This document shows positions 1-33,885 of a stretch of 33,885 bases of DNA, one piece after another. The first letter of the stretch is position 1. Every line of letters starts with the position of its first letter. The notes beneath the pieces are model-generated. The model saw only the letters and a list, made by a program, of their open reading frames with translations. It was not told where the DNA came from and ran no database searches. A program made the position numbers and the translations under genes. This DNA comes from an uncultured Bacteroidales bacterium (GTDB lineage: Bacteria; Bacteroidota; Bacteroidia; Bacteroidales; UBA932): positions 1-33,885 of the forward strand of contig ONOQ01000022.1 in the NCBI GenBank assembly GCA_900319485.1, written 5' to 3'.

Positions 1-534
1 GAGGTCCTTTCCAAGCAGATAAGGATGCAGCAGTACGCGTATCTTCCCACTTTATCGGCCCAGATATCCTATAACTACTATACCCAGAGCGACAAATTCA
101 ACCTGGCCCAGTGGAAATGGCTGCCTTCCTCTACGGCGGTGTTCTCCCTGAGCATCCCCATCTTCTCCGGCGGGCAGCGCTACCATACCATAAAGCAAAC
201 CCGCGTTCAGGCCGATGAACTTGAACTCCAGAGGGAAAACACTGAGCGACAGATCCGCATAGGCATCCGTCAGAGCCTCTCCACTATGGATACGGCAATG
301 AAAACCTACGACGCTGCCAAGGAGGCCCTTACCAGCGCCGAGAAAGCCTACAACATTGCCTCCAAGAGTTTCGAGGTAGGAAAGAGCACCCTCACGGACC
401 TCAACAACACGGAACTCACCCTCACCCAGACCCGCCTCCAGGCGGCGCAGGCCGTATACAACTTTGTGGTAGCGAAGGCCGGCCTTGAACAGACATTAGG
501 TTACGATTTTACAGAAGAAAAGACATATGAATAG
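1..534 (+). CDS. TolC-family outer-membrane efflux protein, C-terminal part
   Basis: The reading frame is open at base 1, so the N-terminus lies upstream. About 177 residues remain. Visible are an SLSIPIFSGG segment typical of a TolC beta-strand, long amphipathic helices rich in Glu, Gln and Ala (for example around QADELELQRENTERQIR), and a TLTDLNNTELTL-like stretch matching the second helical repeat of outer-membrane efflux proteins. TolC-family trimers form the outer-membrane and periplasmic exit duct of tripartite pumps. The stop overlaps the start of the adaptor gene by 8 bp, so it is the first visible member of an efflux operon with the adaptor and RND pump. Substrate unknown. Confidence 0.9.
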   Translation, partial: EVLSKQIRMQQYAYLPTLSAQISYNYYTQSDKFNLAQWKWLPSSTAVFSLSIPIFSGGQRYHTIKQTRVQADELELQRENTERQIRIGIRQSLSTMDTAMKTYDAAKEALTSAEKAYNIASKSFEVGKSTLTDLNNTELTLTQTRLQAAQAVYNFVVAKAGLEQTLGYDFTEEKTYE

Positions 535-1558
535 GAAAGGAATTGCAATACTTGCAGCCCTTGCAGCCGCGGTGTCCTGCGGCAATTTCGGCACTCAGAA
601 GGCCGGTTCTCCCGCAGCCGCCCAGGCTCCCGCAGAGATTGTCCCCAACGTGGAAGTTACGGTAGCGGAGGCCCGTATGGTGCCCCAGGAAAGCGTTTAC
701 GCCTCTACCGTCGAGGCCTACGCCGTTAACAACATAATGCCCCAGAGCGGCGGCCGTATCCGCAAGATCAACGTCGAGGTGGGGGACTACGTCCAGAAGG
801 GACAGGTCCTGGCCGAAATGGACCGCATCCAACTTGAGCAGCTGGAGCTCCAGGTGAAAAACGACGAAATAGAGTACGAGCGCCTGAAGAGCCTCTACGC
901 CGAGGGCGGCGTCTCCCAGAGCGACTTCGAGACCGCGGAACTTGGCTACAAGGTCCGTAAGTCCAATTACAACAACGTCAAGGAGAACACCATCCTCCGC
1001 AGCCCCATCACCGGTTATGTATCGGCCCGAAACTTTGACAAAGGCGATATGTTCGGGATGAGCGCCCCCATCTTCACCGTGCAGCAGGTGGTTCCCGTGA
1101 AACTCCTTGTGGGCATCTCCGAGAGCGAATACACCAAGGTGAAAAAGGGCGACAAAGTGTCCCTTACCGTAGACGCCATCCCCGGAAAGACCTTCCAGGG
1201 CAAGGTTGAGCGCCTGTATCCCACCATTGACGCCGCCACCCATACCTTCAAGGCGGAGGTGGTTGTTCCCAATGCCGATAAAGTCCTCCGCCCCGGAATG
1301 TACGCCCGCGTGACCGTGAACTTCGGAAACCGCAGCAGCGTCATTGTCCCGGACAGGAGTATAGTCAAGCAGGAAGGCACAGGCACAAGGTTCATCTACG
1401 TGCTTTCAGAGGACGGCACCGTGAGTTACACTCCCGTAACTGTGGGCCGTCACATCGGCGCAGAATATGAGATAATCTCCGGCATCGAAGCCGGGAGCAG
1501 GATAGTTGTCAAGGGCCAGTCGGCGCTTAAGGACGGAGTCAAGGTGAACGTACTATGA
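527..1558 (+). CDS. RND efflux periplasmic adaptor (membrane fusion) lipoprotein
   Basis: 343 residues. The N-terminus has a lipoprotein signal with lipobox AAVSC (Cys18), so it is probably anchored in the inner membrane facing the periplasm. A lipoyl/biotinyl half-domain follows (GRIRKINVEVGDYVQKGQV, about residues 77-95), a short coiled-coil hairpin (about 100-150), the second lipoyl half with SPITGYVSARNFDKGD, and beta-barrel and membrane-proximal domains ending at IVVKGQSALKDGVKV. This is the HlyD/AcrA architecture that joins the RND pump to TolC. It overlaps the TolC-like gene upstream and the pump downstream (ATGA), consistent with translational coupling. The start is chosen because it gives an intact lipoprotein signal. 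Confidence 0.95.
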   Translation: MNRKGIAILAALAAAVSCGNFGTQKAGSPAAAQAPAEIVPNVEVTVAEARMVPQESVYASTVEAYAVNNIMPQSGGRIRKINVEVGDYVQKGQVLAEMDRIQLEQLELQVKNDEIEYERLKSLYAEGGVSQSDFETAELGYKVRKSNYNNVKENTILRSPITGYVSARNFDKGDMFGMSAPIFTVQQVVPVKLLVGISESEYTKVKKGDKVSLTVDAIPGKTFQGKVERLYPTIDAATHTFKAEVVVPNADKVLRPGMYARVTVNFGNRSSVIVPDRSIVKQEGTGTRFIYVLSEDGTVSYTPVTVGRHIGAEYEIISGIEAGSRIVVKGQSALKDGVKVNVL

Positions 1559-4500
1559 GCATTTACAGAACATCGGTAGAGCACCCGGTTACAACCTGCC
1601 TTGTATTCCTGGCCTTCGCCATCCTGGGCATTTTCGCCCTCACCAGGCTGCCGGTAAACAACTTCCCGGAAATAGAGTCCAACACCATTATGGTGATGAG
1701 TTCCTATCCGGGGGCATCGGCCGAGGACGTTGAGAACAACCTTACCAAGGTGCTTGAAAACACCCTTAACGGTGTTGCCAACCTGAAGAACCTCACCTCC
1801 AACTCCCGTGAGAACATATCCATCCTCACCCTTGAGTTCGAGTACGGCACTGACATAGACGAGGCCACCAACGACGTCCGTGACAAACTGGATATGGTGT
1901 CGCAGCAACTCCCGGACGGAGCGTCGCTGCCGTATCTTTTCAAGTTCAGCGTGGACGATATGCCCATCCTGATGATGTCTGCAACGGCAAACCAGAGCGT
2001 GAGCGCCCTGGACAAGATCCTGGACGACAAAGTGGCAACTCCGCTTGCCCGCGTCTCCGGTGTTGGACAGGTAACTGTGGCAGGTGCTCCCAAGCGTGAG
2101 ATCCAGGTGTACTGCGACCCCGCCAAACTGGAGTCGTATCACCTTTCCATCGCCGCTATCGCGCAGGTAATAGCCGCCGAGAACCGTAACGTCCCTTCCG
2201 GAAGCATAGATATCGGCTCCGATACCTACACCCTCCGTATCAAGAAGGAGTTCCAGGATCCCCAGGAACTTCTTGACGTGGTCCTTGGAAACTTTGGCGG
2301 ATCGGCCGTGTACCTGAGGGACGTGGCCCGCGTGGACGACACCCTGGAGGAGAAGTCCCAGGAGTCCTACACCAACGGCAGCCGCGGCGCCCAGATCATT
2401 ATCCAGAAGCAGTCAGGCTACAACACCGTTGAAGTTGTAAGGAAGATTAAACAGGAGATGAAAACCATCTCCAGGAACCTTCCTTCAGATATCAAGATAA
2501 CAACCATCGTTGACAATTCGGAGGATATCCTCCTCACCATCAAGTCTCTTCGTGACACCATTATGATCACCTTCCTGGTGGTTATGCTGGTGGTGTTCCT
2601 CTTCCTGGGAAGGCTGAAGGGAACCCTTATCGTGGTACTTTCCATCCCTATAGCCCTGCTTGCTTCACTCCTCTATCTGTTTGCAACGGGAAGCACCCTC
2701 AATATCATCTCCATGAGCGCCCTTGCCATAGCCATAGGTATGGTGGTGGACGATGCTATAGTGGTGCTTGAGAACGTGACCACGCACCTTGAAAGGGGAG
2801 AAAAGCCCAAGGAGGCGGCCGTTCACGGTACCGCGGAGGTTGGTATATCCGTAATCGCATCCACGCTCACCATGCTGTGCGTGTTCCTGCCCCTCACTAT
2901 GATTACCGGAATGGCCGGCATTATGTTCAAGCAACTGGGCTGGATTGTTTCCATCATTATGATAGTGTCCACAACGGCGGCACTTACCCTGGTGCCCACC
3001 CTGTGCGCCCTCCTGATGAACAACAAGCCTGTGACCAACAAGGCGTACAGGATTGTGTTCGGCCCGGTGAACAAGGTCCTGGACGCAATCTCCCGCGGTT
3101 ATTCCCGCCTCATAGGCTGGTGCATGAACCACAAGAAACTCATTATGGTGGCGGCGCTGGTGATATTCGGCGTGGTGCTGTACATCTTCATCCCCAAGAT
3201 GCGTACGGAATTCTTCCCGCAGGAGGACGAGGGCCGCATATCGGCCACCATAGAACTTCCCATAGGAACGGCCCAGCACGTTACCGGAGACGTGGCGTGG
3301 CGTATCTACGAGCGCATCAAGAAGGATGTGCCGGAACTCAAGGTCCTAAGTTACCGTTATGGTCAGGCCGATTCCGAGAACGCCTTCGCCTCGATGCGCC
3401 AGAACGGAACGTACCTCATCACGATGAACGTCAATATCGGCTCCATATCCACCCGTACGCGGTCTGTCAATGAGATTGCCGATATAATCCGCGCCGACCT
3501 CCGCGAATTCCCGGAACTCAACCGTTTCAACGTGACTGAAGGCGGTATGGGTATGGGCGGCCGCGCCAACGTCCAGGTGGAAATCTACGGCTACGACTTT
3601 GACGAGACTGAGTCCGAAGCCCGCCGCGTCCGCGCCGCGATGATGGAAACCGGTTTCTTTACCCAGGCCATCCTTTCAAGGGACCAGTATACGCCCGAGT
3701 ACGAGGTTGACTTTGACCGTGAGAAACTGGCCCTCAATGGCCTCACGTCCACAACCGCAGCCGCATATGTATCGGCCGCCATGTCCGGCACCGTGGCTTC
3801 CTTCTTCCGCGAGGACGGTGAGGAATACAACATCCGCGTGCGTTATGCCCCGGAGTTCAGAAGTTCCATCGAAGACCTTGAAAATATAGTGATCTACAAT
3901 ACCCAGGGGCAGGGAATCAGGGTGCGCGACCTTGGAACCATCAAGGAGTCAAAAGTCCCTCCCACAATCCAGAGGAAGAACCGTGACCGCTACATTACCG
4001 TAACCGGTATGATGGCCCGCGGAAAGGCCCTCAGTGAAGGCGTTGAGATAGTGAACGGCCTTATGGCATCCGATCCTCTCCCTTCCCATATGAGTTGGAG
4101 GATAGGCGGTGACTATGAGGAGCAGCAGAAGTCCTTCAGGGATATGTTCCTGCTGTTCGTTCTCATAGTGATTCTTGTGTATATGGTTATGGCATCCCAG
4201 TTTGAATCCCTCCTGGGACCGTTCGTGATTATGTTCTCCATTCCTTTCGCCCTGGTTGGCGTGGCTCTTGGAAGTATGGTTCACGGATGGATGCCAATAA
4301 GTATGATGGGTATGGTGGGCATAATAATCCTGCTGGGTATTGTGGTGAAAAACGGTATTGTGCTGATTGACTACACCATTCTCCTGCAGGAGAGGGGAGT
4401 AGCCGTGAGGGAAGCCTCCGTCACTGCCGCAAGAAGCCGTCTCAGGCCTATCCTTATGACCACCCTCACAACGGTCCTGGGTATGCTCCCCATGGCCTGG

Positions 4501-4659
4501 GGAACCGGAGAGGGCGCAGACCTCTGGAGGGGCCTTGGCATCACAGTTGCCTGGGGACTTTCCATCTCCACCCTCATCACCCTTGTCATCATTCCCGTCC
4601 TTTACTGCGGCTTTACCGAGCACCGCGCCCGCCGCAAGGCTAAAAAAGAAAAACAATGA
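1555..4659 (+). CDS. RND-family efflux pump, inner-membrane transporter (AcrB/MexB-like)
   Basis: 1034 residues, the normal length for an RND pump. It begins with the typical cytoplasmic start and first helix (SIYRTSVEHPVTTCLVFL), then a large periplasmic loop, a helix cluster around residues 335-540, a second large loop, and a final helix cluster from about 865. The proton-relay Asp pair is present (GMVVDDAIVVLEN, Asp399-Asp400), as is the second-half motif GIVVKNGIVLIDY. The proton gradient drives drug, metabolite or metal export through the adaptor and TolC partner encoded just upstream. The ATGA overlap at 1555-1558 couples it to the adaptor gene. The sequence looks like a hydrophobic/amphiphilic (HAE1-like) rather than heavy-metal type, but the substrate is not readable. 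Confidence 0.96.
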   Translation: MSIYRTSVEHPVTTCLVFLAFAILGIFALTRLPVNNFPEIESNTIMVMSSYPGASAEDVENNLTKVLENTLNGVANLKNLTSNSRENISILTLEFEYGTDIDEATNDVRDKLDMVSQQLPDGASLPYLFKFSVDDMPILMMSATANQSVSALDKILDDKVATPLARVSGVGQVTVAGAPKREIQVYCDPAKLESYHLSIAAIAQVIAAENRNVPSGSIDIGSDTYTLRIKKEFQDPQELLDVVLGNFGGSAVYLRDVARVDDTLEEKSQESYTNGSRGAQIIIQKQSGYNTVEVVRKIKQEMKTISRNLPSDIKITTIVDNSEDILLTIKSLRDTIMITFLVVMLVVFLFLGRLKGTLIVVLSIPIALLASLLYLFATGSTLNIISMSALAIAIGMVVDDAIVVLENVTTHLERGEKPKEAAVHGTAEVGISVIASTLTMLCVFLPLTMITGMAGIMFKQLGWIVSIIMIVSTTAALTLVPTLCALLMNNKPVTNKAYRIVFGPVNKVLDAISRGYSRLIGWCMNHKKLIMVAALVIFGVVLYIFIPKMRTEFFPQEDEGRISATIELPIGTAQHVTGDVAWRIYERIKKDVPELKVLSYRYGQADSENAFASMRQNGTYLITMNVNIGSISTRTRSVNEIADIIRADLREFPELNRFNVTEGGMGMGGRANVQVEIYGYDFDETESEARRVRAAMMETGFFTQAILSRDQYTPEYEVDFDREKLALNGLTSTTAAAYVSAAMSGTVASFFREDGEEYNIRVRYAPEFRSSIEDLENIVIYNTQGQGIRVRDLGTIKESKVPPTIQRKNRDRYITVTGMMARGKALSEGVEIVNGLMASDPLPSHMSWRIGGDYEEQQKSFRDMFLLFVLIVILVYMVMASQFESLLGPFVIMFSIPFALVGVALGSMVHGWMPISMMGMVGIIILLGIVVKNGIVLIDYTILLQERGVAVREASVTAARSRLRPILMTTLTTVLGMLPMAWGTGEGADLWRGLGITVAWGLSISTLITLVIIPVLYCGFTEHRARRKAKKEKQ

Positions 4660-4949
4660 AAGCAATATTCATAGCATATAATCAGGCATACAATCAGGAG
4701 ATTGTAGAACTCCTTGAAAGCCTTGGCCAGAGGGGTTACACCGTGTGGAATGAAGTTGGCGGAAGGGGAACCGTAGATGGTGAACCTCACCTTGGGTCAC
4801 ACGCCTGGCCTGCCCAGAACCATGCCGTCCTTACGGCCGTGGAGGATTCCCTTGCGCCCAAGATCATGGACGCGCTGCGGGAAAAGGACGCCGCCAACAA
4901 GGCCCTTGGCCTCAGGGCGTACCTCCTTCCCGTAGAGGATGCAATTTAG
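4656..4949 (+). CDS. Small PII-like protein of the PG0541 transporter-associated type
   Basis: 97 residues, overlapping the RND pump stop by 4 bp. It resembles the small proteins annotated as PG0541-family transporter-associated proteins that follow RND pumps in Bacteroidota. The alternation of short strands and helices (KAIFIAYNQAYNQEIVELLESLGQRGYTVW, then a GRGTVDGEPHLGSHAW loop, then a second strand-helix unit) suggests a ferredoxin-like, PII/DUF190-like fold. The glycine/His-rich loop at residues 31-48 would correspond to a PII T-loop. No membrane segment or signal peptide is present, so it should be cytoplasmic. A role in sensing or modulating the pump is inference; family assignment is from recall. 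Confidence 0.75.
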   Translation: MKAIFIAYNQAYNQEIVELLESLGQRGYTVWNEVGGRGTVDGEPHLGSHAWPAQNHAVLTAVEDSLAPKIMDALREKDAANKALGLRAYLLPVEDAI

Positions 4950-4959
4950 TTTTTTTTGC

Positions 4960-4967
4960 TACCTTTG
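4960..4967 (+). promoter_or_regulatory. Candidate -7 box of the outer-membrane protein gene
   Basis: TACCTTTG matches the Bacteroidota sigma-ABfr -7 consensus TAnnTTTG and lies 37 bp upstream of the ATG at 5005. No TTTG is found 19 bp upstream, so only the -7 element supports it. Confidence 0.55.
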
Positions 4968-5004
4968 CGTCTGGTATCAGATTAAACCTAAAAGAGAATA
5001 TACA

Positions 5005-5691
5005 ATGAAAAAACTGTTAGCAATCGTTGCCCTCACTTTTGGTATTGTGTCTGCCGCTAATGCACAGATAGGCGTCATAGGCGGTTTCACTTCTTCCAAG
5101 ACATCCGTGAACACCCAGGACGTTATGTCCAACATCAACAATGTAAGCCTGTTTCACGCCGGAGTTGCTTACAGGGTGGAATTAGGCAGTTTCTTCGCCG
5201 TCCAGCCCCAGTTGGCCTTCCAGATGAAAGGCGCAACCATGCAGGAGATGATGGGTACAGGAGACGCCAAGGCTGCCCTGTCCACCCTTAACACAAAGGC
5301 CGGTTTCATTGAACTTTCGGCCGGTCTTCAGGCCGGTATAGACCTTCTTGCCGTGCGTCCCTACTTCCTTTTTGAGCCTTTTGTGGGCCTCCAGGTGACC
5401 GGACTTGACAACTATTCAAATGTTGCAACGGCTATAAGCGATGACGCCAAGGCGGCAATGAACAAGTATCTCTCCGATGCAAAGAACAAACTTGAGTACG
5501 GTTTTGGCATTGGCGGCGGTATCCAGATCCTGGAGCACTTCCAGGTTTCCGTCCAGTGGTTCATGAACCTTGGCAACCTTTACGACAACGGTAAGATTGA
5601 CTCGGACAAAGTCAAGGCGGCAGCCCTTAACAATTACAAGGACATCAAGAACTATCAGGGTATAAAGGTCACCCTGGGCCTGTTCTTCTAG
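5005..5691 (+). CDS. Outer-membrane beta-barrel protein (porin-like family)
   Basis: 228 residues. The start at 5005 is chosen because it opens a clear signal peptide (MKKLLAIVALTFGIVSAANA, cut before Gln); an ATG further upstream at 4939 would add 22 residues and spoil the signal. The mature part has alternating short hydrophobic and polar strands with repeated glycine (IGVIGGFTSSKT, FFAVQPQLAFQMKG, LAVRPYFLFEPFVGLQVTG, YGFGIGGGIQILEHFQVSVQWFMNLG) and ends in an aromatic residue (LGLFF), as expected for a small outer-membrane barrel of the OMP_b-brl type common in Bacteroidota. It has its own promoter box upstream and a terminator downstream, so it is probably monocistronic. Ligand or function unknown. 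Confidence 0.85.
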   Translation: MKKLLAIVALTFGIVSAANAQIGVIGGFTSSKTSVNTQDVMSNINNVSLFHAGVAYRVELGSFFAVQPQLAFQMKGATMQEMMGTGDAKAALSTLNTKAGFIELSAGLQAGIDLLAVRPYFLFEPFVGLQVTGLDNYSNVATAISDDAKAAMNKYLSDAKNKLEYGFGIGGGIQILEHFQVSVQWFMNLGNLYDNGKIDSDKVKAAALNNYKDIKNYQGIKVTLGLFF

Positions 5692-5713
5692 TCAAATTAA
5701 TCAAAGATTAATG

Positions 5714-5751
5714 TCCTCCTTTCAACGCGTTTGAAGGGAGGATATTTTTTT
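5714..5751 (+). terminator. Rho-independent terminator after the outer-membrane protein gene
   Basis: A 12-bp stem (5714-5725 with 5731-5742, one G-U pair), loop CGCGT, then TAT and a run of seven T (5745-5751). It lies 23 bp after the stop at 5691. Its 3' arm contains part of the trxA promoter. Confidence 0.85.
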
Positions 5752-5760
5752 GTATCTTTG
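5730..5760 (+). promoter_or_regulatory. trxA promoter, full Bacteroidota consensus
   Basis: TTTG at 5730-5733, a 19-bp spacer, then TATCTTTG at 5753-5760: an exact match to the Bacteroidota -33/-7 promoter. The predicted transcription start is a few bases downstream, giving a leader of about 15-20 nt before the ATG at 5784. The -33 box lies in the loop and 3' arm of the preceding terminator. Confidence 0.85.
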
Positions 5761-5783
5761 TAAATTGATAAAAACGTACAGTT

Positions 5784-6095
5784 ATGAAAGTTGCAACAAA
5801 TACCAATTTCAATGAACTTTTACAGGATGAGAAACTTGTAATAGTTGATTTCTGGGCCACCTGGTGCGGTCCCTGCCGTATGCTCTCTCCCATCCTTGAT
5901 CAGGTGGAGGAAGAGATGCCGGACCAGATCACAGTTGTGAAGGTGAACGTGGACGACGCCGATGAAATTGCCGCCCAGTACCGCATTATGAGCATCCCCA
6001 CCCTTCTCTTCGTGAAGAACGGTGAGATTGTGGACAAGACCGTTGGCGCAATGCCCAAGCCCGCCCTCCTGGAAAAGATCAAGGCAAACCTGTAG
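5784..6095 (+). CDS. trxA: Thioredoxin
   Basis: 103 residues, the normal length. The active site is FWATWCGPCRM with redox cysteines Cys28 and Cys31, and the cis-proline segment is SIPTLLFVKNG. No signal peptide is present, so it is cytoplasmic and serves as the general protein disulfide reductant with thioredoxin reductase, which is not in this window. It has a strong consensus promoter and heads the long co-directional gene run; the next gene starts 3 bp after its stop. Confidence 0.97.
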   Translation: MKVATNTNFNELLQDEKLVIVDFWATWCGPCRMLSPILDQVEEEMPDQITVVKVNVDDADEIAAQYRIMSIPTLLFVKNGEIVDKTVGAMPKPALLEKIKANL

Positions 6096-6098
6096 GGG

Positions 6099-6632
6099 AT
6101 GAAAAAGATTGCCGTTTTCTGCTCTGCAAGTGAAAAGATAGACCCCGTGTACAATGAGGCCGCAAGGGAACTTGCCCGCGGGCTCCACGCAAAGGGTTAC
6201 GGCCTTGTGTCCGGCGGCGGAAAGATAGGCACTATGGGCGCCATTACGGACGAGTCCATAAAATGCGGCGGAGACCACACCGCTGTGCTCCCTGAGTTTA
6301 TGAGGGGCCTTGAGAACCCCGGTGTTTCCAGAATCATCTGGACAGACACTATGGCAAGCCGCAAGACCGCAATGCGTGAAGGCACCGTGGCTGTCATTGC
6401 CCTTCCCGGAGGAATCGGCACTATGGACGAATTCATAGAGACCCATACCCTCAGAAAACTGGGCAAGTACCCCGGAGACCTTTACGCCCTCAATCTGAAC
6501 GGCTTCTATAGCCCCCTGAAGGCCCTTCTGGACCATTTTGTGGAAACCGGAATGCTGGAGCCCCGTGACCGCGCGCTTGTGAAGTTCCCGGAAACAGTGG
6601 AAGAACTTCTGAACTGCTTTGAAGGAGATTAA
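6099..6632 (+). CDS. LOG-family protein (TIGR00730 type)
   Basis: 177 residues. It carries the two hallmarks of the LOG/lysine-decarboxylase-like family: a nucleotide-binding SGGGKIGTMGA loop and the PGGIGTMDEF motif (PGGxGTxxE, from residue 103). Family members of this size are cytokinin riboside 5'-monophosphate phosphoribohydrolases, or nucleotide 5'-monophosphate nucleosidases in bacteria, cleaving the N-glycosidic bond of an AMP-type substrate. The bacterial role is not settled. It begins 3 bp after trxA and overlaps the next gene by 14 bp if that gene uses the TTG start. Confidence 0.92.
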   Translation: MKKIAVFCSASEKIDPVYNEAARELARGLHAKGYGLVSGGGKIGTMGAITDESIKCGGDHTAVLPEFMRGLENPGVSRIIWTDTMASRKTAMREGTVAVIALPGGIGTMDEFIETHTLRKLGKYPGDLYALNLNGFYSPLKALLDHFVETGMLEPRDRALVKFPETVEELLNCFEGD

Positions 6633-7587
6633 ATCATATCTTGAGCCCTGGCTGGGCAAGGTGGAGAGTGTCATAGAAGACGCCCTCCGCTCCGACGTAT
6701 CTCTTCTTGATGCCACCAACCGCGCCCTCAGGGAGAATCCCGGCAAGATGATGAGGCCTTCCCTGGCCTTTCTCTGCGCCGATGCAGTGGGAACGCCAAA
6801 TGAAGACACCGTAAAGTTTGCGGCGGCAGCGGAACTTCTCCATAACGCCACCCTCCTTCACGACGACGTAGTGGACTGCGCCTCGGAGCGCCGGGGCCGC
6901 CCTACCGTTGCAAGTTTCCTTAACCCCCACGCATCCGTCCTCATAGGAGATTACTGGCTTGTAAAGGCCGTGAAAACCATACTTGGGGCATCCTGTAACA
7001 CAGACCGCGTCACAAGGATCTTTGCCGCAACCCTCGGCTACCTGGCAGAGGGCGAACTCCTCCAGATGGAAAAGGCGGTGAAAGGGGATACCACCCAGCA
7101 GGACTATGAGCGTATAATCTACTGCAAGACGGCATCGCTCTTTGAGGCATCGGCCCTAAGCGCTGCGGTCTCCGTGGGTGCGTCTGAAGAGTCCATAAAG
7201 GCCCTTGGAGAGTTTGCAAGGCTGCTTGGAATGGCTTTCCAGGTGAAGGACGACTGGATGGACTACGCCGCCGGCGAAGACGCCCTTGGAAAGCCCGTGG
7301 GGATAGACCTCAAGGAGCAGAAGATCACCCAGCCGCTTCTTTCAGCCCTTGAAGGCTCGGACAATGAGGCCGATATAAGGGCTAAGGTTACAAAGATTGC
7401 CGATAACCCTGAACTTGGCCGTGAAGTGCTGGAATTTGTAAGGAGCCGCGGCGGCATTGAAAAGAGCGCCCTCAAGGTGGACGAGTTTATTCATAAGGCC
7501 ATCGGAGAGTTGGGTTTCCTTCCTGAAGGCCCCGCCAAGGACCGCCTTGTGGCCATTGCCAAATACGTTGGAGAGAGAGGAAAATGA
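6619..7587 (+). CDS. Polyprenyl synthetase (trans-isoprenyl diphosphate synthase), TTG start
   Basis: 322 residues. Both Asp-rich motifs are present: HDDVVD (Asp82, 83, 86) and KDDWMDY (Asp211, 212, 215). These bind Mg2+ and the allylic diphosphate. Length and motifs fit octaprenyl/polyprenyl diphosphate synthases that make the menaquinone side chain. No ATG is available near the expected N-terminus; TTG at 6619 gives a normal start (KEIKSYLEPWLGKVE), so an alternative start inside the end of the LOG gene is likely. The gene ends in an ATGATGA overlap with the delta' gene. Product chain length cannot be read from the sequence by eye. Confidence 0.93.
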   Translation: MKEIKSYLEPWLGKVESVIEDALRSDVSLLDATNRALRENPGKMMRPSLAFLCADAVGTPNEDTVKFAAAAELLHNATLLHDDVVDCASERRGRPTVASFLNPHASVLIGDYWLVKAVKTILGASCNTDRVTRIFAATLGYLAEGELLQMEKAVKGDTTQQDYERIIYCKTASLFEASALSAAVSVGASEESIKALGEFARLLGMAFQVKDDWMDYAAGEDALGKPVGIDLKEQKITQPLLSALEGSDNEADIRAKVTKIADNPELGREVLEFVRSRGGIEKSALKVDEFIHKAIGELGFLPEGPAKDRLVAIAKYVGERGK

Positions 7588-8564
7588 TGAAGGTTTATGG
7601 GAATACGGAAGTTGTGGACGCTCTTCACCGTATGGTGGAAAGCGGTCACGTGCCCCACGCCATCCTTATGCATCAGGACGACGGCGCCGGCGCATTCCCA
7701 ATTGCCCTCAACTTCCTTGAAGAACTTTACGGCGGCAATCCCCGCGTAGGAAAACTCATCCACCCGGACATCCACTTTGTTTTCCCGGTTGCGGGCCCGG
7801 ATAAACCCGTGTCCCGGACTTTTATCGGCCCTTTCAGGGAACTCCTTCAGGACAATCCATACTTCTTTGAGAACGAACTCTACGAGGCTATCGGCATAGA
7901 AGGGAAGCAGAGCAACATCTCCGTCCACGAGGCCCGGGCGCTTCTTGACACTCTCTCCCTCAGCGCAGTCGAGGGTGGCTACCGCACCGTGGTGATGTAC
8001 CTCCCGGAAAAGATGAACGCCCAGGCCGCAAACGCCCTTCTCAAAATGGTGGAGGAGCCGCCTCAGAAGACGCTTTTCCTCCTTATCACCCAGGCGCCGG
8101 AAAAGGTGCTTGTGACCATTTCCTCCCGCTGCCTGCACATAAGGATTCAGCCGCTTTCCCTTGAGGCCGATTCAATAGTGCACGCCCGTGAGGTTGCGGG
8201 CGCAGCGGTCTTAAGGGACCTCTTCCACGATATCCTGGAGGCCCTTGCCGCCCGAAATCTCCTTCAGGCGCTTGAAACGGCCGATGCCGTGGCAGACCTT
8301 AAGGACAGGGAGAAGCAGAAGTCTTTCTGCAGGCTGGCATCTGAGGATCTCCGCCGCATCTTCCTTGTACAGAAGACTCCGCAGTTGGCTGTCCTTCCCG
8401 AAGGGGAGGAGGACTGGTTCCGCCGTATGGCAGGGGCCTTCAAACCCACCTTCCCCCGAAAGGCAAATGAGGCGCTGGAGCGTGCCCTCACGCTTCTTGA
8501 GCGCAACGTAAACCAGAAAATCCTGTTCACAGACCTTGTGAGCAAACTATATATATCGCTATGA
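7584..8564 (+). CDS. holB: DNA polymerase III delta' (HolB-like) clamp-loader subunit
   Basis: 326 residues. An AAA+ clamp-loader fold is suggested by the N-terminal GHVPHAILMH, the middle QAANALLKMVEEPPQKTLFLL segment (delta' family sensor region) and TISSRCLHIRIQPL, which carries the SRC motif. With delta and tau/gamma subunits it would load the sliding clamp. Two features are odd: the P-loop position reads HQDDGAGAF with no GKT/GKS, and the four-cysteine zinc module of most bacterial delta' proteins is absent (the region reads GGNPRVGKLIHPDIHFVF). An ATP-independent delta' is biologically acceptable, since delta' need not hydrolyse ATP. It overlaps genes on both sides by 4 bp. Confidence 0.88.
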   Translation: MMKVYGNTEVVDALHRMVESGHVPHAILMHQDDGAGAFPIALNFLEELYGGNPRVGKLIHPDIHFVFPVAGPDKPVSRTFIGPFRELLQDNPYFFENELYEAIGIEGKQSNISVHEARALLDTLSLSAVEGGYRTVVMYLPEKMNAQAANALLKMVEEPPQKTLFLLITQAPEKVLVTISSRCLHIRIQPLSLEADSIVHAREVAGAAVLRDLFHDILEALAARNLLQALETADAVADLKDREKQKSFCRLASEDLRRIFLVQKTPQLAVLPEGEEDWFRRMAGAFKPTFPRKANEALERALTLLERNVNQKILFTDLVSKLYISL

Positions 8565-9700
8565 AAGATTATAGCAACGAATCAATCCAGTTCGACTGCT
8601 TCCGCGGCTGCACGGTAGTGACAGACGAGGAAACGGGAGAAAAAGATATACGCTACCGTCAGGGATGCTGCAAACTTGAGGTGTATGATACCCTTAAGGG
8701 CATAGCCCAGGAGCAGTGGGACGGCTACTTCGAGGTCCGTTTCAAGAACACCCGAAAGGGAATCTACGTGAACGCTTCCGGCCAGAGTATCAAAACCGGA
8801 GACCTTGTGGTGGTTGAGGCCGCAACGGGCCACGATTTAGGAATTGTAACCCTTGAAGGCCCCGTGGTTGCCCGCCAGATGAAGTGCAAGGGCGTTGATC
8901 CCTCCCAGCAGGAACTGAGGAAGATCTACCGCAAGGCGCGTCCCTTTGACATCCAGCGCTGGCAGGAGGCAATTGCCCGTGAGGAGGAGACTATGGTCCG
9001 CGCGCGCGTCCTTGCCGCCAACCTTGGCCTTGAGATGAAGATAGGTGACGTAGAATTCCAGGGAGACGGCACCAAGGCAATCTTCTATTACATTGCCGAT
9101 GGCCGCGTGGACTTCCGCCAACTTATCAAGGATTTTGCGGAGGAGTTCCATATCCGCGTGGAGATGAAGCAGATTGGCGCCCGCCAGGAAGCCGGTCTCA
9201 TAGGCGGCCTTGGCGTGTGCGGCCGTGAACTGTGCTGCGCCAACTACATAACGGAGTTCAAGTCCATCACAACCGCCGCCGCCCGCGTCCAGGACCTTTC
9301 CCTGAATCCCCAGAAACTGGCCGGCCAGTGCGGAAAACTAAAGTGCTGCCTCAATTATGAAGTAGCGGCTTACACCGATGCCCGCTCCCGCCTTCCCCGC
9401 GTTAACGAGCCTCTTGAACTTGAGGACGGCCAGGCTTTCCTTGTAAAGACGGACATCCTTGCCGGGATGCTGTACTTCTCCTATGAGAAGGGCTCCCTTG
9501 CAAAGGTTTATGGATTGTCGGCCGATGAAGTGAGGGAAATCCAGGCGATGAACCGCCGCGGAGAGCGTCCCGCCACGCTTCAGGAAGAGCCTGAGCGCTC
9601 TCCCGAGTTTATATCGGCCGTGGGTGACGATGCCATCAACCGGTTCGACCCTGAGAAGAAACGCAAGAAACGCCGCAAGAACAAGAAACGCCAGGCATAA
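8561..9700 (+). CDS. PSP1 / RicT-like (YaaT family) protein
   Basis: 379 residues. The central part has the PSP1 C-terminal domain with its Cys-rich signature GGLGVCGRELCCANY followed by GQCGKLKCCLNYE, as in Bacillus YaaT/RicT. Cysteine ligands could hold an Fe-S cluster or metal. In Firmicutes RicT acts with RicA and RicF in RNA processing and development; the Bacteroidota role is not established. The C-terminus is a strongly basic tail (KKRKKRRKNKKRQA), which suggests nucleic-acid contact (inference). It overlaps delta' by 4 bp and touches trmB by 1 bp, so all three are probably co-translated. The adjacency of holB and a PSP1 gene is recurrent in bacteria. Confidence 0.9.
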   Translation: MKDYSNESIQFDCFRGCTVVTDEETGEKDIRYRQGCCKLEVYDTLKGIAQEQWDGYFEVRFKNTRKGIYVNASGQSIKTGDLVVVEAATGHDLGIVTLEGPVVARQMKCKGVDPSQQELRKIYRKARPFDIQRWQEAIAREEETMVRARVLAANLGLEMKIGDVEFQGDGTKAIFYYIADGRVDFRQLIKDFAEEFHIRVEMKQIGARQEAGLIGGLGVCGRELCCANYITEFKSITTAAARVQDLSLNPQKLAGQCGKLKCCLNYEVAAYTDARSRLPRVNEPLELEDGQAFLVKTDILAGMLYFSYEKGSLAKVYGLSADEVREIQAMNRRGERPATLQEEPERSPEFISAVGDDAINRFDPEKKRKKRRKNKKRQA

Positions 9701-10605
9701 TGGGTCACGGAAAACTGAAAAAATTTGCCGAGAACGCTACCTTCCGCTGCCTCCTGCAGCCGGAGGCCTCTGCCGTGCTGGCTCCTAAGGCCCCCGGCTC
9801 CAAGGCTCTTGTCCTGAGGGATCATCCCATCAAGGGCAACTGGGGTAAGGAGATGTTCGGCAATGACCGTCCCATTGTCCTGGAACTTGGATGCGGCAAG
9901 GGGGATTATACCATAGCCCTTGCCCTGAGGCATCCAGAAATCAATTTTATAGGCGTTGACATCAAGGGCGCCCGCCTCTGGGCCGGAGCCAAATTCGCCA
10001 CGGAGAATAATCTTCCAAACGTTGCGTTCCTTCGCACCAGGATTGAGTTCATAGGCGCTTTCTTCGGGCCTTCCGAGGTCTCTGAAATCTGGCTCACATT
10101 CTCCGATCCCCAGTTACGCGGCTCTGAAAACGCCAGGCTCTCGTCACCTATGTTTCTGGAGCGCTACCGCGGCTTCCTCCGCCCCGGCGGTATAGTCCAT
10201 CTCAAGACTGACTCCAGGTATCTCTACGAATACACCCAGGCTGTATGTAAGGTCAATAACCTGAATGTATTCGCCTATGGTACAGATATTTATACCGACG
10301 GAGTACATGTCTCCAAACCGTCGGCTGCGCCGACCCCTCCCACTTCGTGGGCCCCTCCCTCTTACAAGGCCGAGGGTGGCCATGGGTTTGGAGACATGTA
10401 CCCCGTCGGCGAGGAAGTGACATCGGTGCAGACGTTCTATGAGAAGATGTTTCTGGAGATGGGGCTGCCAATAACGTATATGGCGTTTACGCTGGAGCAT
10501 GAGGGGGCATTTATCGGCCCCGGAGAGGCGTTTGACCACGATCATTGGCTTCAGGAGGAGGGCCCAAGACGTTCATTTTCGCATCAACCTAACAAAAAAC
10601 AGTAA
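9700..10605 (+). CDS. trmB: tRNA (guanine-N7)-methyltransferase with in-frame palindromic insertion
   Basis: 301 residues. The SAM-binding motif is VLELGCGKGDYT (residues 60-71), and FIGVDIKGARLW and EIWLTFSDPQ are TrmB signatures. The enzyme makes m7G46 in tRNA variable loops. The ATG at 9700 shares its A with the preceding TAA. Compared with what I recall of Bacteroides TrmB, the segment between TDIYTDG and EEVTSVQTFYEKMF should be only a few residues. Here about 36 residues (202-237), rich in Pro, Gly and Ser, are inserted and are encoded by a 115-bp inverted-repeat element. The insertion lies after the catalytic core, before the C-terminal helix, so activity may be retained. The C-terminal tail (HWLQEEGPRRSFSHQ) also looks atypical. 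Confidence 0.93.
   Translation: MGHGKLKKFAENATFRCLLQPEASAVLAPKAPGSKALVLRDHPIKGNWGKEMFGNDRPIVLELGCGKGDYTIALALRHPEINFIGVDIKGARLWAGAKFATENNLPNVAFLRTRIEFIGAFFGPSEVSEIWLTFSDPQLRGSENARLSSPMFLERYRGFLRPGGIVHLKTDSRYLYEYTQAVCKVNNLNVFAYGTDIYTDGVHVSKPSAAPTPPTSWAPPSYKAEGGHGFGDMYPVGEEVTSVQTFYEKMFLEMGLPITYMAFTLEHEGAFIGPGEAFDHDHWLQEEGPRRSFSHQPNKKQ
10295..10409. repeat. Palindromic element inserted in the trmB coding sequence
   Basis: Outer arms 10295-10319 and 10385-10409 are inverted repeats of 25 nt with one mismatch (core GTACATGTCTCCAAACC). Inside lie a perfect hairpin GTCGGC-TGC-GCCGAC (10320-10334), a second hairpin CCCAC-TTC-GTGGG (10339-10351) and a weaker CCCTC/GAGGG pair (10357-10361 with 10372-10376). 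The folded form would be a cloverleaf-like structure. The trmB frame stays open through it. It resembles in principle the Rickettsia palindromic elements that insert in genes, but I know of no name for this one. Confidence 0.85.
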
Positions 10606-10606
10606 T

Positions 10607-10930
10607 ATGGCTAAACTGCTGTACACAATGGGAGAGGTGGCCGATATGCTTTCAGAGGCGCCGTCGGCCGTACGTTACTGGAGCAACTACTTTGAGAAGT
10701 ACGTGAAGCCCCAGCGTAACGCAAAGGGCAACCGCCTGTACCACCCGGAGGATATAGAGACCCTGAAGCAGATCCAGTTTATGGTTAAGAATCAGGGGCT
10801 TACTCTGGAGGGGGCGATGCAGAGGCTTAGGGAGGACCACCGCAGCGTGGACCGCCGCGTGAAGGCCCTTGACAGCCTCAGGGCCATCCGTGAACAACTT
10901 GTGGCAGTGAGGGAGGTAATATGCAAGTAA
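10607..10930 (+). CDS. MerR-type helix-turn-helix regulator
   Basis: 107 residues from the ATG at 10607, one base after the trmB stop. An in-frame start further upstream would lie inside trmB and lacks the MerR N-terminus. The N-terminal winged helix reads LLYTMGEVADMLSEAPSAVRYW, followed by the wing GNRLYHPEDIETLKQIQFMVKNQGLTLEGAMQRL and a short C-terminal helix. No effector-binding domain follows, so it is the short MerR type widely found in Bacteroidota beside housekeeping genes. Its target is unknown. It overlaps the Nif3-like gene by 10 bp. Confidence 0.9.
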   Translation: MAKLLYTMGEVADMLSEAPSAVRYWSNYFEKYVKPQRNAKGNRLYHPEDIETLKQIQFMVKNQGLTLEGAMQRLREDHRSVDRRVKALDSLRAIREQLVAVREVICK

Positions 10931-11712
10931 AGGACATTGTTGGAGCAATAGAGGCCTTTGCGCCGCGCTGCGTGCAGGAAGGCTGGGACAACAGCGGGCT
11001 TCTCATAGGGAGTCCGGAGGATGAGGTGAAGGGCGTCCTGGTGGGGTTTGACTGCACGGTGGAACTCATTGAGGAAGCGGTTTCCAGGGGGTGCAATATG
11101 GTTGTGACTCATCATCCGCTCATTTTCCACGGTCTCAAGCAGATAGGGCCCGAGGATCCCGTGGGGGCAACCGTAATGGCTGCAATCCGCGGCGGGGTGG
11201 CGGTTTATGCCGCGCATACATCGGCCGATAAAGTGCCTGAGGGCGTAAGTTGGGCTATGGCCCTGAAACTGGTCCTTGAGGACATTGAGATCCTTGAGAA
11301 GGATGAGGCGGGGAACGGCCTCGGGTGTATCGGCACCCTGCCCCGGCCGCTTACGGGAAATGAGGCCCTGGAATATGTGGGGAAGGCTTTCGGCCTTACC
11401 GTTATCAGGAGTTCCAAGCCCCTGGAGGGGCTCATCAGCCGTGTGGCGGTGCTTGGCGGAAGCGGTGGGTCGGAGATTGAGTCGGCCCGTTGTGCCGGAG
11501 CGCAACTTTACATTACGGCCGATGTATCATATCACAATTTCTTTACCCGGGATGGCTTTATGGTGATGGATATAGGCCATTTTGAGAGCGAAGTTGACAT
11601 TGTGGACATTTTGCTTACGCAAATACGGAAAAAATTTCCTAACTTTGCAAGCTATTCATCCGGCACGCTGGACAGGAGCAATCCCGTCCACTATTTTGTG
11701 ATGCATAAATAA
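10921..11712 (+). CDS. Nif3-like dinuclear metal centre protein (DUF34/YbgI family)
   Basis: 263 residues. Metal ligands expected for the family are visible: VVTHHPLIFHG (His64, His65), AAHTSADK and the C-terminal DIGHFESE. Two halves of an alpha/beta fold are joined without the extra PII-like insert domain that makes many homologues about 370 residues long. Members form toroidal hexamers with a di-iron or di-zinc centre; the cellular function is unsettled, with proposals around metal insertion or GTP cyclohydrolase-like chemistry. It overlaps merR and is followed after 15 bp by the zinc-ribbon gene, a pairing that recurs in many bacteria. Confidence 0.93.
   Translation: MQVKDIVGAIEAFAPRCVQEGWDNSGLLIGSPEDEVKGVLVGFDCTVELIEEAVSRGCNMVVTHHPLIFHGLKQIGPEDPVGATVMAAIRGGVAVYAAHTSADKVPEGVSWAMALKLVLEDIEILEKDEAGNGLGCIGTLPRPLTGNEALEYVGKAFGLTVIRSSKPLEGLISRVAVLGGSGGSEIESARCAGAQLYITADVSYHNFFTRDGFMVMDIGHFESEVDIVDILLTQIRKKFPNFASYSSGTLDRSNPVHYFVMHK
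11640..11647 (+). promoter_or_regulatory. Possible internal -7 box ahead of the zinc-ribbon gene
   Basis: TAACTTTG within the 3' end of the Nif3-like gene, about 80 bp upstream of the ATG at 11728. There is no matching -33 TTTG at 19-bp spacing, so this is a weak candidate for a secondary promoter. Confidence 0.25.
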
Positions 11713-11727
11713 ATCGATTTATTACAT

Positions 11728-12552
11728 ATGGCAACCAAAAAAACTACAGCAGCCAAGAAAGTAGAGGCTCCCATCGACAACAGGGAAACCTTCGTATCTC
11801 TCCAGAAGTCTTTTGGAGACTCCGAGATGAGCGTTGAGGAAAAACTCAAGACCCTCTATCAACTCCAGGCCGCAGATTCAGAGATTGACAAGATCATCCA
11901 ACTCCGTGGCGCCCTCCCCGCAGAGGTAGAGGCCCTGGAATCAGAGATCGCAACCCTCAAGGAGCGCAGCGCTTCAATATCGGCCGTGGTGGACCAGCTC
12001 ACCCGCAATATAGCCGATGCAAAACTCTCCATCGCAGAGCACGAGGGCACCATCCAGAAATACCAGCACCAGTTGGAGACCATCACCAACTCCCGCGAGT
12101 ACGATTCCCTGAACAAGGAAATCGAGAACCAGGACCTTCTCCGTCAGATTGACGAGAAAACCATCAACGACACCCGATATGAGATTGGTGAGAAGAAGGC
12201 TGAACTTGACGATATCAAGGACCGCCTCACCATCCGTGAAGAGGACCTTGCCGCCAAGAAGGCCGAACTTGAGACCATCGTTGAGGAAACCGCAAAGGAG
12301 GAAGCCGTTCTCCGTGCACGCCGTGAAGAGTGCGCCGCCAAGATCGACGCCCGTACCATGAGCGCTTATGAGCGTATCCGCGCCAGCGTGAACAACCACC
12401 TTGCAGTTGTGGGTATCTACAACGGAGACTCCTGCGGAGGATGCTTCAACACCATCACTCCCCAGCGCCGCGTAGAGATTGCCTCAAACCGCAAACTCAT
12501 CATCTGCGAGCACTGCGGCCGCATCATCATCAATCCGGAATTTGATGCCTAG
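11728..12552 (+). CDS. Coiled-coil zinc-ribbon protein (DUF164 / CdsZ-like)
   Basis: 274 residues. After a short Lys/Ala-rich start, residues about 40-215 form a long antiparallel coiled coil (ALPAEVEALESEIATLKERS, repeated Glu/Lys heptads). The C-terminus is a zinc ribbon with two CxxC pairs: CGGC (Cys236, Cys239) and CEHC (Cys260, Cys263). This is the zf-RING_7/DUF164 family, which usually sits next to nif3, as here. Proposed roles include chaperone or nucleic-acid contact; none is proven for Bacteroidota. The stop overlaps the preferred dnaB start by 8 bp. Confidence 0.92.
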   Translation: MATKKTTAAKKVEAPIDNRETFVSLQKSFGDSEMSVEEKLKTLYQLQAADSEIDKIIQLRGALPAEVEALESEIATLKERSASISAVVDQLTRNIADAKLSIAEHEGTIQKYQHQLETITNSREYDSLNKEIENQDLLRQIDEKTINDTRYEIGEKKAELDDIKDRLTIREEDLAAKKAELETIVEETAKEEAVLRARREECAAKIDARTMSAYERIRASVNNHLAVVGIYNGDSCGGCFNTITPQRRVEIASNRKLIICEHCGRIIINPEFDA

Positions 12553-14014
12553 GAAACCTCAGGAACCACTCAACCTTGAAGCCCTGATGGGGAACAAACC
12601 CCCTCAGGCGCTTGACGTTGAGGAGGCCGTGCTGGGAGCAATGCTGGTAGAACCGGCAACCATTGACGAATCAATGGAGGAGCTCAGCGCGGGATGTTTC
12701 TATGACCCCCGCCACCGCAAGATCTTTGAGGCAATGAGTGCTCTTGTGAATGAGCACGTGAGCATTGACATAGTAACGGTGAGCGAGAAACTGCGCTCCC
12801 GCGGAGACCTTGAGGAGATTGGCGGCCCTGTGGAACTTGCGCGCCTGTCCCAGAACATAGGCGCCGCGGCCCACATTGAGTACTACATCAAGATTCTCAA
12901 GCAGAAGACCATCCAGAGGGACCTCATTACGGCCTCCTACGATATCCTGAAGCAGTCCTTTGACGAATCCACCAATGTGGACGACCTGATTGACAACGCC
13001 CAGACCAAGGTCTTCGCCGCCATCCAGAACAACGTAAAGAGGGATGTCCAGGACATCGGGTCCATAATCAACTCCGTGCTGGACAACCTCCAGGAACTCC
13101 AGAACATCACGGGGCCTTCCGGCGTCCCTTCAGGCTATCCTTCCATTGACAGGGTAACCCAGGGGTGGCAGAAGAGTGACCTCATCATACTTGCGGCGCG
13201 TCCGTCCGTGGGTAAGACCGCATTTGCGCTGAATATAGCCCGCAATGCGGCCGTAGATGCAAATATGCCCGTTGCGGTGTTCTCCCTGGAAATGAGCGCC
13301 GACCAACTCGGAAAGCGTCTCATCACAACGGAAAGCGGCCTTTCCGGAGAAAAGATCAAGGGCGGCGTAAAACTGGAAACCTTCGAGTGGATCCAGTTGG
13401 AGGATACCCTGAAGCGCCTTGCAAAGGCACCCCTTTACATTGACGACACCCCCGGCATTCCCATAATGGAATTCCGCACCAAGGCAAAGCGCCTTGTAAA
13501 GCAGAAGGGCGTGAGGCTCATAGTGGTGGACTATCTCCAACTTATGCAGGGCCCTGTGGAACTAAGGGGTCTCCGTGAGCAGGAAGTTGCGGCCATTTCC
13601 CGTACCCTCAAGGCAACGGCAAAGGAACTGAATATCCCCATCATAGCGCTGTCACAGCTTTCCCGTAACGCGGTTCAGCGTACGGGCGGTATGGGTAAGC
13701 CCCAACTCAGCGACCTCCGTGAATCCGGTTCAATCGAGCAGGATGCCGATATGGTCATCTTCATCCATCGCCCGGATTTTGTAGGTATGAGCGACAACCC
13801 TGAGGACAAGGAGAAGGCATACATCGTGATAGCCAAGCACCGTAACGGCGAGGTGTGCGACATAGAGATGAAGTACAAGGCCGGCCAGGTGAAGTTTGTA
13901 GAGGCCGATCAAAGCCTTGACATCTATGCCCAGAGGGGCCCGGTGGCAAGCGCCGCCAATGAGCCCGCTCCCGGAGCAAGCTATCAGGATTTTGATTCGT
14001 CCCAGGATTTTTGA
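12545..14014 (+). CDS. dnaB: Replicative DNA helicase
   Basis: 489 residues from the ATG at 12545. An in-frame start at 12479 would add 22 low-complexity residues inside the upstream gene and is less likely. The N-terminal DnaB domain begins at PPQALDVEEAVLGAMLVEP. The RecA-like domain has Walker A ARPSVGKTAF (Lys224), Walker B RLIVVDYLQLMQG, and the sensor/arginine segment QLSRNAVQRTGGMGKPQLSDLRESGSIEQDADMV. No intein is present. The hexamer unwinds DNA at the fork 5' to 3'. The C-terminal 30 residues are Ala/Pro-rich and acidic, probably disordered. The stop TGA shares its A with the next ATG. Confidence 0.97.
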   Translation: MPRKPQEPLNLEALMGNKPPQALDVEEAVLGAMLVEPATIDESMEELSAGCFYDPRHRKIFEAMSALVNEHVSIDIVTVSEKLRSRGDLEEIGGPVELARLSQNIGAAAHIEYYIKILKQKTIQRDLITASYDILKQSFDESTNVDDLIDNAQTKVFAAIQNNVKRDVQDIGSIINSVLDNLQELQNITGPSGVPSGYPSIDRVTQGWQKSDLIILAARPSVGKTAFALNIARNAAVDANMPVAVFSLEMSADQLGKRLITTESGLSGEKIKGGVKLETFEWIQLEDTLKRLAKAPLYIDDTPGIPIMEFRTKAKRLVKQKGVRLIVVDYLQLMQGPVELRGLREQEVAAISRTLKATAKELNIPIIALSQLSRNAVQRTGGMGKPQLSDLRESGSIEQDADMVIFIHRPDFVGMSDNPEDKEKAYIVIAKHRNGEVCDIEMKYKAGQVKFVEADQSLDIYAQRGPVASAANEPAPGASYQDFDSSQDF

Positions 14015-14829
14015 TGAGAAGACTGACGCTTATACTGTGCACTTTGCTGGTTGCCGCCCTGGCATCGGCCCAGAACTGTTTCCCCACAAGCGGGGATCTT
14101 CCGTTCAAGGCGGGAGAGAAGATCAGGATGGGCCTTTACTTCAAATGGGGCGCGGTGAACACCGAGGTAGCAACCGGAGACCTTGCGCTGACGGAATCGG
14201 CCCTTAACGGAAAAAGCGTCTACAAGGCGTCCCTAATTGCCGACAGCGCGCCGTTTTTCAGCGTCTTCTACGATATGCACGAGCGTTTTGAGACCTGGTT
14301 CGCCCTTGACGCCGTGCGTCCCCTGAAGTACTACCGCAACACAAAGCAGGGGGACTACCGCGCCTTCAACAACTACATCTACGACTGGGACAAGAAGGAG
14401 ATTCACGCCGATATCAACTTCGAGGGCAGGGGACAGCAGATTCTTGATATTCCCATCCACGACTGCGTGTGTGACATAACGTCCATCCTGTACCTTATAA
14501 GGACTATGGACTTTTCTTCGCTTACCACCGGCCAGAAGATACCTGTAAGCTTTGCAATAGACGATACCGTGTTTGATATCCGTCTCACATACCGTGGACG
14601 TGAGGCCGTGAAGACAAAGCGTCTTGGGAAGGTGAATTCACTAAGGTTCAGCTGCTCCGTTGTGTCAGGAGCAATGTTTGACGGTGAAACGGAGATGACT
14701 CTCTGGTTCTCCGATGACTCCAACCATATTCCCATAGGCTTTATGGCGCCCCTCAGGATTGGCTCAGTGCAGGGGTGGGTAAAGCAACTGGAAAACCTCA
14801 AATATCCCTTTGAAGCCCGCGTGAAATGA
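14014..14829 (+). CDS. DUF3108-like secreted protein
   Basis: 271 residues from the ATG at 14014; a TTG one codon earlier is also possible. It has a signal peptide (MRRLTLILCTLLVAALASA, cleavage before Gln). The mature sequence begins FPTSGDLPFKAGEKIRMGLYFKWG and has WFALDAVRPLKYYRNTKQGDYRAFNNYIYDW and ILYLIRTMDFSSL segments, matching my recollection of DUF3108, a periplasmic beta-rich domain in Bacteroidota and Proteobacteria. Function is unknown. It is translationally linked to dnaB (TGATG) and to rseC (ATGA), an arrangement probably reflecting co-transcription rather than shared function. Confidence 0.85.
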   Translation: MRRLTLILCTLLVAALASAQNCFPTSGDLPFKAGEKIRMGLYFKWGAVNTEVATGDLALTESALNGKSVYKASLIADSAPFFSVFYDMHERFETWFALDAVRPLKYYRNTKQGDYRAFNNYIYDWDKKEIHADINFEGRGQQILDIPIHDCVCDITSILYLIRTMDFSSLTTGQKIPVSFAIDDTVFDIRLTYRGREAVKTKRLGKVNSLRFSCSVVSGAMFDGETEMTLWFSDDSNHIPIGFMAPLRIGSVQGWVKQLENLKYPFEARVK

Positions 14830-15239
14830 GTGAGAGCATCTCCCATAAAGGAAAGATAGTAAGTATCACCCCGCAGGTGACAACTGTTGCCTTCGTGCAG
14901 CACGGCGCCTGCTCCGAGTGCCACGCCGCGGGTCTTTGCAGCATGGGAGACGTTGCGGAAAAAGTGGTGGAACTCCCCACGGACCCTTATAACAAGCACG
15001 CTGTAGGTGATGAGGTGGAGGTCCTTCTCAAAGCCTCCATGGGCTTCAAGGCAGTGTACCTTGCATACCTTATACCCCTTATAATACTTCTTGCCGCAAT
15101 CCTGGGGCTTATGTCCCTTGGGGTTGGCGAGGTTGTGGCCGGGCTTTCCGGCATTGCCGCGGTTGGAGTGTATTATCTCCTTCTGTGGCTTTTCCGCGGA
15201 AAACTTCAAAACGAGTACGTATTTACTATTAAACGATAA
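14826..15239 (+). CDS. rseC: SoxR-reducing-system / RseC-family membrane protein
   Basis: 137 residues. A cysteine-rich N-terminal domain (HGACSECHAAGLC, three of four expected cysteines within 11 residues) is followed by two transmembrane helices (about residues 75-95 and 98-120). RseC-family proteins accompany Rnf/Rsx complexes. In E. coli the family is linked to SoxR reduction and to sigma-E regulation. Here it sits 3 bp upstream of rnfB and overlaps the DUF3108 gene by 4 bp, so it is best read as an Rnf accessory protein, perhaps in flavin or Fe-S assembly or electron transfer (inference). Confidence 0.9.
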   Translation: MSESISHKGKIVSITPQVTTVAFVQHGACSECHAAGLCSMGDVAEKVVELPTDPYNKHAVGDEVEVLLKASMGFKAVYLAYLIPLIILLAAILGLMSLGVGEVVAGLSGIAAVGVYYLLLWLFRGKLQNEYVFTIKR

Positions 15240-15242
15240 ACT

Positions 15243-16139
15243 ATGTCATCAACAATCATTTGGACGATTGCGGTGGTTACCGTGCTTGGCCTTCTGCTTG
15301 CCCTGGTCCTGTACCTCGTGGCACAGAAGTTCAAGGTTGAGGAGGATCCCCGCATCGACGAAGTCGAGAAAGCAATGCCCGGCGCAAACTGCGGCGGCTG
15401 CGGCTTCGCCGGCTGCCACGCTTTTGCAGAGGCTGCCGTGAAAGCGCCCAATCTGGACAACAACTACTGTCCGGTGGGTGGCAACGACACTATGGCAAAG
15501 GTAGCGGCCATCCTTGGCTACGAGGTAAAGGCCAAAGCCCCTATGGTGGCCGTGGTGAGGTGTAACGGCACCTGCGCCGTGCGCCCCAGGGTGAACGAAT
15601 GGGGCGGCACTGAGTCCTGCGCCGTGAAAGCCCAACTGTATGCCGGAGACACCGGCTGCGCATACGGCTGCCTTGGCTGCGGAGACTGCGTGAACGCCTG
15701 CCAGTTCGGAGCCCTCTCAATGAACCCCGAAACCGGTCTTCCGGAAGTGGATGAGGAGAAGTGCACCGCCTGCGGCGCCTGCGTGAAGGCCTGCCCCAAG
15801 AAGGTCATCGAATTAAGGCCCAAGGGCCCCCGCGGTATGCGTGTGTTCGTGAGTTGCCTTAACCGTGATAAGGGTCCCGTTGCAAAGAAGGCGTGTGCAT
15901 CGGCCTGCATTGGCTGCGGCATCTGCGCCAAAACCTGCACCCACGATGCCATTGTGGTGGAAGGCAACATCGCCTATATTGATGCGTCCAAGTGTAAACT
16001 TTGCCGCGAGTGCGAGGCAATGTGCCCCACCGGCGCCATCCACGGCGTGAATTTCCCCAAGCCGCTGGACAAGGACGCCATCAAGGAGCGTATTAAAATC
16101 CGTAACCAGAAAGCGAAGGAGGCTGCAGCAAATGAGTAA
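15243..16139 (+). CDS. rnfB: Rnf complex subunit B (ferredoxin-like electron entry subunit)
   Basis: 298 residues, longer than the 190-residue E. coli form. One N-terminal helix (about residues 5-28) anchors it. The 4Fe-4S domain reads NCGGCGFAGCHAFA with a distant Cys (Cys50, 53, 58 and about 75). Four CxxCxxC cluster motifs follow: CLGCGDCVNAC, CTACGACVKAC, CIGCGICAKTC and CKLCRECEAMC. This is two bacterial-type 2[4Fe-4S] ferredoxin domains, as in anaerobe Rnf. It is expected to take electrons from reduced ferredoxin. First gene of the rnfBCDGEA order; its stop overlaps rnfC by 8 bp. Confidence 0.96.
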   Translation: MSSTIIWTIAVVTVLGLLLALVLYLVAQKFKVEEDPRIDEVEKAMPGANCGGCGFAGCHAFAEAAVKAPNLDNNYCPVGGNDTMAKVAAILGYEVKAKAPMVAVVRCNGTCAVRPRVNEWGGTESCAVKAQLYAGDTGCAYGCLGCGDCVNACQFGALSMNPETGLPEVDEEKCTACGACVKACPKKVIELRPKGPRGMRVFVSCLNRDKGPVAKKACASACIGCGICAKTCTHDAIVVEGNIAYIDASKCKLCRECEAMCPTGAIHGVNFPKPLDKDAIKERIKIRNQKAKEAAANE

Positions 16140-17505
16140 GAGAACATTCTCCATCGGCGGTGTTCATCCGCACGACAGCAAGATTTCAAGGGGCTGCCCC
16201 ATTTGCCCCCTGCCTCTTGCCCCCACAGTGTATATTTCTGTGGCACAGCATATTGGCGCACCCTCCGTTCCCTGTGTTGCCGTTGGTGACAAGGTGAAGG
16301 TGGGCCAGGTGATCGCAGAGCCCGGCGGCTTTGTGAGCGCCTTCATCCATTCCTCAGTTTCAGGAACCGTTAAATCTATCGGCCCCCGCCCGGACCTTGC
16401 CGGACGTCCCGTTACGCACATTGAGATTGCCGTCGAGGGTGACGAGTGGGCCGATGGCATTGACACCACCGATACCCTTGTCACTGAGATTCCTTCAGAC
16501 AACAAGGCAATTGTGGAGAAGATCCGCCTTGGCGGCGTTGTGGGCCTTGGCGGCGCAACATTCCCCACTCACGTGAAACTTTCCCCGCCTCCCGGATCCA
16601 AGTGCGAGAGGGTCATCATAAACGGCTGCGAATGTGAACCTTACCTCACATCCGACTTCCGCACCCTCCTTGAAAAGGGAGAGCAGGTGGTGGTTGGAGC
16701 CGCTATCCTGAGGCAGGTGATGGGAAACGTTCCCTGCACCATCGCAATTGAGGAAAATAAGCCCGAAGCCATCTCCCATATCCGTGAGGTCATTGAGAAA
16801 CTTGGATATGAGGGCATTGAGGTGATGGAGATGAAGATGATGTATCCGCAGGGAGGTGAAAAGCAACTCATAGATGCCGTTATGCACCGTCAGGTGGGTT
16901 CCGGCGCCCTTCCTATCAGTGTGGGCGCCGTTGTCCAGAATGTTGCAACCGCCCTGGCGGTCTATGACGCCGTCCAGAAGAACAAGCCCATCGTTGACAA
17001 CTCCGTAACCGTAACCGGCGAGTGCTTCCCCAACCAGGCCAACCTCCTGGTTCGCGTAGGAACGCCCCTCCGTTATATCCTGGACTACCTTGGAGGTATT
17101 CCGGCCGATGCCGCAAAGGTTATAAGCGGCGGCCCTATGATGGGACGCGCCGTTGCAAACCTTGACGCAGCAACGGTAAAGGGAACAGGTGCGCTCCTTC
17201 TTCTCACCGAGGCCCAGACACGCCGCGCTCCGGAATCCGAATGTATCCGCTGCGGCCGCTGCGCCGATGCCTGCCCTATGGGTCTTGAACCCTTCCTTCT
17301 CCAAAAGTTGTCCCGTAACTCAGATGTTGAGGCGCTGGAGGCGAATGCCGCCCACGACTGCATCGAGTGCGGCTGCTGCCTGTATTCCTGCCCTGCCAAC
17401 ATCCCTCTGCTGGACTGGGTACGTCTGGGTAAAGGCCTGGCGATGGGTGCCATTCGCGCCCGTGCCGCCGCCGCAAAGGCCGCCGCTGAAGCCGCTAAAA
17501 AGTAA
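16132..17505 (+). CDS. rnfC: Rnf complex subunit C (NADH/FMN-binding)
   Basis: 457 residues. An N-terminal barrel-sandwich domain (VGDKVKVGQVIAEPGGFVSAFIHSSVSGTV) is followed by the NuoF-like domain with GLGGATFPTHVKL and INGCECEPYLT, which bind FMN and NADH. The C-terminus has two cluster motifs, CIRCGRCADAC (from Cys371) and CIECGCCLYSC (from Cys410), for two [4Fe-4S] centres. This peripheral subunit exchanges electrons with NAD(H). No long Ala/Lys-rich repeat tail like that of E. coli RsxC is present. It is 6 bp from rnfD. Confidence 0.96.
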   Translation: MSKRTFSIGGVHPHDSKISRGCPICPLPLAPTVYISVAQHIGAPSVPCVAVGDKVKVGQVIAEPGGFVSAFIHSSVSGTVKSIGPRPDLAGRPVTHIEIAVEGDEWADGIDTTDTLVTEIPSDNKAIVEKIRLGGVVGLGGATFPTHVKLSPPPGSKCERVIINGCECEPYLTSDFRTLLEKGEQVVVGAAILRQVMGNVPCTIAIEENKPEAISHIREVIEKLGYEGIEVMEMKMMYPQGGEKQLIDAVMHRQVGSGALPISVGAVVQNVATALAVYDAVQKNKPIVDNSVTVTGECFPNQANLLVRVGTPLRYILDYLGGIPADAAKVISGGPMMGRAVANLDAATVKGTGALLLLTEAQTRRAPESECIRCGRCADACPMGLEPFLLQKLSRNSDVEALEANAAHDCIECGCCLYSCPANIPLLDWVRLGKGLAMGAIRARAAAAKAAAEAAKK

Positions 17506-17511
17506 CTGACT

Positions 17512-18483
17512 ATGGAAAAGTTGTTAGTATCTCCCAATCCCCATATCCACGCTCCGGTTTCCACCAAGAGCCTTATGCGTGACGTTATTATCGCGCTTAT
17601 TCCCGCGGTAATATGCTCCTTCGTATTCTACGGATGGAGAGAGATCCTTCTGATGGCGGTGAGCGTTGCATCCTGCGTGCTGCTTGAGTGGGCCATCACA
17701 AAGTATATGCTCCGGAAGCCCTCCACCATCGGGGACCTTTCCGCAGTCATTACGGGTATCCTCCTGGCCCTGAACCTTCCCTACACCACGCCCTGGTGGG
17801 TGGTGATGATAGGTGCGGTGGTCGCCATCGGCGTTGCCAAGATGACATTCGGCGGTATCGGCCAGAATATATGGAATCCCGCCCTTGTGGGCCGTGTTTT
17901 CCTGCTTGTTTCCTTCCCCACTTATATGACCACCTGGGGCGCTCCCAAGGGCGTTGTGGATGCCGTTTCCGGTCCCACTCCGCTTGGCGCAATCCAGGAA
18001 GGCCTTATGCAGGGGGCTTCCGTTCAGGAACTTACATCGGCCTTCAATTACAGGGACCTTCTGTTCGCAAACCTTGGAGGCAGTGCAGGTGAGGCCTGCG
18101 CCCTTGCTCTTCTTGCAGGCTTCGTGTACCTCTGCTGCCGTAAGGTAATCAAGCCCTGGATTACCCTCAGCATCTTTGGAACGGTGGCTCTCACTTCCCT
18201 CATTTTCTGGGGAATCGATCCTACCCGTTTCACGGATCCCCTGTTCAACCTCCTCACCGGCGGTCTTGTCCTTGGCGCCTGCTTTATGGCAACGGACTAT
18301 GTGACCTCGCCTATGAGCCTCTGGGGCGGCGTGATCTTCGGCGTGGGAATCGGCTTCCTTACAATGATGATCCGTTACTTCGGCTCCTATCCGGAGGGCG
18401 TTTCATTTGCCATTTTGATTATGAACTCTGTGGTGCCGCTTCTCAACATGTGGTTTCACCAGAAAAAATTCGGGAGGAAATAG
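17512..18483 (+). CDS. rnfD: Rnf complex subunit D (membrane, covalent FMN)
   Basis: 323 residues with about eight to ten hydrophobic helices. The covalent FMN site is VSGPTPLGA; Thr156 corresponds to the flavinylated Thr of the SGATPL-type motif in RnfD/NqrB. The sequence near NIWNPALVGRVFLLVSFP and the C-terminal NSVVPLLNMW are typical. It forms part of the ion-translocating core with RnfA, E and G. The attachment of FMN would need a flavin transferase (ApbE), which is not encoded in this window. Confidence 0.96.
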   Translation: MEKLLVSPNPHIHAPVSTKSLMRDVIIALIPAVICSFVFYGWREILLMAVSVASCVLLEWAITKYMLRKPSTIGDLSAVITGILLALNLPYTTPWWVVMIGAVVAIGVAKMTFGGIGQNIWNPALVGRVFLLVSFPTYMTTWGAPKGVVDAVSGPTPLGAIQEGLMQGASVQELTSAFNYRDLLFANLGGSAGEACALALLAGFVYLCCRKVIKPWITLSIFGTVALTSLIFWGIDPTRFTDPLFNLLTGGLVLGACFMATDYVTSPMSLWGGVIFGVGIGFLTMMIRYFGSYPEGVSFAILIMNSVVPLLNMWFHQKKFGRK

Positions 18484-18486
18484 CGT

Positions 18487-19083
18487 ATGGCAGCAAAATC
18501 CAATCTTACCAATATGGTGCTTGTCCTTGGGCTGGTGTGCCTTGCGTGCAGCGCGGTCCTTGGCGGCGCGTATGTTATAACCAAGGCTCCAATTGAGGCT
18601 GCGGCCGCTGCAAAGACGCAGGCCGCCGTTGCACAGGTGCTTCCGCATTTCGAGACTCTTGAGTATAATGCCGATGACCATTATTATACGGCAAAGGACG
18701 GCGAGGCCGTTGTGGGTTATGCAATTGAATCCACTGTGGTAGGCTTCGGCGGCCCCCTGTCGCTGATGGTTGGCGTAACTGTGGACGGGGTTGTGTACAA
18801 CACTTCCGTGCTTTCACATTCTGAGACTCCCGGCCTTGGCGCAAAGTGCTCCACGGATGCAAAGTTCATGGATCAGTGGAGGGGATTTGACCCCGCCGTC
18901 AAGAAACTTTCCGTGAAGAAGGACGGCGGTGACGTAGATGCCATCACGGCTTCCACAATCACTTCCAGGGCATATACCCTTGCAGTGGAGAATGCCCTGA
19001 AGGTGTTTGACGGCCTGGAACCGGACGAGGTTATTGAAGAAGATGAACCCCTAACAGAAGAAGGAGGACAGGACAATGAGTAA
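18487..19083 (+). CDS. rnfG: Rnf complex subunit G (periplasmic FMN-binding)
   Basis: 198 residues. A single N-terminal transmembrane helix (about 9-28) is followed by a periplasmic FMN-binding domain. The flavinylation motif reads ITASTITSRAY, with Thr157 in the position of the modified Thr of SGATxT; the first residues (TAS for SGA) are a mild departure from consensus. GFGGPLSLMVGV and SETPGLGAK are family signatures. The last 20 residues are strongly acidic. The gene starts 3 bp after rnfD and overlaps rnfE by 8 bp. Confidence 0.95.
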   Translation: MAAKSNLTNMVLVLGLVCLACSAVLGGAYVITKAPIEAAAAAKTQAAVAQVLPHFETLEYNADDHYYTAKDGEAVVGYAIESTVVGFGGPLSLMVGVTVDGVVYNTSVLSHSETPGLGAKCSTDAKFMDQWRGFDPAVKKLSVKKDGGDVDAITASTITSRAYTLAVENALKVFDGLEPDEVIEEDEPLTEEGGQDNE

Positions 19084-19666
19084 ATTCAAACTTCTGACAG
19101 ACGGGCTTGTAAAGAACAACCCCACCTTTGTGCTCCTGCTGGGTATGTGCCCCACGCTGGCCACAACAACATCGGCCATAAACGGCCTCTCTATGGGCCT
19201 CGCTACACTCTTTGTGCTGGTCCTTTCAAATATGGCAATCTCCCTCATCGCTCCGGTTGTGCCGGATAAGGTGCACATCCCCGTGTACATTGTGGTGATT
19301 GCCACGTTTGTGACCCTGCTTCAGTTCCTTATGCAGGCCTACACCCCCGCTATGTACGAGACCCTTGGCCTTTTCATCCCGCTCATCGTGGTGAACTGCA
19401 TAGTCCTCGGACGTGCCGAAGCCTTTGCCAATAAGCACGGCGTAGGGGAGAGCGCGCTGGACGGAATAGGCGTGGGCCTGGGTTTCACCTGCTCGCTTAC
19501 CGTTCTTGGCCTTGTGCGTGAGATCCTTGGCTCCGGAAGCGCGTTCGGCTGGAGTTTCACCGGCGGCGCAGACGGTATGCTGGCATTCGTGATGGCTCCC
19601 GGCGCATTCCTGTGCCTTGGCTATCTTATGGTACTGTTTAACAAATTCCTCAAAAAGAACAGCTAG
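19076..19666 (+). CDS. rnfE: Rnf complex subunit E (membrane)
   Basis: 196 residues with six hydrophobic helices. It opens with LLTDGLVKNNPTFVLLLGMCPTLA and contains VNCIVLGRAEAFANKHG, both standard for RnfE/NqrD. It pairs with RnfA as the inverted-topology dimer of the membrane core that carries an intramembrane [2Fe-2S] centre in related complexes; the cysteines in GMCP and NCIV fit that role. It follows rnfG with overlap and precedes rnfA by 3 bp. Confidence 0.95.
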   Translation: MSKFKLLTDGLVKNNPTFVLLLGMCPTLATTTSAINGLSMGLATLFVLVLSNMAISLIAPVVPDKVHIPVYIVVIATFVTLLQFLMQAYTPAMYETLGLFIPLIVVNCIVLGRAEAFANKHGVGESALDGIGVGLGFTCSLTVLGLVREILGSGSAFGWSFTGGADGMLAFVMAPGAFLCLGYLMVLFNKFLKKNS

Positions 19667-19669
19667 GCT

Positions 19670-20269
19670 ATGGAGTACTTTCTCATAATAATATCGGCAA
19701 TATTCGTTAACAATATTGTCCTGGCCCAGTTCCTGGGTATCTGCCCCTTCCTTGGCGTTTCCAACAAACTTTCCACCGCTACGGGTATGTCCATGGCCGT
19801 GTGCTTTGTGATTACCCTGGCAACGCTGGTGACATATCTCATCAACAAGTACCTGCTGGTTCCGTTTGGAATTACCTTCCTCCAGACCATCGCCTTCATA
19901 CTTGTGATTGCGGCCCTGGTCCAGATGGTGGAGATTGTGCTCAAGAAGGTTTCCCCGTCGCTGTATCAGGCCCTGGGTATCTTCCTGCCCCTTATCACCA
20001 CCAACTGCGCGGTTCTGGGTGTTGCCATCAACGTGGTGACCAAGGAGTTTGCGTTTGTTCCCGGCGGTATGCTCAACCTCGGCCAGGCACTGGTATACGC
20101 CTTTGCCACATCCCTCGGTTACGGCCTTGCAATGGTGATATTTGCGGGTATCCGTGAGCACCTTGCCCTTATGAACGTTCCCAAGAGTTTCAAGGGCGTT
20201 CCCATCGCAATCATTTCCGTGGGTATCCTTGCCCTGGCCTTTATGGGCTTCAGCGGAATGGTGAAGTAG
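19670..20269 (+). CDS. rnfA: Rnf complex subunit A (membrane)
   Basis: 199 residues, six helices. The signatures are [18 protein letters not shown] and [10 protein letters not shown], with the paired cysteines expected to coordinate the intramembrane Fe-S centre shared with RnfE. It is the last gene of the set; a strong hairpin 43 bp after the stop probably ends the transcript. The full complex would couple ferredoxin:NAD+ electron transfer to Na+ or H+ export. Confidence 0.95.
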
Positions 20270-20312
20270 CCTTGGCTGGAAACTCGCTGAGTTTCAGTTA
20301 TTTACTTATTTA

Positions 20313-20341
20313 CGGGTGCACCTGCTGGTGCACCCGATTTT
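20313..20341 (+). terminator. Hairpin terminator of the rnf gene run
   Basis: A perfect 10-bp GC-rich stem, CGGGTGCACC (20313-20322) with GGTGCACCCG (20327-20336), loop TGCT, then A and a short run of four T. The T run is short, so efficiency is uncertain. Confidence 0.65.
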
Positions 20342-20385
20342 GCGTAACGCGCTGAGTTGCAGGTGTTTATGTGCCAGGCGCTATT
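20341..20385 (+). repeat. 45-nt degenerate interspersed repeat, copy 1
   Basis: TGCGTAACGCGCTGA followed after 15 nt by TGCCAGGCGCTATT. An equal-length relative lies at 24582-24626 on the same strand with roughly 70 percent identity by eye. A partial relative of its first half (CTCGCTGAGTTTCAG) also lies just upstream near 20283. Confidence 0.6.
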
Positions 20386-20389
20386 GAAT

Positions 20390-20574
20390 GTCGCAGGTCA
20401 GATAGCAAAACGTCGCAAGTCTGCAAAAAACGGCGGACCTGCGACGGTATTTTGCTTCTGTGGCCGATTTCCGTCGCAGGTGGCGCAAAAAACGCAGACC
20501 TGCGACGGAATGGCGAGTGACCTGCGACGGTTCGGCCGGTGACCAGCGACGTTTTGGCCGGTGACCTGCGACGG
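20390..20574. repeat. Cluster of eight ACCTGCGACGG-like words in a 339-bp gap
   Basis: The gap 20270-20608 holds no convincing gene. From 20390 to 20574 the word ACCTGCGACGG or a close variant occurs eight times in both orientations (near 20390, 20411, 20437, 20471, 20498, 20520, 20541 and 20564). Two 37-nt units, 20411-20447 and 20472-20508, are similar and 61 bp apart; each is an inverted repeat around a CAAAAAAC loop. The second, extended to 20471, has a perfect 11-bp stem. It may be a REP-like array, an operator array or a structured RNA. Confidence 0.8.
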
Positions 20575-20591
20575 TTTAGAGTGAAAAGTTG

Positions 20592-20599
20592 TATCTTTG
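20592..20599 (+). promoter_or_regulatory. -7 box very close to the DMT permease start
   Basis: TATCTTTG matches the Bacteroidota -7 consensus and ends only 9 bp before the ATG at 20609. There is no TTTG at 19-bp spacing upstream. If used, the transcript would be leaderless or nearly so. Confidence 0.55.
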
Positions 20600-20608
20600 C
20601 ATCCTGAT

Positions 20609-21478
20609 ATGACCTGGTGGTTACTGGCATTCTGCTCTGCGGCCCTTCTGGGCGGCTATGACTCCTTCAAGAAGATATCCCTGAAGGACAATGCCGTGGT
20701 GCCGGTGCTGCTGCTGAACACGGTTTTATCGGCCCTTATCTTCTCCCCGTTCCTGTTCGCTACCGGCTGGGGAGGATGGTCCGTGCAGAAGTTTATACTC
20801 CTCAAAAGCGCGCTGGTTCTCAGTTCCTGGATGGCGGGGTACTTTGCAATGAAGAACCTGCCGCTCACCATAGTGGGGCCCATCAACGCTACGCGGCCTG
20901 TGCTGGTGCTGCTGGGTGCCATCTTCATCTTTGACGAGCACCTCAATGCCCTGCAGTGGGGCGGCGTGATCCTTGCCATGGTGGCGTATTTCCTTATGCG
21001 CCTGAGCGGGCACAGGGAGGGCATAAAACCGGGAAACAAGTGGCTGGTATGCCTTATCCTGGCCGTGATCCTTGGTGCCGCCAGCGGTCTGTATGACAAA
21101 TTCCTGATGTCTCCGGAGCGTCTTGGACTTGACCGCAGTCAGGTTCTGGCATGGTACACGCTGTATCAGGCAGGGATGATGGCTCTGGTGTTGGTTTTCC
21201 TCTGGCTTCCGGTACGGCATAAAACCACTCCTTTCCGCTGGGACTGGTCCATCCCGTTTATCAGCATCTTCCTCTGCGGGGCCGATTACCTCTATATGCA
21301 GGCCCTATCCCAGCCTGACGCACTCATAGCCGTAGTGTCAATGATCCGCCGCGGCAGCGTGCTGGTGAGTTTTGCTATCGGCGCTTTCATCCTGAAAGAA
21401 AAGAACATCCGCTCCAAGGCCCTGGACCTCATACTTCTCCTTGCCAGTATGGTCCTTCTGTACTTCGGCTCCCGGTAA
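20609..21478 (+). CDS. EamA/DMT-family permease
   Basis: 289 residues from the ATG at 20609; a TTG four codons earlier is less likely. There are ten hydrophobic helices in two homologous halves, as in EamA (drug/metabolite transporter) proteins. Landmarks are LGGYDSFKKISLKDNAVVPV at the start, the first-half end helix PINATRPVLVLLGAIFIFDEHLN, and the matching second-half segment VVSMIRRGSVLVSFAIGAFILKEKNIR. Substrate cannot be predicted; relatives export amino acids, sugars or nucleotides. It stands alone between two repeat-bearing gaps. Confidence 0.88.
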   Translation: MTWWLLAFCSAALLGGYDSFKKISLKDNAVVPVLLLNTVLSALIFSPFLFATGWGGWSVQKFILLKSALVLSSWMAGYFAMKNLPLTIVGPINATRPVLVLLGAIFIFDEHLNALQWGGVILAMVAYFLMRLSGHREGIKPGNKWLVCLILAVILGAASGLYDKFLMSPERLGLDRSQVLAWYTLYQAGMMALVLVFLWLPVRHKTTPFRWDWSIPFISIFLCGADYLYMQALSQPDALIAVVSMIRRGSVLVSFAIGAFILKEKNIRSKALDLILLLASMVLLYFGSR

Positions 21479-21481
21479 TCT

Positions 21482-21525
21482 CCCACATTGTAATGCCGAT
21501 GATTACCCACATTGTAATGCCGATG
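21482..21525 (+). repeat. Two direct 20-bp repeats, 24-bp period
   Basis: The 20-mer beginning CCCACATTGTAATGCC occurs at 21482-21501 and again at 21506-21525, separated by ATTA. The second copy is the left end of the 112-bp interspersed repeat described separately, so the end of that element has been duplicated here. Confidence 0.9.
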
Positions 21526-21617
21526 CGGTGGGGCTTAACTGTCTTATTTTCAGGTATTTACGCAATCATTTGGGATTACCGGTAATCCCAAACACCTCTG
21601 TAACGTGCTGTGTGTCA
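21506..21617 (+). repeat. 112-bp interspersed repeat, copy A, with 24-nt palindrome
   Basis: Aligns without gaps to the reverse complement of 24655-24766 with about 90 percent identity; the outer 20 bp on one side and about 55 bp on the other are identical. At 21569-21592 it carries a perfect 24-nt palindrome (half-site TTTGGGATTACC). No coding frame is evident. This looks like a MITE- or REP-like mobile intergenic element. Confidence 0.9.
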
Positions 21618-21646
21618 ACAACTTAGCTTACACCAGAAACATTATA

Positions 21647-21678
21647 CAAAAAGAAGACCCGGCCTGGTCTTCTTTTTG
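21647..21678. terminator. Bidirectional terminator between the DMT permease and tRNA-Arg
   Basis: A perfect 13-bp stem, CAAAAAGAAGACC (21647-21659) with its complement at 21666-21678, loop CGGCCT. Each strand ends the stem in a T run, so it can stop the tRNA transcript on the - strand, where it begins right after the tRNA 3' end, and also the permease transcript on the + strand. Confidence 0.85.
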
Positions 21679-21752
21679 TGATTCCGTTGGGATTCGAACC
21701 CAAGACCCACAGCTTAGAAGGCTGTTGCTCTATCCAACTGAGCTACGGAACC
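21679..21752 (-). tRNA. tRNA-Arg (anticodon TCT)
   Basis: 74 nt on the - strand. It folds as a full cloverleaf: acceptor GGTTCCG with CGGAATC (one G-U), D-arm GCTC/GAGC, anticodon arm ACAGC/GCTGT with loop CTTCTAA giving anticodon TCT (reads AGA), and T-arm TTGGG/CCCAA with loop TTCGAAT. Discriminator A; the CCA end is not encoded. A consensus promoter lies just upstream and a terminator directly downstream. Confidence 0.97.
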
Positions 21753-21768
21753 ATCCTCAATTGGACTG

Positions 21769-21799
21769 CAAAGTTAGTTATTTTTCCGCTAATTGCAAA
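21769..21799 (-). promoter_or_regulatory. tRNA-Arg promoter, full Bacteroidota consensus
   Basis: On the - strand TTTG (21799-21796), exactly 19 bp, then TAACTTTG (21776-21769). The -7 box ends 16 bp before the tRNA 5' end at 21752. It is only 10 bp downstream of the dcuB stop, so read-through from dcuB would also cover the tRNA. Confidence 0.85.
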
Positions 21800-21809
21800 C
21801 GTAGCGGCC

Positions 21810-23183
21810 CTACTGCACAAAACCGGCGAAGTACCCTGCAAAGAACACGTTTGTGATAAGATAGCCGATGATTGTGGATACAAGAACGCATATCAGTCCA
21901 GGCATCATAAAACTGTGGTTCAGAAGGTATTTGCCGATAACCGTGGTGCCGGAGCGGTCGAAGTTAACGGTGGCGATATCGGAAGGATAGTTGGGGATGA
22001 AGAAGTAGCCGTACACGCTGGGAAGCACGCCAAGGAGCACGGGGCCGGCGATTCCCAGTTCATAGGCCAGAGGCAGCATAGCCACAACCACGGCGCCCTG
22101 GGAGTTGATGAGAACTGATACCAGGAAGAACACGAACGCAATGCTCCAGGGGTAGTTGGTGACAAGGCCGGTGAGCATTTCCTTCATCTGGTCCATATAG
22201 TTTCCAAAGTAGGTATCGGCCAGCCAGGCGATGCCGTAGATTGCCACCACGGCCACCATTCCGGACTGCCACACTGCGCCTGCGACGGCCTTCTTGGGCT
22301 GGGCCTTGCAGAAGATTATGTTGGCGGCCGCGGCCGTGAGCATTATGATCTGGATGCAGATGTTCATCTTGGGAAGATTGATGGTCTTTGCAAGCGAAAC
22401 CCCGTCAATCTTAATCATCTGGCAGAAAGCGAATCCCACTATCACAAGGAGGGCGCCCAGGAACACGAATACGGAAGCCTTAGCCTCTTTGGTGATTTCC
22501 TTGTCAAGGGTGGTGGCGCTGTGGCCGTACATATACTGGTACATCTCGGGATCGGCCTTACGGGCAAGGAAGTCGGGGTCCTTGTCAAGGTCCTTGCCTC
22601 TCTTATAGGACGCAGCCGCGGCGCACATAAGGCCGCAGACACAGGCGGGGATTGTAACCATCAGGACCTGGGGGATACTCACCATATAGCCGTTGGCGTT
22701 TGAAATTGTAACAAATGCCACCACGGCCGCCGCAATGGGAGAGCAGGTGATGCCCACCTGGGAGGCCACGGAGGCCACGCCGCAGGGGCGCTCGGGGCGG
22801 ATATTCTTTTTGAGGGCTATGTCACAGATGATGGGCATTATGGTGTAGACCACGTGGCCGGTGCCAACCAGGACGGTAAGGAAAAACGTCACAAGGGGAC
22901 CCAGGAAAGTGATGTGCTGGGGGTTCTTACGGAGCATTTTCTCTGCAATCTGGATCATCCAGTCCATACCGCCGGATGCCTGCAGGGTGCCGGCGCAGGT
23001 GACGGCCGCGATGATGATATAGATAACGTCTGTGGGAGGCGTGCCGGGTTTGAGGCCAAAGCCAAACACAAGGATTGCAAGGCCGATACCGCTTATTGCT
23101 CCAAGGGCCAGGGACCCGTAGCGGGAGCCTACGTACAGTGCTGCCAGGACGATGAGCAGCTCGATGATCATAGTGAAAGTCAT
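21810..23183 (-). CDS. dcuB: Anaerobic C4-dicarboxylate antiporter, DcuB type
   Basis: 457 residues. The start at 23183 (MTFTMIIELL) lines up with the recalled E. coli DcuB N-terminus; a frame extension to 23231 adds 16 atypical residues. Many segments match DcuB closely: LQASGGMDWMIQIAEKMLRK, GTGHVVYTIMPIICD, KKNIRPERP, YKRGKDLDKD, AIYGIAWLADTYFG and the C-terminal NYPSDIATVNFDRSGTT. About ten or more helices are present. DcuB imports fumarate, malate or aspartate in exchange for succinate during fumarate respiration. No regulatory DcuS/R pair is in this window. Divergent from the GH109-like gene across 100 bp. Confidence 0.95.
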   Translation of the reverse strand: MTFTMIIELLIVLAALYVGSRYGSLALGAISGIGLAILVFGFGLKPGTPPTDVIYIIIAAVTCAGTLQASGGMDWMIQIAEKMLRKNPQHITFLGPLVTFFLTVLVGTGHVVYTIMPIICDIALKKNIRPERPCGVASVASQVGITCSPIAAAVVAFVTISNANGYMVSIPQVLMVTIPACVCGLMCAAAASYKRGKDLDKDPDFLARKADPEMYQYMYGHSATTLDKEITKEAKASVFVFLGALLVIVGFAFCQMIKIDGVSLAKTINLPKMNICIQIIMLTAAAANIIFCKAQPKKAVAGAVWQSGMVAVVAIYGIAWLADTYFGNYMDQMKEMLTGLVTNYPWSIAFVFFLVSVLINSQGAVVVAMLPLAYELGIAGPVLLGVLPSVYGYFFIPNYPSDIATVNFDRSGTTVIGKYLLNHSFMMPGLICVLVSTIIGYLITNVFFAGYFAGFVQ

Positions 23184-23283
23184 AGTGCCAATGTGGTTTG
23201 CGACCGCTAATATACAAAAAAACGGCGACAATCATTGCAGGCGCGCGCTTGCTATTGTGATTAATTTTTCTGAAATTCGCATT

Positions 23284-24477
23284 ATGGAATCTTCAGTACT
23301 GCGTCTTGCACGTAAGCCCATAGAAAATGTGCGAGTGGGTTTTATCGGCCTTGGGATGAGAGGTCCCGGCGCCGTGGAGCGTTTCATTTCCCTGGAACAC
23401 GCCACGGTGGCGGCTCTCTGTGACCTGTATCCCGGTCCTGTGGCCGATGCTCAGAAGATCCTCTCCTCTCACGGCTGCGCTCCGGCAAAGGAGTTTGTGG
23501 GCCCTGACGCCTGGAAGCGCCTCTGCGAACTCCCGGACCTTGACCTTGTGTACGTGGCGGCCCCCTGGCAACTTCACGCCGCAATGGGCGTATATGCTAT
23601 GGAATGCGGCAAGAACGTGGCCCTGGAGGTCCCTGCAGCCACCACCGTGGAGGAATGCTGGGCGCTTGTGGATACCGCGGAGCGCACGCGTATGCACTGT
23701 ATGATGCTGGAGAACAGCTGCTACGATTCCTTTGAGATGACCTGCCTCAGGATGGCCCGTGAGGGCGTTTTTGGAGATATCGTCCACGTTGAGGGCGGGT
23801 ACTGCCACAACCTCTCAACCTACTGGGACAAGTACCGCGACGACTGGAGTATGCGCTTCAGCGCAGAGCACCACGGGGACGTTTATCCAACGCATGGTAT
23901 CGGCCCTCTCTGTCAACTTCTGGATATCCACCGCGGGGATAAACTCTCATATCTTGTGTCTATGGATTCGGCGGCAATTGCCGGTCAGGCTGCGGCCGAT
24001 TCCCGCTACGGCGCCGGAAATGTTTCATTCTCTAACGGAGACATCACTTCCACCCTCATCCGCACCGCCCGCGGCCGCAGCATCCTGCTTCAGCATTCGG
24101 TTATGACTCCCCAGCCCTACAGCCGCCTGTACCGCATTTATGGCACCGGCGGCTATGCCAACAAATACCCTGTTCCCGGCTTTGTCTTTGACAGCGGAAA
24201 GGAGTATATGCCGGAGGAAGAAGTATCGGCCCTTCTTAAGCGTTACAAGCATCCCGTTTGGCAGGAACTTGAAGAGAAAGCCCTCACCGTTGGCGGGCAC
24301 AACGGCATAGACTATATAATGGACTACCGCCTTGTGGAATGCCTCCACAAGGGCCTTCCGCTGGATATGGACGTGTATGATGCGGCCGAATGGAGCAGCA
24401 TCGTGGAACTCTCTGAAAAGTCCATCCTTGGCGGCTCCGTCCCCGTTCAGGTCCCGGATTTCACCAGAGGCCGATAA
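23284..24477 (+). CDS. GH109-like Gfo/Idh/MocA-family protein, no signal peptide
   Basis: 397 residues from the ATG at 23284. The Rossmann NAD-binding loop is VGFIGLGMRGPGAV, followed by ALEVPAATTVEECW in the place of the Gfo/Idh EKP segment, then the family features GGYCHNLSTYWDKYRDDW and GDVYPTHGIGP (His204). These match GH109, NAD-dependent alpha-N-acetylgalactosaminidases that use a transient oxidation at C3. There is no signal peptide, so this copy is probably cytoplasmic, unlike its paralogue at 25937. It would cleave an imported GalNAc-containing saccharide or have a related redox/lyase role. A sugar kinase and the paralogue follow on the same strand. Confidence 0.85.
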   Translation: MESSVLRLARKPIENVRVGFIGLGMRGPGAVERFISLEHATVAALCDLYPGPVADAQKILSSHGCAPAKEFVGPDAWKRLCELPDLDLVYVAAPWQLHAAMGVYAMECGKNVALEVPAATTVEECWALVDTAERTRMHCMMLENSCYDSFEMTCLRMAREGVFGDIVHVEGGYCHNLSTYWDKYRDDWSMRFSAEHHGDVYPTHGIGPLCQLLDIHRGDKLSYLVSMDSAAIAGQAAADSRYGAGNVSFSNGDITSTLIRTARGRSILLQHSVMTPQPYSRLYRIYGTGGYANKYPVPGFVFDSGKEYMPEEEVSALLKRYKHPVWQELEEKALTVGGHNGIDYIMDYRLVECLHKGLPLDMDVYDAAEWSSIVELSEKSILGGSVPVQVPDFTRGR

Positions 24478-24553
24478 TTTCCCTGCCCACAGTCATAATC
24501 CACCTCACTGGCCCTGGCGATTAACTGCTTGATAAACAACACGTTAATATAAT

Positions 24554-24578
24554 CTGATTGTGCACACAGCGCAATCAG
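24554..24578. repeat. Hairpin after the GH109-like gene
   Basis: CTGATTGTGC (24554-24563) pairs with GCGCAATCAG (24569-24578), loop ACACA, one G-U pair. No T run follows, so it is not a clear terminator. A second small hairpin, TCAGTGG/CCACTGA, lies at 24636-24657, and the word CAATCAG occurs three times between 24572 and 24640. Confidence 0.6.
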
Positions 24579-24581
24579 AAT

Positions 24582-24626
24582 TGCGTAATGCACTGACAAT
24601 CAGTTGCTTGGCTGCCGGGCGCCATT
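24582..24626 (+). repeat. 45-nt degenerate interspersed repeat, copy 2
   Basis: TGCGTAATGCACTGA, then after 15 nt TGCCGGGCGCCATT. Same length and orientation as 20341-20385. It lies in the 410-bp gap 24478-24887, which holds no convincing gene and is AT-richer than its surroundings. Confidence 0.6.
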
Positions 24627-24654
24627 CAGGAACAATCAGTGGAGTCTAAACCAC

Positions 24655-24766
24655 TGACACACAGCACGTTACAGAGGTGTTTGGGATTACCGGTAATCCC
24701 AAATGATTGTGTAAAAGGCTGAGAATAAGCCGGTTGGGCTCCACTGCATCGGCATTACAATGTGGG
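24655..24766 (-). repeat. 112-bp interspersed repeat, copy B, inverted
   Basis: Reverse-complement partner of 21506-21617. It carries the same 24-nt palindrome at 24680-24703. Copy B is a single unit without the duplicated 20-bp end seen beside copy A. It lies about 120 bp upstream of the sugar kinase gene and could affect its expression. Confidence 0.9.
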
Positions 24767-24857
24767 TGGGGGAGCGGAAGCCCGGGGCTTCATAGTTGCT
24801 CCGAAACCCTTTGAAACGTTTTCCGAAACGGGGGGTGTTTCGTATGCAAAAATTCAT

Positions 24858-24865
24858 TAACTTTG
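24858..24865 (+). promoter_or_regulatory. -7 box of the sugar kinase gene
   Basis: TAACTTTG, matching the Bacteroidota -7 consensus, 22 bp upstream of the ATG at 24888. The -33 position reads GTTTC rather than TTTG, so the promoter may be weak or activator-dependent. Confidence 0.6.
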
Positions 24866-24887
24866 CATAGATAACACTATCATTCAA

Positions 24888-25940
24888 ATGGAACCACTTG
24901 AAATTGTAAAACTTTTTGCCATTCAGGGCAATGTAAAGGAGATCAAACCCCTTGGGAACGGCCTTATCAACGACACCCTTCTGGTGAAGACCGACGGCCC
25001 CGAAGATTACGTGCTTCAGAGAATCAACAACGCCATTTTCCAGGATGTGGAACTGCTCCAGCACAATATTGACTGCGCCACTGCCCATATCCGCCGCAAG
25101 GGCCAGATGTCCCTTACCTTCATCCCCTGCAGGGAAACCGGCAAGACCTACTGGACAGACGGTACTCAGTACTGGCGCGTCTCCATCTTCATCAAGAACG
25201 CCTTCACGTATGAAACCGTGAATCCGGAGTACTCCTACTACGCCGGAAAGGCTTTCGGCGCCTTTGAGGCAATGCTCTCCGATATCCCGGATACCCTTGG
25301 CGAGACCATCCCTGACTTCCACAATATGGAACTCCGCGCCCGCCAGTTACACGAGGCCGTGAAGGCCGATAAAGCCGGCCGTATGGCGGAGCCTGAGGTG
25401 AAGGCCATCCTTGAGGACCTCCTTCCCTACGAGGAGGAAATGTGCAAGGCGGAGCGTCTTTACCGTGAAGGAAAACTCCCCAAGCGTATCTGCCACTGCG
25501 ACACAAAGGTGAACAATATGCTCTTTGACAAGGACGGCAACATCCTCTGCGTCATAGACCTTGACACCCTTATGCCAAGTTTCGTGTTCAGTGACTTCGG
25601 AGACTTCCTCCGCACCGCGGCAAACACCGTTGCGGAAGACAGCCCTGAGGTGGAAAAGGTGGATTTCAGGATGGATATCTTCGAGGCCTTCGCAAAGGGC
25701 TATCTGGAGAGCGCAAACGTGTTCCTCACCCCCATCGAAAAGGAGAACCTCCCTTACGCCGCCTGCCTGTTCCCCTATATGCAGGCCGTGCGTTTCTTTG
25801 CCGATTACATCAACGGAGACACCTACTACAAGATCAAATACCCGGAGCACAACCTCGTTCGCACCCGCAACCAGGTTGCCCTGTTCCACGCCGCTATGGC
25901 AAAGGTTCCCGCAATGAAAGAATTTATTGAAAAGATATGA
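24888..25940 (+). CDS. APH-fold sugar kinase, NahK-like (N-acetylhexosamine 1-kinase type)
   Basis: 350 residues, close to the length of bifidobacterial NahK. It has the aminoglycoside-phosphotransferase fold: N-terminal lobe with PLGNGLINDTLLV and YVLQRIN, the catalytic Brenner motif HCDTKVNN (His203, Asp205, Asn210), and the metal-binding IDLD (Asp224, Asp226) followed by FSDFGDFLR. NahK phosphorylates GlcNAc or GalNAc at C1. The position between two GH109-like genes supports a GalNAc substrate (inference). Other members of this family are labelled mucin-desulfation or homoserine-kinase-like, so the substrate is not certain. No signal peptide, hence cytoplasmic. Its stop overlaps the next start by 4 bp. 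Confidence 0.82.
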   Translation: MEPLEIVKLFAIQGNVKEIKPLGNGLINDTLLVKTDGPEDYVLQRINNAIFQDVELLQHNIDCATAHIRRKGQMSLTFIPCRETGKTYWTDGTQYWRVSIFIKNAFTYETVNPEYSYYAGKAFGAFEAMLSDIPDTLGETIPDFHNMELRARQLHEAVKADKAGRMAEPEVKAILEDLLPYEEEMCKAERLYREGKLPKRICHCDTKVNNMLFDKDGNILCVIDLDTLMPSFVFSDFGDFLRTAANTVAEDSPEVEKVDFRMDIFEAFAKGYLESANVFLTPIEKENLPYAACLFPYMQAVRFFADYINGDTYYKIKYPEHNLVRTRNQVALFHAAMAKVPAMKEFIEKI

Positions 25941-27310
25941 AACTAAGAGCCATCATCTTATCGGCCGCCTTCCTTGCCGCCGTTTCCTGCAGCCAGTCTG
26001 CAAAGATTATCAAGACCCCCGTTCCTCCCCGTCCTGCGGGCCAGGAGAGTATGCTCCAGTTTGCCGCAGAGCCCATCGCTGATGTAGGTATCGGCGTAGT
26101 CGGCCTTGGAGACCGCGGTTCAGGCGCAGTCCATCGTCTTTCATATGTTCCCGGCAGCCACGTCGCAGCCATCTGTGACGTTGAACCCGACAGGGCTGAG
26201 AAAAACCTCAAGGTCCTGGAAAGCCGCGGAATGACTGCAAAGGTTTATGCCGGTGACGAGGAAGTTTACAAACAACTCTGCGAAGACCCTGACGTAGACC
26301 TTGTCTACATCTGCACTGACTGGATTCACCACGTTCCCGTGGCTCTCTACGCAATGGAGCACGGAAAGCACGTTGCCCTGGAAGTTCCTTCGGCAGAAAC
26401 CCTCCAGGCCTGCTGGGACCTTGTGAACACCTCCGAGCGCACCCGCAAGCACTGTATGATACTTGAGAACTGCTGCTACGACTTCTTTGAACTCACCGCC
26501 CTCACAATGGCGCAGCAGGGTGTTTTCGGCGACATCATCCACGTGGAAGGCTCCTACCACCACAACCTTGATCCCTACTGGGACAACTACTGGCACAACT
26601 GGCGTCTGGAATTCAACCAGAAGCACAGGGGAGACCTCTATCCCACCCACGGATTCGGCCCCGTCTGCCAGGCCCTCGATATCCACCGCGGAGACCGTCT
26701 CACCACCCTTGTGGCTATGGATACGGATCCTTTCAACGGCCCCAAGCACGTTGAGAAGCGCACCGGTAAGCCCTGCACGGATTTCCAGAACGGTGACGAG
26801 ACCATGACTATGATCCGCACCGCCAAGGGCAAGAGCATCCTCATCGAGCACGACGTAATGACCCCCCGTCCCTATGACCGTATGTACCAACTTGTGGGCA
26901 CTGACGGCTATGCCGCCAAGTATCCCGTGGGCCAGATATGCCTGAGGACAGAGGCTACCGGAGAGGTGGACTACGAAGACCTTGAGTTTGAGAAAGTCTA
27001 TGAAGGCGACGACCTTGAGGAACTTATGGCAAAGTACCGCAACCCCATCCTCACCCCTGAACTGGAGGCTCTTGCAAAGGAGGTTGGCGGCCACGGCGGA
27101 ATGGACTTCATTATGGACTACCGCCTTATCTACTGCCTGAACAACGGCCTGCCGCTGGATATGGACGTGTATGACCTTGCCGAATGGTGCTGCGTGACGG
27201 AACTCTCCAGGATCTCAATCGAGAACGGCTGCGTTCCCGTTGAAATCCCGGACTTCACACGCGGTGACTGGGACAAGATCCAGGGCTTCAGTTACGCCTT
27301 CGCAGACTAG
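25937..27310 (+). CDS. GH109-like lipoprotein (predicted alpha-N-acetylgalactosaminidase)
   Basis: 457 residues. A lipoprotein signal with lipobox AAVSC (Cys18) predicts export and lipidation. A short linker precedes the Rossmann loop VGIGVVGLGDRGSGAV, then ALEVPSAETLQACW, SYHHNLDPYWDNYWHNW and GDLYPTHGFGP (His238). It is clearly paralogous to the protein at 23284 through most of its length, including the end (LPLDMDVYDLAEW). GH109 enzymes remove terminal alpha-GalNAc, as in blood-group A antigen and mucin O-glycans. It needs tightly bound NAD+ before export, which is unusual for a Sec-type lipoprotein. Translationally coupled to the kinase upstream. Its stop overlaps that of the convergent gene in the tetramer CTAG. 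Confidence 0.88.
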   Translation: MKLRAIILSAAFLAAVSCSQSAKIIKTPVPPRPAGQESMLQFAAEPIADVGIGVVGLGDRGSGAVHRLSYVPGSHVAAICDVEPDRAEKNLKVLESRGMTAKVYAGDEEVYKQLCEDPDVDLVYICTDWIHHVPVALYAMEHGKHVALEVPSAETLQACWDLVNTSERTRKHCMILENCCYDFFELTALTMAQQGVFGDIIHVEGSYHHNLDPYWDNYWHNWRLEFNQKHRGDLYPTHGFGPVCQALDIHRGDRLTTLVAMDTDPFNGPKHVEKRTGKPCTDFQNGDETMTMIRTAKGKSILIEHDVMTPRPYDRMYQLVGTDGYAAKYPVGQICLRTEATGEVDYEDLEFEKVYEGDDLEELMAKYRNPILTPELEALAKEVGGHGGMDFIMDYRLIYCLNNGLPLDMDVYDLAEWCCVTELSRISIENGCVPVEIPDFTRGDWDKIQGFSYAFAD

Positions 27311-28284
27311 CGCGGGCTCACTGAAAGAAGCAGGTTCAACTGCTGGGAAACAGCAGACGTGAAATCTTCACCTGATGCGGGGATGGTATCCTGAAGGATG
27401 CCGTCCTCGCATTCTATAGATATGGCCGATACCCCGACGTAAGCCATCCTGTAGAAGTCCTGAAGGGAAGGATAGACGTAGAAGAAATTGTAGTCGTCCC
27501 TTGTCTGGATGAGCGATATCTCCGAGCCGTCGCGGAGGGTGAACCTGACCGGGGCGTCGTAGGGGATATGATGCTTTTCTCCTGTGCCGATGACAACTGC
27601 AAGGTCAAGGTCTTCCTCTCCGGTGTTCTTGTAGTAGAGGTGGGAGAGGATGACGTTGTAGTCAAGGCTGCTGCCGCGGGCTACGATGGGATTTGACGTT
27701 GTGAGGATGCTGCCGGCGCTGTCTGTGCGGCCTGCAATGGTGGCCGATAGTTCGATGGTGCTCTCGGATGCCTTCAGGATGGCCTCGCAGTGGGATTTGA
27801 GAAGTTTTGCGAATTCGTCCTGGGCGAAGGTAGCCTGAACGTAGTCGTCCGGATTCCAGCCCGTCACAAGGTCTATGGATTTGATACCACGTATCATTTT
27901 TTCAATGTCGGCGGGCTCTGCGGCGTACTTGAGACGGTTCACGAAGAGGCCGTCTTCCCTGCGCCTCTTGGTTGCGGAATCCTGGCCTATCTGGTCCAGG
28001 CGCACGAACTTCCCGGAGGGGAGCGTGGCCGACATCTTCACGCCCTTCGGCGTAACCACGGATTCCTTCTGGATGAGGTTGATGTACAGAAGATATACGG
28101 ACGATCCGTCAGGGAGCCCCACAAGTTCAACCCTTGCCTCGGAGGGGATATCGGCCAGTTTTATGGCCTCGTAGTCCGTGGATATGTGGGTGAAACCGCC
28201 GCTGCGGTAGTTTGTGCGGATCTGCTGGGAAAACGCGCTGCAGCAAATGAGGGCTGCCAGGATGCTTACTAGTACTTTTTTCAT
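27307..28284 (-). CDS. Secreted protein of unknown function
   Basis: 325 residues from the ATG at 28284, which opens a signal peptide (MKKVLVSILAALICCSAFS, cut before Gln); an upstream in-frame ATG at 28299 adds five residues. I do not recognise the family. The N-terminal part has an alternating strand pattern (SGGFTHISTDYEAIKLADIP, VELVGLPDGSSVYLLYINLI); the middle has two helical stretches (DIEKMIRGIKSIDLVTGW; EFAKLLKSHCEAILKASESTIELSA), and the C-terminal half is beta-rich with few cysteines. No lipobox or transmembrane segment after the signal is seen. It is convergent with the GH109 lipoprotein and divergent from the export gene at 28407, so it is probably transcribed alone. Confidence 0.75.
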   Translation of the reverse strand: MKKVLVSILAALICCSAFSQQIRTNYRSGGFTHISTDYEAIKLADIPSEARVELVGLPDGSSVYLLYINLIQKESVVTPKGVKMSATLPSGKFVRLDQIGQDSATKRRREDGLFVNRLKYAAEPADIEKMIRGIKSIDLVTGWNPDDYVQATFAQDEFAKLLKSHCEAILKASESTIELSATIAGRTDSAGSILTTSNPIVARGSSLDYNVILSHLYYKNTGEEDLDLAVVIGTGEKHHIPYDAPVRFTLRDGSEISLIQTRDDYNFFYVYPSLQDFYRMAYVGVSAISIECEDGILQDTIPASGEDFTSAVSQQLNLLLSVSPR

Positions 28285-28301
28285 AATGTCAAATTCCACT
28301 G

Positions 28302-28309
28302 CAAATATA
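28302..28309 (-). promoter_or_regulatory. -7 box of the secreted-protein gene
   Basis: TATATTTG on the - strand, 17 bp before the ATG at 28284. No TTTG occurs at the 19-bp spacing. It lies back to back with the promoter of the export gene in a 122-bp divergent region. Confidence 0.5.
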
Positions 28310-28336
28310 CACTTTCTGTACCAAATAGCAGCACTC

Positions 28337-28367
28337 TTTAGATATTCAATTAATTTTTGTAAATTTG
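28337..28367 (+). promoter_or_regulatory. Promoter of the polysaccharide export locus
   Basis: TTTA at 28337-28340 (one mismatch to TTTG), a 19-bp spacer, then TAAATTTG at 28360-28367. The predicted leader to the ATG at 28407 is about 33 nt and AT-rich. Confidence 0.7.
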
Positions 28368-28406
28368 TAGGCTAAATATAGAATATTTAAAACAAACGAT
28401 AAAGCT

Positions 28407-31400
28407 ATGAAGAGATTCCTACTCTCATCCCTTATGATTCTGGTGTCCGTTCTGGCAGTGGCGCAGTCGGCATCAATGCTTTCAATGGCCCGCGAAGAAC
28501 TTGACAAGCGCGGCCTCACTGAGGCAGAGGTCCGTACCCGCCTTATGGCAGAGGGCATCAACCCCGACACCATCCCTCCTACAGATTATCCCAAGTACCA
28601 GGGCCGCGTTATGGCCATCATCAATGCGATGCAGGCGGAAAAAGCCGCTGCAAATCAGCCCGCAGCCACAACTGGCGGCGCTGCTGAAGGCGGTGCAGCG
28701 CCGGTGGCGGCAGCCACCCCTACCGTCATCGAGGTAGGTCCGGTGTCGCCGGACGACGTTCCCCAGACCACAATAGGTGAAGCAGCCGCCGAGAGCGCCT
28801 TGGAAGAGGCCCTTGACGAGGCAAATGTCTCTCCTACCGCAGGAAATGACATCTACGGCCACTCCATCTTCACCGGCAAGTCCCTGGACGTTTTCCGCAC
28901 CACTGACGGCGCCCAGGCTCCGGATACTTACATCCTTGGAGAAGGTGACGAAGTCCATATTTCAATCTTCGGTTCCTCCCAGACTGAAATCCACCAGAGG
29001 ATATCCCCGGACGGCTCCATCCAGCCCGCAGGCTCCACCAAGATCTTCCTCAAGGGAATGACACTTGCCCAGGCCCGCGCAGCCATCCGCAGTAAACTCT
29101 CCCACCACTATTCCTTCCGCCCGGACCAGATTGCCGTTACCATCACCACAGCCCGTACCATCACGGTGAGCATCTTCGGTGAGGTTGGCGTACAGGGCGG
29201 TTTCACCCTCAGCGCCCTCAACACCGCCTTCAACGCCCTTGCAGCGGCAGGCGGCCCCACCGCTCAGGGTTCCATCCGTAACATCCAGCTCTCCCGTGCC
29301 GGTAAGACCACCCGTCTGGACCTTTACCAGTATATGACAAATCCCACCGCGGGCCTTCCCTATGACCTCCAGAACAACGATGTCCTCTTTGTTCCTATCT
29401 CCCAGAAGATAGTTACCATTGAAGGCGGCGTAAAGCGTCCTATGAGGTATGAGATGATTGAGGGAGAAGACCTTGCAAAACTCATCGAGTACGCCGGCGG
29501 CCTTACCTACGACGTATATCCGGAGTTTGTCCAGATTGAGCGTCATATGGACGGTGAGATCAGTTACCAGGAATATAAACTCAAGTCCGTTATGGGCGGG
29601 GACCAGAAGGTTTCCCTGGAGCCCGGAGATATTGTGAGGATTAAATCGGCCGCACGCCCTCTTGAGAACTTTGTAACCATCAAGGGTGACGTCTACTACG
29701 GCGGCAATTTCGACTACGACCAGAACAAGAGCCTGAAGCGCCTCATCGAGAAAGCGGAACTCAAGTATACCGCCCGCAAGGACTATGTCTTTGTGGAGCG
29801 CACCGCCCCCGACGAGACCGTTGAGGTCCTCACCGTTCCTTTCCCCGGAGAAAACGGCAACCCGGATTTCCAACTGGAGCAGAGGGATGTGGTGACCGTC
29901 CTTGCACTTGACAGTTACCTTGAGAAATGGACCGTGGGCGTAAGCGGAGAAGTCCGTAACCCCTTCGAGCGCACCTTCGGCCTCAACGACGTAATGACCC
30001 TTGGCCAGGCAATCGAACTTGCCGGCGGCCCCAGCCACAGCGCCCGTCTGGACTTTGTGTACGTGGAGCGTACGCGCCCTGACCAGACCGTTGAGATCCT
30101 TACCCTCCCGTTCCCCGAAAAGGATTCCGAGAGTTACGACTTCCCGCTGCAGGCAAAGGACAAGATCCGCGTACTCAGCCTCACCTCCTTCCGTGACGTG
30201 GACCAGATTTCCGTCCAGGGCCAGGTGCGCGCTCCGTTCACCCGCAGTTTCAGCCTCAACGACCGTATGACCGTGAGCCAGGCCATCGAATACGCAAACG
30301 GCCTCAAGCCCAGCGTGTTCCCCGTTGCATACATCACCCGCACGGATATCACCAACCCTGAAAAGAAGGAATACATCCGCGTAGACCTCACCAAGGACGG
30401 TGAAACCCTCCTGCAGCCCGGCGATGTCCTGAACGTGTACGACAACACCACTTACACCAATATCGGCGAGGTCCGTGTAAGCGGCGCCGTGAAGAACTCC
30501 GTGGGCGTAACCTACGATCCTTCCATCACCGTTCACGACCTTATTATGATGGCCGGCGGCTTTGCAGTTGGCGCAGCCTATGACAAGGTCCAGGTGTTCC
30601 GCGTGAACATCTCCAAGAGCGACGAAGTCCAGTACGACCTAATCACCCTCACGGTTGACGAGGACTACAACCCCATCGACAAAAACTTCGTCCTCCAGCC
30701 CTATGACCATATCGTGGTGCGTATGACCCCCAACTTCGCAACAGACCGCGTGGTTGAGATCAACGGCCGCGTAAGGTATCCCGGCGTATACGTTCTCAAC
30801 GATTCCCGCACTCACCTTTCTGAGATCATCAAGATGGCCGGCGGCCTCCTGGACGATGCCGATCCTTATTCCAGCATCTTCCGTACTTACCGCAACCGCG
30901 GCCGTATCGGCATAGACCTGAAGAAGGCCAAGAGCCATCCCAGGAATATGAAGCACGACCCCATCCTTATGGCCGGCGACGTCCTCAACGTGAACCGCCA
31001 GGAGAACACCGTGATAATCCGTCCTACAGGTACCCTTATGAACCAGTATGTCGCGGAGGATTTTGTCAGCGACCAGAAGAACGTTGTGTTCAAGGGCCGT
31101 CACACCGCAGCCTGGTACATCAAGAATTACGCCGGCGGATTTGACAAGTATGCCGACAGAAAGAGCGTAACCGTCACCCTTCCCAACAACCAGTCCAAGG
31201 GCACCAAGCAGTTCATCTTCCGCGCCACTCCTATCGTGGAGCCCGGAAGCGTGATCACCCTCAAGATGAACCAGGACAAGATTGATGACAGAAACCGCAA
31301 GATGGAAGAGCCCAAGACCAAGGTTGACATTGAAAGCGTAGCGGCAAAGACCCTGTCCTCCGTAACGTCCATCATCTCCGTCATCATCCTGTCAAGGAAC

Positions 31401-31421
31401 CTTCTCAGGACAACAAACTAG
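28407..31421 (+). CDS. Polysaccharide export protein with about seven SLBB-type repeats (Wza-like)
   Basis: 1004 residues. A signal peptide (cut near AVA-Q, residue 19) has no lipobox. Next comes a short helical unit (LTEAEVRTRLMAEGINPDTI), an Ala/Pro-rich linker (about 75-150), then the Poly_export domain (YILGEGDEVHISIFG ... SPDGSIQPAG). About seven SLBB-like units follow, each ending in an AGG or NG turn; cores include IFGEVGVQGGFTL, IEGGVKRPMRYEM, IKGDVYYGGNFDY, VSGEVRNPFERTF, VQGQVRAPFTRSF, VSGAVKNSVGVTY and INGRVRYPGVYVL. Two adjacent units with VERTxPDxTVE are a recent-looking duplication. A hydrophobic C-terminal segment (about 975-997) may anchor it. Wza-type proteins form the outer-membrane channel for capsule or exopolysaccharide. 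Confidence 0.93.
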   Translation: MKRFLLSSLMILVSVLAVAQSASMLSMAREELDKRGLTEAEVRTRLMAEGINPDTIPPTDYPKYQGRVMAIINAMQAEKAAANQPAATTGGAAEGGAAPVAAATPTVIEVGPVSPDDVPQTTIGEAAAESALEEALDEANVSPTAGNDIYGHSIFTGKSLDVFRTTDGAQAPDTYILGEGDEVHISIFGSSQTEIHQRISPDGSIQPAGSTKIFLKGMTLAQARAAIRSKLSHHYSFRPDQIAVTITTARTITVSIFGEVGVQGGFTLSALNTAFNALAAAGGPTAQGSIRNIQLSRAGKTTRLDLYQYMTNPTAGLPYDLQNNDVLFVPISQKIVTIEGGVKRPMRYEMIEGEDLAKLIEYAGGLTYDVYPEFVQIERHMDGEISYQEYKLKSVMGGDQKVSLEPGDIVRIKSAARPLENFVTIKGDVYYGGNFDYDQNKSLKRLIEKAELKYTARKDYVFVERTAPDETVEVLTVPFPGENGNPDFQLEQRDVVTVLALDSYLEKWTVGVSGEVRNPFERTFGLNDVMTLGQAIELAGGPSHSARLDFVYVERTRPDQTVEILTLPFPEKDSESYDFPLQAKDKIRVLSLTSFRDVDQISVQGQVRAPFTRSFSLNDRMTVSQAIEYANGLKPSVFPVAYITRTDITNPEKKEYIRVDLTKDGETLLQPGDVLNVYDNTTYTNIGEVRVSGAVKNSVGVTYDPSITVHDLIMMAGGFAVGAAYDKVQVFRVNISKSDEVQYDLITLTVDEDYNPIDKNFVLQPYDHIVVRMTPNFATDRVVEINGRVRYPGVYVLNDSRTHLSEIIKMAGGLLDDADPYSSIFRTYRNRGRIGIDLKKAKSHPRNMKHDPILMAGDVLNVNRQENTVIIRPTGTLMNQYVAEDFVSDQKNVVFKGRHTAAWYIKNYAGGFDKYADRKSVTVTLPNNQSKGTKQFIFRATPIVEPGSVITLKMNQDKIDDRNRKMEEPKTKVDIESVAAKTLSSVTSIISVIILSRNLLRTTN

Positions 31422-31427
31422 CAGCGT

Positions 31428-32582
31428 ATGGACCAGAACAATCAGTACAACAACCCCGCGGTTGAGGAGGAGGAAGGCATTGACATAATGGCCCTTGTCA
31501 GGAGCCTCTGGGATGGCCGCAAGACCATTCTCATAGTAACCGGAGTGTTCATCTTCCTGGGCCTTATAGCCGCCCTCACTATGAAACGCACCTATACCGT
31601 GTCCACCACCATGGTGCCCCAGATGAGTTCTTCCAGGAACTCCTCCCTGGCTTCCCTGGCTTCCCTGGCCGGTATGGACCTGGGGATGACCCAGACCGCA
31701 GAACTTTCACCCCTCGTATATCCCCAGATCGTGGAGAGCGTTCCCTACAGGGTGGAACTTATGCACGCGCCGCTTCATTTTGAAAAGGCCGATACAGCCG
31801 TATCGCTCCTTACCTATGCAAAGGATTATATGAAGCCAAGTGTATTTGCCACCATTAAGAAATACACCATCGGCCTTCCTTTCCTTCTGCTCTCAAAGAT
31901 GAGCAAACCCAAGGATGTGGTGCTTCCCGAAGGCTGGGAGCCCGGCGCCGGAAACGCTGAGCCAAGGCCCTACACCGTCACCAAGGATGAGGAGAAGATG
32001 CTGAAATACCTTGCTGCTGCAGTTAACCTTGCCGTGGACAAGAAGGAAGGCTATCTTACCCTTACCGTAAACGGTATGGAGCCCGTCCAGACCGCAGACC
32101 TTGCCATCAAGGCGCAGGAACTCCTGCAGGCCGAGGTAACCCGCTTCCGCACGGAGAAAGCCGAGGACGAACTCAAGTACATCCAGGAGCGCTATGAGGA
32201 AGTGAAGAAAGAGGCCGAGTCCTATCAGGCCGCCCTTGCAGTTCTCACGGACCGTTCCCAGAATATGACCACCTCACGCGCAAGACTTGAGCGTGAGCGC
32301 CTCCAGGCAAAGTACTCCGTTTCAAGCGCCGTTTACTCTGAAATGGCAAAGCAACTTGAAACCGCCAAGATGAAGGTGAAGAGGGATACCCCCATCCTCA
32401 CCGTGGTGCAGCCCGTCACCGTTCCCACCAAGCCGTCCAACAGCAGGGCAAAAACCCTTATTGTCTGGACCTTCCTGGGCGGTATCCTTGGCTGCGGCAT
32501 AGTCCTTGGCAAGCAGTACTGGCCCAAGGTAAAGGAAATGTTCCAGACTCCTCAGGAAGAACAGGATAAGGAGGAGAACTGA
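31428..32582 (+). CDS. Wzz-like chain-length determinant / polysaccharide copolymerase
   Basis: 384 residues. The N-terminal cytoplasmic tail (acidic EEEEGID) leads to a transmembrane helix (about 33-52), a periplasmic region with a long coiled coil (about 240-315), and a second helix (about 343-363) followed by a short charged tail. This is the Wzz/GumC topology. No Walker motifs follow, so the tyrosine-kinase domain of BY-kinases is absent. It would set polymer length and link synthesis to the export protein encoded 6 bp upstream. A 9-bp repeat unit encodes Ser-Leu-Ala three times near residue 75. Confidence 0.92.
   Translation: MDQNNQYNNPAVEEEEGIDIMALVRSLWDGRKTILIVTGVFIFLGLIAALTMKRTYTVSTTMVPQMSSSRNSSLASLASLAGMDLGMTQTAELSPLVYPQIVESVPYRVELMHAPLHFEKADTAVSLLTYAKDYMKPSVFATIKKYTIGLPFLLLSKMSKPKDVVLPEGWEPGAGNAEPRPYTVTKDEEKMLKYLAAAVNLAVDKKEGYLTLTVNGMEPVQTADLAIKAQELLQAEVTRFRTEKAEDELKYIQERYEEVKKEAESYQAALAVLTDRSQNMTTSRARLERERLQAKYSVSSAVYSEMAKQLETAKMKVKRDTPILTVVQPVTVPTKPSNSRAKTLIVWTFLGGILGCGIVLGKQYWPKVKEMFQTPQEEQDKEEN
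31644..31670 (+). repeat. Three tandem copies of a 9-bp unit in the Wzz-like gene
   Basis: TCCCTGGCT occurs three times in a row (the last copy ends in CC), coding for Ser-Leu-Ala x3. Changes in copy number would stay in frame. Confidence 0.85.
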
Positions 32583-33885
32583 TGCTGCCCCTTGCCGTCT
32601 TCTCAGTAGATCTTATTTCAGACAACCTTCTGCTCCTGGCATCCGTCCTGGTGTTCGTAGCCGTGCTCATCACCAAGGTGGGTGTAAAACTGGGAGCGCC
32701 GTCTCTCCTGCTGTTCCTTCTTCTTGGGATGCTTGTGGGCAGCGAAGGCCTTGGCCTGAAGTTCGAAGACTACGAGATAGCGGAATCCATCGGCCATTTT
32801 GCAATGACCGTAATTCTGTTCACGGGCGGCTTTGAGACAGTCCTCAGTGAAACAAAACCCGTGATGAAGCGGGGCATAATGCTCTCTACCGTAGGTATCT
32901 GCATCACGGTTGTCCTCACGGGTCTTTTCATCTATTTTGCAACCGGACGCATAATTGCCGATACAGGCGTGTCCATCCTGGCCTGCTTCCTGGTTGCGGC
33001 AGTTATGAGTTCCACGGACTCCACGTCCGTGTTCTCCGTCCTAAACGGAAAGCGTCTCCGTCTCCGCAGCAACCTGGCCCCCCTTCTGGAACTTGAATCC
33101 GGAAGCAATGACCCCGTGGCATACATCCTCACCATCCTTATGGTGAAGTTTATGACGGAGCCTTCCCTGCAGGGGCTTGCCACTTGGGTGAGCGTGGTTT
33201 CGGGCATCATAGTGGTCCTTTTCCAGATCCTTGTAGGCGTAGCCGTAGGTTTTGGCGTAGGATTCGGAGCCAAATGGCTCCTGTCCAGGATAAGGCTGGA
33301 GAACAACTCCCTTATGGGGATCCTGGTCCTGAGTACCGGCTTCTTTGCAAACGGCCTTGCCTCCGTCCTTGGCGGCCAGGGCCTACTTGCAATCTACATC
33401 GCCGCGGTTATAATCTCAAATAAGGCCGATATAGCCCGCAAGAAGGAGATAGCGAAGTTCTTCGACGGAATCACCTGGATAATGCAACTGGCTATGTTCC
33501 TTATCCTGGGACTCCTTGCCCGCCCCTCAAGTATGGTGTCCGTGGCGCTGCCCGCCATTCTTACGGGCCTTTTCCTCATCTTCGTGGCAAGGCCTGCCAG
33601 CGTTTTCCTTACCCTGGCGCCGTTCCGCGGCGTGAAGTTCAAGGAAAAACTCTTTGTGTCCTGGGTGGGCCTGAAGGGCGCCGGCCCCATCCTCTTCGCC
33701 CTCTATCCCGTGGTTCATGAGGTTCAGGGCGCCGGCGACATCTTCAACGTGGTTTTCATCGTGAGCCTTATGTCCCTCATCCTTCAGGGAATGTCCCTCA
33801 CCCCCGTAGCCAAATGGCTCAACCTCTCCTATCCGGAGGATCCTGAGGTGGAGAGTTTTGGAATGGAACTCCCGGAAGAGATGGG
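32582..33885 (+). CDS. K+/H+ antiporter (CvrA/NhaP2-like, CPA1), N-terminal part
   Basis: The ATG at 32582 shares its A with the Wzz-like stop (TGATG). The frame is open to the window end, giving 434 complete codons and no stop, so the C-terminus is missing. About eleven hydrophobic helices are visible. Family features include LLLFLLLGMLVGSEGLG, FTGGFET, SSTDSTSVFSVL and the conserved ELESGSNDPVAY with Asn176-Asp177, the ion-binding pair of CPA antiporters. NhaP2/CvrA proteins exchange K+ (or Na+) for H+ and often carry C-terminal TrkA-C and regulatory domains, which would lie outside the window. Its coupling to the polysaccharide genes is by position only. Confidence 0.92.
   Translation, partial: MLPLAVFSVDLISDNLLLLASVLVFVAVLITKVGVKLGAPSLLLFLLLGMLVGSEGLGLKFEDYEIAESIGHFAMTVILFTGGFETVLSETKPVMKRGIMLSTVGICITVVLTGLFIYFATGRIIADTGVSILACFLVAAVMSSTDSTSVFSVLNGKRLRLRSNLAPLLELESGSNDPVAYILTILMVKFMTEPSLQGLATWVSVVSGIIVVLFQILVGVAVGFGVGFGAKWLLSRIRLENNSLMGILVLSTGFFANGLASVLGGQGLLAIYIAAVIISNKADIARKKEIAKFFDGITWIMQLAMFLILGLLARPSSMVSVALPAILTGLFLIFVARPASVFLTLAPFRGVKFKEKLFVSWVGLKGAGPILFALYPVVHEVQGAGDIFNVVFIVSLMSLILQGMSLTPVAKWLNLSYPEDPEVESFGMELPEEM

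Follow-up and report, generated by a model that had tools for sequence, protein, structure and literature searches.

The stretch of DNA analysed here (the window, 33,885 nucleotides) carries an open reading frame for a TrmB-like protein that is interrupted by a 115-nucleotide element with the outline of a cloverleaf (Table 1). As the initial annotation of this sequence had proposed, the insertion is in frame: the reading frame remains open through the element, and its product matches Methyltransf_4. The arms of the outer stem (P1) are 25 nucleotides long, lie 65 nucleotides apart and pair at 24 of 25 positions (96% complementarity), and folding of the + strand as RNA gives a predicted energy of -72.9 kcal/mol (z = -9.3), which was equalled by 0 of 200 shuffled sequences. 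The proposed size and inverted arms are therefore confirmed. Two internal triloop hairpins had also been described, GTCGGCTGCGCCGAC (H1) and CCCACTTCGTGGG (H2). Both are found in the fold of the complement, but the minimum-energy fold of the + strand shows only H1.

Beyond these hairpins, the element contains a conserved linker and a third hairpin (H3), and the linker nucleotides CCCTC (10357-10361) are complementary to the H3 loop. A pseudoknot between the two is possible, based on co-change between subtypes as read by eye. The outer part of the P1 5′ arm is probably native trmB sequence, as its codons match the orthologue residues DIYxxG. The word CATG is strongly under-represented in the window (25 occurrences versus 129.6 expected from base composition), and three of these fall within the element, two of them as mirror images in the arms. 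The counts that had been read as a hint of foreign origin thus hold, but we judge the argument built on them to be weak.

Table 1. Features of the trmB locus, in window coordinates.
Feature	Coordinates	Strand	Basis
trmB-like host ORF (301 aa) with the element inserted in frame	9700..10605	+	ORF list, translation, Pfam Methyltransf_4 (E 5.3e-23)
Whole element: stem P1 and core	10295..10409	+	arms, fold, covariance-model match
P1 5′ arm	10295..10319	+	inverted-repeat detection
Hairpin H1, loop TGC (GCA on the complement, C-GNA-G type)	10320..10334	+	sequence
Hairpin H2, loop GAA on the complement	10339..10351	+	sequence; length and sequence vary among copies
Conserved linker CCCCTCCCTCTTA	10352..10364	+	alignment A1
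Hairpin H3, loop GAGGGT	10365..10384	+	alignment A1, pairing statistics
P1 3′ arm	10385..10409	+	inverted-repeat detection

Comparison with three element-free orthologues (L042, L043 and L050) indicates that the element adds ~29-33 residues to TrmB rather than the ~36 residues estimated originally. By hand count, 47 residues separate DIY/DVY from VQTFYE in the window's protein, versus 14, 15 and 18 residues in the orthologues. Solved TrmB structures align only to residue 183, which is short of the insert. Modelling places the insert in a disordered loop, although the model is of low confidence (mean pLDDT 48.7) and the insert is its worst stretch. Among related TrmB proteins, the element may be absent, read in another frame, present in the opposite orientation or replaced by other repeats. 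Conservation of the segment as protein in all related TrmB sequences, with no DNA copies elsewhere, would have spoken against a mobile insert; the opposite was found, as evident by a variable TrmB and by copies dispersed through the genome.

Several additional arrangements were observed at trmB. In one allele (L038, genome G037), a cloverleaf appears to be broken by an element from another subtype, with a TGTCAT repeat after it and the frame again kept. In two related genomes, the trmB element is accompanied by a second one ~1.1 kb upstream (the 973 and 2102 region of L281; L036 and L037). The trmB of L035 contains in-frame GGACCAGGTCCA / GGACCTGGTCCA arrays, and TGTCATTTCGAGC / TGTCATCCTGAGG repeats occupy the cloverleaf gene site in the trmB of L032, L038 and L044.

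A search of the window's own genome with the element sequence yielded 12 other hits (E <= 5.4e-10, 79-98% identity), which establishes the element as a dispersed repeat. We built an alignment (A1) and a covariance model (R1) from 18 elements, comprising 12 own-genome copies (including that of the window) and six from the trmB regions of four relatives. When 150 of 540 first-look candidates were scored, R1 found 25 matches in the own genome at E <= 1. By eye, these matches sort into subtypes A (that of the window), B, C and D (76 nucleotides), which share a similar layout and differ in sequence. The family spans ~75-150 nucleotides plus a stem of ~27 base-pairs.

Matches to R1 were present in all 13 genomes of the genus picked for closeness of TrmB, in all four closer species (32, 27, 35 and 18 matches) and, under strict filters (E <= 1e-8), in 192 of 250 genomes of the genus. 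Across the order, only four of 393 genomes had matches, namely the window's own, one from another genus of the same family and two from other families; two other members of the genus included in this 393-genome scan gave no match. An exact-pattern scan of GTDB r220 contigs returned at least 117 stretches, and the 80 loci among the matches listed are all titled as uncultured or metagenome-assembled Bacteroidales or Bacteroidia, many from the rumen.

We scanned the overlapping ORF of 20 of the 25 own-genome copies against Pfam with a cut-off of 1e-5. Eighteen of the 25 copies lie in a Pfam-matching ORF, all 18 of which are open through the element, and the ORFs at L078 and L082 had no Pfam match at this cut-off among the 20 scanned. 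The hosts match Methyltransf_4 (TrmB), Mur ligase, DAP epimerase, Radical_SAM_N, FAD synthetase, TilS-type ATP_bind_3, CYTH, MurB, Thump_like, NAD-dependent DNA ligase, MFS, Pterin_bind, TruB, TruA-type PseudoU_synth_1, bacterial A2M, prephenate dehydrogenase, DNA polymerase A and Ala_racemase_N, and gene names such as murE are ones that we presume by recognition. The TruB gene is hit by subtype C. The LigA copy (L071) is near the C-terminus of its host, and the copy at L072 is at a contig edge and so may lie at or before the start of the gene. This dispersal inside housekeeping genes suggests that the element is mobile DNA able to enter active genes and leave them functional.

The 18 matched hosts carry the element in both orientations (11 sense, 7 antisense) and in differing reading frames. 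A protein-level adaptation, in which the inserted peptide is itself the selected entity, would gain from the recurrence in several sense copies of the frame that yields WAPPSYxAEGGHGF. However, other frames and antisense readings occur, even within TrmB, and the stem covaries as DNA, which makes this explanation highly improbable.

For a broader view, 82 matches in the 80-locus set were examined, of which 73 were usable and nine were too close to an edge. Of these 73 copies, 52 are surrounded by an ORF of 150 codons or more, compared with 87.4% of random windows. Copies thus fall within long ORFs somewhat less often than random windows do, so that no preference for genes is evident and insertions in them are tolerated rather than preferred. 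Judged by the longest ORF, 31 of the 52 copies are sense and 21 are antisense, with the linker in the three phases in 16, 9 and 6 sense hosts and in 13, 8 and 0 antisense hosts. Cores free of stop codons in all three sense frames make up 56 of 73, versus 30% of shuffles. Such cores might ease life inside genes, but the copies share descent and this excess is only suggestive.

To follow individual insertions, 14 sites were compared across four close species (G180, G184, G223 and G125). A single site can be empty, can hold the same core, the inverted core or another subtype, or can hold other repeats. The core is inverted at one site in DapF, MurE and TruA, and another subtype is found at one site in TilS and CYTH. 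Arrays of GGACCAGGTCCA replace the cloverleaf in TilS and in a Thump-like gene, and TGTCATCCTGAGG repeats do so in MurE and TruA. The empty sites in relatives that the mobile-element proposal called for were thus seen, including element-free TrmB and CYTH sites.

Length differences were measured relative to the window's genome, omitting seven of 55 rows in which a flank is missing. The 12 coding sites gave 41 comparisons, in which the length was equal in 13, differed by a multiple of three in 27 and differed otherwise in one (LigA of G184). A multiple of three thus accounts for 27 of the 28 length changes within coding sequence, compared with one of seven at the two non-genic sites. Several of these differences stem from other repeats in the site. 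Because frame is kept at coding sites and not at non-genic sites, these alignments indicate that the inserted stretch is translated rather than removed, adding ~30 tolerated residues where the host protein is variable. The multiples of three also argue against splicing, cleavage or bypass of the transcript. The exceptional ligA allele of G184 (L217) has partly lost its element near the C-terminus, with a length change of -7.

The fold is conserved among copies whose stems differ in sequence. In A1, 95.6% of 720 cells are paired, with 181 changed on both sides, a result reached by 0 of 500 shuffles; controls with slid partners reached only 26.6-42.6%. Among 67 copies, 1630 of 1742 cells at stem positions 1-26 are Watson-Crick, and the outer stem is low in information from position 25 outward. 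The outer two base-pairs of H3 are Watson-Crick in 80 of 82 matches and occur in six pair combinations. By hand count, the trmB elements of G180 and the window are identical at 45 of 45 nucleotides from H1 to the linker and differ at 10 of 25 and 9 of 25 positions in the arms, which are still paired. Among 13 copies from three other genomes (G426, G374 and G456), five with and eight without a spanning ORF of 150 codons, stems are much more alike within G426 (seven of seven) and G374 (three of four).

The deviations from perfect pairing are one-sided. Stem mismatches comprise 91 cases of C without G and 16 of G without C, and this bias is independent of host direction (30:5 in sense hosts, 26:5 in antisense hosts and 35:6 with no host ORF, versus 135:144 in a flank control). 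Read on the complement, the C-type mismatches become G.T, G.A and G.G, which are better tolerated in helices. Opposite an A of H3 that is fixed by the search pattern, C occurs 52 times, T 25, A 4 and G 1 (n = 82), or T.G or T-A in 77 when read on the complement. On that strand, the H1 loops conform to C-GNA-G in 40 of the 44 cores that could be parsed, the other 21 of 65 cores having another form of H1, and GNA loops are very stable DNA minihairpins. H2 loops are mixed, with 14 clear GNA triloops and TT as the commonest loop (10 copies).

These copies therefore share a four-way-junction fold with a long stem that is paired in a copy-specific manner and whose deviations are one-sided irrespective of host direction, and the strand selected for folding seems to be the complement. 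Folding energies favour the complement with both RNA (62 of 65) and DNA (56 of 65) parameters, and so cannot separate the two polymers. The main reason for reading the fold as DNA is that the strand bias does not depend on which way the host is transcribed, from which we infer that one folded DNA strand is the form under selection. The bias could instead reflect a one-sided mutation process acting on DNA. The mixed H2 loops count against a fold of one DNA strand, as does the orientation of copies, which showed no lagging-strand bias when assessed by GC skew (32 of 71 positive).

A strong covarying fold with a possible pseudoknot is also what favours an RNA element that acts in the messenger, whether regulatory or self-removing (intron-like, ribozyme or translational bypass). 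We consider this very unlikely, given that the element occurs in both orientations among the 18 hosts, that frame is kept at coding but not at non-genic sites, that the strand bias is independent of host direction and that no Rfam family matches. With Rfam 15, the window gave only MIR838 (E 0.071; 22.1 bits, where the cut-off is 190) and HBV_epsilon (E 3.2), hits that are attributable to chance, and the other loci tried had no match at or above the gathering score.

The CYTH gene, the only site with a close empty comparison, provides a view of the insertion target. Twelve genomes of the genus are insert-free, with 18-20 residues from KTR to EVDEF. In G221 and G180 this interval is 19 residues long and carries a perfect palindrome, TTCCGGAGG-CCTCCGGAA, that contains no element. 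Subtype A is located exactly in the middle of this palindrome in G000 and G223, G125 has another subtype, and G184 has a degenerate remnant. A target duplication had been sought in the original proposal, but no direct duplication was found at the CYTH site, which is instead a short palindrome. Hairpins with 8-bp arms and 5-nucleotide loops are similarly present at the MurE site of G077 and G051, the latter of which has one R1 match.

The palindrome at CYTH could be a scar of element loss, a reading to which the remnant-like allele of G184 lends some weight, but the parity in length with empty sites favours a palindrome that predates insertion. Comparisons of trmB had given rise to another possibility, that the 5′ flank was duplicated in inverted form during insertion. 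We place this behind a palindromic target because the CYTH palindrome occurs in two relatives at empty-site length and hairpins occur at the MurE site in two genomes.

Enzymes of the Y1 (RAYT) type are candidates for a mobiliser, as they use strand-specific folding of single strands (PMC6006769). The own genome has nine matches to the transposase family searched for this role (Y1_Tnp), five of them over the cut-off, and some are flanked by palindromes. The Y1 gene at L023 (contig C78) has a 44-nucleotide palindrome on both sides, that at L025 (C57) has tandem GTGCGGGAGATGTGACGG-type repeats downstream and that at L026 (C46) has GGACCTGGTCCA repeats on both sides. However, none of the own-genome Y1 flanks examined carries the cloverleaf. 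Of 38 Y1 loci, only two lie within 1.5 kb of a cloverleaf, versus ~1.5 expected by chance (30 copies per 2.4 Mb), and none is flanked on both sides. Moreover, G374, G426 and G456 carry the element and have no Y1_Tnp match at E <= 0.05. RAYT as the mobiliser is thus unsupported, and we regard movement by such an enzyme as quite unlikely.

Spread might instead proceed with no dedicated enzyme, through template switching and homologous recombination between copies or species, with quasipalindrome errors making and re-making the palindromes. Template switching is known to create and maintain perfect stems (PMC8794818), and the copy-specific paired stems, the cores inverted at one site and the chimeric RibF and FolP alleles of G184 (L191 and L221), in which two different elements seem to have recombined inside the core, are all in keeping with such events. 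However, this process would not easily place one core at dozens of unrelated loci, and it leaves the conserved loops and linker unexplained; as a full account of the spread it therefore seems unlikely.

We favour, with a probability of roughly 0.6, a family of non-autonomous palindromic elements of one Bacteroidales genus that persist in genes and are moved as folded single-stranded DNA. A single DNA strand would fold, as in single-stranded DNA transposition, and insertion would be favoured at short palindromes, whose halves would become the outer stem. Hairpin-templated repair by template switching would then keep the drifting arms complementary, so that each copy would come to have its own stem, and insertions that break the frame would be purged by selection. 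It is a more tentative proposition, which we hold to be less likely than not, that the combination of a folded-strand four-way junction, GNA triloops, a possible pseudoknot, insertion at genic palindromes, use of target halves as stem and paired drift amounts to a distinct class of mobile DNA.

By analogy, the element is best read as working like Rickettsia palindromic elements (RPEs), the best-known case of in-frame palindromes in genes. RPEs are described as palindromic, ~150 base-pairs long for the kind first reported, inserted in frame in unrelated protein genes and translated (PMC10969869; PMC3733652), with RPE-1 hitting TruB in R. conorii (PMC3733652). The likeness, one of behaviour, lies in a palindromic insert that keeps the frame of unrelated protein-coding genes; the differences are the Bacteroidales host, the four-way-junction core, the copy-specific stem and the use of both orientations. 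The suggestion of a Bacteroidota counterpart to the Rickettsia elements is thus upheld as regards in-frame insertion, but published examples extend beyond Rickettsia: intragenic REPs have been described in several phyla, with hosts that include DNA ligase, DNA polymerase I, TruA and TruB (PMC3733652).

All four of these hosts are shared with the present element, which resembles GTAG/CGTC REPs in being palindromic and partly located in coding regions. However, REPs are single hairpins of 20-40 base-pairs with an unpaired GTAG/CGTC tag at the end, and the present element has 100-170 nucleotides and four helices, with its CGTC paired at the foot of H1. Folding of a single DNA strand and strand specificity are features it probably has in common with IS200/IS605 and REP/RAYT systems (PMC6006769); unlike these and the REPtron, it showed no association with Y1 genes, and none of the 38 Y1 loci has it on both sides. 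The Bacteroidetes RAYT subclass 2.6 is described as flanked by atypical structures (PMC6006769), to which the cloverleaf might be related. MITEs are likewise short, non-autonomous and dispersed with inverted ends, but the present element has no constant terminal repeat in the genus (stems are more constant in G426 and G374) and no direct target duplication at CYTH, a single site. Our search of the open-licence literature found no description of it.

Intragenic palindromes of the RPE and REP kinds are already in print. In a genus where most sampled genomes carry the element, with many copies in housekeeping genes, the empty, filled, inverted and replaced alleles of close relatives constitute a natural experiment on how selfish DNA lengthens functional proteins. 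Owing to the strand bias, the form that transposes can be put to the test as a folded single strand of known polarity. There is also a warning for annotation, in that insertions restricted to one lineage and otherwise unexplained may, in such proteins, be repeats rather than domains.

Other repeats share these sites. In-frame GGACCAGGTCCA / GGACCTGGTCCA arrays, like those near the Y1 gene of L026, are found in tilS (L195 and L197) and in the Thump-like gene (L212 and L213). The TGTCATTTCGAGC / TGTCATCCTGAGG repeats are present at the murE (L180) and truA (L229) sites and, together with those in trmB, are perhaps of the CGTC (TGTC) REP type; CGTC-type REPs, for which no transposase is known, are reported in Bacteroidetes (PMC3733652). 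In a RibF-like ORF (L065, 1283-1984), a second in-frame repeat, read as CHSERSPKGGVEESP, is located just after the cloverleaf.
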